Part shown: piece by piece, positions 1 to 64,000 of the stretch
Numbering within the stretch: the first letter of the stretch is position 1
Layout of the letters: each line of letters starts with the position of its first letter
Origin: Brooklawnia cerclae
GTDB lineage: Bacteria; Actinomycetota; Actinomycetes; Propionibacteriales; Propionibacteriaceae
DNA: 64,000 nt
Direction: 5' to 3'
Assembly (NCBI RefSeq): GCF_011758645.1
Contig: NZ_JAAMOZ010000002.1
Span: forward strand, 186,001-250,000
Made by a program: the position numbers and the translations under genes
Notes under the pieces: model-generated
Told to the model about the DNA's origin: nothing
Databases searched by the model: none
The model's input: the letters and a program-made list of their open reading frames with translations, nothing else

Positions 1-3064
<3,064 letters not shown>

Positions 3065-3065
<1 letters not shown>

Positions 3066-4696
3066 CACTTCTCCGGAATCATTTCGATGGCGTGTACGGG
3101 GCACTGGTCGAAGCACGTCGCACATCCCGTGCACTTCTCGTAGTCGTAGCGGTAGCGATGGCCCTTGCCGAGCTTGATGATCGCGTCCTCGGGGCAGGAG
3201 CCCAGGCATCCGTCACATTCGAAGCAGTTGCCACACGACAGACAGCGCCAGGCCTCGAACTTGGCCTCGGAGTCGGTGAGGCCCTTCACGACCTCTTCGA
3301 AGTCGTCGACGCGCTCGTCCGGTGACAGTTCGGGCTGAACGCTGCGCGGGTGGTCGCCGAAGTACCAGAGGTGCAGGTCGTCGAACTCGACCACGGGGTG
3401 CTTCACGCGCGGCTGCACCTGCTGCCGGTTGAGCCAGGTGTCGATCATCTTCGCGGCCTTCTTGCCGTGGCCGACGCCGATCGTCACCGTGCGTCCCGAG
3501 GGCACTGCATCGCCACCGGCGAAGATGCCTGGCACGTCGGTCATCAGCGTCGTCGGATCGACCTGGACGACGTCATCCTTGAACCGCAGGCCCGGGATGT
3601 TGCGCAGGAATCCGGTGTCGGCGATCTGGCCGACGGCCATGATGACCGTGTCGGCGGGCAGCTTCTCGAACGTCCCGGTGCCGTGGGGCTTGCCGTTCTC
3701 GTCGAGTTCCATGATCTCGACCTCGATGTCGTCGGCCGCCACCTCGTTGATCGTGCGCAGCCAGTGCACCTTGACGCCCTCCGCCTCGGCGTCCTCCAGC
3801 TCCTCCTTGTGGGCGGGCATCTGCTCCAGGTCGCGGCGGTAGATGATCACTGCCTCCTCGGCGCCCATGCGGCGGGCGACGCGGGCTGCGTCCATGGCGG
3901 TGTTGCCGCCACCGTAGACGGCGACCCTGCGCCCGATCCGGGGCTTCTCACCGGAGGCCACGTCGCGCAGGAAATCGACCGCGTCGACCATGTGGGAGGC
4001 GTCCATGCTGGGGATCTCGACCCGCTTGGACAGGTGGGCGCCGATGGCGACGAAGACCGCGTCGAAGTTGCCCGCGCGCTGCTCCTCCAGCAGGTCGTCC
4101 ACCGTGTGGTTGAGGACGATCTTCACGCCCAGGTCCTCGACGCGCTCGATCTCCGCGTCCACAACGTCGCGCGGGAGGCGGTACTCGGGGATGCCGTAAC
4201 GCATCATGCCGCCGGCGTGGTCACCGGCGTCGTGAATCTCGACCTCGTGGCCGAGGCGGGCCAGATGGTAGGCGGCGGACAGACCGGACGGCCCGGCACC
4301 GACGATGAGCACCCGGTAGCCGGTGTTGTTGCGGGCAGGGTTGAACTTCCAGCCCTTCTCGATCGCGAGGTCGCCGAGGAAACGCTCCACGGAGTGGACC
4401 GACACGGCGGAATCAAGATCACGGCGGTTGCAGGCGGACTCGCAGGGGTGGTAGCAGACGCGTCCGTGGATGGCGGGGAACGGGTTGTCGCGGACGAGTT
4501 GACGCCACGCGGCCTCCGACTGGTCCTCTTTCACCAGCCGCAGCCATTCCTGAATGTTCTCGCCTGCGGGGCAGGCGTTGTTGCACGGTGGCAGCAGGTC
4601 CACGTAGACCGGCATGCGCGTACGCACCGGGCTCACGCGTCCTGTGCCCCCGGCGAGGTCGGGCACCTGTGTGATATCGAGGGGTCCGTCAGTCAT
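3065..4696 (-). CDS. GltD-like FAD/NAD(P) oxidoreductase with N- and C-terminal Fe-S domains
   Basis: A 543-residue iron-sulfur flavoprotein related to the glutamate synthase small subunit and to the NADPH side of NfnB-type proteins. The N-terminal Cys-rich Fer4_20 domain carries CNNACPAGENI and CYHPCESAC. An FAD Rossmann motif (VGAGPSGLSAAYHLARLG) lies near residue 132 and a second dinucleotide-binding site (VYGGGNTAMDAARVA) follows. Two C-terminal cluster-binding segments are CLSCGNCFECDGCLGSCP and CTGCATCFDQCP. The start at 4696 is preferred because MTDGPL begins the conserved part and an AAAAGG Shine-Dalgarno precedes it; an upstream in-frame ATG adds only Arg-rich sequence. It is the first gene of a two-gene operon with nifJ, with a TGATG overlap. 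It probably moves electrons between ferredoxin and NAD(P); the direction is unknown. Confidence 0.9.
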
Positions 4697-4898
4697 AGGA
4701 GACCTTTTCCCTAATGGCTGTCGTTCGGGCTGTCCTTCGGCGAGCAGCCTGGCCGGCAACCTCATCGTGACCGTGCGCCGCAACCGGCGCTCTTGCAGCG
4801 GATACTCTACTCAAGTCCGCATTGAACGAGATACGCGTCCGGCAACCGCGGCAACCGAGCGACGATCTCCTGTGAATCCCGCTGAATCGCGGTCTTTG

Positions 4899-5204
4899 TC
4901 AATCAAGACGATCGAGAGCTTCTTCGAGCCGATCGAGCTTCGCCGTGATCTCCCCGGTGAAACCGGGCCTGATGTCGGCCTTGAGGACGAGCGAGACCCT
5001 CGGGCCGAACTCGCCCACGGCCTCGCAGGCACGCCGGACGACATCCATGCACTCGTCCCACGTGCCCTCGATGGTTGTGAACATTGAATCGGTTCGGTTG
5101 GGCAGTCCGGAGTCGCGAACCACCTTGACTGCCGCCGCCACCGCATCGTGAACTGAGCCCTGCTCGCCTGAGGTGGATGGGCTGACGGAGAATGCAACGA
5201 GCAT
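4899..5204 (-). CDS. Thiamine-binding protein, MTH1187/YqgV family
   Basis: A 101-residue protein with the ferredoxin-like fold signature of the MTH1187 (formerly DUF77) family: an N-terminal strand (LVAFSVSPS), then SVHDAVAAAVKVVRDSGL, and FTTIEGTWDECMDVVRRA. Members bind thiamine and are usually small cytoplasmic oligomers. Their cellular role is still loosely defined. The gene is divergent from the downstream DNA glycosylase, with only 70 bp between the starts. About 200 bp separate its end from the start of the nifJ partner gene, so a shared transcript is possible but unsupported. TPP-dependent NifJ nearby makes a thiamine link attractive, but that is only inference. Confidence 0.8.
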   Translation of the reverse strand: MLVAFSVSPSTSGEQGSVHDAVAAAVKVVRDSGLPNRTDSMFTTIEGTWDECMDVVRRACEAVGEFGPRVSLVLKADIRPGFTGEITAKLDRLEEALDRLD

Positions 5205-5274
5205 GGCCTCAGGATACGCACAATCGTGCTCATAGACTGCTGAGGGTCGCCTTACAAAGAAAAGAGGTGGGCAG

Positions 5275-6120
5275 GTGCCCGAGGGTCACGTGATCCACCG
5301 CCTCGCCACCGGCATGACAACCCGATTCGCTGGACGAAGCGTCCGGGTCGCGAGCCCACAGGGCCGATTCGCCGACGCTGCCGCACTGCTGGACGGTTCT
5401 GTGCTCGTCGATGCGCAGGCGGTGGGCAAGCACTTATTGGTCGGCTTCGAGGACGATCATGTCGTGTGGATCCACCTGGGATTGATCGGCAGACTCGCGT
5501 TCGTCCCGGCCGGGACGCCGTCCAACCCGTCCACGCTGCGGCTACGTGTCTCGGCGGACGGGCAGGCGGCCGACCTACGGGGCCCCCAGTGGTGCCGGCT
5601 GATCACCGGTCCGGAGTCGGACGCGGTCGTCGCGGCCAGCGGCCCCGATCCGTTGCGGGACGATGCCGACCCGTCCCGGGCGTGGGCGAAGTTGTCGCGG
5701 ACCTCGCGTCCGGTCGGGGCCGTGCTGATGGACCAGTCGGTGTTCGCCGGCGTGGGCAACATCTTCCGTGCCGAGACACTGTTCCGCCACGGCATCGACC
5801 CGCACGTCGCGGCCCGGCAGGTGCCGCGGGCGGTGTTCGACTCCGTGTGGGCCGACCTGGTCGGGCTGATGCGGTATGCCTATCGCGTCGGGCGCATCGA
5901 CACCGTGGACGAGGACCACACGCCGCAGGCCATGGGACGCCCGCCCCGGGAGGACCCGCACGGCGGCGAGGTCTACGTGTACCGGCGCGCCGGGATGCCC
6001 TGTCTGGTGTGCGGCACGGAGGTGCGCACCGAGGTCATGGCGGGGCGCAATCTCTACTGGTGCCCGTCGTGTCAGCCCAGCGGAGCGACCGGGGTGTCCT
6101 TGGCGACGCCGTCCGTCTGA
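5275..6120 (+). CDS. nei: Fpg/Nei-family DNA glycosylase (endonuclease VIII type)
   Basis: Base-excision repair bifunctional glycosylase/AP lyase that removes oxidised bases. The GTG start is fixed by an AGAGGTGGG Shine-Dalgarno and by the catalytic N-terminus Pro2-Glu3 (PEGHVIHR), which must follow Met1. The PEGH(x)IHR form is typical of actinobacterial Nei2-type enzymes rather than of MutM. The central helix-two-turn-helix contains GVGNIFRAETLF. The C-terminal zinc finger has four cysteines (CLVCG and CPSC). At 281 residues it is of normal length. Its 3' end overlaps the convergent Rossmann-protein gene by 49 bp. Family confidence is high; the Nei versus Fpg subtype is less certain. Confidence 0.9.
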   Translation: MPEGHVIHRLATGMTTRFAGRSVRVASPQGRFADAAALLDGSVLVDAQAVGKHLLVGFEDDHVVWIHLGLIGRLAFVPAGTPSNPSTLRLRVSADGQAADLRGPQWCRLITGPESDAVVAASGPDPLRDDADPSRAWAKLSRTSRPVGAVLMDQSVFAGVGNIFRAETLFRHGIDPHVAARQVPRAVFDSVWADLVGLMRYAYRVGRIDTVDEDHTPQAMGRPPREDPHGGEVYVYRRAGMPCLVCGTEVRTEVMAGRNLYWCPSCQPSGATGVSLATPSV

Positions 6121-6779
6121 GCTTCGCCGGTCGTCCCGGCGGTCTCGGTGGAACGGGAACCGAGCACCTGGCGGAGGTGTTCGGCGTCGAACCATTCGCC
6201 GAAGACGGGGCCGTCGGCATCGAGCGTCGCGGCCGCGTCGAATCCGACCTCGACCGGGTCGAAGCCCAGGTCGTCGACGAGGGACGCGGCCAGCGTCCGG
6301 GCCCCGGGGTCGTCCGATGCGACCGCGACGGCCCGGCGGTCGGGCGCCGGGAACGACCTGGCGTCCGCGACCATGTCGGTGTAGGAGAGGTGGTTGAGGG
6401 TCTTGACCAGTCGCATGGCGGGGTTGCGGAGCCGGACGATCTCGCTGGTCGAGCCGGTGCGGCCGTCCAGGGCGTCCACCTGGCCGTCGACCGCCTGCCA
6501 GTGGTTCATGGGGTCGATGACGACCTTGCCCGACAGGGACGAGTAGTCGATCGCGTCCGACTTCCCGAAGGGGATCGCCAGCAGGACGATGTCGGCGTCG
6601 TGGACGAGTGCGTCCCACCCGGCCATACGCGCCGATGGCACCATGGTCGACACGATGAGTTCCTGCATGGGCGAGGGGTGCCCGCTGCTGACGAGCACCT
6701 GCCAGCCGGCGTCCGCGGCGAGTCTGCCGATGGTGGTGCCCAGCTTGCCCGCTCCGACGATGCCCAGAACCTTGCTCAC
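6072..6779 (-). CDS. NADPH-dependent F420 reductase-like Rossmann protein
   Basis: A 235-residue NAD(P)-binding protein. It opens with LGIVGAGKLGTTIGRLAADAGW, the GxGxxG Rossmann motif of the NADP/F420 oxidoreductase family, followed by the family-typical VVIDPMNHW segment and the catalytic-region LVKTLNHLSY. The C-terminal tail (about 25 residues) is Thr/Ala/Gly-rich and runs into the convergent nei gene. It is divergently transcribed from a flavin-dependent LLM oxidoreductase, with 70 bp between them, which suggests a redox pair. Whether it uses F420, FMN or only NADP cannot be read from the sequence. Confidence 0.8.
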   Translation of the reverse strand: MSKVLGIVGAGKLGTTIGRLAADAGWQVLVSSGHPSPMQELIVSTMVPSARMAGWDALVHDADIVLLAIPFGKSDAIDYSSLSGKVVIDPMNHWQAVDGQVDALDGRTGSTSEIVRLRNPAMRLVKTLNHLSYTDMVADARSFPAPDRRAVAVASDDPGARTLAASLVDDLGFDPVEVGFDAAATLDADGPVFGEWFDAEHLRQVLGSRSTETAGTTGEAQTDGVAKDTPVAPLG

Positions 6780-6814
6780 GCCGGTTCAATGCTTGTGGGG
6801 GCGCCGGTATTCCA

Positions 6815-6840
6815 GGAATGATTGAACTGTCATCTACGTT
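6815..6840 (+). promoter_or_regulatory. Candidate SigR/SigH-type promoter (GGAAT-N18-GTT)
   Basis: GGAAT at 6815-6819 and GTT at 6838-6840 with exactly 18 bases between, matching the thiol-stress sigma factor consensus of actinobacteria. The ATG at 6850 would be only a few bases from the predicted transcript start, so the message would be near-leaderless. Three other promoters in the window share this form. Confidence 0.45.
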
Positions 6841-6849
6841 GGGACGGGC

Positions 6850-7875
6850 ATGAGCGTGGAGTTTGGCATCGACACCTTCGGCGACGTGACCGATGATCCG
6901 GCGGGCGACCGCCTGTCGCAGGCGCAGGTGATCCGCAACGTCGTGGCGGAGGGCGTACTGGCCGACCAGGTGGGCCTCGAGCACATCGGCATCGGCGAGC
7001 ATCACCGCGACGACTTCGCGATCTCGGCGCCCGACATGGTGCTGGCCGCGATCGCCGCGCGTACCGAGCGCCTCCGGCTGGGCACCGCGGTCACCGTGCT
7101 GAGCTCGGACGACCCGGTGCGCGTCCATGAGCGGTTCGCGACGCTCGACGCGGTCTCGAACGGACGGGCCGAGATCACCGTCGGCCGGGGCTCGTTCATC
7201 GAGTCCTTCCCGCTGTTCGGCTACGACCTGGCCGACTACGAGTCGCTCTTCGAGGAGAAGCTCGCCATGTTCGTCGAACTCCTCAAGCAGGAGCCGGTCA
7301 CGTGGCAGGGGCAGCACACACAGGCGCTGGCGGGCGTCCAGCTGCATCCGCGGATCGAGCACGGGCCGCTGCCCACGTGGGTGGCCGTCGGCGGAAGCCC
7401 CGAGTCGGTCGTGCGGGCCGCGCGCTACGACCTGCCGATGATGCTCGCGATCATCGGCGGCCCGCACGAGCGCTTCGCACCCTTCGCGGATCTCCATCGC
7501 CGCGCGCTCGAACAACTCGGGAAGGCGCCCCAGCCGGTCGGATTCCACTCCTACGGGCACATCGCCGAGACCGACGAACTCGCCCGTGAGCAGGTGTACC
7601 GGCCGTGGCTGGAGATGACCGGACGCATCGGCCGCGAGCGCGGTTGGCCGCGTCCCGACCGCGAGCAGTTCCTCCATGAGATCGAGCACGGCGCGATGAT
7701 CGTGGGCTCCCCGGAGACGGCCGCGCGGAAGATCGCCGCGGCCGTGCGGGCCCTGGATGCCGAGCGCGTCCAGTTGAAGGTGAGCACCGGGACGCTGCCG
7801 CACGAGCGCATCATGGAGTCGATCGAGCTGTACGGGACGAAGGTCGCCCCTCTGGTGCGCGACATGCTGGCTTGA
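6850..7875 (+). CDS. LLM-class flavin-dependent oxidoreductase
   Basis: A 341-residue luciferase-like monooxygenase-fold protein (TIM barrel binding FMN or F420). Features include the N-terminal strand VEFGIDTFGD, the flavin-site IGIGEHHRDDFAISAPDMVL, and the segment RTERLRLGTAVTVLSSDDPVRVHERFATLD that typifies the family, followed by GRAEITVGRGSF. The substrate is unknown. It sits opposite the F420/NADP-type reductase gene, so reduced flavin or deazaflavin could be supplied by that neighbour (inference). A GGAAT-N18-GTT element directly upstream suggests induction by thiol-oxidative stress. Confidence 0.85.
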   Translation: MSVEFGIDTFGDVTDDPAGDRLSQAQVIRNVVAEGVLADQVGLEHIGIGEHHRDDFAISAPDMVLAAIAARTERLRLGTAVTVLSSDDPVRVHERFATLDAVSNGRAEITVGRGSFIESFPLFGYDLADYESLFEEKLAMFVELLKQEPVTWQGQHTQALAGVQLHPRIEHGPLPTWVAVGGSPESVVRAARYDLPMMLAIIGGPHERFAPFADLHRRALEQLGKAPQPVGFHSYGHIAETDELAREQVYRPWLEMTGRIGRERGWPRPDREQFLHEIEHGAMIVGSPETAARKIAAAVRALDAERVQLKVSTGTLPHERIMESIELYGTKVAPLVRDMLA

Positions 7876-8021
7876 GCCGGGGTTGCGCACGCCGGTCGGG
7901 TGGTTCGTGCGGGTGAAGGCCGTCACCCTGCTGATTGCGCAGCAGTGCGTCCGGGAACCGCCGGAAAACGCTTGCTCTGGCGTGTCGATGTACGCAGAGC
8001 AGGGCGGACGACCCCGCGCGG

Positions 8022-9665
8022 CTACCGGTCGCTCCCGACCGCCCACGATTCCAGGTCGACGACGCGTCCGCAGCGGGCCATCAGGTCGGAGTCGTGCGTG
8101 ATGACGAGCAGGGATGCGTCCCCGAGCGTGACGAACAGGTCGTCGAGCAGGGCGGTGGCGGTGTCGCGGTCGAGATGCTCGGTGGGCTCGTCGAGGATCA
8201 CCAGGTCGTATGGCTCCGCTGCGGCCAGCACACGGGCAAGCGCGATCCGCTGGGCCTCCCCGCCCGACAGAGTCGCTCCCTCCTCGCCCACGACCCGGTT
8301 CGGGTCGAGTTCCAGGCCGGCTCTGCGCATGGCGTCGGCCACCTGCTCGTCGGTCGCGTCCTTGTTGCCGATCCGCACGTTCTCGGCCAGTGAGGTCGCG
8401 AAGATGTGCGCGTCCTGGGCCAGGTAGCCGACGCGTCCCGGCACCTCGATCGTGCCGCCCCTGCTCGGGATGAGCCCCATGACGGTGGCCGCGAGCGTGG
8501 TCTTGCCGATGCCCGAGCGGCCGACCAGGGCGACCGACTCCCCGGGAGCCACCGTCAGATCGACGTCGCGCAGGATGGTCTCGGCCTCCGGCCATCCGAT
8601 CTCCACGCCCTCCAGCCGCAGGCGCTGCGCTGTTCCCGCGGCACCTGCCGGACGATCACCCGAGCCCACCGGGTCGGCCCGCAGAAGGGCCAGGACGCGT
8701 CCCAGGGCCGCCCGGGCGCGAGTCAGCGTCTGAGCCGCCTTGGTGAAGTCTGTGAAGACCTCGTGGAGTGCGAGCGGCGTCAAGGCCAGCACCGCGAGGT
8801 TGGGCGGCCGCATCGCCCCGGAGGCGACCATCGGCCCGCCGATGACCAGGGCGGCCGCGACCGCGACGCCGGCCGCGAGCAATTGGACGCCCTGGGCGAC
8901 CCCCCGCGTCCAGGCTCCGCGGCCCTCTGCGACGCGCAGGGTGGCGTCCACGGCGGTCAATCGCGCGGTGGAGGCGTCGGCGGCCCCGTAGGCCACCAGG
9001 TCGGTCGCACAGCGCGCTGTCTGCCGCACCTCGTCGGCCAGCCGCCCCCGGGCGGGCACAGCGAGTTCGTCGGCATCGCGCGACCACATCTGCGCCAGCC
9101 AGGGGACGATGATGCCCGCGGCCACGGCGGTGCCCAGCAGCACGACCGCGAACAGCGGGCTGAACCAGGCCATGATGATGCTGGTACCGCAGATCACCAC
9201 GCTCGCCGAGCAGAAGGGCAGCGCGATGCGCACGACGACGTCGACGATCGCCTCGACGTCGGCCGTCGTCCGGACGAGCAGGTCGCCGTGCCGGCGTCCG
9301 AGCAGGGTGGTCCGGCTCAGGCGGTCGTAGGTCGACATGCGCAGGGCGCTCTGCATGCGCAAAGCGAGTTCGTGGCCGAGTAGGCGCTCCAGATACCGGA
9401 ATACGCCCCGGCCGATGCCGAAGAACCGGACGCCGACGGCGGCGACGAGCAGGTAGAGCACGGGTGGGTGCTCCGCGGCCCGGCTGAGCAGCCAGCCGGA
9501 CACCCCCATGAGCGCAACCGCGCAACCACTCGCCAGGGTGGCCAGCAGCGCCGAGACCGCGAGCCGTCTCGGGCCGTGGTCGACGCGGTTGAGCAGGTCG
9601 CCGACCAGCGCGGCCACATCCCTGACGGCGGCTCCCGCGCCGGGTGCCGCGACTGTGGGGCTCAT
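8022..9665 (-). CDS. cydC: Cytochrome bd assembly ABC transporter subunit CydC
   Basis: A 547-residue fused membrane/ATPase half-transporter that works with CydD to export thiols (glutathione/cysteine type) needed to assemble cytochrome bd. The membrane half contains the CydC hallmark LMGVSGWLLSRAAEHPP and FFGIGRGVFRYLERLLGH. The ATPase half has Walker A GRSGIGKTT, signature LSGGEAQR, and Walker B LVILDEPTEHLD. It overlaps cydD by 4 bp (ATGA), and is the last gene of cydABDC. The next gene upstream in coordinates (LLM oxidoreductase) is convergent. Confidence 0.93.
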   Translation of the reverse strand: MSPTVAAPGAGAAVRDVAALVGDLLNRVDHGPRRLAVSALLATLASGCAVALMGVSGWLLSRAAEHPPVLYLLVAAVGVRFFGIGRGVFRYLERLLGHELALRMQSALRMSTYDRLSRTTLLGRRHGDLLVRTTADVEAIVDVVVRIALPFCSASVVICGTSIIMAWFSPLFAVVLLGTAVAAGIIVPWLAQMWSRDADELAVPARGRLADEVRQTARCATDLVAYGAADASTARLTAVDATLRVAEGRGAWTRGVAQGVQLLAAGVAVAAALVIGGPMVASGAMRPPNLAVLALTPLALHEVFTDFTKAAQTLTRARAALGRVLALLRADPVGSGDRPAGAAGTAQRLRLEGVEIGWPEAETILRDVDLTVAPGESVALVGRSGIGKTTLAATVMGLIPSRGGTIEVPGRVGYLAQDAHIFATSLAENVRIGNKDATDEQVADAMRRAGLELDPNRVVGEEGATLSGGEAQRIALARVLAAAEPYDLVILDEPTEHLDRDTATALLDDLFVTLGDASLLVITHDSDLMARCGRVVDLESWAVGSDR

Positions 9666-11317
9666 CGGTTCGCCTCCTGCCCGCCGACGGCGATCATCTC
9701 GTCAGCGATCCGCAGCAGTGCGGGACGATGGGTGACCAGCAGGGCGCCCACGCCCGCGTCCCGCAGCGCGGCCACGGCGACCGCCTCGGTGGCCTGGTCG
9801 AGGCCCGCGGTCGGCTCGTCCAGCACGAGCAGCCGGGCTCCGCCGAGTTCGATGCGCACCAGAGCCCGGGCCAGTGCCACGCGCCTGCGCTCACCGGCCG
9901 ACAGGCCCTCGCCGTCGTCCCCGACGAGCCGCCCGGCATCCAGCGAGCTCCCGCCCGCCCGGTCGAGCGCGCTGCGCACCTGGGTGTCGCTCGCGCCCTC
10001 GAACCCCAGCCGCACGTTGTCGGCGATCGTCCCCCGCAGCAGGCCGGGCTCCTGCCCGACCCATGCGAGTTGGCGGCGCCATGCGTCCATGTCGATCGTG
10101 GCCAGGTCGACCCCTCCGACCCTCACCCGGCCGACCGACGGCGGGACGAGCCCCATGAGCACCGCCAACGCGGTCGATTTTCCCCCGCCGGAACGCCCGA
10201 CCAGCACCAGGGCCTCTCCGGGCCGCAGGGTGAACGACAGGGCGTCGAGGGCGGGCGAATCCGCGCCCGGGTAGGTCACCGACACCTGGTCGAAGACGAT
10301 CGCGGCCGAGGAGAGATCGGGTGGCGGCTGGTCCCCTCCGGGACGCGAGGAACCGGCCTCGATGAGGGCGAACGCGGCCTCGGCGGCCGCGGTGCCGTCG
10401 GCGGAGTCATGGAAGTGCACGCCCACCTGCCGCACCGGGAGGTAGGCCTCCGGGGCCAGGATGAGGATGAACAGGGACGTCGCGAGGTCGAGGTCCCAGT
10501 CCACCACCCGGAACCCGACGGACACGGCCACCAGCGCGACCGACAGGGTCGACAGGAGTTCCAGCACCCCGCTCGACAGGAAGGTGATCCGCAGGGTCTT
10601 CATCGTCTCGGCGCGGGACGTGTCCTCGGTCTCGCGGAGGCCGCGGAGTTGTGCGCGGGCTCGTCCGAACACCTGGAGGGTCGGCAGGCCGGCGATGAGG
10701 TCGGCGAAGTGATTCGCCAGCCGTGTCTGGAAGCGGAAGCGGCGGCGCACCTGGTCGCGGGTCTGCAGCCCGATGAGCACCATGAACAAGGGGATGAGTG
10801 GCAGGGTGACCGCGATGATGCCGGCGGACTGCAGGTCGTTGGCCGCGATGACCGCGACCATCAACACAGGGATGAACGCGGCCATCACCAGCTGCGGCAG
10901 GTACTTCGAGAAGTAGCCGTCCAGCGCGTCCAGTCCCTGCGTGACCAGGGTGATCAGTGCGCTGCTCGACACCGACGAGTCGGCGGGACGCGCCAGACGA
11001 GCGGCCATGATGTCGGTGCGCAGCTGCGACTTGACGGCCGCTGACGCCCGGTGCGCCAGCCACGCGTTGAGCCAGCTCAGCACGCCCCGGACGGCGAACA
11101 CACCGAGGACCGCCGCCGCCCAGGCGCCCAGGCCGGGCAGGGGACCGGGGAAGTCGGTGGAACGGGTGTCGAAGACCCCGGCGACCGCCCGGGAGATCAG
11201 CCAGGCCTGCGCCACGACGCAGACGGCTCCTGCGATCCCGGTGAGAGCGACGGCGACCAGGAAACCCCTGGTCGCCGTCGCGCGTTGGACGAGGCGCTTG
11301 TCGAGCGGTGGCGCCAA
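9662..11317 (-). CDS. cydD: Cytochrome bd assembly ABC transporter subunit CydD
   Basis: A 551-residue ABC half-transporter and partner of CydC. The N-terminal membrane domain includes VAQAWLISRAVAGVF and the coupling region SALITLVTQGLDALDGYFSKYLPQL that is typical of CydD. The C-terminal ATPase shows Walker A GRSGGGKST, signature LSAGERRR, and Walker B LLVLDEPTAGLD. It starts 6 bp after cydB and ends in a 4-bp ATGA overlap with cydC, so the four genes form one tightly packed operon. Confidence 0.93.
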   Translation of the reverse strand: MAPPLDKRLVQRATATRGFLVAVALTGIAGAVCVVAQAWLISRAVAGVFDTRSTDFPGPLPGLGAWAAAVLGVFAVRGVLSWLNAWLAHRASAAVKSQLRTDIMAARLARPADSSVSSSALITLVTQGLDALDGYFSKYLPQLVMAAFIPVLMVAVIAANDLQSAGIIAVTLPLIPLFMVLIGLQTRDQVRRRFRFQTRLANHFADLIAGLPTLQVFGRARAQLRGLRETEDTSRAETMKTLRITFLSSGVLELLSTLSVALVAVSVGFRVVDWDLDLATSLFILILAPEAYLPVRQVGVHFHDSADGTAAAEAAFALIEAGSSRPGGDQPPPDLSSAAIVFDQVSVTYPGADSPALDALSFTLRPGEALVLVGRSGGGKSTALAVLMGLVPPSVGRVRVGGVDLATIDMDAWRRQLAWVGQEPGLLRGTIADNVRLGFEGASDTQVRSALDRAGGSSLDAGRLVGDDGEGLSAGERRRVALARALVRIELGGARLLVLDEPTAGLDQATEAVAVAALRDAGVGALLVTHRPALLRIADEMIAVGGQEANR

Positions 11318-11323
11318 CTCGTA

Positions 11324-12409
11324 TCAGTCCCCTGCGACCGCAGGGGCGGGCACGGGCGACCCGGCGTCGTCCGGGATGTTCTTGACACCGATCCGGCGGC
11401 GGAACACGTGGTAGCTCCAGATCGTGTAGGCCAGCACGATGGGGACGAAGATCAGCGCCGCTATGCTCATCAGCCCCAGCGTCCCCTCCGAGCTGGCGGC
11501 GACGTACATGTCGAACTGCGTGGCTTCGTCGGCGGGGGCGAATCCGAGCGTCCCGTAGATCTTCACGAAGATGCCGGCGAACAGGGCGACGATCGACACG
11601 GCGGTGCCGACGAAGGCCAGGGCCTCATGTCGGCGGGTGAGTTGCAGCACCGCGAAGCCGAGGGCTGCGACCCCGATCAGGCCGATGACCCACAGCGCGG
11701 CGGCGCCCGCCCCCGGGTCGAGGAACGGGTTGTCGGACGCCGGGTAGGCGACGTTTCCGACGATCACGAAGAGCAGCATCAGGCCGAGGGCCACGGGGCC
11801 GAGCAGCTTGACGATGCCGTGGGCCTTCTCACGTACCTCGCCGTCGGTCTTGAGAGAGAGGAACACGGCCCCGTGCACCATGAACAGGACGACGGTGAGC
11901 ACGCCGCCCAGCAGGGCGAACGGGCTGAACAGGCTCCAGAAGCCCTGGGTCATCAGCGGCGGGTCGCCGGCCACCGGCATGCCGATCCACATGTTGGTGA
12001 AGCCGACGCCGAACACCAGCGGCACGATGTAGGAACCGATCGTCGAGCAGGCGTCGAAGGCGTCACGCCAGTTGTCGCCCGGCTGAAGAGCCCGGTACTC
12101 GAACGAGACGCCGCGGATGATCAGGCCCAGCAGCACCAGCACCAAGGGCAGATAGAGGCCGCTGAACAAGGTGGCGTACCAGCCGGGGAAGGCGGCGAAC
12201 ATCGCGCCGCCCGCGGTGAGCAGCCAGACCTCGTTGCCGTCCCAGGTCGGGCCGATGGAGTTGATCATCACCCGGCGTTCGCGCGGGTCCTTGCCGATGA
12301 TCGGGTACAGCATGGCCACGCCGAAGTCGAACCCTTCGAAGAAGAAGAACCCGATCCACAGCACGGCTTCGAGCAGGAACCACAGGATGATCAGTTGTTC
12401 GTGTGACAT
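11324..12409 (-). CDS. cydB: Cytochrome bd ubiquinol/menaquinol oxidase subunit II
   Basis: A 361-residue integral membrane subunit of the bd-type terminal oxidase. The start of the chain is well conserved (LWFLLEAVLWIGFFFFEGFDFGVAML), followed by the quinol oxidase subunit II signature region RRVMINSIGPTWDGNEVWLL. About eight to nine hydrophobic helices span the chain. It pairs with CydA, which carries the haems. It is separated from cydA by 15 bp. The bd oxidase has high oxygen affinity and is known to resist sulfide, which matters for the CstR-like site in front of this operon. Confidence 0.96.
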   Translation of the reverse strand: MSHEQLIILWFLLEAVLWIGFFFFEGFDFGVAMLYPIIGKDPRERRVMINSIGPTWDGNEVWLLTAGGAMFAAFPGWYATLFSGLYLPLVLVLLGLIIRGVSFEYRALQPGDNWRDAFDACSTIGSYIVPLVFGVGFTNMWIGMPVAGDPPLMTQGFWSLFSPFALLGGVLTVVLFMVHGAVFLSLKTDGEVREKAHGIVKLLGPVALGLMLLFVIVGNVAYPASDNPFLDPGAGAAALWVIGLIGVAALGFAVLQLTRRHEALAFVGTAVSIVALFAGIFVKIYGTLGFAPADEATQFDMYVAASSEGTLGLMSIAALIFVPIVLAYTIWSYHVFRRRIGVKNIPDDAGSPVPAPAVAGD

Positions 12410-12424
12410 CTCAGGTCTCCCGGG

Positions 12425-13933
12425 TCAGTAGGCGAATGACAGGGGTGCGTCGGCGTCCCTGGTGATCTCCGGGACGACCACGGTCTCGGGCAGCCCCTTG
12501 GCGATGAAGTAGAAGAACAGCCGCAGGACGATGACCGCGATGATGCCGTACACGGCCGTGAACGCGATCATGCTCGCGAGCACCTCCCCGAAGCTGACGG
12601 TCGGGGAGACCGCCGTCCACGTGGGCAGGACCCCCATGACGATCCAGGGCTGGCGTCCCATCTCGGTCAGGATCCAGCCGAACGAGTTGGCCAGCAGCGG
12701 CAGGAACGGCAGCACGCCCATCAGCACCTGCCACGGGCGGTTGGCCGGCGGCACGTGGCCCTTGCGGGTGTACCAGAGCACCGCCAGGGCGAGCAGCATG
12801 CCGAGGGTGCCGAGCCCGATCATCAGCCGGAAGCTGTAGAAGGACACCATGACGTTGGGCACGGGGTCGACCGACAGTTCCGACAACTCGCTGGCGAACG
12901 TCTCCTGCAACTCGGTGCGAGTGCCGTCGTAGGCGGAGTAGCCGTCGGCCAGGTATTCGTCGGTGAGGTCGTTGATGCCCTTGACCTCGGCGTTGGGGTC
13001 GTTGAAGGCCAGGAACGACAACACGTAGGGAACTTCCCAGCTGAACACCTTCGTCACATGTGTGATGCCCTGCTCGTCGCGTTCCTGTGTGTAGACGCCC
13101 ACGATCGCGAACCCGGCTGACGTCGAGGTGTCGAGATGGCCCTCGGACGCCGCCAGTTTCATCGGTTGCAGGCGGCTTTCCACCTGGGCCTGTGCGTGGC
13201 CCGAAGCGAACACCACGATGGACGCCGCCAGCAGCACCCACGCTCCGAGCTTGGCCACGTTGCGCCAGGCGTCGGCGTCCGGATGCGAGGTTCCCTCGGG
13301 GGCCGACTTCGCGACCTTTGCCAGCTTCCATCCGCCGACACCTGCGAGCAGGGCACCGGCCACCATGAAGCTCGCGCCGATCTGGTGGGGGAAGGTGACC
13401 AGGAAGAACGGGTTCGTGAGCAGCGCACCGAAGTCGGTGAGTTCGGCGCGGCCGTTGACATAGGTGGCGCCGACCGGGTTCTGCATGAAGCAGTTCGCCG
13501 CGAGGATGAAGATGGCCGAGATCGTGGTTCCGAGCGCCGCGAGGTACATCATGGCGTTGTGGACGCCGCGGGGCAGCTTGTCCCAGCCGAAGATCCACAG
13601 CCCGATGAAGGTGGATTCGAGGAAGAAGGCGACGAGAGCCTCGAGGGCCAGGGGAGCGCCGAAGATGTCGCCGACGAACCGCGAATACTCCGACCAGTTC
13701 ATGCCGAACTGGAACTCCTGGACGATGCCTGTGACCACACCTGCGGCGAAGTTGATCAGGAACAGCTTGGAGAAGAACTTCGTGAGACGCAGCCAGTCGT
13801 CGTTCTTCGTGCGCAGCCACAGCGTCTGCATCACGGCGACCATCCAGCTGGTCCCAATGGTCATGGGCACAAAGAAGAAGTGATAGACAGTCGTGATCCC
13901 GAACTGCCAGCGCGCGAGAACCTGTGCGTCCAT
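12425..13933 (-). CDS. cydA: Cytochrome bd oxidase subunit I
   Basis: A 502-residue haem-bearing subunit. The start at 13933 (MDAQVLARWQFGITTVYHFF) matches the family, and His18 in TVYHFF is the expected haem b595 ligand. A second haem-region histidine lies in VTFPHQIGASF, and the conserved GRQPW motif occurs late in the chain. In-frame sequence upstream of 13933 is Arg/Pro-rich and not part of the protein. This is the first gene of cydABDC. Its promoter region contains a near-perfect copy of the palindrome found at the CstR-regulated genes at 59-62 kb (see 13978). Confidence 0.96.
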   Translation of the reverse strand: MDAQVLARWQFGITTVYHFFFVPMTIGTSWMVAVMQTLWLRTKNDDWLRLTKFFSKLFLINFAAGVVTGIVQEFQFGMNWSEYSRFVGDIFGAPLALEALVAFFLESTFIGLWIFGWDKLPRGVHNAMMYLAALGTTISAIFILAANCFMQNPVGATYVNGRAELTDFGALLTNPFFLVTFPHQIGASFMVAGALLAGVGGWKLAKVAKSAPEGTSHPDADAWRNVAKLGAWVLLAASIVVFASGHAQAQVESRLQPMKLAASEGHLDTSTSAGFAIVGVYTQERDEQGITHVTKVFSWEVPYVLSFLAFNDPNAEVKGINDLTDEYLADGYSAYDGTRTELQETFASELSELSVDPVPNVMVSFYSFRLMIGLGTLGMLLALAVLWYTRKGHVPPANRPWQVLMGVLPFLPLLANSFGWILTEMGRQPWIVMGVLPTWTAVSPTVSFGEVLASMIAFTAVYGIIAVIVLRLFFYFIAKGLPETVVVPEITRDADAPLSFAY

Positions 13934-13977
13934 GGCGCGAACACTACACCGGTCGAGACCCTTGTGGACACCACAGT

Positions 13978-13993
13978 ATGCCCCCGGGGGTAA
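13978..13993. promoter_or_regulatory. CstR-like operator in front of cydA
   Basis: ATGCCCCCGGGGGTAA matches the 16-bp palindrome at 61534 in 14 of 16 positions and lies 45 nt upstream of the cydA ATG. A second inverted repeat, TGTGG-ACA-CCACA, follows at 13963-13975. No Rex-type TTGTGA-N6-TCACAA box was seen here. Confidence 0.55.
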
Positions 13994-14106
13994 GGGGCGA
14001 TGGGGGCGTGTGGTATACGGCTGATATAGCCTACTGAATCGACGCCGCCGTCGCCCGGCGATCGGCCGAGTGGTGGCACCCTGCCGCCCGGATTCCCCAC
14101 CCGTGG

Positions 14107-14247
14107 CCCGCGCCTCCGGCGTGTGGTTCGCGTTTCCCGCGAATCTTCCGTGATTCCCGCGGGTGCTGTGTGTTCCCGCGGGTGATGTGTGGCCCGCGTA
14201 AAGAGCTACGGCCCGCGTGAATACAGGCGGCCCGCCTGAGCCGGGCC
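14107..14247. repeat. Degenerate tandem array, about 19-bp period, CCCGCG core (copy A)
   Basis: CCCGCG cores begin at 14136, 14156, 14175, 14193, 14212 and 14231, with a further one at 14107; spacing is 18-20 bp after the first. It fills most of the cydA-bioY gap. About 86 bp (14154-14240) align at roughly three-quarters identity with 48716-48802 near tRNA-Ser, so this is a dispersed family and not local slippage. Confidence 0.7.
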
Positions 14248-14291
14248 GGGGCGGGGCGGTGGGTGCCGCGGGAGGCGTGGGTGGGGACGGA

Positions 14292-14306
14292 TCTAACGGT
14301 GTTAGA
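14292..14306. promoter_or_regulatory. Candidate BioQ-type biotin operator
   Basis: TCTAAC-GGT-GTTAGA, a perfect inverted repeat with a 3-bp spacer, 47 bp upstream of the bioY ATG. The half-site spacing matches the actinobacterial BioQ (TetR-family) motif TGAAC-N3-GTTAC. Assignment is by similarity of form and by the biotin-transport genes behind it. Confidence 0.5.
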
Positions 14307-14352
14307 GTCTTTCTCCGAGAGGGGCGCTCGCCCCGGAAAGGGACTCGCAACC

Positions 14353-15051
14353 ATGCCCACGAACGCACCCGCCGCCGGTGCGGCCGGCAAGCGGAACGGT
14401 TTCACCGCCCGCGACCTCGCCCTCGTCGCCGTCTTCGCAGGGGTGACCGCAGCCCTCGGCCTCGTCCCCCCGATCTACACGCCGTTCTCGCCGGTGCAGA
14501 TCACCGCACAGAACCTCGGCGTCATGCTCGCCGGGGCCATCCTCGGTGGACGCCGGGCCTTCGCGTCCCAGGCCTTGTTCCTCGCCCTGGTGGCCCTCGG
14601 GTTGCCACTCCTGTCGGGTGGACGCGGGGGCATCGGCGTCTTCGCCGGCATCACGTGGGGCTTCCTCATCGGTTACGCGGTCGTCGCCGGGCTGCTCGGC
14701 TGGGTCACCTACCGGGTGGGCGCGCCCTACTCGCTGTGGAAGGGCCTCATCATCAACCTGATCTTCGGGTTGCCCGTGACGTACGCCTTCGGCATCCCCG
14801 GCATGATGATCTCGGGTCACCTGACCCTCGCGCAGGCCGTGGCCGGCAATCTCCCCTTCCTGCCGGGCGACGCGATCAAGGCCGTGGTCGCCGCGGTGGT
14901 CGCGAAGGGCGTCCACACCGCATACCCGGGCCTGCTCCCCTGGCGCGGCCGGAAGGCGCCGGTGCCGCAGGAGACCCCTTCGCAGGAGACCCCGGGATCA
15001 GGTGAGGTCGCGGCGACCCTGAGTGGGGATGGCGCCGTCGGCCATGAGTGA
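14353..15051 (+). CDS. bioY: Biotin ECF transporter substrate-binding component BioY
   Basis: A 232-residue S-component membrane protein that captures biotin. About six hydrophobic segments are visible. Family motifs include TAALGLVPPIYTPFSPVQITAQNLGVMLAGAILGGRRA (near residues 29-66), the loop GGRGGI, and NLPFLPGDAIKA near the C-terminus. The start at 14353 is chosen over an upstream in-frame ATG because of the GAAAGGGA Shine-Dalgarno and the normal length. It overlaps bioM by 8 bp. Biotin demand is expected to be high in propionate-forming actinobacteria, which need biotin for transcarboxylase (established knowledge). Confidence 0.93.
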   Translation: MPTNAPAAGAAGKRNGFTARDLALVAVFAGVTAALGLVPPIYTPFSPVQITAQNLGVMLAGAILGGRRAFASQALFLALVALGLPLLSGGRGGIGVFAGITWGFLIGYAVVAGLLGWVTYRVGAPYSLWKGLIINLIFGLPVTYAFGIPGMMISGHLTLAQAVAGNLPFLPGDAIKAVVAAVVAKGVHTAYPGLLPWRGRKAPVPQETPSQETPGSGEVAATLSGDGAVGHE

Positions 15052-15790
15052 GGCGGTCCGCATCGAGGCCGAAGGGGTCAGCCACGTCTACGGCCAGGGT
15101 GGCCCCCAGGCCCGTGAGGTGCTGCACGACATCACCGTCAGCCTCGAGCAGCGGCGCATCGGAGTGATCGGGCACAACGGATCGGGCAAGTCGACCTTCG
15201 TCCGCATGCTCGACGCCCTGCACGTACCGACGCAGGGAACCATTCGGGTGGACGGGCTCGACACCGCGACCCGCGCCCGCGACGTGCGCCGTATGACCGG
15301 CTTCCTGTTCACCGATCCCGACAGTCAGATCATCATGCCGACCGTGGCCGAGGACGTGGCCTTCGGGCTGCGCAAGTCGAGCCTGTCGAAGGCCGAGATC
15401 GCCGCGCGTGTGGATGACACGCTGGCGCGTTTCGGCCTGGCCGGGCATCGTGATCATCCCGCCCACCTGCTGTCGGGGGGGCAGAAACAACTGCTGGCAC
15501 TCGCCTCGGTGCTCATCACCTCGCCGCGGCTCATCGTGATGGACGAGCCCACCACCCTGCTCGACCTGCGCAACGCCCGGCAGATCGGCCGGGTGATCGG
15601 CGACCTGCCGCAGACGGTCGTCCTCGCCACCCACCACCTCGATCTGCTGCGCGACTTCGACCGGGTGCTGGTGTTCGACGGGGGACGAGTGGTCGCCGAC
15701 GGCACGCCCGGCGAGGCCGTCGCCGCCTACCAGGAACTCATGGACGCCGACCCCGACGGGGACCTTCCTGGGGCCAGGACCGGGGTCTGA
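15044..15790 (+). CDS. bioM: Biotin ECF transporter ATPase BioM
   Basis: A 248-residue cytoplasmic ABC ATPase that energises biotin uptake. It shows Walker A GHNGSGKST, Q-loop DPDSQIIMPTVAEDVAFG, signature LLSGGQKQLLALASVL, and Walker B LIVMDEPTTLLDL. The Q-helix after DPDSQ is the form seen in ECF ATPases. The ATG lies inside the end of bioY, giving translational coupling. Only one ATPase gene is present, as is usual for the dedicated BioMNY system. Confidence 0.92.
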   Translation: MSEAVRIEAEGVSHVYGQGGPQAREVLHDITVSLEQRRIGVIGHNGSGKSTFVRMLDALHVPTQGTIRVDGLDTATRARDVRRMTGFLFTDPDSQIIMPTVAEDVAFGLRKSSLSKAEIAARVDDTLARFGLAGHRDHPAHLLSGGQKQLLALASVLITSPRLIVMDEPTTLLDLRNARQIGRVIGDLPQTVVLATHHLDLLRDFDRVLVFDGGRVVADGTPGEAVAAYQELMDADPDGDLPGARTGV

Positions 15791-15791
15791 G

Positions 15792-16406
15792 GTGCTCGGG
15801 GCCAGCACGCTCGGCCTGTTCCGCCCGGGCACTTCGCCGCTTCACCGCCTCCCGGCGGCGGTCAAGCTCGCCGCCCTGGTGCTGCTCGGGATCGCCTCGG
15901 TGTGGCTTCAGCGGGAATGGTGGCTGGTCGTCGCCGCGTTCGCCCTCGTGGGAGTCGCCTACGGGATCGCCGGATACGGTCCGTTCCTCCTGCTCCGGCA
16001 GGTACGCCCGATGGCCTGGCTCCTGGTGTTCACCGCCGCCATGAACTGGTGGACCGCCGGCTGGGAGCGTGCGATCGCGGTCACGGTGATGATCGCCGTC
16101 CTGGTGTGTGCCGCCGCGCTGGTCACCCTCACCACGCCCACGACCTCGCTGATCGACGTGGTCGTCCGGGCCGCGGCACCCCTGCGCCGCTTCGGCGTGG
16201 ACGCCGAGCGGCTCGGCCTCATCCTGTTGCTGGGCATCCGGTGCGTCCCCGTGGTCGCCGGCCTGGCGCGGGAGGTGCGCGAGGCTCAGATCGCACGGGG
16301 GGCGACCAACAGCCTGCGGGCCTTCGCGGTGCCCCTGCTCGTCCGCGCGCTGAGGGACGCGGACTCGATCGGCGAGGCGCTCATGGCCCGCGGTCTCGAC
16401 GACTGA
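15792..16406 (+). CDS. bioN: Biotin ECF transporter transmembrane component BioN (EcfT type)
   Basis: A 204-residue coupling membrane protein. The N-terminal RPGTSPLHRLPAAVKLAALVLLGIA is the EcfT signature (dedicated T-component start), and the cytoplasmic coupling helices carry AQIARGA and ALMARGLDD near the end. The GTG start lies one base after the bioM stop. It completes the bioYMN operon, which lies under the putative BioQ-like site. Confidence 0.9.
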   Translation: MLGASTLGLFRPGTSPLHRLPAAVKLAALVLLGIASVWLQREWWLVVAAFALVGVAYGIAGYGPFLLLRQVRPMAWLLVFTAAMNWWTAGWERAIAVTVMIAVLVCAAALVTLTTPTTSLIDVVVRAAAPLRRFGVDAERLGLILLLGIRCVPVVAGLAREVREAQIARGATNSLRAFAVPLLVRALRDADSIGEALMARGLDD

Positions 16407-16419
16407 GGTCGGGCCCGGC

Positions 16420-17625
16420 TCAGTTCGTGGAACTCGTCCCGAGGACGACCGGCGCTGCCTGCGCGATTCCGGCCTCGTCGGTCCACTCCAGATCCACCCG
16501 GTCGCCTGGATCGGTGGACTCCACCAACCTCAGCAACGCGTTGGCGGTCTCGACGGCAATCCCGCCGAAGGCGGTGATCGTCGAGCCGGGGGAAAGGCCC
16601 GCGACCTCGGCCGGGGATCCGGGTTGGACGTAGGTGACGGCCGGTCTGTCCGCGGCCCCGAGCGACACCCCGAGCCAGGCCGCGGGCCCGATCCTGGTGT
16701 GCTCGGTCTCGTGGCCCGCGACGATGTCGTCCACGATCTCCAGCGCGCTGCCGATGGGGATGGAGAAGGTCGTCATGTCGTTCGAGACGCGGGTGCGCCC
16801 GGCGCTGGTCATGCCGACCACCTCGGCGTCGGAGTCGAAGGTCGGGCCGCCGGAGTAGCCGGGGATGGCTCCGGCGGTCGAGCGGATCAGCCCCGACAGC
16901 GTGTCGGTTCCGTACATGCCGAAGTTGGACGGCAGGGTGACGCTCGCATCGACCGAGGTCACCGATCCGCCCGATCCGACCAGGACACCACCCCCGTCTG
17001 CGTTGCCGACGGCTGTCACCTGGTCGCCCACGGCCAGGCCGTCGTGGTCGATGGCAGCGGGCTGGAGCCCGGAGGCCCCCGCGAGTTGAAGGAGCGCGAC
17101 GTCGGCCCACATGTTGCGCCCCACAACGGTCGCGTCGTAGGTGTCACCGGTGGTGGGAACCTCGACGGTGAGCGCGAACGTGTCGGCGACCACGTGATAG
17201 TTGGTCAGGACGAGTCCCGAGTCGGTCAGGACGATGCCCGACCCCGCGCTCTCGCTGTCGGTCAGTTCACCCCAGACGAGGACGACCCCGACGCTGAGAT
17301 CAGGGGTGACGGTGACCTGATGGGTGCTCGTCGGGTTCTGCGCCGGGCGCTGGACCTGGGGCAGCGGGTGCCGGGTGATCGGCGTCGACCGATTGCTGGG
17401 GGTCGCCCCGTCCACGATCCAGGCGCCGGCGGCGCCGAGGGCGAGCGCCAGGACGATGATCGCCGCCACGACCTCCCGCCACAGGGGCACGACGGGCTGG
17501 GTGGCCGTCCGCTGCCCGGCACCGTGAACGGCCTGGAGGCTGCCCGCACCCTCGCCACCCCACGGCTGACCCTGCGGGGCCGGCCACTGGGTCGGCGCCT
17601 GCCAGCCGGTCGGCTGCTGTGACAT
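16420..17625 (-). CDS. Membrane-anchored trypsin-like serine protease with PDZ domain (HtrA/DegP type)
   Basis: A 401-residue protein. Residues 1-45 are Gln/Pro/Trp-rich and cytoplasmic, one transmembrane helix follows (about 48-71), then an extracytoplasmic trypsin-like domain and a C-terminal PDZ domain that begins around residue 315. The catalytic triad is visible: His in LTNYHVV (about 143), Asp in ADVALLQL (about 175), and Ser in GYSGGPT (about 257). The usual GNSGGP reads GYSGGP here, a mild departure. It probably acts in surface protein quality control. It is convergent with bioN, 13 bp away. Confidence 0.86.
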   Translation of the reverse strand: MSQQPTGWQAPTQWPAPQGQPWGGEGAGSLQAVHGAGQRTATQPVVPLWREVVAAIIVLALALGAAGAWIVDGATPSNRSTPITRHPLPQVQRPAQNPTSTHQVTVTPDLSVGVVLVWGELTDSESAGSGIVLTDSGLVLTNYHVVADTFALTVEVPTTGDTYDATVVGRNMWADVALLQLAGASGLQPAAIDHDGLAVGDQVTAVGNADGGGVLVGSGGSVTSVDASVTLPSNFGMYGTDTLSGLIRSTAGAIPGYSGGPTFDSDAEVVGMTSAGRTRVSNDMTTFSIPIGSALEIVDDIVAGHETEHTRIGPAAWLGVSLGAADRPAVTYVQPGSPAEVAGLSPGSTITAFGGIAVETANALLRLVESTDPGDRVDLEWTDEAGIAQAAPVVLGTSSTN

Positions 17626-17856
17626 GTGGGGCTCCTTGCGACGGTGCGCTCAGTCTATTCCCGCCCGCCGAAGATCCGAGCTCGTGAAGCGGCGACGCGC
17701 CTGCCCAGGGGCCGACCTGGACAGTCCCCGCGTCCCGGTGGCCGCGGCGGGTATCGTCTGATCGGCGATGCCGCGAGAACGCGATCGGCGGACGAGCCCG
17801 GTGACGAGCACACCCCGGGTCGTCCGCCCGGAAGCCGGTACCGGAAGGGCAGTGCG

Positions 17857-18690
17857 ATGACGATCAATTTCGGGGCCCGTGGCCACGATGTGACGTGGGC
17901 GAGGACGCCGGAGGAACTGGCGGACGGGCTGGCAGGTTACGGCGTGCACAATGTGCAGCTGGCGCTCGGCAGATCCTTCCCGGCGCTGAGCGGCGGCGGG
18001 CAGGTCAACCCGGGCATGGGTGCCTATTTCCGGCGGGTGATGGCCGACCGTGGCGTCCAGATCGCGGTGATGGGTTGCTACAGCAACATCATCGATCCGG
18101 ACCCCGAGCGGCGGGCCGGGGTGCTCGCGACGTTCGAGGCGTACCTCCGCAACGCCCGCCATTTCGGCGCTCCGATCGTGGCGACCGAGACGGGGACCGT
18201 CAACCGGGAGGGCTTCGCCTACACGACGGCGAACTTCACCGACGACGTGTACGCGGAGACCGCGAGGGTCGTGAGGCGGCTCGTCGAGTACGGCGAGCGC
18301 GTCGGCACGATCGTCGGCATCGAGCCGGGGGTCAACCATCCGATCCACGACCTCGATCGTGTCGAGCAGCTTCTCGGCGACGTCGACTCCCCGTTCCTGG
18401 GCATCGTCCTCGACCCCACGGCGCTCCTCGACCCTCACGCGCCCACCGATCCGGCCGCCATGACGGACGAGGCGTTCGATCGCTTCGGCGACCGGATCGT
18501 CGCCGTCCACGTCGACGACTACCGTCTCGAGGAGGGAAAGGTCGTGCGCTGCGACATCGACGAGGGTGTCCTCCCCGTGGGCAGCATCCTGTCGACCGTC
18601 AGCGCACGCAGGCCGCATCTGGTGGTCGTCATGGAGGAGACCACGAACCAGGCCATCGCGAGGGCGGTCGACCGATACGGGAGCCTGTGA
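17857..18690 (+). CDS. Sugar phosphate isomerase/epimerase (xylose isomerase-like TIM barrel)
   Basis: A 277-residue AP-endonuclease-2/xylose isomerase-fold protein. Metal-ligand motifs of the superfamily can be traced: ATETG (about residue 110), GIEPGVNHPIHD (about 156), GIVLDPTALLDP and VAVHVDD. The substrate is not identifiable. The start at 17857 follows a GGAAGGGCAG Shine-Dalgarno; an earlier in-frame ATG adds about 77 low-complexity residues. It stands next to the AraC regulator and uronate genes and may belong to the same sugar pathway (inference). Confidence 0.8.
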   Translation: MTINFGARGHDVTWARTPEELADGLAGYGVHNVQLALGRSFPALSGGGQVNPGMGAYFRRVMADRGVQIAVMGCYSNIIDPDPERRAGVLATFEAYLRNARHFGAPIVATETGTVNREGFAYTTANFTDDVYAETARVVRRLVEYGERVGTIVGIEPGVNHPIHDLDRVEQLLGDVDSPFLGIVLDPTALLDPHAPTDPAAMTDEAFDRFGDRIVAVHVDDYRLEEGKVVRCDIDEGVLPVGSILSTVSARRPHLVVVMEETTNQAIARAVDRYGSL

Positions 18691-18730
18691 GGGTGCCGGA
18701 GCTGGCGCACCCGGGGTTTCCGCGTGCGCG

Positions 18731-19657
18731 TCACCGCGTCGAGGTCTCGTCGGGTCGCGGGGTGCCGGGGTCGGCGTCCGGACCGATATCGGTGAAATGG
18801 ACGATGTCGGGATTGCGGCTCCGCCGGATGAACTCCTTGGTCGTCATGTCGAACTCCTGTTTGAAGCAGCGCAGGAAGTGCGTATAGGACGAGAACCCGC
18901 ACATGCGGTAGACGCTCTGGGCGCTCCCGTAGGCGGTGAGAAGGTCCTTGCTGTGCAGGAGCCTCTTCTTGAGGGTGTACTCGTGAAGGTTGAGCCCGGT
19001 GCTCTTCTTGAACTCGCGGGACAGGTAGTACTTGTTCACGAAGAACGCCTTGGCGATCGTGTCGAGCGACAGATCGGCGTCCAGGTTGTCGCCCACGTGG
19101 TCCATGACCGCGGCGACCAGTGACGACACGGGGCGGTTGTAGGGCACGACGTCCTTGTCGGAGCCGAGGAATGCCTGGTTGAGCAGGATCATGAACTCGA
19201 TGAAGTGGTTCTCGTAGAGCAGGTCCGAGCCGAAGTCGTCCTCCTGGTGCTCGTCCAGGCGCGTGATCTGTGAGCGGAGCCACGTCGGATCGACGCGGAT
19301 CACATGGCTCGCGGGCTTGCCGTTCTTGGCGAAGCATGCGTTGAGGTCCGACCTGCCGGTCGAGCGGGCCGCCAGGAACTCCTCTCTCACATGGACATAG
19401 GCGCGCTCGTAATAGGCGCTGGATTGTTTGACGATGTTGTGCAGGTCGTTCCTGTGGACGAGCGTCACGGTTCCGGGCTCCGTCGGATATTCATTTCCGC
19501 CCAGATGAAAGACGCCGGTCCCTTCGAGAACGCAGTTTATCTCGTGGAAATCGTGATAGTGAAGGCTGGCGTGCTCGACCACGGCATGGTCGACGTGGTA
19601 GATCTCGAAGCGGTTGGAGATCAGTGTGTTCACGATCACCGCGCGTCGTTGCATCAT
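18731..19657 (-). CDS. AraC-family transcriptional regulator
   Basis: A 308-residue regulator with an N-terminal cupin-type sensing domain (HYHDFHEINCVLEGTGVFHLGG) and two C-terminal helix-turn-helix motifs (LDTIAKAFFVNKYYLSREFKKSTG and AYGSAQSVYRMCGFSSYTHFLRCFKQEF). Start 19657 is set by GGAGGGG eight bases upstream; in-frame sequence further upstream is not conserved in character. It is divergent from the GH88/105 gene across a 279-bp gap, the usual arrangement for a local activator of a sugar operon. Confidence 0.88.
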   Translation of the reverse strand: MMQRRAVIVNTLISNRFEIYHVDHAVVEHASLHYHDFHEINCVLEGTGVFHLGGNEYPTEPGTVTLVHRNDLHNIVKQSSAYYERAYVHVREEFLAARSTGRSDLNACFAKNGKPASHVIRVDPTWLRSQITRLDEHQEDDFGSDLLYENHFIEFMILLNQAFLGSDKDVVPYNRPVSSLVAAVMDHVGDNLDADLSLDTIAKAFFVNKYYLSREFKKSTGLNLHEYTLKKRLLHSKDLLTAYGSAQSVYRMCGFSSYTHFLRCFKQEFDMTTKEFIRRSRNPDIVHFTDIGPDADPGTPRPDETSTR

Positions 19658-19770
19658 GGCACATCCCCTCCGTGGCCTTGCGGGAAAGATAGCACCGCGG
19701 CGGGCTCGGGCCCGGCAAGCGTCCCCACGCGCGCGGACGAACCGGCGGACGAGACGAGATTCCTTGTTCG

Positions 19771-19786
19771 CAAGCACAGATGCTTG
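19771..19786. promoter_or_regulatory. Inverted repeat in the araC-type/GH88-105 divergent region
   Basis: CAAGCA-CAGA-TGCTTG, a perfect 6-bp inverted repeat 114 bp from the AraC start and 151 bp from the hydrolase start. It may be an operator for the AraC-type regulator or another factor. Position and symmetry are the only support. Confidence 0.35.
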
Positions 19787-19936
19787 GGTACGGCCGGTAT
19801 GCCTCGTTCGGGCGGTCTGCAAGAGAACATAGCTTCTGGGCAATAGCTGCTAGCTTGCACACCTACTCAGGCCACTCGGCGGTGCGTACGATCATCTCCC
19901 GGACAGGCTTCAACGATGATCCCGGGGAGAGGGAAT

Positions 19937-21037
19937 ATGCCTCACGAGAACAAGCTCACCAGAGAGCTGATCGAGCGCCGAATCGATGACATGATTTCTG
20001 ATCTGACGACGATCAGGGACGATTCAGGTGAATTCCTTCTGCGCTTTGATGACATGGTCGTCGACGACAAGAGCTGGGACGTGTGGAATTGGCCCCAGGG
20101 CGTCGGCCTGTACGGGATCTACAAGAATTACAGGATCACGAAGAACCCGATGGCACTGAAGGTCGTGCAGGACTGGTTCGACGAGGCCCTGAAAAAGGGC
20201 AGCCCGCCCAAGAACGTCAACACGATGGCACCGCTCCTGGCGATGGCATGTCTCTACGAGGAGACGGGGGACTGCCGCTACGTTCCCTACCTCGATCAGT
20301 GGGCGAAGTGGGTCATGTACGACATGCCGCGCACCCACGACAACGGCCTGCAACACATCACCTACGCGGGCCCCAACACCCAGCAACTCTGGGACGACAC
20401 CCTCATGATGACCGTGCTCCCGCTGGCCAAGATCGGCCGGCTGCTCGACCGCCCGGAGTACGTCGAGGAGGCGAAATACCAGTTCCTGGTGCACGCGAAC
20501 TACCTCATGGACCGCAGGACCGGCCTGTGGTTCCACGGATGGTCCTTCGACAGGCGCGACAACTACGCCGGAGCCCTGTGGGCCCGCGGCAACTGCTGGG
20601 TCACCATCGCCATCCCGGAGTTCCTGGACATCAGCCGCCTCAAGGCCGGTGACCCGGTCAGGGACTGGCTGGCGTCGATCCTGTCCGATCAGGTGGCCAA
20701 GCTCGCCGAACTCCAGGACGAGTCGGGCATGTGGCACACGCTGCTCGACGACCCGGCGTCGTACGTCGAGTCGTCGGCCACCGCGGGCATCGCGTACGGG
20801 CTGCTCAAGTCGGTGCACGAGCGCTACATCGACCCGAAGTACGCCGATGTGGCGCACAAGGCTGTCGCAGCGCTCGCCGAGCGGATCAACGAGTCCGGCG
20901 AGGTCCAGGACGTCTCGGTGGGAACCGGTATGGGCGAGGACCTGGACTTCTATCGGCGGATCGACAAGACGGCCATGCCGTACGGCCAGTCGCTCACGGT
21001 CCTGTGCTTCACCGAATATCTCCTCTCGTTCTGCTGA
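19937..21037 (+). CDS. Glycoside hydrolase family 88/105 (unsaturated uronyl hydrolase)
   Basis: A 366-residue (alpha/alpha)6-barrel enzyme that would remove an unsaturated uronic acid from the end of a lyase-generated oligosaccharide by hydrating the vinyl ether. Family features include WNWPQGVGLYGIYK near the start, DTLMMTVLPLAKIGRLL, HGWSFDRRDNYAGALWARGNCWV and ESSATAGIAYGLLKSV. There is no signal peptide, so it acts in the cytoplasm on imported oligosaccharides. Start 19937 has GGAGAGGG upstream. Its operon partner is the RpiB/DhuI-like isomerase 73 bp downstream. GH88 versus GH105 cannot be separated by eye. Confidence 0.82.
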   Translation: MPHENKLTRELIERRIDDMISDLTTIRDDSGEFLLRFDDMVVDDKSWDVWNWPQGVGLYGIYKNYRITKNPMALKVVQDWFDEALKKGSPPKNVNTMAPLLAMACLYEETGDCRYVPYLDQWAKWVMYDMPRTHDNGLQHITYAGPNTQQLWDDTLMMTVLPLAKIGRLLDRPEYVEEAKYQFLVHANYLMDRRTGLWFHGWSFDRRDNYAGALWARGNCWVTIAIPEFLDISRLKAGDPVRDWLASILSDQVAKLAELQDESGMWHTLLDDPASYVESSATAGIAYGLLKSVHERYIDPKYADVAHKAVAALAERINESGEVQDVSVGTGMGEDLDFYRRIDKTAMPYGQSLTVLCFTEYLLSFC

Positions 21038-21110
21038 GTCGCCGGGAGATCCCTGCTCGTCCACATCCGAAACAGTTCCGGGAAATCGGGACGGAAAGGT
21101 TCGATCGATC

Positions 21111-21749
21111 ATGAAGATCGCACTTGTCAATGAGAACTCCCAAGCCGCGAAAAATGCCGTCATCTTCCAGGCGCTGAAGAAGGTCGCGGACGCGAAGGGG
21201 CACGAGGCGTTCAACTACGGGATGTACGGGGTCGACGGTGAGAGTCAGCTCACCTACGTCCAGAACGGACTGCTGGCCTCGATCCTGCTCAACTCGAAGG
21301 CCGCGGATTTCGTGGTCACCGGTTGCGGCACCGGTGAAGGCGCGATGATCGCCTGCAACAGCTTTCCCGGTGTGGTCTGCGGTCTCGCCGTGGAACCCAC
21401 CGACGCCTACCTGTTCTCGCAGATCAACGGCGGCAACGCGCTGTCGATCCCGTATGCGAAAGGGTTCGGCTGGGGCGCCGAACTCAACCTCGAGCTGATC
21501 TTCGAACGGCTCTTCGCGGAGCCGATCGGCGGCGGTTACCCCAAGGAACGTGCGGTGCCCGAGCAGCGCAACGCCCGCATCCTCTGGGACCTGCGGGCCG
21601 CGATCCACAAGCCCCTCATCCAGGTGCTCGCGGAGATCGACCAGGACTTCCTCGCCGAGACCGTCGCCGGCGAGAGGTTCGCGGAGTACTTCGCCGGGAA
21701 CGCCGAGGCCGGGCCGATCAAGGACTACATCTCGTCCCTGTTCGCCTGA
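21111..21749 (+). CDS. RpiB/LacAB-family sugar isomerase, DhuI-like
   Basis: A 212-residue protein with the RpiB fold: MKIALVNENSQAAKNAVIFQALKK, then VTGCGTGEGAMIACNSFPGV, which holds the family's catalytic Cys segment, and NGGNALSIPYAKGFG. Compared with RpiB (about 150 residues) it carries a C-terminal extension of about 60 residues. Long RpiB-like proteins of this kind (DhuI) are known in streptococci to isomerise 4-deoxy-5-ketouronate from unsaturated glycosaminoglycan sugars. Location directly behind a GH88/105 gene supports that role, but the exact substrate is inferred. Confidence 0.75.
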   Translation: MKIALVNENSQAAKNAVIFQALKKVADAKGHEAFNYGMYGVDGESQLTYVQNGLLASILLNSKAADFVVTGCGTGEGAMIACNSFPGVVCGLAVEPTDAYLFSQINGGNALSIPYAKGFGWGAELNLELIFERLFAEPIGGGYPKERAVPEQRNARILWDLRAAIHKPLIQVLAEIDQDFLAETVAGERFAEYFAGNAEAGPIKDYISSLFA

Positions 21750-21856
21750 GCGGACGGGCACGTAGCCAGATCTTCGCCGGCGACGAGTACGAGACCAGGC
21801 CGTGCCTTCGGGTACGCCGGCTGTGCCCCGCCACGTACGACGGGCCGGCGAAAAAC

Positions 21857-21882
21857 CACCCGGGCCTCCTCCTGGCCGGGTG
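21857..21882 (+). terminator. Hairpin after the GH88/105-isomerase operon
   Basis: A GC-rich stem (CACCCGGGCC paired with GGCCGGGTG around a seven-base loop). It has no T-tract, so its strength as an intrinsic terminator is uncertain. Confidence 0.4.
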
Positions 21883-21904
21883 AGCCACCATCTCAATTCG
21901 ACAC

Positions 21905-21946
21905 GATCAGAGTTGATCCATTCCGTCAGGAAGATCAGGGTTGATC
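21905..21946. promoter_or_regulatory. Two tandem palindromic sites GATCA-N4-TGATC
   Basis: Copies at 21905-21918 and 21933-21946 (GATCAGAGTTGATC and GATCAGGGTTGATC), centre to centre 28 bp, ending 21 bp before the permease start. The arrangement resembles a double operator for a dimeric regulator. It overlaps the likely promoter. Confidence 0.5.
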
Positions 21947-21967
21947 AATTTCCATTAAGGAATCCAC

Positions 21968-23305
21968 GTGACCATGGAAACACATCAGGTGCCGGACACC
22001 TCACCAACCGACCAGAAATCATCGGCACGCAATCTACGACATGCCGCAGCCAGCGGCTGGATCGGAAGCGCGCTCGAATACTACGACTTCACGCTCTATT
22101 CCCAAGCCGCTGCGCTGATATTCCCCACCATCTTCTTCCCCTCGACCAACCCGGCCATGGCGATCATCACGTCCCTGGCCACCTACGGTGTCGGTTATGT
22201 CGCGCGCCCCATCGGCGCAGTGGTCCTCGGCGGGTTGGGCGACCGCCACGGCCGAAAGCACGTCCTCGTGATCGCCATGCTGCTGATGGGGTTCGCCACC
22301 TTCGGTGTCGGCCTCCTGCCGACGTACGGGCAGGTCGGCGTCCTGGCCCCCGTTCTTCTGGTGGTCCTCCGGTTGGTGCAGGGCTTCGCGGTGGCCGGTG
22401 AGCTGGGCGGGTCCAACGCACTGGTCGTCGAGCACGCGCCGGACGCGAAACGTGCGTTCTTCGCGAGCTTCAATCTGCAGGGCTCGCAGATCGGCAGCAT
22501 CCTGGCGATCCTGATCCTGCTCCCGCTGGCGTCCGCGCTTCCCAAAGAGGCATTCGAGAGCTGGGGGTGGCGTGTTCCGTTCCTGCTGAGTGCGATCGTC
22601 GTCGTCGCCGGGTACATCATCCGGCGCACCGTCGAGGAACCCGCGGTCTACCTGGAGCAGGCCGCCGAGGCCAAGAAGCACAAGGCCCCGGTGGTGGAGG
22701 TCTTCACCCGCTACCCGCGCGTGGTGCTGATCTGCATCGTCTGCACCCTCGCCAACGTCATCGGCACGGCGACTCTGGTCTTCGGCGTCGCCTACGGCAA
22801 GCAGGAAAGCTACGGCATCGGGTTCACGACCAGCGAGTTCCTGTGGATCACCCTCATCATCAACGCCGCGTCCGCTGCGACGATCCCGCTGTTCGGCAAG
22901 CTCTCCGACAAGTACGGGCGGCGCATCCCGATGATCATCGGGACCCTGGGCGGCGGCATCATGTCCATCCCGTACCTCTACGCCGTCCAGGCGAAGAACT
23001 TCTGGCTGGTGCTGGTCTTCGGCTTGCTCGCCATGTCGGTCTTCTTCCAGATGTGGAACGCCACCTTCGCGACGGCCTACCAGGAGCAGTTCCCGGTGCG
23101 CCTGCGCGTCACAGGCTTCGCCGTCTCCCAGAACGTCGGCCTGATGCTGGCGGCCTTCGCGCCGAGTGTCTTCAGTGCGATCGCCCCTCCGGGAACGCAG
23201 AACATCCCGCTGGAGATCGGCCTCACGACCCTGTGCATCACCGTGGTGGCGGCGGTGGCGGCACTGTTCCTGCGCAACGCCAACGGCAAGAGCCTGGAGG
23301 CGTAA
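21968..23305 (+). CDS. MHS-family (metabolite:proton symporter) MFS permease
   Basis: A 445-residue, 12-helix major facilitator protein of the ShiA/ProP-like MHS family. It shows the N-terminal SGWIGSALEYYDFTLYSQAAAL, the cytoplasmic loop GGLGDRHGRKHVLV (MFS motif A) repeated weakly as GKLSDKYGRRIPMI, and RLVQGFAVAGELGG. The GTG at 21968 has AAGGA six bases upstream and is preferred to the ATG two codons later. It follows the uronate genes and may import a uronate or related acid. Twin palindromes at its promoter suggest separate control. Confidence 0.85.
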   Translation: MTMETHQVPDTSPTDQKSSARNLRHAAASGWIGSALEYYDFTLYSQAAALIFPTIFFPSTNPAMAIITSLATYGVGYVARPIGAVVLGGLGDRHGRKHVLVIAMLLMGFATFGVGLLPTYGQVGVLAPVLLVVLRLVQGFAVAGELGGSNALVVEHAPDAKRAFFASFNLQGSQIGSILAILILLPLASALPKEAFESWGWRVPFLLSAIVVVAGYIIRRTVEEPAVYLEQAAEAKKHKAPVVEVFTRYPRVVLICIVCTLANVIGTATLVFGVAYGKQESYGIGFTTSEFLWITLIINAASAATIPLFGKLSDKYGRRIPMIIGTLGGGIMSIPYLYAVQAKNFWLVLVFGLLAMSVFFQMWNATFATAYQEQFPVRLRVTGFAVSQNVGLMLAAFAPSVFSAIAPPGTQNIPLEIGLTTLCITVVAAVAALFLRNANGKSLEA

Positions 23306-23333
23306 CCGGGCCGGGAACCCCCGGGCCTTCGCT

Positions 23334-23398
23334 GGACGAGAACGGGGATCGCGTCGCCGCGACACGCTGGGTGGCGACGCGATCCCGCATTCTCGTCC
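23334..23398. terminator. Strong bidirectional hairpin terminator
   Basis: About 25 bp of stem (GGACGAGAA-CGGGGATCGCGTCGCC pairing with its complement ending TTCTCGTCC) around a 14-base loop, between the convergent permease and MerR genes. Confidence 0.75.
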
Positions 23399-23403
23399 GA
23401 CGG

Positions 23404-24231
23404 TCACCCGACGACGGGGAAGCACACCTCGGTGACCCAGCTGCTCGGATCGGGATTCTGGGCCGGGCCGACTCGGTAGATGTCGAACATCGGCCCGGTG
23501 GCCAGGTCGTGCTCGGCGATGTAGGCGCCGATCGCGGCCGTGACACCCGGCATCTGTGAGTAGTCCCCGGTCAGGGTCGCGGTGACGATGTCCTGCGACG
23601 GCTGGACGCGGCAGACCAGGGGTGCCACCGGATCAAAGGGTGCCGCCACCTGCACCCAGGCCTCGACATCGACATCGGTGTCACGGTATTCGGTGTCGTG
23701 GAAGGTCGCTCCGCAGATTCCCCCGGCGGGAAGCGTGGCGCCGGAGCGTTCCAGCAGAGGCATGATCTCGTTCCAGAGCAGCCCCTCGTCCGCATAACCG
23801 GGGAGGGTCTTCCGCAGGGAGGCGACAGTCATCTCGGGAATGGTCATGGTGCGCACATCGGTCATCTCGGGTCTCTCCTTCAAGGTGGAACCAACACGGT
23901 CAAGGGCTGCGAGTCGTGCGTGTACCTCGTCGCGGGCCGAGCGCAGTCGCTCCCGCTGGGCCGCGATCGCGGCATCGACCCTTGCTGGATCGTCGATGCC
24001 GTCGAGGAGGCCACGTATCGCCTCGACGGGGAACCCGGCATCGCGCAGTTGGACGATCAGATGCGCGTCCACGAGTTGCCGTGCCCGGTAGTAGCGCCGC
24101 CCGGTGAACGGGTCGACCTCCGCGGGCTCGAGCAACCCGTGTTCCTGGTAGTGACGCAGCATCCGCACGCTGATCCTCGACAGAGTCGAGAACACACCGA
24201 TCCGCAGCGGCCCGCCTTCATCGTGATCCAT
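23404..24231 (-). CDS. MerR-family regulator with GyrI-like effector domain
   Basis: A 275-residue BmrR-like regulator. The N-terminal winged helix (RIGVFSTLSRISVRMLRHYQEHGLLEP, then RRYYRARQL) is followed by a coiled-coil helix and a C-terminal GyrI-like small-molecule-binding domain from about residue 125 (MTIPEMTVASLRKTLPGY to SWVTEVCFPVVG). Such proteins activate efflux or stress genes on binding hydrophobic compounds. An in-frame GTG at 24252 is an alternative start, but the ATG at 24231 is preferred because a tandem 22-bp repeat lies right at 24249. No obvious target gene adjoins it. Confidence 0.85.
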   Translation of the reverse strand: MDHDEGGPLRIGVFSTLSRISVRMLRHYQEHGLLEPAEVDPFTGRRYYRARQLVDAHLIVQLRDAGFPVEAIRGLLDGIDDPARVDAAIAAQRERLRSARDEVHARLAALDRVGSTLKERPEMTDVRTMTIPEMTVASLRKTLPGYADEGLLWNEIMPLLERSGATLPAGGICGATFHDTEYRDTDVDVEAWVQVAAPFDPVAPLVCRVQPSQDIVTATLTGDYSQMPGVTAAIGAYIAEHDLATGPMFDIYRVGPAQNPDPSSWVTEVCFPVVG

Positions 24232-24248
24232 GTCCACACCCAACACCC

Positions 24249-24292
24249 TCACACGATGGCAGGTTCAAGCTCACATGATGGCAGGTTCAAGC
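24249..24292. repeat. Perfectly adjacent 22-bp tandem duplication in the merR promoter
   Basis: Two copies (24249-24270 and 24271-24292) differ at a single base. On the minus strand each contains CTTGAACCTGCCATC, so a -35-like TTGAAC is duplicated. It could double the regulator's own binding site. Confidence 0.65.
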
Positions 24293-24301
24293 CGAACAGC
24301 C

Positions 24302-24339
24302 GGATGGGCCGTCGCACCCGGGAGTGCGACGGCCCATCC
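24302..24339. terminator. Hairpin terminator after the PPi-PEPCK gene
   Basis: A 16-bp perfect stem (GGATGGGCCGTCGCAC with its complement) and a six-base loop, 20 bp after the stop of the minus-strand gene. Confidence 0.7.
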
Positions 24340-24359
24340 GTCGTGATGGAGACCCAGGA

Positions 24360-27300
24360 TCAGCCGAACCGGACCTGACGTCCGATCGTCCCGACCAGCG
24401 AGGCGCGGTAGGCGTCGCTCGACAGCCGTTCGAGCTCGGCGTGAGCCTTCGCGGCGCGATCGGCCAGGTTGAGCCGTCCGATGACCGACTCGTTGCCGGG
24501 CTCGGAGGCGAACGCCTGCAGGTGCTCGAGGCCCTGCCGCTGATGCTCCACCTCGGCGGCCTGCTTGGCGTCGAGGCGGGCGGCGTACCAGTCGCTGGCG
24601 AGCACGCTCTCGCGGGTGAACAGCTCACGGAACTCGGGCGAGTCGAGCTTCCATCCCTCGGCCGTCTGGCCGTTGGCCATGATCTCCAGCAGCCCCTTGA
24701 GCGGGGGCACCGCCAGTTCGATGCCGTTGTCGCGGAAGTACGCCTCGGCCACCCGCTGGTGGGTGGTGACGATGACGTCCATGCTCTCGGCGAAGATCGC
24801 CGCGTCCTGCAACTCGGGACGCAGCATCTCGTCGGTGAACACCACGTCGGGATGCAGGAAGATGCGCCCGAAGTAGGTGGTCGCGAAGCGCTCGTTCATG
24901 CGGTAGCCGAGCCGCGAGGCCAGGATCGTGCGGTCCTCGTACTCGAAGTCCTCGAGCTTGTCGAGGTAACCGTCACGGATCAGCACGTCGGCGCGGCGCT
25001 CGTCCGGCCACATGCGGCTGAAGAGCTCCGGCACCAGCATCGAGATGTCGTGGTCGACCTTTACCTTCGGGCCGATGTAGCCGGCCGAGCTGAGCCAGCC
25101 GTCGTACCCGGTGATGGCGTACGACAGGAAGGCCGCGTTGAGGTCGATGATCGGAGGCATCGCGTTGAACGGGCCCTTGGTGAGAGCGCCCTCGCTGCCC
25201 GCGCCGGTCGTCGAGGGCGACTTGCCGGTCATCGAGCTGATGAACTCCATGAACAGTTCGGGCAGTTCCATGTAGTGCAGCGGGTTGTACACGCACAGCG
25301 GCGGCACACCCTCTTCCTTCGGGTTGTTGCGACGGCCCGCGGCGACGATGTCGACCGACAGGGGTGCGAACTGGGTCGTCGGAAGCTTGCGCACCAGATG
25401 GGACGCGAGCTCGGCGGCAGCCGTGGCCTCCGGGTTCGACACATCGGGGCGCACCTGCAGGTAGCGGGGGTTCTTCGAGCGCTTCCCGTTGACCAGACGC
25501 GGCTGGTCAGAGGCGATCCAGTACTTGGGCGACTCCTCGTCGTCCTTCCCGGAGACCTGGCTGATCAACTGCTGCATCGGCTCGGTGTACTCGCTGAAGA
25601 CCTGTGCGTTGCTCTTCAGCTCGCGCGCGTCGGCGTGGGTCAACGGCTCGAAGTTGGAGATGAACGTGCCGGACTGGGCCAGGTCGTGCTCGGTCTGCCT
25701 GTCGTAGCCACGGTGGATGGCGTCGTCCGGGCGCTGGAACAGCAACTGCTCGCAGTTGAGGACGAACTTGCGCGGCAGCCCCTCCTGGTTGCCGAAGCCC
25801 GCGGGCGCCTGCTCGAACGGGGGACACACCGTGGAGGCCGTGATGTCGTCCTCGGTCTGCACCTTGATCGCCGGGCTGTAGTCCGGACGCAGGCTGAACA
25901 GCCGCCAGCTCCCGTCGGGCTGGAACCCGACGCGCAACTGATTGGCGATGACCTTGTCGCCGTCGAGCCGCAACGCGTTGCCGGGCCGGCCGTTCATGAT
26001 GCCGACGCTGAAGTGGCTGCGCCAGTCGGTGCCCCACTCCGGCTTGTAGTAGCGCTTGACGGTGAACAGGAGTTCCTTGACGTGCGCCGGGATCGAGCGC
26101 AGGAAGTGGTTGTAGTCGTCGGTGTACTCGCTACGCGGCGTGAGCAGCTTGATGACCGAACCGAGGCTGCGCTTGTCCGACAGGATCGGGCGGCGGTCCT
26201 TGCCCACCCGCTCAGGGTCGCTGAAACGATCGGAGAAGTCGGAGTCCAGCAGGCGCTGCACCTGGCGCATGTCGTCCTCGAAGTCGGCCGCGTAGGCGTT
26301 GCCGAAGACGAACGCGTCGCTGATCGACTTGCTGATCTCGCTCTTGCCGCCGCCCGACACCGTCGAGGGCTTGTGGCACTCGGTCGAGATCGGCGACACC
26401 CCGACCAGGTGCCACTGCGTCTCGTCCATCTCGCGATGCTTGGCGAAGATGCGGTAGCCGTTCGGGGTGATGTACACCTTCCCGGCGAGCAGCTTGACCT
26501 GGCTCGTGCCCGCGTCGGACGCCCAGGTGACCGTCTGGTCGCGCATGCTGTAGGTGGCGCCGCCCGGCACGAGGACGATGTGCGGCTGCTGCAGGTCGAG
26601 CGCATGGCCCTCCGGCTGCAGTTGGAAGCGCTCCGGCTCGCGGGCGATCACGTCGGCCAGCGTGTAGTCGGCCGGCGTGTACCCGTCGGTGAACTCGTTG
26701 CCGAGGTTGTACGCGGGGAAGACGAGGGCGCCACCCGAGTGCTCCTCCTCGGCGCAGCCCAGCAGGTTGGCCGCGTAGGACAGCTGGGTCTTGACCTCTT
26801 TCTTGCAGTAGCCGAAGTAGTTGTCGGCGATCACGGTGACCATGACGCCACGCTCGTCGCGTGCGCAGACCTTGAAGGCCTGGCCGCCGTTGTAGAGGTC
26901 GTCCTCGTTCTTCCAACACTGGCCGTCGCGGCGCTGGCGCTCCGTGGCGTCGTCCCAGTGCGGCATGCCGAGGCTCTTCTTGGTCACCTTGGTGAGGTGC
27001 GGGGCCAGGATGACACAGCCGGTGTGCCCCGACCAGCCGGTGGGATCGAGAGCGGCGTCGTTCTCGGGCAGCTGCGGGTCGCCCGCGTTGCCGAAGATGC
27101 CTTCGACGAAGTCGAGGTTGCAGACCAGGCCGCCGGGGACGATGAAGCGCGTCTCCATCGTCTTGCGGACGCTGCCACCGGGAACCTCCGGGACGACGAG
27201 CGGGCGCATGAGCAGCGAGACGAAGCACGCGGCCGGCTCGGCCTGGCCGGCGGTGTAGGGCAGCACCATGTCCTCGCGCGGGGGCTGGAAGGCGAGTTCC

Positions 27301-27758
27301 AGCAACTGGGCGAAGACATCACGGGTCACGACGATCTTGTCGTCCGGGATGGGCAGGCCGCCCTCGGCCACGTGGAAGACGCCGGCCGTGGTGCGGCGGT
27401 CGTTCGCGGGATTGTGCAGCACGCCGTTGGTGAGCCGGTAGCTCGACAACAGCGCGGAGTGGAACTCGTCGCCGTCCGCCGGCAGGCTGAGCCCACGGGC
27501 GAGCCCCGCATGATCGAGGATCAGGGTCTGCTTGGGGAGTTGCGGCCGCGCAACTGCACCCTCGAGGTAATCGTCCAGGAAGTCCTGGATGCGCTGGTCC
27601 GCAGGGCTGAGCCGATCTGACAGGCGGCGAGAAAGTTCGCGCTGGCGGGCGAGCAGGGGCTCAACGAGGCCGATCCCGCTCTCCGTCTCGGCTGGTCTCG
27701 GCAGCTCGAGGAGAGCCAGCCGCAGGTTGATAGCCGCATTCAAGGTGTCCGAAGCCAT
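24360..27758 (-). CDS. Putative pyrophosphate-dependent phosphoenolpyruvate carboxykinase
   Basis: A 1132-residue cytoplasmic protein. PPi-PEPCK makes oxaloacetate plus PPi from PEP, CO2 and phosphate, or the reverse, and was first characterised at the gene level in Propionibacterium and Entamoeba (chain about 1100-1150 residues). Length, lack of any transmembrane or signal segment, and the phosphate-binding-like loop HKPSTVSGGGKSEISKS near residue 460 fit that family. GATYSMRDQTVTWASDAGTS and PGGLVCNLDFVEGIFGNAGD are other conserved-looking blocks. Start 27758 (MASDTLNAAINL) is chosen over an ATG 33 codons upstream that lies in the regulatory region. ATP- and GTP-PEPCK motifs are absent. The assignment comes from recalled family features, not from a search. 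Confidence 0.7.
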   Translation of the reverse strand: MASDTLNAAINLRLALLELPRPAETESGIGLVEPLLARQRELSRRLSDRLSPADQRIQDFLDDYLEGAVARPQLPKQTLILDHAGLARGLSLPADGDEFHSALLSSYRLTNGVLHNPANDRRTTAGVFHVAEGGLPIPDDKIVVTRDVFAQLLELAFQPPREDMVLPYTAGQAEPAACFVSLLMRPLVVPEVPGGSVRKTMETRFIVPGGLVCNLDFVEGIFGNAGDPQLPENDAALDPTGWSGHTGCVILAPHLTKVTKKSLGMPHWDDATERQRRDGQCWKNEDDLYNGGQAFKVCARDERGVMVTVIADNYFGYCKKEVKTQLSYAANLLGCAEEEHSGGALVFPAYNLGNEFTDGYTPADYTLADVIAREPERFQLQPEGHALDLQQPHIVLVPGGATYSMRDQTVTWASDAGTSQVKLLAGKVYITPNGYRIFAKHREMDETQWHLVGVSPISTECHKPSTVSGGGKSEISKSISDAFVFGNAYAADFEDDMRQVQRLLDSDFSDRFSDPERVGKDRRPILSDKRSLGSVIKLLTPRSEYTDDYNHFLRSIPAHVKELLFTVKRYYKPEWGTDWRSHFSVGIMNGRPGNALRLDGDKVIANQLRVGFQPDGSWRLFSLRPDYSPAIKVQTEDDITASTVCPPFEQAPAGFGNQEGLPRKFVLNCEQLLFQRPDDAIHRGYDRQTEHDLAQSGTFISNFEPLTHADARELKSNAQVFSEYTEPMQQLISQVSGKDDEESPKYWIASDQPRLVNGKRSKNPRYLQVRPDVSNPEATAAAELASHLVRKLPTTQFAPLSVDIVAAGRRNNPKEEGVPPLCVYNPLHYMELPELFMEFISSMTGKSPSTTGAGSEGALTKGPFNAMPPIIDLNAAFLSYAITGYDGWLSSAGYIGPKVKVDHDISMLVPELFSRMWPDERRADVLIRDGYLDKLEDFEYEDRTILASRLGYRMNERFATTYFGRIFLHPDVVFTDEMLRPELQDAAIFAESMDVIVTTHQRVAEAYFRDNGIELAVPPLKGLLEIMANGQTAEGWKLDSPEFRELFTRESVLASDWYAARLDAKQAAEVEHQRQGLEHLQAFASEPGNESVIGRLNLADRAAKAHAELERLSSDAYRASLVGTIGRQVRFG

Positions 27759-27812
27759 GGCGCCAGTCTCCCAGAATGGTTTTTCGAGCGGGAGGGCGGA
27801 CCAGAACGTGGA

Positions 27813-27845
27813 GCAACAAAGTCTTTGTGTTGCCATATGTTGCCA
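27813..27845. promoter_or_regulatory. Cluster of GGCAACA half-sites in front of the PPi-PEPCK gene
   Basis: On the minus strand GGCAACA occurs twice, 10 bp apart, followed by an inverted TTTGTTGC; all lie 55-90 nt upstream of the ATG. The phased repeats suggest an operator, though no named regulator fits clearly. Confidence 0.4.
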
Positions 27846-27878
27846 AAGTGTCGGCATGGCTGCCGCATCCGGGTACGA

Positions 27879-29237
27879 TCAGCGGCCCGAAGCCTGCGGG
27901 TCGCCTCCGTGCTGGTCGCGCCAACGCTGCCGCTCGCGGGCGATCACGTCCCGCCAGGGCAGGAACACCGTGCCGTTCGTCCGGGTGTCCAGCCTGCGGG
28001 CCCGGCCCCGTGCACGGAGGAAAGCGGCCAGCCCGAGCCCCTGCATGACGAACTGGGTGGACATCGCGATGCGGAAGTCGGTGCGGGTGTAGCCGCCGCC
28101 CAGAAGGTCGAGCGTGAGGCCGATCATCCACGTGGTGACCAGGCACGAGATGAATCCCCCCATGACGACCACGCCGGTGGCCGTGCCCGTGTGGGCCTTC
28201 CGGTTGGCCGTGCGGGCGATGTCGTAGCTGACGTTGCCCCCCGGCTCCGCGGCGCCCGAGCCGAGGCACATCAGCGCCAGCAGCCAGTAGGGCGCCTGCC
28301 CGGGCCAGGCGAGGACGGCGACCCACGGCGCGGCCCCGAGCACGAAGCCGATCAGCACCAGGGTGCTGCGGCGCAGGGGGTGGCGTCCGGTCATGTAGCC
28401 CTGCACCAGGCCTGACGCGGCGCTCGCAGCCCAGCGCCAGACGAACAGCGAGCCGGCCTGCGCCGGGGTGTAGCCCTCGCCCTGCACGAGGAAGGGCTGC
28501 CCCCACATCATGATCAGGTTCATCGACCACGAGGACGCCACCCAGTGCCCGAAGAACGCGGTCTGGGTGCCGGGCTGGCGCAGCACCTCGAACAGTTGCC
28601 CGCGGGTCCCGCCGCCGGGACGCGGTCCCGTCGTGACGACGGCGCCGGCAGGGGCGTTGCGGATGCACAGGAACGCCAGACAGGCCGCCAGCAGGCCGAC
28701 GGCGGCGGCACCCAGGAGGCCCGTCGTCCAGCCGTCGGTGTGGACGAGCGCGGCGAACGGGAAGGCGCTGAGGAGTTGGCCGGTGGCTCCGAGGATCGCC
28801 GTCATCTGCGTCGCCAGCGGCACCCACCGGGCGGAGAACCACTGGGGCAGGAGCCGGCTCGTCGGGGTCCAGGTGAAGGAGTCGCCGAGGGCGACCAGTG
28901 CGCGTCCCGCGATGGCCACGGGGACGGAGTCGGTGAACGCGAGGATCACCTGCCCGGACATCATCACCAGCGCCCCGGTCGTGATCACGGCCCGGGATCC
29001 GAAGCGGTCGGCGAGCAGTCCGGCAGGTACCTGCCCGAGGGCGTAGACGAGCAGTTGGAGGACCACGAACATGCTGACGACGCTGGCGCCGGCGGAGAAC
29101 CGTTGCGCCGCCTCCAGCCCGACCACGCCGAACGAGGTGCGCTGCAACACGGCCACCGTGTAGGCGAACAGCGCTGCCAGATACACCACGGCCGTCCGTG
29201 TGGGATTGATCCCATAGGGTTTGGACGCCGTGCTCAC
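27879..29237 (-). CDS. MFS transporter
   Basis: A 452-residue, 12-helix major facilitator. Motif A in the first half reads PAGLLADRFGSRAVI, and LALMCLGSGAAEPGGNVSYDIA lies in the second half. The C-terminal 45 residues are basic and cytoplasmic. It is co-directional with the PPi-PEPCK gene, with 120 bp between them that hold repeated half-sites, so it is probably a separate unit. The substrate is unknown. Confidence 0.8.
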   Translation of the reverse strand: MSTASKPYGINPTRTAVVYLAALFAYTVAVLQRTSFGVVGLEAAQRFSAGASVVSMFVVLQLLVYALGQVPAGLLADRFGSRAVITTGALVMMSGQVILAFTDSVPVAIAGRALVALGDSFTWTPTSRLLPQWFSARWVPLATQMTAILGATGQLLSAFPFAALVHTDGWTTGLLGAAAVGLLAACLAFLCIRNAPAGAVVTTGPRPGGGTRGQLFEVLRQPGTQTAFFGHWVASSWSMNLIMMWGQPFLVQGEGYTPAQAGSLFVWRWAASAASGLVQGYMTGRHPLRRSTLVLIGFVLGAAPWVAVLAWPGQAPYWLLALMCLGSGAAEPGGNVSYDIARTANRKAHTGTATGVVVMGGFISCLVTTWMIGLTLDLLGGGYTRTDFRIAMSTQFVMQGLGLAAFLRARGRARRLDTRTNGTVFLPWRDVIARERQRWRDQHGGDPQASGR

Positions 29238-29403
29238 GCACGAAGTCTCTCACGGGGGACGCCGCCGGGGAGACGGGTGAGGTCACCTGACGGACGCGGT
29301 CGAGCCGGGTACGGACGCGGTGGCGCGGCGACGCGCGCGATGGCAGTGCGCCTGGTCGGTCGTGGGACCGCGGTTGCGCCGCGGATCGCCCCCGGAAAGG
29401 GTT

Positions 29404-29436
29404 GGGCCCCGGTTTGTCTGCAGACAACTGGGGCCC
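29404..29436. repeat. Near-perfect 33-bp palindrome
   Basis: GGGCCCC-GGTTTGTCTG meets CAGACAACT-GGGGCCC with one bulge and one mismatch and no loop. It lies 167 bp upstream of the MFS start. The absence of a loop favours a protein-binding site over a terminator. Confidence 0.5.
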
Positions 29437-29708
29437 GAGGTGGGCCGAAGATGGTGTGACGCTTCCGGCCACCATGAACACATCGGAAGGTCCCGCCGGC
29501 CCGTCACCTTACCGGCGTGGTGAGGTTCATCCCCCGCCCGTGAGCCCTCCCCAATGTTCATCGACGCTCTTCGCATCGTGTGCCATATTCTTAGTTCACC
29601 TTGAGCCGATGAACAACTCGGTACGAGAAACTACGTCGACGTAATTTGGTCCCGCACAGCTCGGTCCACAGCCCCCACGGTGGAAGTGCACAGGCTCGGG
29701 TGACTTCT

Positions 29709-29747
29709 CCCCAGGGTTGTCCACACCGTCTGTGGACAACCCTGGGG
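29709..29747. promoter_or_regulatory. Perfect inverted repeat carrying paired DnaA-box-like sites
   Basis: Two perfect 17-bp arms (29709-29725 and 29731-29747) around a 5-bp loop. Each arm ends in TTGTCCACA (or its complement), the form of DnaA box reported for high-GC actinobacteria such as Streptomyces. A further one-mismatch box (TGTGGATAC) lies at 29914-29922. Confidence 0.55.
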
Positions 29748-29905
29748 CTCTCGTGCCCGCCGTGAACCCTGATCTCCGCGCGCCGATCGTCTGGATGATC
29801 GGAAAGTCCGGGCCGCGCAGCCGCAACAGCAGATATGTCGATGACTAGGTAAGACAACTGTTTCGTTTAGTGAGGACAACTCAGTTGCGTAAATGCTCGG
29901 GATTC

Positions 29906-29931
29906 GGAATGCCTGTGGATACCTTCGTGTT
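29906..29931 (+). promoter_or_regulatory. Candidate SigR/SigH-type promoter of the microprotein operon
   Basis: GGAAT (29906-29910), 18 bases, GTT (29929-29931). The predicted start near 29938 leaves a leader of about 37 nt that includes the strong Shine-Dalgarno at 29961. A DnaA-box-like TGTGGATAC lies in the spacer. Confidence 0.55.
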
Positions 29932-29974
29932 GTCCGAAGCGACAAGACCAGATACAACGCAGGAGGTGCCCAGG

Positions 29975-30076
29975 ATGATCAAGTTCTTCCAGGACCTGAT
30001 GGATCGCTACTTCGACAGCGTCACCGAGTTGACCGAGTACCAGGAGCGCCTGAAGCGGCAGACCGCGGCGCGCTGA
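29975..30076 (+). CDS. Microprotein 1 (33 residues) of a three-gene operon
   Basis: MIKFFQDLMDRYFDSV followed by a charged helix ending KRQTAAR. AGGAGGT stands seven bases before the ATG, the best Shine-Dalgarno in the region, which fixes this short start over a longer in-frame ORF. The N-terminus (M-aromatic/aliphatic-K, then DRYF) is shared with microprotein 2 and loosely with microprotein 3. No cysteines, no signal peptide and no transmembrane segment are seen; the chain should be amphipathic and helical. I do not recognise the family. It is the first gene behind a thiol-stress-type promoter, and the operon ends at the terminator at 30479. Confidence 0.65.
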   Translation: MIKFFQDLMDRYFDSVTELTEYQERLKRQTAAR

Positions 30077-30121
30077 GGCCGCACCAGGCGTCCCACGAAA
30101 GCCCCTGAGAGGAAGCCGACA

Positions 30122-30232
30122 ATGTTCAAGACAATCGACCACGTCAGCGACCGGTACTTCGAGCCGCCGGCCGGACAGCCGGAAGTGGCGGTGTTCCGGT
30201 TCCTGAGCCGCTTGTTCGCTCACCAGCGCTGA
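30122..30232 (+). CDS. Microprotein 2 (36 residues)
   Basis: MFKTIDHVSDRYFEPP opens the chain, with the same DRYF(E/D) block as microprotein 1 at almost the same distance from Met1. The rest is VFRFLSRLFAHQR, an amphipathic basic helix. GAGAGGAAG precedes the ATG by about seven bases. It starts 45 nt after microprotein 1. Function unknown; independent Shine-Dalgarno sites for all three genes argue that each is translated. Confidence 0.62.
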   Translation: MFKTIDHVSDRYFEPPAGQPEVAVFRFLSRLFAHQR

Positions 30233-30279
30233 CACGACTCGTCCACACCAAACCGAACGGCATCAGAAGGAGTGACATC

Positions 30280-30411
30280 ATGTACGGACTTGTGAAGCTG
30301 ATGGGAGCTCGTTACCGCGAAGCGGCACGCGAACTGGCGGCGCACCTGAACGACGCCCATTCGAACGACCCTCTCATGTACGACGCCCGGCCGGACAGCT
30401 TCGTCGGCTGA
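30280..30411 (+). CDS. Microprotein 3 (43 residues)
   Basis: MYGLVKLMGARYREAA, then ARELAAHLNDAH and a flexible acidic tail ending DSFVG. ARYRE corresponds to DRYFE/D of the other two. AGAAGGAGTG lies seven bases before the ATG. It is 47 nt downstream of microprotein 2 and is the last gene before the intrinsic terminator at 30479. It resembles no family I can name. Confidence 0.62.
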   Translation: MYGLVKLMGARYREAARELAAHLNDAHSNDPLMYDARPDSFVG

Positions 30412-30478
30412 CACCCGGTCGGACGGAGCATCCCGAACACAACACAATCCCCGCCGGAGGGTTTCCGGTACCATCGAG

Positions 30479-30516
30479 GGCCTCATCCCACAGCGACGTG
30501 GTGATGGGCCGTTTTC
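30479..30516 (+). terminator. Intrinsic terminator of the microprotein operon
   Basis: A 13-bp stem (GGCCTCATCCCAC and GTGGTGATGGGCC, one mismatch) with a six-base loop, followed by GTTTTC. Confidence 0.75.
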
Positions 30517-30569
30517 ATGTTCGGGCCGCGACGTCGTTGCCGATTCGGGCGGCGCGATCGGCCCCGGGC

Positions 30570-30826
30570 CTAGGGAAACGCTGATCAACGATCCCTGAGC
30601 CTGTCGAAGGTCCCTGAGCCTGTCGAAGGGTCGTGGAACTTGCTCAACGGTCCCTGAGCCCGTCGAAGGTCCCTGGAACTTGCTCAACGGTCCCTGAGCC
30701 TGTCGAAGGGTCGTGGAGCTTGATCAACGGTTCCCTGAGCCTGTCGAAGGGTCGTTGAACTGCCGTCCGGCAACGGGCTTCGACAGGCTCAGCCAGCGTT
30801 GCCCGCATTGATCAGCGGTTCCCTAG
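30570..30826. mobile_element. MITE/REPIN-like element, copy 1 (257 bp)
   Basis: Bounded by CTAG at both ends with inverted terminal sequence CTAGGGAA(A/C)CGCTGATCAA (19 bp, one mismatch). The interior is a run of REP-type units CCCTGAGCCTGTCGAAGG in both orientations. Its right CTAG supplies the TAG stop of the TIGR03085 gene. It has no coding capacity. The copy at 34270 is in the opposite orientation. CTAG at both ends could be a 4-bp target duplication. Confidence 0.7.
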
Positions 30827-31479
30827 ATTCCCAGGGACATGCCGCGCAGGGCTTCGACAGCCTCGGGGCGACCGTCGAGAGTGACGTGCGCGGCGTCTGA
30901 CCGACCGTACAGCCACAGCACCAACTCGCCGGCCTCGCCGCGCAACGTCACGGGCGAGGGGCCAGTCGAGACGGCGTAGACCTCGTCGGTGCGCACGCCG
31001 TCGCGAATCCGCTCCAGCACCACCCCGGTGGGACTGCGGCGCAGACGGAGGCGGGCCATCGACACCGCCTGATGCCACAGCCAGTCGTCGCGGTCGGGCG
31101 CGATGATGCGGGGCTGGACGACGTGCCCGCCGCCGCGGCGCAGGTCCTCGTGGTGGACGAAGAACTCGAGCGCGTTGACCCGCTCGTCCACCCACGGCCA
31201 CGACATCGGGTTGAACCGGCCCGGGCCGCGGCGCACGAGCGCCACCAGGTCGTCGAAGGGCACGTCGGCGAGCAACTGGTCCATCCTCCTGTCGAGGCGT
31301 CCGGACAGCGGCTTCACGACGATGCCGATGCCCGCCACGGGGTCGGTCTCGCGCACGTGGAGGTGCGCGGTGAGGCGCTGGGCGTCCCATCCCTCGCACA
31401 GGGTCGGCGCGCTGGGGCCGAGTGTGGTCAGCAGGTCGCACAGTTCCCGGCGTTCGTCCCGGGCGATCCCCAAGCTCAT
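30823..31479 (-). CDS. TIGR03085-family metal-binding protein (DinB/mycothiol-type fold)
   Basis: A 218-residue actinobacterial protein of the DinB/maleylpyruvate isomerase superfamily. The N-terminal four-helix bundle includes ERRELCDLLTTLGPSAPTLCEGWDAQRLTAHLHVRETDP, with the family His, and a second metal-ligand region VNALEFFVHHEDLRRGG. The C-terminal domain (LRGEAGELVLWLYGR) is typical. Function is not established; relatives act in mycothiol-dependent reactions. The stop codon TAG lies inside the terminal CTAG of the adjoining mobile element, so the element inserted exactly at the gene's end. Confidence 0.82.
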   Translation of the reverse strand: MSLGIARDERRELCDLLTTLGPSAPTLCEGWDAQRLTAHLHVRETDPVAGIGIVVKPLSGRLDRRMDQLLADVPFDDLVALVRRGPGRFNPMSWPWVDERVNALEFFVHHEDLRRGGGHVVQPRIIAPDRDDWLWHQAVSMARLRLRRSPTGVVLERIRDGVRTDEVYAVSTGPSPVTLRGEAGELVLWLYGRSDAAHVTLDGRPEAVEALRGMSLGI

Positions 31480-31625
31480 GGGTCAAACCTAGGCGGTATC
31501 CGGGCCCCGTGCGTGCGAGCGGTGCGCCCCGCCGTGACAGATGTCCTTCAAACTCGGCCCCTGCGACACACCCAACCTCTGTGACTACCTGGTTTGCGGA
31601 ACCGGCGAAAGACTCGCACGAATTC

Positions 31626-31641
31626 GAAGGAACTTTGTCAC
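31626..31641. repeat. Copy of GAAGGAACTnnGTCAC repeat
   Basis: GAAGGAACTTTGTCAC, intergenic. The same 16-mer with two variable bases forms both arms of the inverted repeat inside the dnaX 5' region (51604 and 51685). Confidence 0.5.
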
Positions 31642-31704
31642 GCCCCGGGCCCGCACCGTCCTAGGCTGAGGCCGATTGCCGCTTCGGGAGGAGAACAGGT
31701 CACC

Positions 31705-32088
31705 ATGAATCTGGAGAAAGTCGTCTTCGGCTTCTTCATCACGCTCGCAGCGGCGCTGAACTTCGGGTTCTGGACCGGCGAGATCGACAACGTGGCCGTC
31801 CACAACGGCGCCGAGCTGGCAGCGGCCCTGGTTGCGAGCCTGATCGCCACGGTGCTGAAGTTCGGCGACCGGACGCAGCTGGGCGCGGTGCACCTGGCCA
31901 CGAGCCTGGTCGCCGACCTGAACCTCATCGTCGCCGCCGTGATGTGGGTGTGGGCGACCCAGGCGAGCTCCTCGGGCATGACGCCCGGCCACATGTCGGT
32001 GATCGTCTCGATGTCGGCCGGCGCCCTGCTCGCCAACGTCGTGTCCGTGGTGCTCATGGTCAGTGAGATCGTGCAGGCCCGCCGATAG
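31705..32088 (+). CDS. Small four-helix membrane protein next to the K+ channel
   Basis: A 127-residue integral membrane protein with four hydrophobic helices (about residues 3-22, 36-51, 62-85 and 100-122). GGGAGGAGAAC precedes the ATG. It lies 12 bp upstream of the potassium-channel gene and is almost certainly co-transcribed with it. An accessory role in the channel complex is inferred from position alone; no catalytic motif is visible. Confidence 0.75.
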   Translation: MNLEKVVFGFFITLAAALNFGFWTGEIDNVAVHNGAELAAALVASLIATVLKFGDRTQLGAVHLATSLVADLNLIVAAVMWVWATQASSSGMTPGHMSVIVSMSAGALLANVVSVVLMVSEIVQARR

Positions 32089-32100
32089 GCGGTCGTCACC

Positions 32101-34146
32101 ATGTCCCGTGAACACCAGCCGGTCTTCGGCGATGTCTTCTACCTCATCCTGAGGCGGATGCGGTTCCCCCTGCTCCTCGTCATCGGCGTCTACGCGTTCT
32201 GCGCCACCGGCCTGTCACTGATCCCCGGGACCGACGCCAACGGCGACCCCACCGACCCCATGACCCTGTTCGAGGCGTTCTACGTCGTCAGCTACACCGC
32301 GACGACCATCGGCTTCGGCGAGGTGCCGGGCCCCTACAACACGGCCCAGCGGCTGTGGATGACGATGACGATGTATGTGTCGGTCGCCAGCTGGACGTAC
32401 TCGCTCTTCGCGATCATCGCGCTTCTGCAGGACCGCGCCTTCCAGAACGCCGTGCGGATGGCCCGGTTCAGCCAACGCGTCCAGCAGCTGAGGGAGCCGT
32501 TCTACATCGTCTGCGGCACCGGGGAGACCGGGACGCTCGTCTGCCACGGGCTCGACCACCTGGGGCTGCGGTTCGTCGCCATCGAACTGGATGCCACGCG
32601 CGTGCAGAACTTCCGGATGGACGAGTTCGCCATCGATCCGCTCGTGGTCGGAGCGGACGCCAGCGAGCCGAGGATCCTGCGGGACGCCGGGTTGTGCAGC
32701 CGGTTCTGCCGGGGGGTGGTCGCGCTCACGGACGACGACGCCACCAACCAGGCGATTGCCGTGACCGTGAGGCTGCTCGCCCCGCGGGTCCCGGTGCTGG
32801 CCCGGATCCGCAACGCGGAGACCGAGACACATATCGGTGTGTTCGGTGGCGATGTCGTGATCAATCCGTTCGAGCGGTTCGCCGAGCATCTGGCCGGGGC
32901 GATCGCCGCCCCGGATCGTTACCGGCTGCGTGAACTCCTGACCGGGCTCCCGGGCGAGCCCCTCGCGGCCATCGAGCGTCCCCCGGCCGGCCATTGGGTC
33001 ATGTGCGGATACGGCCGGTTCGGCCATGCGGTGACCCAGGAACTGCGGGCGGCGGGCATGGACATCGCGATCATCGATCAGTTGCACTACGAAGAGGGCG
33101 GCGTCGACGTCAACGGGACGGGGACCAACAGCGAGGATCTGCTCGCGGCCGGGTTGGACAGGGCTGTCGGACTGGTGACGGGTAACTCGTCGGACACCAA
33201 GAACCTGGCCATCGCGGTGACCGCGCGGGCGCTCAGGCACGACCTCTACGTGATCAACCGGCAGAACCAGCTGGTCAACACGCCGCTGTTCGAGGCCTTC
33301 CACCAGAACCTGCTGATGGTGCCCAGCCGGATCGTCGCCCAGGAGTTCCTCGCGCGCATCACCACGCCGATGCTGAACCGATTCCTGAAGCTGATTCCGC
33401 AGCATTCCGAGGCCGACTGCACCCGTATCTACGACAGGCTGGCCCAGCTGAACCCGGGGTGTCATCCCGAGCTGTGGGATCTCGGGATCGTCTCCGAGCA
33501 CGCCCCGGCCGTCACCGATCTGGTCGTCCGCGGCGGCAGGTTCACCGTCGGCCACCTGCGCGCCGATCCGTTCGACCGCGGTCGCCGCCTGTCGGTGCTG
33601 GTGTTGTTCATCCGGCGGGGCAACCGCAACATCCAGTTGCCGAGCGACGAGTTCGTCCTGAAGGAGGACGATCGCGTCCTGCTCGCCGGCTCGCCCGAGG
33701 CCAAGCGCCGGCTCGATCTGACGCTTTCCAACGTGAACCACTTGGCCTACGTCATGACCGGGCAGGAGTCCAACGGGGGATATCTGTGGAGGGTGCTCGG
33801 CCGACGTCGGCGGGCGAATCCTGTCACGCCGTTGCCGAGCCCCGAAGCGCGGCATGGGGACGAGGCTGGTCCCGACGGTTGGGGCGTCGACGGCGACGTC
33901 GGGGGCACGACGGAGTCGCTCGACTGGGAGGACTGCAAACCGAAGAAGCCCGTCAAGAAGAAGCCCGCCGTCCCCCCGGAGGTGGCCGTTCCGGACGCGG
34001 CCGTGGACGCGGGGCCCCAGCAGCGGATGCTCACGGGGAAGCCGTCGCCGCGTGAACTCGGCCCGGGTGGCCCGGGCGAGCGGCGGCCGGACGACGACCC
34101 GTGCGATGAACCGGACGCGACCCCCGGGTCCTGGAGCGGAAGCTGA
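32101..34146 (+). CDS. Two-helix potassium channel with two RCK/TrkA domains
   Basis: A 681-residue ion channel subunit. Two transmembrane helices flank a pore loop whose filter reads TATTIGFGE (residues 66-74), the K+ selectivity signature. Two RCK modules follow in the same chain: the first NAD/ligand-binding fold at IVCGTGETGTLVCHGL (about 136), the second at VMCGYGRFGHAVTQEL (about 301), then a TrkA-C domain (VVRGGRFTVGHLRADP to RVLLAGSPEAK). The final 110 residues are disordered and charged, including KPKKPVKKKPAVPP. The tandem RCK layout resembles MthK/GsuK-type gating rings. The tail is not standard for the family. Confidence 0.9.
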   Translation: MSREHQPVFGDVFYLILRRMRFPLLLVIGVYAFCATGLSLIPGTDANGDPTDPMTLFEAFYVVSYTATTIGFGEVPGPYNTAQRLWMTMTMYVSVASWTYSLFAIIALLQDRAFQNAVRMARFSQRVQQLREPFYIVCGTGETGTLVCHGLDHLGLRFVAIELDATRVQNFRMDEFAIDPLVVGADASEPRILRDAGLCSRFCRGVVALTDDDATNQAIAVTVRLLAPRVPVLARIRNAETETHIGVFGGDVVINPFERFAEHLAGAIAAPDRYRLRELLTGLPGEPLAAIERPPAGHWVMCGYGRFGHAVTQELRAAGMDIAIIDQLHYEEGGVDVNGTGTNSEDLLAAGLDRAVGLVTGNSSDTKNLAIAVTARALRHDLYVINRQNQLVNTPLFEAFHQNLLMVPSRIVAQEFLARITTPMLNRFLKLIPQHSEADCTRIYDRLAQLNPGCHPELWDLGIVSEHAPAVTDLVVRGGRFTVGHLRADPFDRGRRLSVLVLFIRRGNRNIQLPSDEFVLKEDDRVLLAGSPEAKRRLDLTLSNVNHLAYVMTGQESNGGYLWRVLGRRRRANPVTPLPSPEARHGDEAGPDGWGVDGDVGGTTESLDWEDCKPKKPVKKKPAVPPEVAVPDAAVDAGPQQRMLTGKPSPRELGPGGPGERRPDDDPCDEPDATPGSWSGS

Positions 34147-34269
34147 GTCCCGGGATCGAGGAACGGTCGGTCACCGGCGCAGCGCCTCGACGAGCCGTTC
34201 ACGATCCGGGCTGGCACCTCGGCCGGTGCTGGCCCTGATCACCAGGCCCCATGTCGTCGGTGCCCGTGT

Positions 34270-34482
34270 CTAGGGAACCGCTGATCAATGCGGGCAACGC
34301 CGGCTGAGTCCGTCGAAGCCCGCTGCGGACGGCAGTTCCGCGACCCTTCGACAGGCTCAGGGATCGTTGACGGGCTCAGGGATCGTTGAGCAAGTTCCGC
34401 GACCCTTCGACAGGCTCAGGGATCGTTGACAGGCTCAGGGACCTTCGACAGGCTCAGGGACCGTTGATGAGTGTTTCCCTAG
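34270..34482. mobile_element. MITE/REPIN-like element, copy 2 (213 bp), inverted relative to copy 1
   Basis: CTAGGGAACCGCTGATCAA at the left and the complement of CTAGGGAAACACTCATCAA at the right, with the interior made of CGACAGGCTCAGGGA-type units. The right-hand CTAG provides the TAG stop codon of the HpaI-type aldolase gene, just as copy 1 does for its neighbour. The two copies flank a 3.4-kb block. Confidence 0.7.
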
Positions 34483-35252
34483 GCGGTGGCGAGGCGGGCG
34501 ACGAGTTGCTTGGTGGCGTCGATGAGCAGCAGCGAGTCCATCCCGTAGGTCACCGAGTCGAATCCCTGCTCGTAGCGCATCCTGGTCTCCTCGTAGGAGG
34601 ACGCGTAGATGAAGGTCAGCTTGCCGGCGTCCCGGCAGGCCTTGACGACGCGCTCGATGGCGGCCTGGTGGTCGGGATTCTCGAAGTCGCCGGGTCGCCC
34701 GAGCGCCGCGGACAGGTCGAACGGGCCGACGAAGATGCCGTCCACACCGTCGATCGCGGCGATCTCCTCGATCTGCTCCAGACAGCCGACCGTCTCGCAC
34801 TGGGGGATGAGCAGGGTCTCGGTGTTGCTGATGCGGAAGTAGTCGTCGAGGTTGCGGGCCCAGTCCTGCGTCCAGTACGCGTTGCCGGACGTGGGGGCGA
34901 TCCCGCGTTCGCCCAGCGGGAAGTACTTGCCCCAGGTCACGATCTCGCGAGCCTCCTGCGCCGACCGGACGTTGGGGATGACCAGGCCCATGGCGCCCGC
35001 GTCGAGCATCTTGAGGATCGCGGCACGGCTCGAGTCCTTGACACGGACGAAGGGTGTCGTCCCCGTGAGCCTCGCGGCCCGGATGAAGGACATGGCGCTC
35101 TCGACCTCGAACGGGCCGTGCTCGGTGTCGATGATGATGTAGTCGAGACCGGCAAGCCCCAGACATTCGGCGGTGGTCGCGCTGCCGGTCTGGAAGAATG
35201 TCCCCAGGGGATGCCCGTTGTTCTCGATCTTGGATTTGACAAGGTTTTTCAT
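34479..35252 (-). CDS. HpcH/HpaI-family class II aldolase (2-keto-3-deoxy acid type)
   Basis: A 257-residue TIM-barrel aldolase that cleaves 2-oxo-3-deoxy acids to pyruvate and an aldehyde. Family motifs include LDYIIIDTEHGPFEVESA, the Arg-containing VRVKDSS, ANVRS-like IPNVRSAQEA, LIPQCETVGCLEQIEEIAAIDGVDGIFVGPFDLS with metal and substrate residues. Start 35252 follows GGAGAAACC; the longer ORF adds eleven residues without support. It might complete a uronate route via 2-keto-3-deoxy-aldonates, but it is 13 kb from those genes. Its TAG stop is at the end of the mobile element. Confidence 0.85.
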   Translation of the reverse strand: MKNLVKSKIENNGHPLGTFFQTGSATTAECLGLAGLDYIIIDTEHGPFEVESAMSFIRAARLTGTTPFVRVKDSSRAAILKMLDAGAMGLVIPNVRSAQEAREIVTWGKYFPLGERGIAPTSGNAYWTQDWARNLDDYFRISNTETLLIPQCETVGCLEQIEEIAAIDGVDGIFVGPFDLSAALGRPGDFENPDHQAAIERVVKACRDAGKLTFIYASSYEETRMRYEQGFDSVTYGMDSLLLIDATKQLVARLATA

Positions 35253-35425
35253 GGTTTCTCCGGGAGGATGATGTGTTCGCGACACCGCTGTCGCACCACG
35301 CGTGAGCGGTCACAGCCTATCGTTCGCGGCGCCGCCGGGCCGGGGTCGGCATGCCGTGGAACAAAGCCGGGCCAAGATCGCGTTGTGTATCAAGCGATCA
35401 GACGCCCCACGCGGTGAGGAGCCCG

Positions 35426-36763
35426 ATGCGGACATTCCACCAGGTGCTGGTGAACACCCTGCTGGCCAACGTGACGACCGGCATGGTCTGGTTCGGCCTG
35501 GTCTTCTGGGCGTATCTGGAGACGCGGTCGGTGCTCGTGACCTCCGTGCTGGGCGGGTCGTACATGCTGTTGATCGCGTTGGCGAGCGTCCCCTTCGGCA
35601 CTCTGATCGACCGGGTCCGCAAGAAGACCGCGATGACGGTGGCGACGGTGGCGACCGGTGTGGCGTTCGCGGCCGGGCTCGTCCTGGTGCTGCTGGTGCC
35701 CTCCGACGTGCTCCTCGACATGGGTGGGCCGGCGTTCTGGGTGCTGGTGGTGGTTCTTCTGTGCGGGACGGTCGTCGAGTCGATCCGCGGGCTGGCGCTG
35801 GCCACCTGCGTGACGATGCTCGTCCCGGCCGATGACCGGCCACGAGCGAACGGGCTCGTGGGGATGACCCAGGGGGTGGGGCTGGCGGTCAACTCCGTGG
35901 TCTCGGGCCTGGCCGTGGGGTACCTCGGGATGGGCTGGCTGCTCGCGGCCGGGGTCGTGCTCATCGCGCTCAGCGGCCTGCACCTGGCGACGCTGCGCAT
36001 CCCGGAGCCCGAGGTCGTCCACGCCGAGGGGGTGCCTGCCAAGGTCGATTTCGTGGCGGCGTTCCGGATGGCCGGCGCCGTGCCGGGCCTGCTCGGGCTG
36101 ATCGTGTTCTCCACGCTCAACAACCTGCTCGGCGGCGTCTACATGAGCCTGATGGATCCCTATGGCCTCGAACTGGTCTCCGTGCAGGCTTGGGGCCTGC
36201 TGTGGGGCGGGCTGAGCATGGGCTTCATCGTCGGTGGTGCGATCATCCAGCGCACCGGGCTGGGCGCCAATCCGGTGCGGACGCTGCTCGCGGTCAACGT
36301 GGCCATGTGGATGCTCGGCGCGACGATGACGATCCGCGAGTCGATCGTCCTGCTCTCGATCGGGATCTTCTTCTACATGGCGCTCATCACCTACGCCGAG
36401 GCATCGGAGCAGACGGTGCTGCAGAAGGTGGTGCCTTTCGCCCAGCAGGGCAGGGTCTTCGGGTTCGCGCAGGCCGTCGAGCTGGGCGCGGCTCCCCTCA
36501 GCACGTTCCTCGTGGGGCCGCTGGCCGAGTTCTGGATCATCCCGTTCATGGAGTCGGACGAGGGCAGGCGCTCGCTGGGCTGGCTGCTCGGCGAGGGGAC
36601 GACCCGGGGCATCGCCCTGGTCTTCGTCATCGCCAGCGTGGTCGGCCTGGGCCTGACGATCCTGGCGTTCTGCTCGCGGCCGTACCGCGTCCTGTCGCGC
36701 ACCTACGACGCGGCCACGGTCAACGAGGTGATCGGTGAGGACGCCGGCACCCGGCCCGAGTGA
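35426..36763 (+). CDS. MFS transporter
   Basis: A 445-residue, 12-helix transporter of the MFS_3/enterobactin-exporter-like type. The N-terminal half carries the loop SVPFGTLIDRVRKKTAMTV (motif A-like), the C-terminal half VVPFAQQGRVFGFAQAVELGAAPLSTFLVGPLAE. Start 35426 has GTGAGGAG five bases upstream and begins directly with the first helix. The substrate is unknown. It is divergent from the aldolase gene. Confidence 0.82.
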   Translation: MRTFHQVLVNTLLANVTTGMVWFGLVFWAYLETRSVLVTSVLGGSYMLLIALASVPFGTLIDRVRKKTAMTVATVATGVAFAAGLVLVLLVPSDVLLDMGGPAFWVLVVVLLCGTVVESIRGLALATCVTMLVPADDRPRANGLVGMTQGVGLAVNSVVSGLAVGYLGMGWLLAAGVVLIALSGLHLATLRIPEPEVVHAEGVPAKVDFVAAFRMAGAVPGLLGLIVFSTLNNLLGGVYMSLMDPYGLELVSVQAWGLLWGGLSMGFIVGGAIIQRTGLGANPVRTLLAVNVAMWMLGATMTIRESIVLLSIGIFFYMALITYAEASEQTVLQKVVPFAQQGRVFGFAQAVELGAAPLSTFLVGPLAEFWIIPFMESDEGRRSLGWLLGEGTTRGIALVFVIASVVGLGLTILAFCSRPYRVLSRTYDAATVNEVIGEDAGTRPE

Positions 36764-36838
36764 TCGTCCCGCCGTTTCGGGCGGTCCCGGTGACCGAGCA
36801 GATATCCTGTAGCCTGCGCTGGTGGACAGGGGTTTGTC

Positions 36839-37582
36839 GTGATCGAGCCTGTGTGGATCCTCGGCGGAGTGGCCGCGATCATCATCGGCATCTCGAAGAC
36901 GAGTTTTGGTGGGCTCGGGTCCGTCGCGGTGGCGTTGCTGGCCTTCACGATGCCCACGAAGGAATCGACGGCGGCCGCCCTCCTGCTGCTCATCACCGGT
37001 GACGTGATCGCCGTCTTCCGCTACCGCAAGAACGCGGACTGGCGGCTGCTGCGTGCCCTGCTCCCGGCCGTGTTGCCAGGTCTCCTGCTCGGTGCGGGGT
37101 TCATCCGGCTCGTGGACGACACCGTGCTGCGCCGTTCGATCGGTGTCATGCTCGGGGCATCGGTGCTGGTCCAGTTGCTGCTCACGTGGGCGGGCAAGGC
37201 CAACCAGCGCAAGGACGACGCCCCGCCGCCGCGGGCCCTGAGCATCGGGGCCGGTGTGGCGGCCGGTTTCACGACCATGACGGCGAACGCCGCCGGGCCC
37301 GTCATGGCGCTCTACCTGCAGCTGGCGCGGGTGGAGAAGATGCGCTTCCTCGGCACCTCTGCCTGGTTCTACGGCCTCGTCAACGCGGCCAAGACGCCGC
37401 TCACCGCCTACCTGGGGCTTTTCACCCCCCGCGTGCTGCACACCGCGCTCGTCCTCGTGCCCCTGGTGCTCGTGGGTGCGGCCATTGGCATGAAGCTCAT
37501 CCACAAGGTGGATCAGCGATTCTTCGACGTCTTCACGCTGTTGACGTCGATCGCCTCGGCCGTCGTCCTCGTCGTGGTCTGA
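36839..37582 (+). CDS. TSUP (TauE/SafE) family membrane transporter
   Basis: A 247-residue, about eight-helix protein with the TSUP repeats: ISKTSFGGLGSVAVALLAFTMPTKESTAAALLLLITGDV in the first half and AAGFTTMTANAAGPVMALYLQLARVEKMRFLGTSAWFYGLVNAAKTPL in the second. Members move sulfur-containing or small organic anions. A GTG start begins just ahead of helix 1. It is convergent with the GH13 gene (9 bp apart). This is a different protein from the TauE/SafE gene at the right edge. Confidence 0.82.
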   Translation: MIEPVWILGGVAAIIIGISKTSFGGLGSVAVALLAFTMPTKESTAAALLLLITGDVIAVFRYRKNADWRLLRALLPAVLPGLLLGAGFIRLVDDTVLRRSIGVMLGASVLVQLLLTWAGKANQRKDDAPPPRALSIGAGVAAGFTTMTANAAGPVMALYLQLARVEKMRFLGTSAWFYGLVNAAKTPLTAYLGLFTPRVLHTALVLVPLVLVGAAIGMKLIHKVDQRFFDVFTLLTSIASAVVLVVV

Positions 37583-37591
37583 GGGAGGCCC

Positions 37592-39133
37592 TCACTTCAC
37601 GCGCTTGTACGGCGTGTAGCCGTGCCGGGGCTCCCGGTCACCGACGAGTACGACCGCCGTGTGCGGTGGAAGCTCGATGGTGACGGTCGCCCGATGGGAG
37701 ACGTGGCGCCGACCCGTGAGCTGGTCGATGAGCCCCGAGGAGTCCATGAGCTTCGAGTCGGGCAGCAGCACCGTCTCACCGACGGTGTCCGCGGACGGAT
37801 TGGCCAGGACGAACACCGCGTCCCCGATGCGGTCGGTGTATCGCTCGAAGCCGATGAGCCGCTCGGTGACGAGCCATCGTAGGTCGCCGATACGCAAGGC
37901 GCGGTGGCTACGGCGGATGTCGAGCAGCTGGCGATACCACGCGAGGGTCGGGTTGCCGTCGGTCACCCTGTCCCAGCGCATGGGTGCGCGGCTCTCGGGG
38001 TCGTCCCCGCCACGCTGACCCAGCTCGGTGCCGTAGTACAGGTTCACCGCGCCGGGAAGGGTGAACTGCAGCACGGTGGCCAGCCGTCGCGCCGCGTCGT
38101 CGCGGATCGTGTTCGCGACGCGCGCGGTGTCGTGGTTGTCGAGATAGATCCAGCTCTTCAGCAGATGCTCGTAGTCGGCGTCCGCGTACAACCGGGTGAG
38201 CATGCGCTGGGCGTGCGGGGCGGCGATCGTCTCGTCGGCCAGCCGCAGCAGGATCTCGCGGAGCGTGAAGTGGAGTACGCCGTCGAGTTCCGGGAACCAT
38301 TCGGCGGGGTAGTTGCAGATCTCGCCGAGGACGAGCGAACCCGGCTTCTCGGCGTGGGCAGCGGCCGTGATCTCGCCGAGCAGGCTCATGCCGAGCTCGA
38401 AGGCGACGTCGAGGCGCCAACCGTCCGCCCCGTCGCGCAGCCATGAGCGGACCACCGAGTCCGCACCCCCGTAGACGTAGTCGCGCAACCCGTCGTCCTC
38501 GAGGTTCAGCTCGGGCAGGTTGGTCGCGTTCGCCCAGCTGCGCGCGCCGCCGGGGTAGGCGTCCGAGAAATCGAACCAGGTGCGCGTGGGCGCGCTGGGG
38601 TCGGCCAGCGCCGCCTGGAAGGCCGGTGACTGGCGTCCCATGTGGTTGAACACGCCGTCGAGGACGAGCCGCATGCAGCGCCCGTGCAGGTCGTCGGCCA
38701 GCGCCACGACGTCGTCCCGGGTGCCGTACTCGGGACGCACCTGCTGGTAGTCGAGGGCGTCGTAGCCGTGGTTCGTCCACGCGAGATGGATCGGGCACAG
38801 GTAGACCACGTCGGCACCCAGCCGCTGGATGTGGTCGAGGCGCCCGCGCAGGCTTGCGAGGTCGCCGCCCCAGAAGTCGATCTCGTGCGACCAGACCTGG
38901 TATTCCGGCAAGAACATGCCCTGATCAGGAGATTCGTCCCACGACCGAAGATGTTTGGGTGCGGGGTAGAGGCGCCGCTTGGCCTGCGGATCGTTCGGCG
39001 GAGCGAAGCGATCGACGATCACCTGGTAGACGATCGCGCCGTTGCGCCAGTCGGCCTCGCGGGCCTCGTAGCGCCCGGCGACGGCCCGGTCGTGAGTGTT
39101 CGCGTAATCCGGGTGGGGGGTCACGACCTCCAT
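37592..39133 (-). CDS. GH13 alpha-amylase-family glycosidase
   Basis: A 513-residue (beta/alpha)8 enzyme acting on alpha-glucans or maltodextrins. The N-terminal strand reads GAIVYQVIVDRFAPPND. Conserved regions: LVLDGVFNHMG (region I), GWRLDVAFE with the nucleophile Asp (region II), LVLGEIC with the acid/base Glu (region III), and LDNHDTAR with the third Asp (region IV). A short beta-domain (ELPPHTAVVLVG) ends the chain. No signal peptide is present, so it is intracellular. The precise specificity (amylase, cyclomaltodextrinase or glucosidase) is unclear. Confidence 0.87.
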   Translation of the reverse strand: MEVVTPHPDYANTHDRAVAGRYEAREADWRNGAIVYQVIVDRFAPPNDPQAKRRLYPAPKHLRSWDESPDQGMFLPEYQVWSHEIDFWGGDLASLRGRLDHIQRLGADVVYLCPIHLAWTNHGYDALDYQQVRPEYGTRDDVVALADDLHGRCMRLVLDGVFNHMGRQSPAFQAALADPSAPTRTWFDFSDAYPGGARSWANATNLPELNLEDDGLRDYVYGGADSVVRSWLRDGADGWRLDVAFELGMSLLGEITAAAHAEKPGSLVLGEICNYPAEWFPELDGVLHFTLREILLRLADETIAAPHAQRMLTRLYADADYEHLLKSWIYLDNHDTARVANTIRDDAARRLATVLQFTLPGAVNLYYGTELGQRGGDDPESRAPMRWDRVTDGNPTLAWYRQLLDIRRSHRALRIGDLRWLVTERLIGFERYTDRIGDAVFVLANPSADTVGETVLLPDSKLMDSSGLIDQLTGRRHVSHRATVTIELPPHTAVVLVGDREPRHGYTPYKRVK

Positions 39134-39173
39134 GGTAGGTGGACGCCGGTCACCCCGCTTCCCGGTGCGGGCC

Positions 39174-39890
39174 TCAGGCGGGCTGTCTGCGCAGGCGGGC
39201 CAGTGCGTCGGGATCGTGGACGAAACCGTGCGCTCCCATGGCCTGCTCGAACACCTCGGTGGCCTTCGCCAGCCCGAGCTCGGGGTCGTAGGTCGCGTAG
39301 ATACCGGTGATCGTCACCTCGAAGCCGAGTTGAAGGCTGTGCAGCGCCACCTCATGGGTCACGCCCCCGTCGACCTCGATGAGCGCCGTCGACCCCGTCT
39401 TCTCGCGCAGCGCCACGAGCTCGGCCATGCGCTCGAACGACCCGGGCAGCATCTTCTGGCCGGAGATCCCCGGCTCGACCGCCATGAAGTTCACGTAGTC
39501 GGCGAGAGACAAGTAGGGCTCCAGCACATCGACACGCTGTGACGGGTTGAGGACGACGCCCGCGCGCATGCCGTGCGCCTGGATCGCGGTGATGGTGCGG
39601 CGGGCAAAACGGGTGGCATCGGACGGGAAGCTCACCGCGTCGCAGCCGGCTTCGGCGAGCCGCTCGATGTAGGGATCCACATCGGTGACCATGAGGTGCG
39701 CGTCGGTCACGAGGTCGGGGTACGTCTGTTTGATCTCGGACACGATCGACAAGGGGAAACAGAGGTTGGGGACGTAGTGGCCGTCCATGATGTCGATATG
39801 CACCAACGTGATGCCGTTGGCCACGTGCGCGGCGAGATCGTCGCCGAGCCGGAGCAACGGGGAATTGGCGATGGACGGGGCATTGAGCAT
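39174..39890 (-). CDS. Ribulose-phosphate 3-epimerase-family protein
   Basis: A 238-residue TIM-barrel epimerase. VHIDIMDGHYVPNLCFP contains the metal-binding His/Asp block, followed by TDAHLMVTDVDPYIERLAEAG, NFMAVEPGISGQKMLPGSFERM and IEVDGGVTHEVA with the catalytic Asp. VEPG-GQ(K) in place of the usual V.PGFGGQ suggests a member distinct from housekeeping Rpe, perhaps an allulose- or other ketose-phosphate epimerase. AAGGAGACGC precedes the ATG. Upstream in-frame sequence is not part of the protein. Confidence 0.82.
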   Translation of the reverse strand: MLNAPSIANSPLLRLGDDLAAHVANGITLVHIDIMDGHYVPNLCFPLSIVSEIKQTYPDLVTDAHLMVTDVDPYIERLAEAGCDAVSFPSDATRFARRTITAIQAHGMRAGVVLNPSQRVDVLEPYLSLADYVNFMAVEPGISGQKMLPGSFERMAELVALREKTGSTALIEVDGGVTHEVALHSLQLGFEVTITGIYATYDPELGLAKATEVFEQAMGAHGFVHDPDALARLRRQPA

Positions 39891-39977
39891 CTGTGCGTCT
39901 CCTTCATTGGAGGATCCAGGAAATAGGGCCGACCCCAAGACTAGGGCGCGGACACATGATGAGGACGGGTGTCCCAA

Positions 39978-40019
39978 TGCGGAAGGTTGAGAGGCGACTA
40001 TGCCCCTCAACCTTCCGCA
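39978..40019. terminator. Hairpin terminator after the MetE-like gene
   Basis: A 14-bp perfect stem (TGCGGAAGGTTGAG and its complement) with a 14-base loop that can pair two more bases; four bases beyond the stop of the minus-strand gene. Confidence 0.65.
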
Positions 40020-40023
40020 ATGA

Positions 40024-41241
40024 TCAACGGACGTGCTGAGGGAGCAGGGAGCCGGCGCGGCGGGCGCCCTCACCGAGGGCCTCGAGCTTCGCCCAGGCGA
40101 TGTCGGGGTGGACGCGTCCCCCCAGGCCGCAGTCTGTGGACGCGATCACCCGGTCGGGGCCGACGGCCTCGACAAAACGGCCGATGCGCTGCGCGACGAG
40201 ATCGGGGTGCTCGACGACGTTGGTCGCGTGGCTCACGACGCCCGGAACCAGGACGAGATCGTCCGGCACCTCGATCTCGCTCCATACCGTCCATTCGTGC
40301 TCGTGGCGCACGTTGCCGGCCTCGAACGACAGCGAGCCAACGTTTGCCTGGAGCACGATCGGCAGGATGTCGGCGATCGGGATGTCGGTCACATGGGGGC
40401 CGTGCCACGAACCCCAGCACAGGTGCAGACGCACCCGTTCCCTGGGCAGCCCGGCGATGGCGTGGTTGAGCGCGTCCACCCGGGCCTTGACGAAGCCCTG
40501 GTAGTCGGCCACGCTCGGCTCGGGGTTGATCTGATCCCAGCTCTCCGCCAGCGAGGGGTCGTCCAGTTGCAGGATCAGGCCGGCATCGATGATCGCCGCG
40601 TACTCCTCGCGCAGCGCATCCGCCCAGGCCCACAGGTGCTCCTCGTCCGTGGCGTAGTACTCGTTCCACACGCGCGCTGCGCTACCGGGGGCGATCGCCG
40701 TGAGGAAGCCCTGCTCGCCGGGGTGCAGTGCCGCAGTGAGGTTGCCGATGTCGGCCGCCACGGCCGCCTGGCCCCGGTAGGTGAGGGGGCCTGTGGTCGT
40801 CGGGAAGGCGGTTGCGGTCCTGCCTGTGGCCACACCGCTGTCCGGGTCGTTGTAGGCGGCGGGGAACAACTGGCGGTCGCGGCGGTCGGCGAACGACGTG
40901 AGCCGGACGTGGCCCGGGGTCGACCTGACGGCGGGTTGGGTGAAGGCGTTCACCTCGGTCAGCGACAGCCCGCTCACACGCTGGAACGAGTACGACCACC
41001 AGGCGCCGAAGTCGTTGGCGTTCGACATGGCCTTGCCGAACTCGCCGTCGCCGACCAGCGTGACGCCCGCGGAGCGTTGGCGTTCGACGACATCTGCGAC
41101 CGCTTCGCGCACCAGCCGATCGAACTCGGGAGTCGACTCGAGGGTGAAACCGTCGTCCGACACGGTGCGGGCCGCGTTGGCCGCCATGAGTGCACTGGTT
41201 CGTGGCAGGCTTCCGGCTGTGGTCGTCTGGATGTCAGGCAT
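40024..41241 (-). CDS. MetE C-terminal-like cobalamin-independent methyltransferase family protein
   Basis: A 405-residue zinc enzyme related to the catalytic half of cobalamin-independent methionine synthase. It starts TTTAGSLPRTSAL, the substrate-binding loop of the family. Expected zinc ligands are present: His and Cys in RLHLCWGSWHG (about 290) and a late Cys in IASTDCGLGGRVHPD. The N-terminal MetE half is absent, as in MetE-core proteins and in related proteins of unknown methyl donor. AGAGGA lies six bases upstream of the ATG. It is followed by a hairpin terminator. Substrate not assigned. Confidence 0.82.
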   Translation of the reverse strand: MPDIQTTTAGSLPRTSALMAANAARTVSDDGFTLESTPEFDRLVREAVADVVERQRSAGVTLVGDGEFGKAMSNANDFGAWWSYSFQRVSGLSLTEVNAFTQPAVRSTPGHVRLTSFADRRDRQLFPAAYNDPDSGVATGRTATAFPTTTGPLTYRGQAAVAADIGNLTAALHPGEQGFLTAIAPGSAARVWNEYYATDEEHLWAWADALREEYAAIIDAGLILQLDDPSLAESWDQINPEPSVADYQGFVKARVDALNHAIAGLPRERVRLHLCWGSWHGPHVTDIPIADILPIVLQANVGSLSFEAGNVRHEHEWTVWSEIEVPDDLVLVPGVVSHATNVVEHPDLVAQRIGRFVEAVGPDRVIASTDCGLGGRVHPDIAWAKLEALGEGARRAGSLLPQHVR

Positions 41242-41293
41242 CGGGATTCCTCTCGTCTCGCATCGCGTCCCGGCGAGGCCGTGTCTGCCGACT

Positions 41294-42058
41294 CTAGCCG
41301 CGCCGGCGGAGCAGGTAGGTGTCGAAGATCCACCCCTTGCGAGCGACGGCCTCGTCCCGCACCCGAAGGATCTCGCCGCGAACCTCGGCCAGCGGGCCAC
41401 GGATGAGCGTCTCGTCCGGGGTGCCGAGGTAGGCGCCCCAGTAGATGTCGATGCCCGCGGGGTCGATGGTGGCGAACAGCCCGCGGCTGTCGAGCATCAC
41501 GACGGCGTCGTCCACACCGGCGGGCAGGCCACCGGACAGCAACCGGGCCGGCATGATCTGCACCGCCCGGCCCTGCCGGTTGAGCGGGACGCCGTGACGC
41601 GCGGTCAGCGCGTGGACGGCGCTGATGCCCGGGATCACACGGCGTGTCAGCGTGGTCCCGTCGGACGCGGCCACCAGCTCGTCCACGATCGCCAGCGTGC
41701 TCTCGTAGAGGCTGGGGTCGCCCCAGCACAGGAAGCCGCCCACCTGCCCATCGGCCAACTCGGCGGCGACCGCCGCACTCCACTGCTCCAGCCGCTGCTT
41801 TCGCCATGCGCTCACGGCGGCGTTGTAGTCGGGGGCGGAGCGCCACGGCCGTTGCGCGTCGCGAAGCTCGACGGTGCGCAGGGGCTCCGTGCGGTGCCGC
41901 TCGACGACGGCCCGGCGGGCCTCCACGAGATCGTCCAGGTCTTCTTCCTTGAGGACGACGAACAGCACGTCGAGCCGTTGGATCGCCTTGACCGCTTCGA
42001 GCGTCAGCCAGTCCGGGTCACCGGCGCCGATGCCTACGAGCAGCAACTCGCGGCTCAT
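41294..42058 (-). CDS. cobF: Precorrin-6A synthase (deacetylating)
   Basis: A 254-residue SAM-dependent tetrapyrrole methylase that methylates precorrin-5 at C-1 with loss of acetate in cobalamin synthesis. It opens with LLLVGIGAGDPDWLTLEAVKAIQ. GGFLCWGDPSLYEST is the methylase glycine-rich loop and TLTRRVIPGISAVHALTARHGVPLN the second SAM-site block. Length is normal for CobF. No other cob gene is in the window. It ends about 50 bp from the start of the MetE-like gene with the same orientation, so co-transcription is possible. Confidence 0.87.
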   Translation of the reverse strand: MSRELLLVGIGAGDPDWLTLEAVKAIQRLDVLFVVLKEEDLDDLVEARRAVVERHRTEPLRTVELRDAQRPWRSAPDYNAAVSAWRKQRLEQWSAAVAAELADGQVGGFLCWGDPSLYESTLAIVDELVAASDGTTLTRRVIPGISAVHALTARHGVPLNRQGRAVQIMPARLLSGGLPAGVDDAVVMLDSRGLFATIDPAGIDIYWGAYLGTPDETLIRGPLAEVRGEILRVRDEAVARKGWIFDTYLLRRRG

Positions 42059-42227
42059 GCGGTGGCCCGTCGCGTCAGCAGCAGGGGGCCGGACGAGCGG
42101 CCGTCTCGTGGCCGGGGGGAGTGCTTCATGACGGCAACGCTATCGCTGTGAGCCGGGGTCGCCCCCTCGTGGATCCGCCCAGGTGGCTCGTCTCCGCGTC
42201 GATCGCGGACCCGCGGTGGTGTCGTCC

Positions 42228-42890
42228 TCACACCTGCAGACGTTTGCCCAACTCATGGCGGATCTCCGCGCCCCGGAAGGCCTGCATTGCGCCCAGCATC
42301 GCCACGCCCAGGCCCACCGAGATCCAGGACGGCAACGGGTGGGTGACCCATCCGAGAACGAGGAACAGACCGGGCACCATGCTCATCAGAAGAGTCAGCC
42401 ACGAGTAGACGAGGTAGTCGTTCGGGCGCATGCGTGCGATCCTGACGGCGATCAGCAGCGCCACGATCGAGGCGGTGCAGACGCTGGGGATGACATAGGT
42501 CGTCGACCAGCCGTGCCAGCCGTCCAGGTAGTCGGAGTACGCACTCAGCAGCGAGACGATCACGACCATGTACACGATGCTCTTCGCGACGTTGCGGCGT
42601 TTACGGACGGCGATGATGACGACCAGCCACAGGGCGGCCAGCCCGAGCCCCGCCAGCCGCAGGCCGTCGAGGGGCGCCGGGAAGACCACCAGCGCCAGCA
42701 GCGTGGCGGCGATGACCACGAGCGAGACCAGCGTGAGCACACGCACGACCTGCCGCGTGTCGAATCGGAGCGGGACATCGGGCCACGGGGCCGGGGCTGC
42801 GTCCGGCTCGCCGCTGAGGGTCTCGCGGCACAGCGGGCATCTGAGCCAGTCGCCGCGCACGTCCGCGTCACAGCCGGGGCAGTGGGTCAT
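42228..42890 (-). CDS. Zinc-ribbon membrane protein, last gene of the lipase/acyltransferase operon
   Basis: A 220-residue protein with a small N-terminal zinc ribbon (Cys4, Cys7, Cys18, Cys21) and six hydrophobic helices from about residue 48. It resembles the DUF6320 type that often follows condensation-like acyltransferases; I recall the family but could not check it. The ATG overlaps the acyltransferase stop by 4 bp (ATGA). The function is not known; it probably anchors or partners the acyltransferase at the membrane. Confidence 0.78.
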   Translation of the reverse strand: MTHCPGCDADVRGDWLRCPLCRETLSGEPDAAPAPWPDVPLRFDTRQVVRVLTLVSLVVIAATLLALVVFPAPLDGLRLAGLGLAALWLVVIIAVRKRRNVAKSIVYMVVIVSLLSAYSDYLDGWHGWSTTYVIPSVCTASIVALLIAVRIARMRPNDYLVYSWLTLLMSMVPGLFLVLGWVTHPLPSWISVGLGVAMLGAMQAFRGAEIRHELGKRLQV

Positions 42891-44290
42891 CGTCGGCTCG
42901 CCCCCAGATCGTCGACGGTCACCTTCGACGCCGACACCGTCACGTGGACGCCTTGCGCGGTGAGCGAGCGGACGAAGGCGCTCTGGAGGGCCGTCTCGAT
43001 GAACGGTGACGTGAAGCTCACCGTCAGCCGGTCGCCGTGGCTCACTGCGCAGAACTGGGGCCGTGCCGCGGACACCTGCAGGAAGACCGCCCCGACGTGT
43101 GCGTCGGCCGGGCCCGGGAAGCCGATGCGTCCGAGGTTGGAGACCGCGATGGTGAGGTTCCGGTTGTTGAACCGGTTGATCGTGCCGAGCACCAGGTCCT
43201 TGAGAGGACGAGGGACGATACGGGCGACGGGGTTGAGCTCGAATCCGATCAGCTTCTGCAGCTTCGCCTCGAGCGCCTCGGGGGTCGTCTGTGCACGCAA
43301 CTGCTCGTGGAGCGCCTGGCCCAGCGCCGTCACGCCGTCGTCGGCGCCGTGGGGGTCGTCGTCGAAGGTGTGCTCGAGTCTGGTCGTGGCGAAGAAGTTG
43401 CGGGCCGAACCGGACGGGAAGTGCTGGCGGAGGTCCACCGGCACCGAGACCGCCATCGTCGGATGCCACCCGGGACGGGCGTCCACGATCAGGATCGCAT
43501 GGAGGAACAGCGCCGTGAGGTAGGCCGTGAGAGAGACGCCATGACTGTGAGCCAGCGTCAGGAGGGGCTCGGCGGGCATCTCCAGCTCGACGACATGGGT
43601 TCGGTTGTCGGGTGTGCGAGTGCCGAGGACGCGATGGACGCGTCGTCGGCCACGTAGCCGCAGGCCTCCCATGATCGGGGTGCGCGGCCGGCCGGTGGCG
43701 GGAGGTCCGACCGCCCTGCTCCCCGCGTCGAGGGACGCCGGCCGGGCAGCGTCGGCGAACGCCTGCGTCCGGCCGGGAGCGAAATAGGTCATGAAGCTGT
43801 CGGTGGCCAGCGCCTGTTTCACTTCGGTGGGCATGGCGTGGCCCGGGAAGTCCTCCGGGTGACGCAACGCGATGTACTGGGTGACCAGGTCCTGGAACAC
43901 CCACAGGGCACCCGTGCCGTCCGAGAGTGCGTGGAAGACCTCGAGGACGATCCGGTTGCGGTGGTACGCGACCCGGAACAGCAGCTCGCGCCGGTCGAAG
44001 TGGTAGAGGTGATCGCAGGGCGGGAGTTCGTCGGGGACGACCTTCGGCCGCAGGTCGCTTTCTTCGAGGTAGTACCAGAACACTCCTCGCCGGAGCACGG
44101 AGTGGTAGAGCACGTACTGGTCGAAGACCCCGTCGAGCGCCCGCTGCAGCAGCTCCGGATCGACGTCGGCCTCGAGCTCGGCCGACAGGCGGAAGACCTT
44201 CGAGTCGACGTCGCTGGTCGCCGCCAGGAAGATGTTGGACGCGTTGTCGAGGCGAACCCACGTCCGCCTGGCCCATCCCAGCCTGGTCAT
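42887..44290 (-). CDS. Condensation-domain-like acyltransferase (alcohol acetyltransferase/PapA-like)
   Basis: A 467-residue protein with the HxxxDG active-site motif of the condensation/CAT superfamily (VFHALSDGTGALWVFQDL, around residue 130), FNNRNLTIAVSNLGRIGFP near residue 370, and a closing segment SFTSPFIETALQSAFVRSLTAQG. Such enzymes transfer acyl groups to hydroxyls or amines. Both ends overlap neighbours by 4 bp: the alpha/beta hydrolase upstream and the zinc-ribbon membrane protein downstream. The three genes must work together, perhaps in making or remodelling a lipid or wax-like ester (inference). Confidence 0.82.
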   Translation of the reverse strand: MTRLGWARRTWVRLDNASNIFLAATSDVDSKVFRLSAELEADVDPELLQRALDGVFDQYVLYHSVLRRGVFWYYLEESDLRPKVVPDELPPCDHLYHFDRRELLFRVAYHRNRIVLEVFHALSDGTGALWVFQDLVTQYIALRHPEDFPGHAMPTEVKQALATDSFMTYFAPGRTQAFADAARPASLDAGSRAVGPPATGRPRTPIMGGLRLRGRRRVHRVLGTRTPDNRTHVVELEMPAEPLLTLAHSHGVSLTAYLTALFLHAILIVDARPGWHPTMAVSVPVDLRQHFPSGSARNFFATTRLEHTFDDDPHGADDGVTALGQALHEQLRAQTTPEALEAKLQKLIGFELNPVARIVPRPLKDLVLGTINRFNNRNLTIAVSNLGRIGFPGPADAHVGAVFLQVSAARPQFCAVSHGDRLTVSFTSPFIETALQSAFVRSLTAQGVHVTVSASKVTVDDLGASRR

Positions 44291-45258
44291 CGCCCGCTCG
44301 TCTCGGACGCGGCCCCCAGGAAGTCGTCGATCACCCGGCACGCGAGGGTGACCGGCCGCACGAAGCGGGGCAGCGTGAGGAAGCCGTGGAGCGCCCCGGT
44401 GATCCGCTCGACCCTGACCTGGTTGCCAGAGGCGCGCAACGCATGCGCATACGCCTCACCCTCGTCGCGCAGGAGGTCCAGTTCGGCACTCACCACGAGC
44501 GTGGCGGGCTGCCCCGAGAGGTCGGCCGCCAGCAGCGGGGCGATGAGAGGATTCCCGCGTGCCTGCGGGTCGGGTTGGTAGAGGGCCATGTAGTCCTCCA
44601 CCTCGAGGGCCGTCAGACGCAGTCCGGTGCCGTAGAGCCGAACCGACTCGAACGGCGAGGTCCCCGGGTCGTGGTCGAACCAGGTCGCGGGGTAGAGCAG
44701 CACCTGGCGTCCCGGCATCGGGCAGCCGCGTGCACGTAGCCGCAGGGAGACCGCAGCGGCCAGGTTGCCGCCGGCCGAATCGCCGATCAACGTGATCGCG
44801 GACGCGTCGTCCAGGCCCACCAGGCCGGGCTCGCGCAGCAGCACCCCGGCCACGCGGACGCAGTCGTCCAGGCCCGCGGGGAAGGGATGTTCGGGTGCCA
44901 GCCGGTAGTCGACCGCGAGCACCACACGACCGGTGAGGTCGGCGAGGGCAGCGCAGGCGGGCGTGTAGCTCTCGATGTCGCCGGTGACCCAGCCTCCGCC
45001 GTGGAAGAAGAGCAGGACGTCCCCGTGCTCGCGCTCACGGGGCTGGAAGACCCGCACCGGTATCTCGCGGGATCCGTCGTCCGCGAGGATCGCCCGGTCG
45101 AGGAAGCGATAGCGACGAGGGGTGCCGGCGAGAAAACGCTGGAGCCTGCGGACCTTGGGATAGTCCTCCAGCATCCTCACCCGGGGTGCCGCGAACAGCC
45201 TCAGCACGGCACGGACCACGGGGTTCACCCGGCTGTCGGCGGGCTCGTCCGCGCTCAT
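44287..45258 (-). CDS. Alpha/beta hydrolase, hormone-sensitive-lipase (HSL) family
   Basis: A 323-residue esterase/lipase. LLFFHGGGWVTGD is the HGGG oxyanion motif, LIGDSAGGNLAAAVSLRLRARG the nucleophile elbow GDSAGG with the catalytic Ser (about residue 163), SAELDLLRDEGEAYA the catalytic Asp region, and GALHGFLTL the catalytic His. It is the first gene of the operon and overlaps the acyltransferase by 4 bp. It probably hydrolyses short acyl esters in the cytoplasm. Confidence 0.88.
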   Translation of the reverse strand: MSADEPADSRVNPVVRAVLRLFAAPRVRMLEDYPKVRRLQRFLAGTPRRYRFLDRAILADDGSREIPVRVFQPREREHGDVLLFFHGGGWVTGDIESYTPACAALADLTGRVVLAVDYRLAPEHPFPAGLDDCVRVAGVLLREPGLVGLDDASAITLIGDSAGGNLAAAVSLRLRARGCPMPGRQVLLYPATWFDHDPGTSPFESVRLYGTGLRLTALEVEDYMALYQPDPQARGNPLIAPLLAADLSGQPATLVVSAELDLLRDEGEAYAHALRASGNQVRVERITGALHGFLTLPRFVRPVTLACRVIDDFLGAASETSGR

Positions 45259-45295
45259 GGGCCCAACCCTACGTGGTGGCCGGGACCAAATGCCC

Positions 45296-45314
45296 GTTGA
45301 GCCTGTCGAAACGG
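45296..45314. repeat. Single REP unit
   Basis: TTGAGCCTGTCGAAACGG, one copy of the CCTGAGCCTGTCGAAGG family, in the gap between the hydrolase gene and the PrsW operon. Confidence 0.5.
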
Positions 45315-45503
45315 TGCGCATCAGCAGCGTGGCATCGTTGCGACCCGGCGAGGAGCGTCGTGCCTTGTCGTTCGCCCAGGTGCGTCGACCGCATCGGAAC
45401 AAGTCTCGGTGATCGCGAACTTCTCAAGGCCCAGCGAGCGCCGGCCCGCCCGTCGATAATTGAGATCGAGCATATGCACACACGAGTCATGTGGAGGACG
45501 ACG

Positions 45504-45653
45504 ATGCTCAGACCCGAAGGCGCCGGCCCGGCACCGATGGCCTTGTTCGACCAGCCCCGCAGGCGACCCGCCGGTCCCACGGCAGACGTGAGTTGTGCGC
45601 GTCCCGAGGACACTGCCGCACGCGGCCCCAGACCTCCGCGGGAGGACCGATGA
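45504..45653 (+). CDS. Possible 49-residue protein coupled to the PrsW gene
   Basis: An open frame MLRPEGAGPAPMALFDQP rich in Pro, Arg and Ala. TGGAGG lies seven bases before the ATG, and the stop overlaps the next ATG as ATGA, the same coupling used by real gene pairs here. No known family. It could equally be a leader that couples translation to prsW. The 245 bp before it hold only one REP unit and no gene. Confidence 0.4.
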   Translation: MLRPEGAGPAPMALFDQPRRRPAGPTADVSCARPEDTAARGPRPPREDR

Positions 45654-46534
45654 CATACGGAACCCCTGGCTTCGCCGCACCCAATGCGCCGGTCGCCTTC
45701 GCAGACGAGCGGTCGTGGCCACGTCGCCTGCTGTGGCTCCTGGTTCTGGTCGGCGGTGTCGTCGCCTACGTCGTCGTGCTGTTCGCCCTCGTGCAGACCG
45801 AGAACCTCAACCTCTTCCCCGCGTTGCTGCTGATCGGGTCGGTCACGGTTCCGGCCGCGACACTGGTCTTCGCGGAGGACGGCGGGGCTGCCCCGACCGC
45901 GCCCGTGGGCATCGTGGTGTTCGCGGCCATCGTCGGCGGAGTGATCGGCATCCTGGCCGCGAGCATCCTCGAGTACGACACCTTGCGCGGCCTCGGTTCG
46001 GTGCCGATGATCTTCGTCGGTCTGATCGAGGAGGCTGCCAAGCTCATCGTGCCGCTGGCGCTGTATCTGCTCTGGCGGCCCCGCGATCCGCGCGGCGGTA
46101 TCGTCATCGGCGTCGCTTCCGGCATGGGCTTCGCGGCGTTGGAGACGATGGGCTACGGCTTCCAGGCGCTGTTGTCCGCGCGAAGCCTGGCGGCCGTGGA
46201 CGACACGCTGCTGCTGCGGGCGTTGCTCTCACCGGCCTGCCACATCGCCTGGACGGGCATGAGCGTCGCGATGCTCTGGCGCATCCGGACCTCACCGAAC
46301 AAGGGTCGTGCCGTGCTGGCGTTCGTGGCTACTTTCCTCGCAGCCGCGATCCTGCATGCCCTGTGGGACGCGAGCACCTCGATCGCGGTGCACGGTGTGA
46401 TCGCGATCATCGGTGTCGTCGTGCTCCTGACGTTCATCAGGCGGGCGCACCGCCGGCAACTTCGAGCGGTGGACTTCGGGTACCCGGATGCGGGCAGTTC
46501 GCCGTTCCCCGGAGCAGGGGGCCGTCCCATCTGA
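45650..46534 (+). CDS. PrsW-family intramembrane metalloprotease
   Basis: A 294-residue membrane protein with about eight helices. The active-site motifs of the family are visible: GLIEEAAKLIVP (EExxK), GMGFAALETMGYGF (FxxxE), LLSPACHIAWTGM and ILHALWDAS (HxxxD). Relatives cleave anti-sigma factors in their membrane segment. Start 45650 follows GGGAGGACCG; the N-terminus before helix 1 is Ala/Pro-rich and cytoplasmic. No sigma or anti-sigma gene is nearby. Confidence 0.87.
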   Translation: MTYGTPGFAAPNAPVAFADERSWPRRLLWLLVLVGGVVAYVVVLFALVQTENLNLFPALLLIGSVTVPAATLVFAEDGGAAPTAPVGIVVFAAIVGGVIGILAASILEYDTLRGLGSVPMIFVGLIEEAAKLIVPLALYLLWRPRDPRGGIVIGVASGMGFAALETMGYGFQALLSARSLAAVDDTLLLRALLSPACHIAWTGMSVAMLWRIRTSPNKGRAVLAFVATFLAAAILHALWDASTSIAVHGVIAIIGVVVLLTFIRRAHRRQLRAVDFGYPDAGSSPFPGAGGRPI

Positions 46535-46574
46535 GCTGTGCCGCCCGGGTGGGTCATGACAGCGTCCTCTGCGC

Positions 46575-46655
46575 GTCTGCGCGTCTGCGCGTCTGCGCGT
46601 GACCTGTATATGACCGAATAGCGCCTGTTTCAGTAGCGCCTGTTTCGCTGCAGCA
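46575..46655. repeat. Short tandem repeats in the prsW-fic gap
   Basis: An 8-bp unit GCGTCTGC repeated three to four times (about 46575-46601), then a 15-bp unit containing TAGCGCCTGTTTC twice (about 46619-46649). Low-complexity intergenic sequence, with no gene seen in it. Confidence 0.5.
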
Positions 46656-46747
46656 GGCGTCGCTGCGCTTCCGGCTCGGCGTCGAAACCCTCCGCCGCTG
46701 CGGTAGCACGGGATGTCTCTGCGGCTACCGGATCGACAGCCGGCTCA

Positions 46748-47947
46748 TTACTGCTCGAGCAGGACGTCCAAGACCCGCGGCGCGTGGAAACGCCGACCGT
46801 ACACCCGCTCATCGTAGGGAGCGAGGATGCTGTGAGTGACGAGCGAGTCGATCAGCTTCTTGGCGCCAGCGTTGCCGATACCCAAGGCTCTGGCCGCCTG
46901 AGCGACAGTGAACGTGGGTTGGCCGACAGCGAAGTCGACGAGCAACCGCGCGTTTCCGGTACGGATCGGGGTCGACTGGAGACGCTCCTTCAGTTCAGCC
47001 TGGACCGCAGCCAGAGCCAGCATCCGTCTCCGCGCAGCCTCGGCCGAGTCCGCCAGACCCTGCGCGAAGAACTCGACCCACGTGGACCAGTCGCCATCGG
47101 TCGAGACACCAAGCAGCGCGTCGCAGTACTCCGTCCGCCGCGCCTCGAACCAGGTTGATACCGAAAGCGTCGGCTCGGTGAGAACGCCGGACGCGTACAA
47201 TTGCAGGACGATCAGCAGCCGTCCGAGCCGTCCGTTGCCGTCGTGGAACGGGTGGAGCGCCTCGAACTCGTAGTGGCCCATGGCTGCAGCCACGACAGGA
47301 TCGATGAGATCGCAGTGATCAGCCTGCATCCACACAATCAGGTCACGCAGTCGCGCTTCGAGATCGGCTCCGGGAGGCGGCGGCACGTACCGCGCAGCCT
47401 TGATCGGTATCTCCCCCGGCGGCACACCCTCCCTGCGTCCGATCACTACCTGCACCGGTCGCACCTGCCCAGAGTGCTCGCGCTCCGACGACGTTCCGCG
47501 CATGAGCATGCCTTGCAGATTGGCCAGGCTGGACGAACCCCAACCCCGGCCCTCCTCCGCCCAGCCAAACGCGGTCTCGGCCACGATCACGTAGTTGAGC
47601 ACTTCACGAAGCGAAGGGTCCTGCACGTCATCGGAGTCGGCGGCGAGTACCCGCGCCAGCGGTTCGTAGGTGCCTTCGAGCGCGGCAGTCGATTGGGCCT
47701 CCAGCCGCAACGTCGAACTCCGGAAGAGCCTGGGATTGGGCAGCCTCTGGGCGGTGGAGTCGAGGGCTGCCAGAGCCGCACGTGCATCGCCAACGTGCCG
47801 GTAAGCCCGCCCGCTCAGCTCAGGGCTGTCATCTGATAGCGGGCTTGGGAGAAAGGCCCAGTGCTTCCACGCACCACCGCCGGGAAGTGAGCCGCTGATC
47901 GGAACGAGCTCGCCGAACGGCGCCTTCTGGAACAGTTTGACGTCCAC
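46748..47947 (-). CDS. fic: Fic-family protein adenylyltransferase with N-terminal inhibitory helix
   Basis: A 399-residue class II Fic protein. The inhibitory motif (S/T)xxxE(G/N) reads STAALEG near residue 88, and the catalytic HPFHDGNGRLGR lies near residue 232. The C-terminal 70 residues form a winged-helix domain (PTFTVAQAARALGIGNAGAKKLIDSL) typical of this subclass, which often controls its own or a partner's modification state. With both motifs intact it should be active but autoinhibited. It lies close to tRNA-Ser, where accessory genes gather, but no integrase or direct repeat of the tRNA end was found. Confidence 0.9.
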   Translation of the reverse strand: MDVKLFQKAPFGELVPISGSLPGGGAWKHWAFLPSPLSDDSPELSGRAYRHVGDARAALAALDSTAQRLPNPRLFRSSTLRLEAQSTAALEGTYEPLARVLAADSDDVQDPSLREVLNYVIVAETAFGWAEEGRGWGSSSLANLQGMLMRGTSSEREHSGQVRPVQVVIGRREGVPPGEIPIKAARYVPPPPGADLEARLRDLIVWMQADHCDLIDPVVAAAMGHYEFEALHPFHDGNGRLGRLLIVLQLYASGVLTEPTLSVSTWFEARRTEYCDALLGVSTDGDWSTWVEFFAQGLADSAEAARRRMLALAAVQAELKERLQSTPIRTGNARLLVDFAVGQPTFTVAQAARALGIGNAGAKKLIDSLVTHSILAPYDERVYGRRFHAPRVLDVLLEQ

Positions 47948-48131
47948 AACGCAACACTACTGGCCATTGTGGAAACTTTCACCGGTGTGATTGATCCAGT
48001 TGAAGGCGATCGCTGAGATCACTAATGCCCGGGGTCTGAGCGGGGGCGCCTCGGGTGACTGTCAGAGCCTTCTGAGACTGTGCGGTTGAGACCCGAGAGC
48101 CGGGGATCGCAAAGCTGAAAGGAAGGTGGAC

Positions 48132-48401
48132 GTGTCTACCTACATCACCGCAGTCCGGATGAGTCCCTCGACTGCGAACGACCACAAGCACATCTCCGAG
48201 GTGCGTTGGGAGCAACCTGGCAAGACCGACAGCTGCACGAGGCAGGCGATGATCGACTTCATCGACAAGGGCAATGCGGTCTACGTCCATGGGTCGCCCG
48301 ACGCTCAGGTCGGAGTTGTTCGAGCGACACCGCCATACCTGCGCACGTACGCTGACGGGACTGGACGAGCAACCAGTTGGGCTTGCCGCGCTTTTAGGTA
48401 G
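48132..48401 (+). CDS. DUF3892-domain protein
   Basis: An 89-residue protein with the DUF3892 pattern: YITAVRMSPSTANDHKHISEVRW, then MIDFIDKGNAVYVHG and VGVVRATPPYLRTYADG. Family function is unknown; members occur beside accessory and mobile genes. The GTG at 48132 follows GAAAGGAAGG; another in-frame GTG lies two codons upstream. The final residues (RATSWACRAFR) depart from the usual ending, so the last few codons may be altered. Confidence 0.75.
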   Translation: MSTYITAVRMSPSTANDHKHISEVRWEQPGKTDSCTRQAMIDFIDKGNAVYVHGSPDAQVGVVRATPPYLRTYADGTGRATSWACRAFR

Positions 48402-48505
48402 ACGGTCCGACGTCCCCGCTCCGCCTACCAGAGCCACTCCGCGAAAGATAGCGCACATTTAGCGCACAACGGAGACTGTCGCCTTGCACCGTCCGGCAAG
48501 ATGCT

Positions 48506-48533
48506 GATTCCCGCCCTGGTCAGAGCGGGAATC
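48506..48533 (-). terminator. Hairpin after tRNA-Ser
   Basis: A perfect 9-bp stem GATTCCCGC/GCGGGAATC with a 10-base loop, five bases beyond the CCA end of the minus-strand tRNA. Confidence 0.6.
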
Positions 48534-48537
48534 ATGC

Positions 48538-48625
48538 TGGCGGAGGATACGAGATTCGAACTCGTGAGGGCGTGAACCCAACCCGCTTTCCAAGCGAGCG
48601 CCATAGGCCTCTAGGCGAATCCTCC
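48538..48625 (-). tRNA. tRNA-Ser (anticodon GGA), CCA encoded
   Basis: On the minus strand the acceptor stem GGAGGAT pairs with ATCCTCC, the anticodon loop is TTGGAAA (anticodon GGA, serine UCC/UCU codons), a long variable arm follows as in all tRNA-Ser, and the T arm is ACGAG-TTCGAAT-CTCGT. The discriminator base is G and CCA is encoded. Confidence 0.95.
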
Positions 48626-48715
48626 GCCGGGCATCTTATCCGGACGCAAGCGCGGACGCCAACCACTGGCGAGATCGGGAGTCGCCGACGGTAGTTCGCT
48701 CCTTTCGCGGCCCTT

Positions 48716-48850
48716 TTCGCGCGGGTGCTGTGTGTTGTCGCGGGCGATCTGAGGCCCGCGCGAAGCCACAGCGTCCGCGTGAGGTCAGGCGGGCCGCGTG
48801 AGGATGCGACTGGGGGCTGATGTGGACCGCGTGAGGGCAGGCGGTGGGGC
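48716..48850. repeat. Degenerate tandem array, CCCGCG-type (copy B)
   Basis: Aligns with copy A (14154-14240) over about 86 bp, sharing the stretch GCGGGTGCTGTGTGTT and then alternating CCGCG cores about every 18-20 bp. Between tRNA-Ser and the universal stress protein gene; the 430-bp gap shows no gene. Confidence 0.65.
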
Positions 48851-49026
48851 AGGTAGGGCCGCCGGAGGTGCCGGAGAAAACCCGACTCGCCCGGAGAGCC
48901 GGAGCGGCAGGAAGACCTGTGGCCATCTCGCGTCATCGCCTCGAAGAAAGGGCGCAAACCGCGAAGTCGGCGACGGAAACGGGGCGTATCGCATAAACTG
49001 GGAGATCAACAAGTCAATACCATCGC

Positions 49027-49042
49027 GATGCGATGTCGCATC
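49027..49042. promoter_or_regulatory. Palindrome directly upstream of the universal stress protein gene
   Basis: GATGCGA-TG-TCGCATC, perfect 7-bp arms, ending three bases before CTAGGAGGGG (the Shine-Dalgarno). It may be an operator or an RNA hairpin that affects ribosome access. Confidence 0.5.
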
Positions 49043-49057
49043 TCCTAGGAGGGGATC

Positions 49058-49957
49058 ATGGCTACCGAGATCCAGTCCGCAGGCAAGGTCGTCGTCGGTA
49101 CTGATTGCTCCAACAGGGCCGACAAGGCGATCGAATGGGCAGCGAAGACGGCCTCCTCACGCGGGTACCCGCTCCTGGTCGTCTCGGTGCTCCCAGAGGT
49201 GCCGCTGCCGAAGCGGACCCGCGCCGCTTCCGCTCTGCGTGAGGGCACCGATTACGTCAATCAGCTCCGAGAGCAGGTCGGCAAGAAGCTCGCCGATATC
49301 GCCGATCGGGTGCGCGGCTACCATCCGACGCTCGTGGTGGAGACCGCGCTCGTCCAGGGCAGCGCTCCGCTGGTGCTGGCGCAGGCATCGAAGGACGCCG
49401 TCATGGTCGTTGTGGGAGCCCGGGGCCAGACGGCTCCACCGGCCGTCCGGATCCTGGGCGGAACCGCCGATCAGGTGACCTCGCATGCGCACGGCCCGGT
49501 CGCGGTCATCACCGATCTGAGCGAGGAGGACCATGGCGGTCCCGTCGTCGTCGGTGTCGACGGCTCGGACGAGTCCAAGGTGGCCATCGGTATCGCGTTC
49601 CGGGAAGCGGCTTCGCGGCACGTGCCCGTGCGGGCGATCAACACCTGGGACTTCGGGCCTTACGACGCCTTCAACGCCGAGATCTGGGCGGCGAGCATCG
49701 ACGAGATGGCCGAGGACCTCACCTCGATGGTGAACGACCTGGTCAAGGACGAGGCCGCGAAGCATCCCGAGGTGGCGGTGCAGGTCGATGTTGTCCGGGG
49801 TCGTCCGGAGTTCGTGCTGGTGGACGCGTCCAAGAAGGCATCGCTGGTCGTGGTCGGGTCTCGGGGGCGTGGCGGATTCGCCGGGCTTCTGCTCGGCTCC
49901 ACCAGCAAGCACGTCCTCCGCGAGGCGCGCTGCCCGGTCATCGTCGCACGTACCTGA
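49058..49957 (+). CDS. Tandem-domain universal stress protein
   Basis: A 299-residue cytoplasmic protein with two UspA domains. Each ends in the ATP-binding pattern G-2x-G-9x-G(S/T): VVGARGQTAPPAVRILGGT in the first domain and VVGSRGRGGFAGLLLGSTS in the second, with VVVGTDCSNRADKAIEWA and VVVGVDGSDESKVAIGIA at the domain starts. A strong Shine-Dalgarno AGGAGGGG and a palindrome precede it. In actinobacteria such proteins are induced by hypoxia or redox stress. Confidence 0.9.
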   Translation: MATEIQSAGKVVVGTDCSNRADKAIEWAAKTASSRGYPLLVVSVLPEVPLPKRTRAASALREGTDYVNQLREQVGKKLADIADRVRGYHPTLVVETALVQGSAPLVLAQASKDAVMVVVGARGQTAPPAVRILGGTADQVTSHAHGPVAVITDLSEEDHGGPVVVGVDGSDESKVAIGIAFREAASRHVPVRAINTWDFGPYDAFNAEIWAASIDEMAEDLTSMVNDLVKDEAAKHPEVAVQVDVVRGRPEFVLVDASKKASLVVVGSRGRGGFAGLLLGSTSKHVLREARCPVIVART

Positions 49958-50003
49958 GCCCGAGTTGGGTTCCGGGCGGTCCGACCCCCTAGAATGGACG
50001 AAC

Positions 50004-50094
50004 GGTCCCCCGCGCGGCGGCACCTCACCCAACCCCCCCAGGGCCGGAAGGCAGCAAGGGTAAGTGGGCTCTACCGGGTGCGCGGGGGGCCCCT
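50004..50094 (+). ncRNA. ffs: Signal recognition particle RNA (4.5S type)
   Basis: A long helix closes between GGTCCCCCGCGC and GCGCGGGGGGCC. The apical domain carries the conserved asymmetric-loop/GNAR sequence GGCCGGAAGGCAGCAAGGG. About 91 nt. Position upstream of dnaX is the usual actinobacterial order. It binds Ffh for co-translational membrane targeting. Confidence 0.9.
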
Positions 50095-50121
50095 TTCGTC
50101 CCGGGCTCGACGGGCCCGCTC

Positions 50122-51249
50122 TCAGGACGAGGCCACCGGATCGAGCCAGCGTCCGCGTCGCATGACTCTTTGCACCCCGAAGGCCGAATCGACCAGGAGT
50201 AGGTCGGCACGCGCCCCGACCTTGAGGACGCCGCGGTCGGCCAGCCCGTAAAGCCGAGCGGGGGTGGACGTCGTCGCCGCGATGACGTCGGGCATGCCGG
50301 CCAGCAGACGAAGCTGATCGGCCAGGTGTGAGGTGCCGCCGGCGAGCGGCGGCTCGTCCCCCGGCTGGTCGAGCCGGGCGACTCCGCCGGTGACACGCAC
50401 GGGCATCGTCCCCAGCAGGTGGGAGCCGTCGGGCATGCCTGCGGCGGCGATCGCGTCCGACACGAACACGACGCGCCCGGGCGGCAGCATCGTCAGCACA
50501 GCGGCCACGGTCTCGGGCGCGAGGTGCACCCCGTCACCGATCAGCTCCACGGTCGCCTGGCCGGACGCCGCGGCTGCCAGCAGGGCGGGAATGGGCCCGG
50601 GGCTGCGGTGATGCCATTGGTCCATGCCGTTGAACAGATGGGTGGCGACGTCGGCGCCGCAGCCGATCGCGTGCTGGACGACGTCGTAGCTCGCCGCGGT
50701 GTGGCCGATCGCGATGTGCACCCCTTCTTCGACAAGGGCGTCGATGAGCAGATCGGCATCCTCGATCTCGGGTGCCAGCGTCACCTGGCGAAGGTAGCCG
50801 CCGGCGGCCCGCAGCAGCCGGTCGATCTCCACAGGGTCGGGGACGCGCAGCCAGCGCGGATCGTGTGCGCCGCGCTGTGCGGGGGACAACCAGGGCCCCT
50901 CGAGGTGGATGCCGTCGAGCAGGCCGTCGTCGCAGAGTTCGGAGAGCATGCGGACGCTGCGCAGGAGGTCGTCGGGAGATGCGGTGACCAGGCTGCCGAA
51001 CACGGTGGTCGCACCACGGCGGTGCTGGTACTCGGCGGCGCTGGCGGCCGCCTCGATGTCGGGGTCGGTGAACGCGAAGCCGCCCCCGCCGTGGCAATGC
51101 GTGTCGACGAGCCCGGGCAGGATGAAGCCGTCGTGGTCCCATGCGCGTCCGGTCTGGGGTTCGACGGCGGTGATCTGCTCGTCGGTGATGGTGATCGTGA
51201 CCGGTTGGATGCGTCCCGTCGCTGTGACGCCTGGTCCAGTGATCTGCAT
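50122..51249 (-). CDS. nagA: N-acetylglucosamine-6-phosphate deacetylase
   Basis: A 375-residue amidohydrolase that makes glucosamine-6-phosphate. Metal and catalytic motifs: LVDTHCHGGGGFAF, GIHLEGPWLSPAQRGAH, AIGHTAASYDVVQ, THLFNGMDQWHHR, and VFVSDAIAAAGMPDG with the catalytic Asp. ARLYGLADRGVLKVGARADLLLVD closes the barrel. Start 51249 begins at the short beta-domain; the long in-frame extension is Arg/Pro-rich and spurious. Divergent from dnaX. No nagB or PTS genes are adjacent. Confidence 0.9.
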   Translation of the reverse strand: MQITGPGVTATGRIQPVTITITDEQITAVEPQTGRAWDHDGFILPGLVDTHCHGGGGFAFTDPDIEAAASAAEYQHRRGATTVFGSLVTASPDDLLRSVRMLSELCDDGLLDGIHLEGPWLSPAQRGAHDPRWLRVPDPVEIDRLLRAAGGYLRQVTLAPEIEDADLLIDALVEEGVHIAIGHTAASYDVVQHAIGCGADVATHLFNGMDQWHHRSPGPIPALLAAAASGQATVELIGDGVHLAPETVAAVLTMLPPGRVVFVSDAIAAAGMPDGSHLLGTMPVRVTGGVARLDQPGDEPPLAGGTSHLADQLRLLAGMPDVIAATTSTPARLYGLADRGVLKVGARADLLLVDSAFGVQRVMRRGRWLDPVASS

Positions 51250-51362
51250 GACTACAGCCTTGCTCCCCGCGCACGCTCCGGGGAGGTTTTCTCGCGAGAC
51301 CACAGGGCGGGTGGCGTTCGGCCCGGCGTGAAAGAGTCGTCCTCGGGCAATAGGCTGGCCAG

Positions 51363-53825
51363 GTGGACGACGACCTGGACCTCGGCACGCTCGATGGGGA
51401 CGAGCAGGACGATGACGTGCTGGACTACCAGCAGGACGGTCTCGACCTGTTCGGTGAACCTCTGGCCGATCCCAGGCCCGCCTGCGACATCGCCGCGGAC
51501 GCCGGTGAACTGCTGGACCTCGCGGATTCGGTGAACGAGATGCCCGAGGACGCCGGAGAGCCGGGGTCCGAGGACGCTCGTGTAGTCGGCGACTCGGAGT
51601 CCCGTGACACAGTTCCTTCAAATTCCGGCGAGCCCGGTCCATCAGCGCAGTCGGACGGTGTGTCGCGCCCGACCCGGCCGAATCGAAGGAACTCAGTCAC
51701 GACCGCGTCGGCGTCCGATCCCGATCCGCAGGCGGCGACACGGCCGGAGGCTCCGCTCGCGCTGTACCGGCGCTACCGGCCCGACACGTTCGCCGACGTC
51801 ATCGGCCAGGAGCACGTCACCGAGCCGCTGATGCGCGCGATCGCGAACAACCGGGTCAACCACGCCTACCTGTTCAGCGGCCCGCGTGGCTGCGGCAAGA
51901 CGACCAGCGCCCGCATCCTCGCGCGGTGCCTCAACTGTGCCGAGGGCCCCACGCCCACCCCGTGCGGGGTCTGCGACAGCTGCCGTGCGCTGGCCACCGG
52001 CGGTCCCGGAAGCATCGACGTCATCGAGATCGACGCTGCGTCCCACGGCCGGGTGGACGACGCCCGCGAGCTCCGCGAGGGCGTCTACTTCGCGCCGGTG
52101 GCGAGCCGCTACAAGGTGTACATCATCGACGAGGCGCACATGGTGACCAAAGAGGGCTTCAACGCCCTGCTGAAGGTCGTCGAGGAACCGCCCGAGCATG
52201 TGAAGTTCATCTTCGCGACCACCGAGCCCGACAAGGTCATCGGGACGATCCGGTCGCGCACCCACCACTATCCCTTCCGCCTGGTGCCGCCGAAGACGCT
52301 CGCCGCCTACCTTGAACGGATCTGCGACGAGGAGGGCGTCAGTGTCGATCGCGGCGTCCTGCCGCTCGTGGTGCGTGCCGGCGCGGGCTCGGTGCGCGAC
52401 TCGCTGTCGGTGCTCGACCAGCTGCTCGGTGCCGCGGGCGAGACCGGGGTCAGCTACCGGCAGGCGGCCGCGCTGCTCGGCTACACCCCTGACGCGCTGC
52501 TCGACGAGATCGTGGACGCGTTCGCTGCGGGCGACGGGCGGGGGGTCTTCGCCACGATCGACAAGGTGATCGAGATCGGTCAGGACCCGCGCCGGTTCGC
52601 CGAGGACCTGCTGGAACGGTTCCGCGACCTCGTGATCATCGCGCAGGTGCCGGACGCGATCTCGTCCGGTCTGATCGATGTGGCCGACGACCAGGCAGAA
52701 CGTCTGCAGACGCAGGCGGCTGCCCTCGGCCCGGGCGAACTCACCCGGGCGGCCGAGGTGATCGCCGAGGGGCTGGTGCAGATGCGCGGGACCACGGCTC
52801 CCCGGCTGCACCTCGAGCTGCTGTGCTCGCGTGTGCTGCTGCCCGCCTCCGATCTCGGTGGACGCGACGTCCATGCCCGGCTCGACCGGATCGAGCGGCG
52901 TCTCGACATGCCCGATGTGATGCCCGGGCGTGCCCAGCAGACCCCGGCGTCCTCGCCCGCCTGGGACGACGCACCGGCCGAGCGTCCGGCGGCTCCCCGG
53001 CCGACCCCGACCCGCGCTCCGGAGCCCGAGCCCTCGTCCACCGCGGAACCTCAGGAGACGGCGTCACGTCGGCAACGCCCGGCCAGGCGTCCCGCGGCCT
53101 CGCCCGCACCCACCCCGGATGCGGCCCCCGGCGCCCCGAGCACCACTCCCGCCGCGGAAACCGGTCAGCCGTCACGCCGTCAGCGTCCGGCGAGGTCTCC
53201 CGCGGCTGCCGGACAGCAGGCTCCCGCGTCCGCACCCGAGCCGGAAACCCCCACCGTGACCGCAGGCGCCGGCGTGGAATCGATCGGTACGGCCGACGTC
53301 CGGCGACTGTGGCCGCAGGTATTGGACGAGGTCAAGTCGCGCAAGCGGTTCACGCATGCGCTGCTCAGCCAGAACGCGCACGTCATCGAGGTGCGCGGCC
53401 GCGACCTGCTGCTGGGGTTCGCCAACCAGGGGACGCTGGAGCGATTCCGGGACGGCGGCAGCGCCGATGTTCTGCGGGAGTGCCTCATGGAGGTGCTGGG
53501 CGCCGACCTGCACGTCGTCTCGGCGGTCGACGGAGGCCCGATCCAGCCCGGGCCTGCACCGCAGCCCGCCCGCGCGTCCACCAGCGGCCGTCGTGCGTCG
53601 CATCAGGCCTCGCCGGACGATCCGCGGCCCTCCGCCCACACGTCTCGTCCCGACCCTGCTCCGCAGACCGAGCGGGTCGCGCCTCCCGAGCCACCGGACG
53701 ACCCGCCCGAGCCGGACGACGAGATCTCGGAGTCGGACGTCGTGATCGACGACTCGAACCAGGATGCCGCCGAACTCCTTGTGCAGAGCCTCGGCGCTGA
53801 GATCATTGACGAACAGGACAGCTGA
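51363..53825 (+). CDS. dnaX: DNA polymerase III gamma/tau subunit, with an unusual acidic N-terminal extension
   Basis: An 820-residue clamp-loader subunit. The conserved part starts at LALYRRYRPDTFADVIGQEHV (about residue 129), with Walker A GPRGCGKTTSARIL, a zinc module (CLNC, CGVC, C), Walker B YIIDEAHMV and sensor 1 FATTEPDKV. A long Pro/Ala-rich linker and a tau-like C-terminal domain end the chain. Most actinobacterial DnaX proteins begin at LALYRRYRP; here about 127 acidic residues precede it, and an inverted repeat is embedded in that part. A GTG at 51657 in the repeat could be the real start, giving 722 residues. The upstream coding sense (DLFGEPLADP) still looks genuine. Confidence 0.92.
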   Translation: MDDDLDLGTLDGDEQDDDVLDYQQDGLDLFGEPLADPRPACDIAADAGELLDLADSVNEMPEDAGEPGSEDARVVGDSESRDTVPSNSGEPGPSAQSDGVSRPTRPNRRNSVTTASASDPDPQAATRPEAPLALYRRYRPDTFADVIGQEHVTEPLMRAIANNRVNHAYLFSGPRGCGKTTSARILARCLNCAEGPTPTPCGVCDSCRALATGGPGSIDVIEIDAASHGRVDDARELREGVYFAPVASRYKVYIIDEAHMVTKEGFNALLKVVEEPPEHVKFIFATTEPDKVIGTIRSRTHHYPFRLVPPKTLAAYLERICDEEGVSVDRGVLPLVVRAGAGSVRDSLSVLDQLLGAAGETGVSYRQAAALLGYTPDALLDEIVDAFAAGDGRGVFATIDKVIEIGQDPRRFAEDLLERFRDLVIIAQVPDAISSGLIDVADDQAERLQTQAAALGPGELTRAAEVIAEGLVQMRGTTAPRLHLELLCSRVLLPASDLGGRDVHARLDRIERRLDMPDVMPGRAQQTPASSPAWDDAPAERPAAPRPTPTRAPEPEPSSTAEPQETASRRQRPARRPAASPAPTPDAAPGAPSTTPAAETGQPSRRQRPARSPAAAGQQAPASAPEPETPTVTAGAGVESIGTADVRRLWPQVLDEVKSRKRFTHALLSQNAHVIEVRGRDLLLGFANQGTLERFRDGGSADVLRECLMEVLGADLHVVSAVDGGPIQPGPAPQPARASTSGRRASHQASPDDPRPSAHTSRPDPAPQTERVAPPEPPDDPPEPDDEISESDVVIDDSNQDAAELLVQSLGAEIIDEQDS
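51604..51700. repeat. Inverted repeat embedded in the dnaX 5' coding region
   Basis: Arms 51604-51619 and 51685-51700 (GAAGGAACTnnGTCAC, 14 of 16 matching, with further pairing inside, AATTCCGG against CCGAAT). A third copy is intergenic at 31626. It looks like a dispersed palindromic element read in frame. Confidence 0.6.
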
Positions 53826-53903
53826 ATCGACCGTACCGGCCGGTTCGACCGCCGCACGACATCGGCTACCGCCGGAGCCGGGCAACCGCCAGAAAGGAAA
53901 CGC

Positions 53904-54212
53904 ATGTTCCCCGAGGGAATGGACATGGGCGCGCTCCTCGAGCAGGCGCAGGCCATGCAGCAGCAGTTGCAGCAGGCGCAGGACGAGTTGGCCAACGCGA
54001 CGTTCGTCGGCACAGCCGGCGGAGGTGTCGTCGAGGCGACGATGACCGGTGGTGGCGAGCTGATCGGGCTCGTCATCAAGCCGGAGGCCGTTGACCTGGA
54101 CGATCTCGAGTCGCTCAGCGATCTGGTCATCGCCGCCGTGCGCGATGCGAGCCAGCAGGCCGTCACGAGGGCCCAGTCGGTGATGCCCGATCTGGGCGGC
54201 CTGGGTCTCTGA
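53904..54212 (+). CDS. ybaB: YbaB/EbfC nucleoid-associated protein
   Basis: A 102-residue DNA-binding protein. [48 protein letters not shown] is the family signature, followed by [13 protein letters not shown]-type helices. GAAAGGAAACGC precedes the ATG. It sits between dnaX and recR, the conserved order in most bacteria, and is presumably co-transcribed with them (78 bp and 13 bp gaps). Confidence 0.95.
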
Positions 54213-54225
54213 GGAGTTCGCCGCA

Positions 54226-54825
54226 GTGTATGACGGACCGGTCCAGGACCTGATCGACGAGTTGGGTCGCCTTCCCGGCGTCGGGCCGAAGAGCGCTCAG
54301 CGCATCGCGTTCTGGCTGCTCGATCAGCCCGCTGAGGACGTGGAGCGCCTCGCCCACGCGCTGATCGAGGTGAAGCAGAAGGTGCGCTTCTGTTCGGTCT
54401 GCTTCAACGTGACCGACGAGGAGGTCTGCCGCATCTGCCGCGATCCGCGGCGCGACCGCTCGTCCATCTGCGTGGTGGAGGAGAGCAAGGACGTCGTGGC
54501 GATCGAACGCACGCGAGAGTTCCGCGGGCGCTACCACGTGCTCGGCGGGTCGATCAGCCCGATCGCGGGGCGTGGCCCCGGCGACCTGCACATAGCCGAA
54601 CTCGTCCGGCGGCTCGCGGACGAGTCGATCACCGAGGTGATCCTGGCCACGAACCCCAACCTGGAGGGTGAGGCCACGGCGACCTATCTCGCGCGGTTGC
54701 TCGGGCAGACCCCGGGCATCCAGATCAGCAGGCTGGCCTCGGGGCTGCCGGTGGGCGGCGACCTCGAATACGCCGATGAAGTGACCCTGGGAAGGGCGTT
54801 CAGCGGCCGTCGCTATGTGAGCTGA
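54226..54825 (+). CDS. recR: Recombination mediator RecR
   Basis: A 199-residue protein that helps load RecA at gaps with RecF/RecO. The N-terminal helix-hairpin-helix ([24 protein letters not shown]) is followed by a four-Cys zinc finger ([16 protein letters not shown]), then a Toprim domain ([16 protein letters not shown] and [24 protein letters not shown]), and the Walker-B-like ending [16 protein letters not shown]. The GTG start gives VYDGPVQDL, the family's usual beginning. Confidence 0.96.
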
Positions 54826-54840
54826 TCGACCCTCGTCGTT

Positions 54841-54955
54841 GCTCGTTGTCCTTCGACAAGCTCAGGAACCGTCTGTCGAAACGAGCGTTCCCGACGAAGC
54901 GTCCTTTCGACGGGCTCAAGGGCCGTGATGCTCGTTGAGCTTGTCGAAGCGAGCA
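54841..54955. repeat. REP units downstream of recR
   Basis: Three diverged units: CCTTCGACAAGCTCAGG (54850), TTTCGACGGGCTCAAGG (54905) and TTGAGCTTGTCGAAGC (54935). Same family as the interior of the elements at 30570 and 34270, but without the CTAG-bounded ends. Confidence 0.6.
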
Positions 54956-54985
54956 GAGATGCGCGTCCCCCCGAGGGGACGGCGC

Positions 54986-55702
54986 TCAGCGGAGAGGCTC
55001 GCCGATCTCGAGTCGCTTGACCGCGACGCCACCCATCAGCCCGATGCCGTTGACGATGACCCGTGGGGAGTCCGGGCTCGGCAGGTGTGCGGCGCGGGCG
55101 TCCTCGGTGTGCTCCCAGCCGAAGCCGCCCATGAACCCGACGCCCGACAGGCGCACGTCCATGTCGGGCGGGACGATGACCTCGACCCCACCCATGACGC
55201 CGACGCAGGTGATCGTGGTCTCCCGCTCGGAGAACACGGCCTCTCGCAGATCGATCACCGCGCCACCCATGAACCCGACGGCCACATGAGTGGGGGCGAC
55301 GACCCATCGTCCGACCCGTTCGTGCCCGCTCATCACCCCGATCGTCAGGTGGTCACGCGGTTCGTCGGGATCCGCGTACCGGACGGGCAGGTTGTCGTTC
55401 TCGGAGTGCCAGGAGTCCTGGATCGAGCCGCCCGTGGCGGGCCGCGTCGTGGCCAGGTCGGTCGCGGCCTGGCCCGGAACCCCGTAGGCGTCCGGCGTGG
55501 AGTAGGTGCCGAGGTCGGAGAGCAGCGCATCGAGGTCGTCGATGTAGGTCGCCTCGAGCGCGGTGTTGGTCCGCTCGCGGAACTCGCTCACACCGAGCTT
55601 GCCCGCGCGCCAGGCGGTTGTCAGCCGCTCGATGGCGTGCTGCCGATCGGCGTCTCCGGCGCGCAACCGGGGACGTGAAGCCCAGTCGGGGGTTTCGGTC
55701 AT
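54986..55702 (-). CDS. DUF1707 protein with LiaF-like C-terminal domain
   Basis: A 238-residue soluble protein. The N-terminal DUF1707 domain (LRAGDADRQHAIERLTTAWRAGKLGVSEFRERTNTALEA) occurs widely at the start of actinobacterial regulatory or membrane-associated proteins. The C-terminal half is a beta-helix-like LiaF/DUF2154 region in which VGFMGG, VGVMGG, VGFMGG and IGLMGG recur at intervals of about 22-38 residues. No transmembrane helix is present. It may take part in envelope-stress sensing. A REP cluster lies beyond its stop. Confidence 0.82.
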   Translation of the reverse strand: MTETPDWASRPRLRAGDADRQHAIERLTTAWRAGKLGVSEFRERTNTALEATYIDDLDALLSDLGTYSTPDAYGVPGQAATDLATTRPATGGSIQDSWHSENDNLPVRYADPDEPRDHLTIGVMSGHERVGRWVVAPTHVAVGFMGGAVIDLREAVFSERETTITCVGVMGGVEVIVPPDMDVRLSGVGFMGGFGWEHTEDARAAHLPSPDSPRVIVNGIGLMGGVAVKRLEIGEPLR

Positions 55703-55894
55703 GTGCCAACTTTTGCATACCGGCAGATCGACCCGGCACCGGCGTGCGAACCTGACCCTCACGTGGCTAGGATCACGGATGGGCCTGTTGCAGATGATGT
55801 GCATGCCCGTACACAGACCGGTGGCCTGCTGCCCTATCCCCCGAGGGGCAGTGGGCCACCTCTGTGTTGTAGGTGCGTGTGACAAGGGACGTGT

Positions 55895-55936
55895 GGTCCT
55901 TGAGCTCGTCGAAAGGACTTCGACAGGCTCAGCCGG
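55895..55936. repeat. Head-to-head pair of REP units
   Basis: TTGAGCTCGTCGAAAGG followed at once by CTTCGACAGGCTCAGCC, giving an imperfect palindrome in the 308-bp gap between the DUF1707 gene and the Cys/Tyr-rich protein gene. No gene was seen in that gap. Confidence 0.55.
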
Positions 55937-56010
55937 CATGTGACCGACGCACAACGAATGTGCCGGAAGGGCAGCCAGCCCTGAGGGAACTTGCATCGCG
56001 CCAAGGAATC

Positions 56011-56661
56011 CTAGCGATGGCAGTTCGGATGCTGGTTCCCCGGATAGGGATAGCCCGGGTAGCACCAGCACCATGGCCAGTTTCCCCAGTAGTCGCAGTA
56101 GCACCCGTAGTGGTGGCAGCACCCGTAGTAGTAACAGCAGCCGTACTCGTCGTTGCCGGGGCCACACTGCGGGCTTGAGGGGTCTCCTGGTGTCGGTGTT
56201 GGTGTTGGCGTCGGTGTTGGCGTCGGTGTTGGCGTCGGTGTTGGCGTCGGTGTGGGTGTTGGTGTGGGCGTGGGCGTCGGTGTGGGTGTTGGCGTCGACG
56301 GGTTACCGACGTCGGGAAGGCTGACGGTCGGAGATTCATCGCTGGACTCTCCAACCGAAGGCTCCACCCCGACGGAGTCGTTCCCGTCGTCCGAAGGCGC
56401 CGCGTCAGAGGTCGTCCGAGACGGCGCGGACGAGGTGGGTGCAGACATCGTTGACGAAGGAACCTGACCTGCGGTGACCGTGATCGACGGCACGATCTGG
56501 CTGATGCTGGACGGTGCCAAAGCCGCTGGACTCGTCGTCTCCGTGCTCGTCTCCGGTGAGGAGGACGAGGTCTCGGAAGTCGGCGCGCTGCTCGAGTGCT
56601 GGGGCACCGTGCTCTGGATGGGAGAGGCCGGCATGTCGGTGGAACTGTTGATCCCGCGCAC
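56011..56661 (-). CDS. Thr-Pro-repeat protein with a Cys/Tyr/Trp-rich C-terminal tail
   Basis: A 216-residue low-complexity protein of no family I recognise. Residues 1-115 are Ser/Thr/Pro/Ala-rich, as in a wall-spanning or mucin-like stalk. About 18 Thr-Pro pairs follow, then a 51-residue tail with 10 Cys, 10 Tyr and 4 Trp (GCCYYYGCCHHYGCYC, then WGNWPWCWCYPGYPYPG). No signal peptide is seen after the GTG start at 56661 and the frame is open only to a stop 26 codons upstream, so the true start may be misread, or the gene has lost its 5' end. The tail suggests metal binding or cross-linking. It lies next to a multicopper oxidase. Confidence 0.55.
   Translation of the reverse strand: MRGINSSTDMPASPIQSTVPQHSSSAPTSETSSSSPETSTETTSPAALAPSSISQIVPSITVTAGQVPSSTMSAPTSSAPSRTTSDAAPSDDGNDSVGVEPSVGESSDESPTVSLPDVGNPSTPTPTPTPTPTPTPTPTPTPTPTPTPTPTPTPTPTPGDPSSPQCGPGNDEYGCCYYYGCCHHYGCYCDYWGNWPWCWCYPGYPYPGNQHPNCHR
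56188..56298. repeat. Hexanucleotide/dodecanucleotide repeat encoding (Thr-Pro)n
   Basis: Alternating GGTGTC/GGTGTT/GGCGTC units on the plus strand for about 110 bp. Its length is likely to vary between strains by slippage in steps of 6 or 12 bp, which keeps the frame. Confidence 0.75.
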
Positions 56662-56809
56662 TGTAAGGGTGTGGCTTGCGCTCTTATGTGGCGGGGTTCT
56701 GTGGGTACACGGTGGCGGCTGAGTCGGTCACGGGGGCCATCAAACGTGCCGACGTAGTGGCGGCCCTGTCTTGTCGAGCGTTCTCGAGAATGGCCAGTGG
56801 GGCCGGGGG

Positions 56810-58303
56810 TCAGCCTGTCTCGACGGTGGCCATCATGCCGGCGTCTTCGTGGTCGAGGATGTGGCAGTGGTAGACGCTGCGGCCTGGGTGGCGGCTGAAG
56901 TCGACCAGGACACGGACCTGCCCTTGGGTGGGGACGTTGACGACGTCCCGCCAGGTGGGTTCGAGGACTGGTTCTCCGTCGGTCTCGATGAGCTGCATGG
57001 GCCAGACATGAAGGTGGAAGGGGTGGTCCATCGGGGTGGGGTTGGTGATGGTCCATTCCTCCACCGCACCGGCCGCGACCTGCTGGTCAACCCGGTCCGC
57101 GGCGAAGGCGCGACCGTCGAACCCGAGGTCCATCATCTCGCCCATCCCGCCGGGCCCCATCATCGCTCCGCCCATGGTCATGGTGAAGGCGATCTCCCGC
57201 CGCCGGTCCACGGGCCGCTCGCGCAGGTCGGGGTCAGCCGTGCGCTCGGGGACCGGGCGGGTAGTGCCGGTGTCCTGCCCGGTGACGGCGAGGGTGGCCA
57301 GGGTGACGGGCCCGGACATGCCTGCGCCCATCATGCCCATCCCGCCGCGGTCGTAGCCGAGCGTGCGCAGCTCGCTGGTCCCGTTTCGCATGGTCACGAG
57401 CAGGTCCGCGCGGTTGCCGGGGGCCAGCAACACCTCATCCACCGCCCGGGGTGCCGGTTCGTGACCGCCGTCGACGCCGAGCAGCTCCAGGTCCTGCCCG
57501 GGCTGGGCCAGGCGCAGGTAGCGGGAGGTGCAGGCGTTGATCACTCGCCACCGTTCCCGCTCACCGGGCCGGGCGGCCAGGCGCGGCTTGTGCTGACCGT
57601 TGACCAGGACCAGGTCTCCTTCGCGGCCCATCATCACTTCCTGCGCGGACACCGGTGCGATGGTCCCGTCGGTGGTCAGGGAGATGTCGGAGACGATGAG
57701 GCTGCGGTCCCGGCTGACCGGGACCTCGTCACCGGTGACGATGATGGCCCCGTACAGGCCCCCGAAGAGTTGGTCGGCCACCGTGCCGTGCCGGTGGGGG
57801 TGGTACCAGAACACCCCGGTGGGATGGTCCTCGGGCAGATCGATGCGGTAGTCGAAGCTCTCTCCGGGTGCGATGCTGATGAACGGGTTGTCCCCGTTGC
57901 CCTGCGGGGAGACCACCAGCCCGTGAGTGTGCATGTTGGTCGCGGTGTCGAGCTCGTTGCGCAGGCGAACCTCGAGCCGGTCCCCGGGCCGCACCTGCCA
58001 GGTTTGCCCCGGGAGGGTGCCGTTGTAGGTCAGGACCTGTGCCCGCCGCCCGGCGACCTCGGTCACCCGAGCTTCGGCCACGAGGTCCACGCGGAGCACG
58101 CCGTCCTGGCTTCGCAGCACCTCGGGTTCCAGCAGCTCACCGCCCGGGACGGCTTCCACGCGGGCTCCCTCCGACGTCGGCGACCAGGTGGACGGGTTGG
58201 TCCAGGGCAGCCCGGTCCGGGACAGGCCCACCCCGCCGGCCGCGGCACCGAGCGCACCGAGAGCGCCGAGTTGGAGCGCCCGGCGACGCGTGATCGGTTC
58301 CAC
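56810..58303 (-). CDS. Tat-exported multicopper oxidase
   Basis: A 497-residue laccase-like enzyme. The N-terminal RRRALQLGALGALGAAAGG is a twin-arginine signal. All copper sites are present: NMHTHGL, FWYHPHRHG, HPFHLHVWP and YHCHILDHEDAGMM (type 1 copper with axial Met, and the trinuclear centre His pairs). Met-rich segments (GGMGMMGAGM and MTMGGAMMGPGGMGEMM) fit cuprous oxidases of the CueO kind. It probably detoxifies Cu(I) at the cell surface. It follows a SHOCT-domain membrane protein by 3 bp and is co-transcribed with it. Confidence 0.92.
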   Translation of the reverse strand: MEPITRRRALQLGALGALGAAAGGVGLSRTGLPWTNPSTWSPTSEGARVEAVPGGELLEPEVLRSQDGVLRVDLVAEARVTEVAGRRAQVLTYNGTLPGQTWQVRPGDRLEVRLRNELDTATNMHTHGLVVSPQGNGDNPFISIAPGESFDYRIDLPEDHPTGVFWYHPHRHGTVADQLFGGLYGAIIVTGDEVPVSRDRSLIVSDISLTTDGTIAPVSAQEVMMGREGDLVLVNGQHKPRLAARPGERERWRVINACTSRYLRLAQPGQDLELLGVDGGHEPAPRAVDEVLLAPGNRADLLVTMRNGTSELRTLGYDRGGMGMMGAGMSGPVTLATLAVTGQDTGTTRPVPERTADPDLRERPVDRRREIAFTMTMGGAMMGPGGMGEMMDLGFDGRAFAADRVDQQVAAGAVEEWTITNPTPMDHPFHLHVWPMQLIETDGEPVLEPTWRDVVNVPTQGQVRVLVDFSRHPGRSVYHCHILDHEDAGMMATVETG

Positions 58304-58306
58304 CCC

Positions 58307-58564
58307 TCAGCCCTCCCGGTCCCCGGCGAGGCGCCGGCGCCGTTCGTCGTACTCCGCGGCGTCGATCTCTCCCCGGGCGTACCGCTCATCAAGGGTTTCC
58401 CGGGCCGGGTTGCGGCCGGTCACCCTTGGGTCACGCGGCCGGCCACGATCGCCCCCGGCCAGGAGACGCATCAGCACCACCACCAGCACGACGATGCCGA
58501 TCACAAGCAGGGCGAGGAACAACCAGCCCCAGCCCATCCCCGACCCCATCTGGTTCCAACCCAC
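58307..58564 (-). CDS. Small membrane protein with SHOCT domain
   Basis: An 85-residue protein with a Gly/Trp/Met N-terminus, one transmembrane helix (WGWLFLALLVIGIVVLVVVLM) and a C-terminal SHOCT motif (TLDERYARGEIDAAEYDERRRRL). The GTG at 58564 follows GGAGGTG with good spacing; a longer frame to 58648 runs into the tandem duplication and is rejected. Such proteins commonly precede multicopper oxidases in actinobacterial metal islands. The role is probably an anchor or oligomerisation module. Confidence 0.75.
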   Translation of the reverse strand: MGWNQMGSGMGWGWLFLALLVIGIVVLVVVLMRLLAGGDRGRPRDPRVTGRNPARETLDERYARGEIDAAEYDERRRRLAGDREG

Positions 58565-58621
58565 AATCCACCTCCACGCTGAGTCGTAGCGGTCGACACA
58601 AGCGGTGCCGTTGTCGGCCGG

Positions 58622-58651
58622 CGTGACGTACAAGAACGTGACGTACAAGAA
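58622..58651. repeat. Exact 15-bp tandem duplication
   Basis: CGTGACGTACAAGAA occurs twice without a gap upstream of the SHOCT gene. Probably part of its promoter region. Confidence 0.6.
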
Positions 58652-58678
58652 AGCGTGTGATCCATCTGGTGACGCCGG

Positions 58679-58918
58679 TCAGGTCGACGGCGACGTCTTG
58701 GTGGTGGCCTTCCAGCTCGCGACAGACGGGCGCGCCCCGCGCAGGGTCTGCCTCTGCACGTCCTGCATCAGCTCACGACCGTCAGTGCCGTGAGCCGGGA
58801 TGCGTTCCACCTCGATCGCGTTGGTCAGCGCACCGCCCGCGGTGGCCGCGCCGGTGAGGACGAGCAGCTTGAGACGGGCCGAGCTGCGCTGCGCTGGCGC
58901 GCGGCGCTCCGGTCAGGC
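58679..58918 (-). other. Open frame after cstR, possible gene fragment
   Basis: About 80 sense codons with no ATG near the beginning, overlapping the end of cstR. The reading LKLLVLTGAATAGGALTNAIEVERIPAHG and then ELMQDVQRQTLRGARPS looks more protein-like than the other frames. It may be the remnant of a third gene in the trxA-DUF302-cstR operon, or chance. I do not recognise it. Apart from this frame, the 350-bp interval holds only the 15-bp duplication. Confidence 0.3.
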
Positions 58919-59176
58919 CAGTGAGAGGAAGAGTTTCTGCAGCTTCTGCACATCGAGGGTGTCTTGGCCGTCGGACTCGAGCAGGCACTGCTTCATGCCC
59001 GAGGCGATGATCGCGAACCCGGCGCGGTCTAGGGCCTTGGAGACGGCGGAGAGCTGGGTGACGACGTCCTCGCAGTCCCGGCCCTCCTCAATCATGCGCA
59101 CGACGCCGGCGAGCTGGCCCTGGGCGCGCTTGAGCCGGTTGACGACCTTGCCCATCTCGCTGGGGTCGAGCTCCAT
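58913..59176 (-). CDS. cstR: CsoR/RcnR-superfamily repressor, CstR-like persulfide sensor
   Basis: An 87-residue all-helical repressor. Two cysteines, Cys35 (GRDCEDVV) and Cys64 (MKQCLLES), are 29 residues apart, as in CstR. The His that CsoR uses for Cu(I), four residues before the second Cys, is Gly60 here, so copper sensing is unlikely and per- or polysulfide sensing is favoured. The start at 59176 (MELDPSEMG) is chosen over a longer frame that runs through the operator. It is the last gene of trxA-DUF302-cstR and has its own weak operator at 59209. The target genes (rhodaneses, dioxygenase, TauE) lie within 5 kb. Confidence 0.88.
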   Translation of the reverse strand: MELDPSEMGKVVNRLKRAQGQLAGVVRMIEEGRDCEDVVTQLSAVSKALDRAGFAIIASGMKQCLLESDGQDTLDVQKLQKLFLSLA

Positions 59177-59208
59177 GACCGTGCCTCCCTCGTGCTGGTT
59201 CAGCCAAT

Positions 59209-59224
59209 TTACCCCGCCGGGTAT
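59209..59224. promoter_or_regulatory. Weak CstR-like operator in front of cstR
   Basis: TTACCCCGCCGGGTAT shares the TACCCC/GGGTA arms and the 16-bp length of the module's palindrome, with mismatches at the centre. It begins 33 bp upstream of the cstR ATG, in the gap after the DUF302 gene, which suggests autoregulation. Confidence 0.5.
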
Positions 59225-59256
59225 CGAGCCAGGTCGTGCCCACGGTGTGGTTGTCG

Positions 59257-59652
59257 TCATGCCCGCTGGAGGGCGGACAGGGCCGTGCGCAGCCGGCCGG
59301 CAGCCTCGTCTGCCACGGCGCCGAGCTGGTCGTTGTGGGTGACCCCGACCATGATCTGCGGGTCGAGGGCCTCGACGACGGTGCGGTGCGGGCCGGCGGA
59401 GCGCACGACGACGTTGCAGGGCAGGAGCAGTCCGATGGACTCCTCGGCCTGCAGGGCGCGGTGGGCCAGGGGTGGGTTGCAGGCGCCGAGGATGACCTGC
59501 GGGGGGATGTCGACGTCGAGCTTGTTCTTCAGTGTCGTGGCCATGTCGATCTCGGTCAGGATGCCGAAGCCCTGCCCGGCCAAAGCGTCGCGGACCGCGG
59601 TGACGGTCTGGTCGAACGGCTGGTCGACGGTGGTGGTGATGCTGTAGCTCAT
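59257..59652 (-). CDS. DUF302-domain protein
   Basis: A 131-residue protein with the DUF302 fold: YSITTTVDQPFDQTVTAVRDALAGQGFGILTEIDMATTLKNKLDVDIPPQVILGACNPPLAHRAL, then IGLLLPCNVVVR. Members occur beside rhodaneses and sulfur-metabolism genes; two conserved Cys (GACNPP and LLPCNV) may handle sulfane sulfur. It is the middle gene of the trxA operon, 37 bp after trxA. Role inferred from neighbours. Confidence 0.87.
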   Translation of the reverse strand: MSYSITTTVDQPFDQTVTAVRDALAGQGFGILTEIDMATTLKNKLDVDIPPQVILGACNPPLAHRALQAEESIGLLLPCNVVVRSAGPHRTVVEALDPQIMVGVTHNDQLGAVADEAAGRLRTALSALQRA

Positions 59653-59689
59653 GGTTGCTCTCCGTTTCTCGGGTCGGACCTGACCGATG

Positions 59690-60061
59690 TCAGGCGGACT
59701 GCTTTTCCTGCTCCGCCAGCTGCGCGCGGACCTGGTCCATGTCCAGGTCGCGCACGGCCGCGATGACCTGTTCGAGCGCCGCCGGGGGCAGCGCACCCGG
59801 CTGGGCGAAGACGCCGATGCCGTCGCGGAAGGCCATCAACGTCGGGATGGAGGTGATGCCGGCCTGGGCGGAAAGGGACTGCTCGGCCTCGGTGTCGACC
59901 TTGGCGAACACGATGTCGTCGTGGGCCTGGGAGGCCCGCTCGTAGACGGGGGCGAACATCCGGCACGGGCCGCACCAGGACGCCCACCAGTCGACCAGGA
60001 CGATGCCGTCCCGGTGGATGGTCTCCATGAAGGCGTGGGCGGTGAGGTTGACGGTAGCCAT
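59690..60061 (-). CDS. trxA: Thioredoxin
   Basis: A 123-residue thioredoxin with the active site WASWCGPCRMFAP (about residues 26-38) and the cis-Pro loop ITSIPTLMAF. A charged C-terminal helix extends beyond the core by about 15 residues. It is the first gene of an operon with DUF302 and cstR. Its promoter combines a SigR/SigH-type element with a CstR-like operator, so it is probably dedicated to reducing persulfides or persulfidated proteins, in addition to any housekeeping thioredoxin elsewhere. Confidence 0.9.
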   Translation of the reverse strand: MATVNLTAHAFMETIHRDGIVLVDWWASWCGPCRMFAPVYERASQAHDDIVFAKVDTEAEQSLSAQAGITSIPTLMAFRDGIGVFAQPGALPPAALEQVIAAVRDLDMDQVRAQLAEQEKQSA

Positions 60062-60093
60062 GTGGCGAACTCCCTTGCGTAGGTCTCCGGAAG

Positions 60094-60109
60094 ATACCCT
60101 CCGGGGTAT
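60094..60109. promoter_or_regulatory. CstR-like operator of the trxA operon
   Basis: ATACCCTCCGGGGTAT, perfect outer arms, 33 bp upstream of the trxA ATG and immediately downstream of the -10 GTT, where a bound repressor would block initiation. Confidence 0.75.
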
Positions 60110-60111
60110 AC

Positions 60112-60136
60112 AACACTCGTGGGACGCCGATATTCC
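60112..60136 (-). promoter_or_regulatory. Candidate SigR/SigH-type promoter of trxA
   Basis: On the minus strand GGAATA (60136-60131), 16 bases, GTT (60114-60112). SigR/SigH control of thioredoxin genes is known in Streptomyces and Mycobacterium. Confidence 0.5.
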
Positions 60137-60162
60137 GGTCCGGGTGCCCGCACCGGCGCGGG

Positions 60163-60972
60163 TCAGCTGGCGCAGCTGGCGTCGGTCTGGGTGAGGCGCT
60201 GGAGAAGCCCGAACCCCACCGCGGCGAGGGCTGCGGCGGCCATGGACGGCTGGTGCGGCGCCGCCTGGAGGAACCAGGCGGCCGCCAGGACCGTCATCGC
60301 CGCCATGGCCGCGCACGGGGAGCACCCGAGGTCCGGTCGGCGGCCCTTCCCGGGGCCGGGCAGGTAGGTCGCCAGCGTCGCGGCCGCAGCGACCGCCACG
60401 AGGGCGACGAGCACGGTCCACAGCGCAGCGGCGGGGAAGCCGCCGCCCGCGGCGACCAGCACGGCGAAGAGTGCGGGTGTGAGCACCGCCGTGGCGGTGA
60501 CGCGGCGGCGGGGCCAGCGCCCGCCGCCGAGCCGGCCTGCCGCGGCGGAACCGACAAGGACTCGCGACGCCGGTCCGGTGGCCCGCTCACCGGCTGCGGC
60601 CGGGGCCAGCAGGACGTCGAGACCGTCACGGCCGCCCTCGAGGTAGGCCCGCCAGGCCGCGCCGGTGGTCCCTGCGCCTGCCTGCCCGACCCAACGGGCG
60701 CGCACGACCCTGATCCGGTCGGCCGGGTCGGCTCCCGGCTCGGCCGCGGTGAGCGCGCGTCGGGCCTGGGCCAGGGCGGCGATGGCACCCTCGTGGTACT
60801 TCGCCACGGAGCACGCCGAGCCGTCGCGGGAGAGCGTGCACAGGGACTGGTTCCCGGCCGTCTCGGTCAGTCGGGTCATCGCCTCGCGCTGGAGCGCCTC
60901 CGCCCGGGCGGCGTGGGCGGGCCCGGTGTCGGCGGGCCCGGTGTCGGTCGTCGGTCTGCAGGGCGCGGTCAC
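60163..60972 (-). CDS. Membrane protein with soluble N-terminal domain, downstream of the rhodanese
   Basis: A 269-residue protein I do not recognise. Residues 1-130 are soluble, with ALQREAMTRLTETAGNQSLCTLSRDG and CSVAKYHEGAIAALAQARRAL; four to five hydrophobic helices follow from about 165, and a CSPC motif lies between two of them (DLGCSPCAAM). The GTG start overlaps the stop of the 38-residue Cys-rich protein (GTGA), which sets the start despite a longer open frame. Third gene behind the rhodanese and the perfect CstR operator, so probably linked to sulfur or redox handling. Confidence 0.65.
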   Translation of the reverse strand: MTAPCRPTTDTGPADTGPAHAARAEALQREAMTRLTETAGNQSLCTLSRDGSACSVAKYHEGAIAALAQARRALTAAEPGADPADRIRVVRARWVGQAGAGTTGAAWRAYLEGGRDGLDVLLAPAAAGERATGPASRVLVGSAAAGRLGGGRWPRRRVTATAVLTPALFAVLVAAGGGFPAAALWTVLVALVAVAAAATLATYLPGPGKGRRPDLGCSPCAAMAAMTVLAAAWFLQAAPHQPSMAAAALAAVGFGLLQRLTQTDASCAS

Positions 60973-61085
60973 TGGCAGGTGCACCGCTGGGCCGGGTCGA
61001 GACCGGACAGGACGGCGTCGACGTGCATGCCGCAGCCGGTCCAGGTTGTCTTGCCGCAGGTGGTGCAACGTGCGGGACTGCACAT
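60969..61085 (-). CDS. 38-residue Cys-rich small protein
   Basis: The sequence begins MCSPARCTTCGKTTWTGCG, then GMHVDAVLSGL, and ends RCTCQ, with seven Cys (pairs CTTC and CTC) and one His, consistent with a single zinc-ribbon-like site. I recall similar short actinobacterial proteins (TCGKTTWAGCG-type) without a known function. The stop overlaps the GTG of the following membrane-protein gene and the start is 51 bp after the rhodanese stop, so it is the middle gene of a three-gene operon under the CstR-like operator at 61534. Confidence 0.72.
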   Translation of the reverse strand: MCSPARCTTCGKTTWTGCGMHVDAVLSGLDPAQRCTCQ

Positions 61086-61136
61086 GGGTCATCTCCGGGG
61101 GTGGTCGTGCGTGTCGGGGCTCGTCGGTCGGCGTGC

Positions 61137-61508
61137 TCAGCGGCGGACGGCGCCGCCGGCGCGCTGCCAGGCGCCCATGCCGCCGGCAACGCTGGCGGCC
61201 TCGAAGCCGAGGTCGCGCAGCCGCTTCGCGGCGGTGCGTGAGCGCATGCCGCTCGCGCACACGACCACGACGGGGCCGTCCTTGGGTAGGCGCTGCGGGG
61301 CCTTGTCGAGCTGGCCGAGGGGGAGGTGGACAGCCTGGGGGGCGTGCCCGGTGCGCCACTCGTGGTGCTCGCGCACGTCGAGCAGGGCCGCGCCGTCACG
61401 GACCAGCTCGACCGCGCGCGCCGCGCTGACCGTCGAGCCGAGCCGCCCGTCGTCCGCGCCGCGGCCGAACAAGGCGCGCAGCCGGGTCACAAGGGTGGTG
61501 GTGGTCAT
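61137..61508 (-). CDS. Rhodanese-domain sulfurtransferase
   Basis: A 123-residue single-domain rhodanese preceded by about 25 residues (TTTLVTRLRALFGRG). VVVVCASGMRSRTAAKRL is the active-site loop with the catalytic Cys, and ALLDVREHHEWRTGHAPQAVHLPLGQL the substrate region. The start is MTTTTL at 61508. It is divergent from a second rhodanese gene at 61684. The perfect palindrome at 61534 lies in its promoter. It probably moves sulfane sulfur between thiols. Confidence 0.92.
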   Translation of the reverse strand: MTTTTLVTRLRALFGRGADDGRLGSTVSAARAVELVRDGAALLDVREHHEWRTGHAPQAVHLPLGQLDKAPQRLPKDGPVVVVCASGMRSRTAAKRLRDLGFEAASVAGGMGAWQRAGGAVRR

Positions 61509-61533
61509 GGGTGAACTCCTCTCAACCGGCACT

Positions 61534-61549
61534 ATACCCCCGGGGGTAT
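61534..61549. promoter_or_regulatory. CstR operator, perfect palindrome, serving the minus-strand rhodanese operon
   Basis: ATACCCCCGGGGGTAT, an exact 16-bp self-complementary sequence 26 bp upstream of the rhodanese ATG. It matches the G/C-tract operators known for CsoR/CstR proteins. Confidence 0.85.
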
Positions 61550-61605
61550 GATGGTGTCATGTGGCGGCGCGGCGAGCCGCGGCCTCGAGGGTCGTTGCCG
61601 GGCGG

Positions 61606-61631
61606 GGAATGCGGTCGGCGGGTGGCGCGTT
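61606..61631 (+). promoter_or_regulatory. Candidate SigR/SigH-type promoter of the rhodanese/persulfide dioxygenase operon
   Basis: GGAAT (61606-61610), 18 bases, GTT (61629-61631). The CstR operator at 61648 starts 17 bases further on, over the expected transcript start region. Confidence 0.5.
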
Positions 61632-61647
61632 ATAGACTCCCGAACCT

Positions 61648-61663
61648 ATACCCCCAGGGGTAT
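61648..61663. promoter_or_regulatory. CstR operator of the rhodanese/persulfide dioxygenase operon
   Basis: ATACCCCCAGGGGTAT, one base from the perfect palindrome, 21 bp before the ATG at 61684. Confidence 0.83.
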
Positions 61664-61683
61664 CTTCTCAGGAAGGAAAGACC

Positions 61684-62004
61684 ATGACTGAGGTCTCCAT
61701 CGACCAGTTCGCCGCCGCGAAGGCGGACGGCGCGTTCGTCATCGACGTGCGCGAGCCGTTCGAGTACGTGCAGGGTCACGTCCCCGGTGCCGAGCTGCTC
61801 CCGCTGGGCGAGGTCGCGGAGCGGACCGCCGCTCTACCGACGAACCAGCCCGTATACGTCATCTGCGCCAGCGGTAACCGCAGCCGGCGCGCCACCGACC
61901 ACCTGCGCGGTGCGGGCTTCGAGGCCTACTCGGTCCGCGGCGGAACCCAGGACTGGATCAGCGCCGGCAACACCGTCGTGACCGGCCCGCACGCCGCGGC
62001 GTGA
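61684..62004 (+). CDS. Rhodanese-domain protein
   Basis: A 106-residue single rhodanese domain. The pattern is FVIDVREPFEYVQGHVPGAELLPLGEV, then VYVICASGNRSRRATDHLRGAGFEAYSVRGGTQDW with the active-site Cys in CASGNRS. GGAAGGAAAGACC precedes the ATG. First gene of an operon with the persulfide dioxygenase (33 bp gap) and probably the TauE/SafE exporter. It likely supplies or accepts persulfide for that enzyme. Confidence 0.93.
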   Translation: MTEVSIDQFAAAKADGAFVIDVREPFEYVQGHVPGAELLPLGEVAERTAALPTNQPVYVICASGNRSRRATDHLRGAGFEAYSVRGGTQDWISAGNTVVTGPHAAA

Positions 62005-62037
62005 CCGCCACCTCACCCCCCTGAAAGGACCACCTTG

Positions 62038-63417
62038 ATGGCCACCACGATTATCTCGATCGAGACCCCGTCCCTCGGCGACCGCAGCTACCTCGTCCAC
62101 GACGGCGAGGTCGCCTTCGTCGTCGACCCCCAGCGCGACATCGACCGCGTCCTGGACGCCGCCGAGAAGGCGGGCGTGCGGATCACGCACGTCTTCGAGA
62201 CCCACATCCACAACGACTACGTCACCGGCGGCTACGCCCTCGCCCAGCAGACCGGCGCGCGCTACTACGTCAACGCCGAGGACGAGGTCTCCTTCGAGCG
62301 CACCCAGATCCGCGACGGCCAGGTCGTCGAGGTCAGTCCCGCCCTGCGGGTGCGCGCCATGCACACCCCGGGCCACACCTTCACGCACCTGTCCTACGTG
62401 CTCGAGGGCGCCGAGCCCGCGGTGTTCTCCGGCGGGTCGTTGCTGTTCGGCTCCACCGGTCGGCCCGACCTGCTCGGCGAGGCCCACACCCACGACCTCG
62501 CCCGCCACCAGTACAGCTCCGCCCGCAGGCTCGCGGCCGAGCTGAGCGAGGACACCAAGGTCATGCCCACCCACGGCTTCGGCTCCTTCTGCGCCGCCAC
62601 CTCCGCCGGCGGGAACACCACCGCCTCCACGATCGGCCAGGAGCGGCTGATCAACCCGGTGCTGAGCCAGGACGAGAGGGACTACGTCGCCGACACCCTC
62701 GCCGGCCTCGACGACTACCCCGCCTACTACGTGCACATGGGCCCGGCCAACGCCGTCGGCCCGAGCGCCTCGGACCTGTCCGAGCCCGAGCGGGCCGACA
62801 AGGACCAGCTCCGCCGCCGGCTCGCGGCCGGGGAGTGGCTGGTGGACCTGCGCACCCGCACCGCCTTCGCCGCCGGCCACGTGCCGGGCACGTTCAACTT
62901 CGGGCTGGACGGGCAGTTCGCCACCTATCTCGGCTGGCTGATCCCGTGGGGCACCCCGGTCACCCTGCTCGGGGAGTCCCGGGAGCAGGTCGCCGAGGCC
63001 CAGCGCGAGCTGACCCGGATCGGGATCGACCGCCCCGCCGCGGCCGCGACCGGCCGCCCGCAGGAGTGGACCGACGCCCCGCTCGCCACCTTGCCGTCCG
63101 CGAGCTTCACCGACCTCGCCCAGGTCCGCCACCACCGGCCCGTCACCGTCCTGGACGTGCGCCGGGGCAGCGAGTGGCGCGAGGCCCACATCGACGGCGC
63201 CGTGCACATCCCGATCCACGACATCGTCAAGCGCATGGACGAGGTGCCCGAGGGTGAGGTCTGGGTGCACTGCGCGTCCGGCTACCGCGCCTCCATCGCA
63301 GCCTCGCTGGTCGCGGCCACCGGCCGCCGCGTGGTCGTGGTCGACGACAGCTTCGACCGCTCCGCCCGGACCGCCGGCCTGCCCATCGTCACCGAGGCGA
63401 CCCCGGCCTCCGCCTGA
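62038..63417 (+). CDS. Persulfide dioxygenase-rhodanese fusion (CstB-like)
   Basis: A 459-residue three-domain enzyme. An N-terminal metallo-beta-lactamase persulfide dioxygenase has THIHNDYVTGG, MHTPGHTFTHLSY, SGGSLLFGSTGRPDL and MPTHGFGSFC (iron ligands His/His/Asp). A central rhodanese-like domain lacks an active-site Cys (GEWLVDLRTRTAFAAGHVPGTFNF to GTPVTLLGES). A C-terminal active rhodanese has VHCASGYRAS. This matches staphylococcal CstB, which turns persulfides to thiosulfate/sulfite. ATG 62038 has GAAAGGACC upstream; the TTG one codon earlier is an alternative. Confidence 0.92.
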   Translation: MATTIISIETPSLGDRSYLVHDGEVAFVVDPQRDIDRVLDAAEKAGVRITHVFETHIHNDYVTGGYALAQQTGARYYVNAEDEVSFERTQIRDGQVVEVSPALRVRAMHTPGHTFTHLSYVLEGAEPAVFSGGSLLFGSTGRPDLLGEAHTHDLARHQYSSARRLAAELSEDTKVMPTHGFGSFCAATSAGGNTTASTIGQERLINPVLSQDERDYVADTLAGLDDYPAYYVHMGPANAVGPSASDLSEPERADKDQLRRRLAAGEWLVDLRTRTAFAAGHVPGTFNFGLDGQFATYLGWLIPWGTPVTLLGESREQVAEAQRELTRIGIDRPAAAATGRPQEWTDAPLATLPSASFTDLAQVRHHRPVTVLDVRRGSEWREAHIDGAVHIPIHDIVKRMDEVPEGEVWVHCASGYRASIAASLVAATGRRVVVVDDSFDRSARTAGLPIVTEATPASA

Positions 63418-63541
63418 CCGTGAGTGGGCTGCGGCCCCGCTTGTCACGGCAACCACCCCGGCACGCTCCGCGGTGCACGCACCACCGGGCGGGCACCTGG
63501 TGGGTCGCGTGCCCTCGAACCTCGGGAAGGACCCCCGGTCC

Positions 63542-64000
63542 GTGCTTGCCCTGACCCTGCCGATCGGCCTCGTCGTCGGCATCACCCTCGGCGCCCTCGG
63601 CGGCGGGGGATCCATCCTGACCGTCCCGGCCCTGGTCTACCTCCTCGGGCTCGACCCCCGGTCTGCGACGACCGGCTCGCTCGTCATCGTCGGCGTCACG
63701 ACGCTGATCGGGATGCTCCCGCACCTGCGCGCCCGCCGGGTGCGCCTGGGGCAGGGCGTCGTCTTCGGCCTCCTCGGCCTGGGCGGGGCCTTCGTCGGCT
63801 CACTGCTGTCGACGGCGGTGCCCCAGAACGTCCTGCTCGCCGCCTTCGCGGGCCTCATGCTCGTCGTCGCCGCGGTGATGACCCGGCGCCGGTGGGCCGC
63901 CGCCCGCAACCAGGCCGCCGGCCACGGCCAGGTCGAGGCCCGGACCACCCCGGTGGTCTCCCTGCGCCCGTTCCGCTGCGACTGCCACGCCCTCGGCGTC
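63542..64000 (+). CDS. TauE/SafE (TSUP) sulfur-anion exporter, 3' end cut by window edge
   Basis: About 153 codons are present before the right edge. The chain begins LALTLPIGLVVGITLGALGGGGSILTVPALVYLLG, the TSUP N-terminal repeat, followed by ATTGSLVIVGVTTLIGMLPHLRARRVRLGQGVVFGLLG and further helices. The GTG at 63542 has GGGAAGGA ten bases upstream; a GTG at 63509 is possible. In staphylococcal cst loci a TauE protein accompanies CstB and is thought to export sulfite, which fits here. It is 124 bp downstream of the dioxygenase with no terminator visible between. Confidence 0.85.
   Translation, partial: MLALTLPIGLVVGITLGALGGGGSILTVPALVYLLGLDPRSATTGSLVIVGVTTLIGMLPHLRARRVRLGQGVVFGLLGLGGAFVGSLLSTAVPQNVLLAAFAGLMLVVAAVMTRRRWAAARNQAAGHGQVEARTTPVVSLRPFRCDCHALGV

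Follow-up and report, generated by a model that had tools for sequence, protein, structure and literature searches.

A short interval of the window (the whole stretch of 64,000 nt analysed here) carries three consecutive small open reading frames (ORF1 to ORF3), which we read as a tricistronic operon under SigR control that encodes paralogous, helical microproteins; these would dock on a larger partner protein. The probability of this reading as a whole is put at about 0.6, and its parts differ in strength. The features of the locus are collected in Table 1, where G003 is the genome of a sister species.

Table 1. Features of the microprotein locus and its neighbourhood; positions are those of the window.
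Feature	Position	Strand	Description and basis
SigR/SigH-type promoter CGGAAT-N18-GTTG	29905-29932	+	sequence; motif also before sigR, dnaK, clpB, PAC2, rpmE and clgR-like genes
ORF1	29975-30076	+	ATG start; 33 aa, MIKFFQDLMDRYFDSVTELTEYQERLKRQTAAR; Shine-Dalgarno (SD) AGGAGGTG; coding score, G003 homologue, single-helix model
ORF2	30122-30232	+	ATG start; 36 aa, MFKTIDHVSDRYFEPPAGQPEVAVFRFLSRLFAHQR; coding score, ORF1-like N-terminus, modelled C-terminal helix 20-35
ORF3	30280-30411	+	ATG start; 43 aa, MYGLVKLMGARYREAARELAAHLNDAHSNDPLMYDARPDSFVG; SD AAGGAG; coding score, RY 11-12 and EL 18-19 in register with ORF1
Terminator-like hairpin with GTTTTC 3' foot	30476-30516	+	fold -21.1 kcal/mol, z -3.13
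PPi-dependent PEP carboxykinase (PPi-PEPCK) gene	24360-27857	-	phmmer match to 8e1u and 6k31, PPi-PEPCK chains of known structure; synteny
MFS transporter gene	27879-29237	-	PF07690; separates PEPCK from the microprotein unit; missing from the short interval of five relatives

The first-pass annotation of this DNA had described three tandem ORFs of 33, 36 and 43 codons at 45-47 nt from each other, and both the coordinates and the coding scores agree with it (the gaps are 45 nt between ORF1 and ORF2 and 47 nt between ORF2 and ORF3). Ribosome sites were scored as matches to AGAAAGGAGGTG. The sites of ORF1 and ORF3 lie 6 and 7 nt from the respective starts; however, ORF2 has a weaker site, only GAGG at 9 nt, and the earlier description of a good Shine-Dalgarno for every ORF was generous in this one case. 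The GC content at third codon positions is 97% in ORF1, 89% in ORF2 and 76% in ORF3. Codon usage was scored as log-odds, with 15 long ORFs of the window taken as genes for training; ORF1, ORF2 and ORF3 reached +0.65, +0.41 and +0.34 bits per codon, against a mean of -0.42 (sd about 0.2) for stop-free frames of the same length. None of 3000 such null frames matched any of the three ORFs (p<1/3000 each), and 35-codon pieces of the long-gene set had a median score of 0.48. With these gene-like scores all three ORFs look translated, unlike chance frames, and they very probably constitute a real translated operon. Cysteine is absent from all three microproteins.

When the proteins are aligned without gaps from Met1, R11-Y12 is common to ORF1, ORF2 and ORF3. 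ORF1 and ORF2 have the N-terminal segment M-I/F-K-x(6)-D-R-Y-F-D/E in common, and their N-terminal score over 15 columns was reached in none of 20000 residue permutations (p<5e-5); the three-way score was likewise reached in 0 of 20000. In addition, EL at positions 18-19 is common to ORF1, ORF3 and the G003 homologue. The pairs that include ORF3 are weak when taken alone (permutation p 0.003-0.08), and therefore the alignment of the N-termini noted earlier stands for ORF1 with ORF2 and for the three together, but only weakly for ORF3 pair by pair. Since the N-termini align ungapped from Met1, paralogy of ORF1 to ORF3 is likely, with ORF3 as the least certain member by similarity, and tandem duplication would account for their origin. 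The pattern SD-ATG-(15-30 nt)-DRYF(D/E) occurs at two sites in this genome, both within the operon. A search of the family for the DRYF pattern, which the first-pass annotation had proposed, thus returned the operon, but no site in the other 198 family genomes. A scan of contigs for SD-ATG-DRYF(D/E) gave, among the matches listed, chance sites in unrelated taxa.

The thiol-stress-like promoter GGAAT-N18-GTT claimed for the unit is present (GGAAT at 29906-29910, then N18, GTT at 29929-29931 and GTTG at 29929-29932); it lies on the coding strand, with 42 nt from the end of the motif to the start of ORF1. Its form agrees with the published SigR/SigH consensus, GGAAT-N16-19-GTT, and in C. glutamicum dnaK, ClgR and the promoter consensus are tied to SigH (PMC3489674). 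A genome-wide search with GGGAAT-N18-GTTG found 12 exact sites, among them sites directly before the gene of an ECF sigma factor, dnaK, clpB and a PAC2-family gene, and sites that differ in the first base lie before rpmE (L31) and the gene of a ClgR-like regulator. The ECF sigma factor scores 336.7 bits with TIGR02947 (cut-off 251.55), and its gene is followed by that of an RsrA-like anti-sigma factor with HLLACEKC, which at 53.6 bits is below the cut-off of 62.5. With at most one mismatch, the motif has 165 genome sites versus 45 for a reversed control. Most of the other exact sites fall within long open frames; therefore, the motif alone is not specific, and position and strand count. Taken together, the sigma/anti-sigma pair and the motif before the sigma gene itself and five typical targets ground the thiol-stress-like promoter well and strengthen the earlier claim. 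Control of the microprotein operon by SigR is accordingly a prediction that we consider probable, and the sequence would have the operon expressed under stress. In the 15 kb G003 locus, no GGAA(T/C)-N17-19-GTT was found on the strand that encodes the ORF1 homologue.

Several other sites of this type and of this region were observed. A SigR-type motif (6814-6841 of the window) stands directly before the gene at 6850-7875, which encodes a luciferase-like flavin monooxygenase (PF00296), and another (G000:C1:1597349) stands directly before a second gene of this kind, identified by eye; the motifs before both genes suggest a common stress control. The SigR-type promoters upstream of dnaK (L287) and clpB (L288) either overlap TTGAGT-ACTCAA inverted repeats, which resemble HspR/HAIR boxes, or stand before them, and both genes therefore look dually controlled. 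Meanwhile, a perfect 17-bp inverted repeat, CCCCAGGGTTGTCCACA-CCGTC-TGTGGACAACCCTGGGG, at 29709-29747 carries two exact actinobacterial DnaA boxes (TTGTCCACA), and boxes with one mismatch are found at 29871-29879 and 29914-29922, the latter within the spacer of the SigR promoter. The inverted repeat is possibly a DnaA-binding site or a hairpin outside a known origin, and an oriC or DnaA-titration role of this upstream region is conceivable.

At the other end of the unit, the first-pass annotation had placed an intrinsic terminator. The stable hairpin that it implied is there, with 14 pairs, one mismatch and one bulge; however, the T run at the 3' foot is only four long, and the hairpin is missing from the list of a stricter terminator scan. 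The predicted transcript ending at this hairpin is about 580 nt. The first gene past it is a convergent MDMPI-like gene (30823-31479, - strand), and besides this gene and that of PPi-PEPCK the flanks encode a DUF6394 protein and a TrkA-type channel. The ORFs were also considered as leader peptides of an attenuator; since no co-directional gene follows the hairpin, this is unlikely. The gap between the operon and the MDMPI-like gene is filled by one of two clusters (30594-30750 and 34345-34460) of a dispersed repeat, CCTGAGCCTGTCGAAGG / CCTTCGACAGGCTCAGG. On the other side, a palindrome, TTGTCTGCAGACAA, which we take to resemble the operator of a GntR-type regulator, lies at 29413-29432 upstream of the MFS gene. 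GTTGCCA-N4-GTTGCCA direct repeats precede the PPi-PEPCK gene in relatives (L218-L222) and are imperfect in the window (about 27825-27850); they are likely to be a regulator site of the PPi-PEPCK gene.

The PEPCK, MDMPI-like, DUF6394 and TrkA-type genes are syntenic in six genomes of the same genus. The distance from PEPCK to the MDMPI-like gene is about 60-250 bp in five congeners, 2.97 kb in the window and 3.1 kb in G003. In G003, a homologue of ORF1 (a GTG-started ORF of 27 codons with an SD, MIKFLKELRDRFLLDELADHENRMREL, beginning MIKFLKELRDRF; L223:8296-8379) is adjacent to and directly divergent from PEPCK. Its score with ORF1 is 53, while the next, unrelated small ORF among 2687 scores 26, and the score was reached in none of 20000 permutations. 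The leader and SD are similar in the two, and first, second and third codon positions differ at 16, 6 and 11 sites, so that second positions are the most conserved. A DNA pattern, derived from the ORF1 and G003 sequences themselves, was searched in 197 family genomes; G003 was the only other zero-mismatch site, and the remaining sites had at least 3 mismatches. The score, the leader and the codon-position evidence argue that ORF1 is conserved at the protein level beyond this species, in G003 at least, and it has been kept while the flanking proteins of the window and G003 are only about 49-74% identical.

Beyond G003, relatives of the ORFs were not found in the genomes searched. ORF1 is not at the syntenic place in five other congeners, whose PEPCK is 78-81% identical, which means that it is dispensable in the genus. 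The DNA around the start of PEPCK, taken from about 29 further genomes of the family, showed no ORF1 relative outside G003, and ORF2 and ORF3 have no relatives in G003 or the other family genomes searched. Therefore, the conservation of the three frames in relatives, on which the first-pass annotation had staked its case, holds for ORF1 in one of seven congeners (G003, at the syntenic place) but not for ORF2 and ORF3. As protein queries against 78-198 genomes, ORF1 to ORF3 each matched itself only, and the low-score matches that were inspected (L034, L036, L053, L055 and L067) lay in unrelated frames. When the operon was searched as DNA in 78 relatives, all matches were short, of 30-40 nt, and those inspected again fell in unrelated frames. 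A profile of ORF1, the G003 homologue and ORF3 found nothing else above noise in 197 genomes, and two weak matches to short frames were rejected on inspection.

The narrow distribution invites the view that the ORFs are lineage-specific, short-lived or new frames with little or no function. The PEPCK-MDMPI interval does gain genes: it holds the MFS gene here, and in G003 (L223:8593-11016) it encodes YbaB-like, WXG100-like and TPR proteins, so it appears to be a variable site gaining gene cassettes, and ORF2 and ORF3 are orphans. However, the retention of ORF1 between diverged flanks, together with the codon bias and the placed stress promoter, makes this view unlikely. The same position between PEPCK and the MDMPI-like gene, found in both genomes that have ORF1, and the divergent arrangement in G003 could instead mean that ORF1 is a small modulator of PPi-PEPCK, an anaplerotic enzyme, or of its transcription, with ORF2 and ORF3 as later copies. 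Yet the five congeners have PEPCK without ORF1 at the locus, the PEPCK-flanking DNA fetched from other family genomes holds no candidate, and the MFS gene stands between ORF1 and PEPCK in the window; we regard such a role as quite improbable.

A stress-induced non-coding RNA, in which the short frames are incidental or lightly translated, would fit the stress sigma promoter, the short transcript with its end hairpin and the missing relatives of ORF2 and ORF3. It would not account for three consecutive frames with gene-like codon usage, for peptides that are similar in register or for the retention of ORF1 as a protein in G003, and Rfam gave no credible match; it is given little weight. The ORFs were also considered as remote actinobacterial relatives of the DUF1127 small proteins, a stress-related family, on account of the spacing YR-x4-EL in ORF3, which with Y-x5-EL in ORF1 recalls the DUF1127 core and was counted in favour of this relation. 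Proteins of that family, such as YjiS, CcaF1 and the SDPs of A. tumefaciens, are often shorter than 50 aa, occur often as several per genome and act via protein or RNA contacts, and their hallmark is an arginine-rich, positively charged composition (PMC12501420). In contrast, ORF1 to ORF3 have net charges of -1 to +1 and are not strongly basic, no Pfam match was obtained at E<=10, and PF06568 did not exceed its cut-off in any of the 197 genomes of the family searched. Membership was rejected, and even a distant relation is very improbable.

The statement that the proteins resemble no known family is borne out by the family libraries. Besides Pfam, PADLOC and PDB gave no match for the microproteins, and NCBIfam and PHROGs gave chance-level scores only. 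Nothing above chance was found by tblastn of ORF1 against phages and plasmids or by blastn against plasmids, and viral contigs searched with the ORF1 pattern gave no match; a phage origin of the operon has no support. Unmatched in known families and, in the case of ORF1, conserved in a sister species, the microproteins look like real, undescribed stress proteins. However, the "undescribed system" proposed in the first-pass annotation exceeds this evidence, and we speak rather of an undescribed microprotein family.

By the models of ORF1 and ORF2, the microproteins may be mostly helical. ORF1 is modelled as one helix (residues 2-32, pLDDT 92.8), although a lone helix easily reaches a high pLDDT, and ORF2 has a poorly defined N-terminus before its C-terminal helix. 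Amphipathicity beyond that of shuffles is marginal for ORF1 (p=0.04) and nil for ORF2 and ORF3. Under the SigR-controlled operon reading, thiol-oxidative or heat stress would free the SigR-like sigma factor from its RsrA-like anti-sigma factor, and RNA polymerase would initiate about 7 nt past the GTT element, at about 29938. The three ORFs would each be translated from their own ribosome site, and transcription would stop at the hairpin near 30510. The common N-terminal segment would then dock on a larger protein, with the diverged C-termini giving differing effects. For proteins of 33-43 residues with no known catalytic domain, binding a larger partner is the most economical view, and by analogy with other stress-related proteins under 50 residues we infer that they probably act in this way. 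Any partner named at present would be a doubtful choice. A bolder version, in which a new helical family under the stress sigma factor, multiplied in tandem in one propionibacterial lineage, reprograms a specific enzyme or protein-quality-control machine (for instance a Clp protease, RNA polymerase or PPi-PEPCK) under thiol or heat stress, with a different specificity for each of the three copies, is tentative and rather unlikely.

In Actinobacteria, stress regulons are as a rule drawn up from gene annotation, and most proteins of fewer than 50 residues escape notice. The present case starts from a type of promoter that the same genome allows one to check, and it leads to three unannotated, related microproteins, one of them conserved across species. 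If confirmed, a new small-protein family joins the SigR/SigH response, and the operon offers a compact system for the binding, multiplication and divergence of stress-induced microproteins. Among known systems, DUF1127 proteins are similar in being shorter than 50 aa and several per genome, but ORF1 to ORF3 lack a profile match and the arginine-rich, basic character, and the taxa differ. The propionibacterial PPi-PEPCK neighbourhood is similar in that PPi-PEPCK has ORF1 upstream of it in the window and the ORF1 homologue upstream of it in G003; however, the small gene is missing there in most congeners. The SigR regulon of Streptomyces and the SigH regulon of Mycobacterium and Corynebacterium share with this genome the promoter GGAAT-N18-GTTG, the sigma factor with an RsrA-like anti-sigma factor, and the same motif at dnaK, clpB, clgR-like, PAC2 and rpmE genes. 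The differences are that the microproteins match no searched family, that the control of the operon is predicted and that the sister species lacks the motif at its locus. The operon encodes a lineage-restricted new microprotein family, probably within a known regulon.
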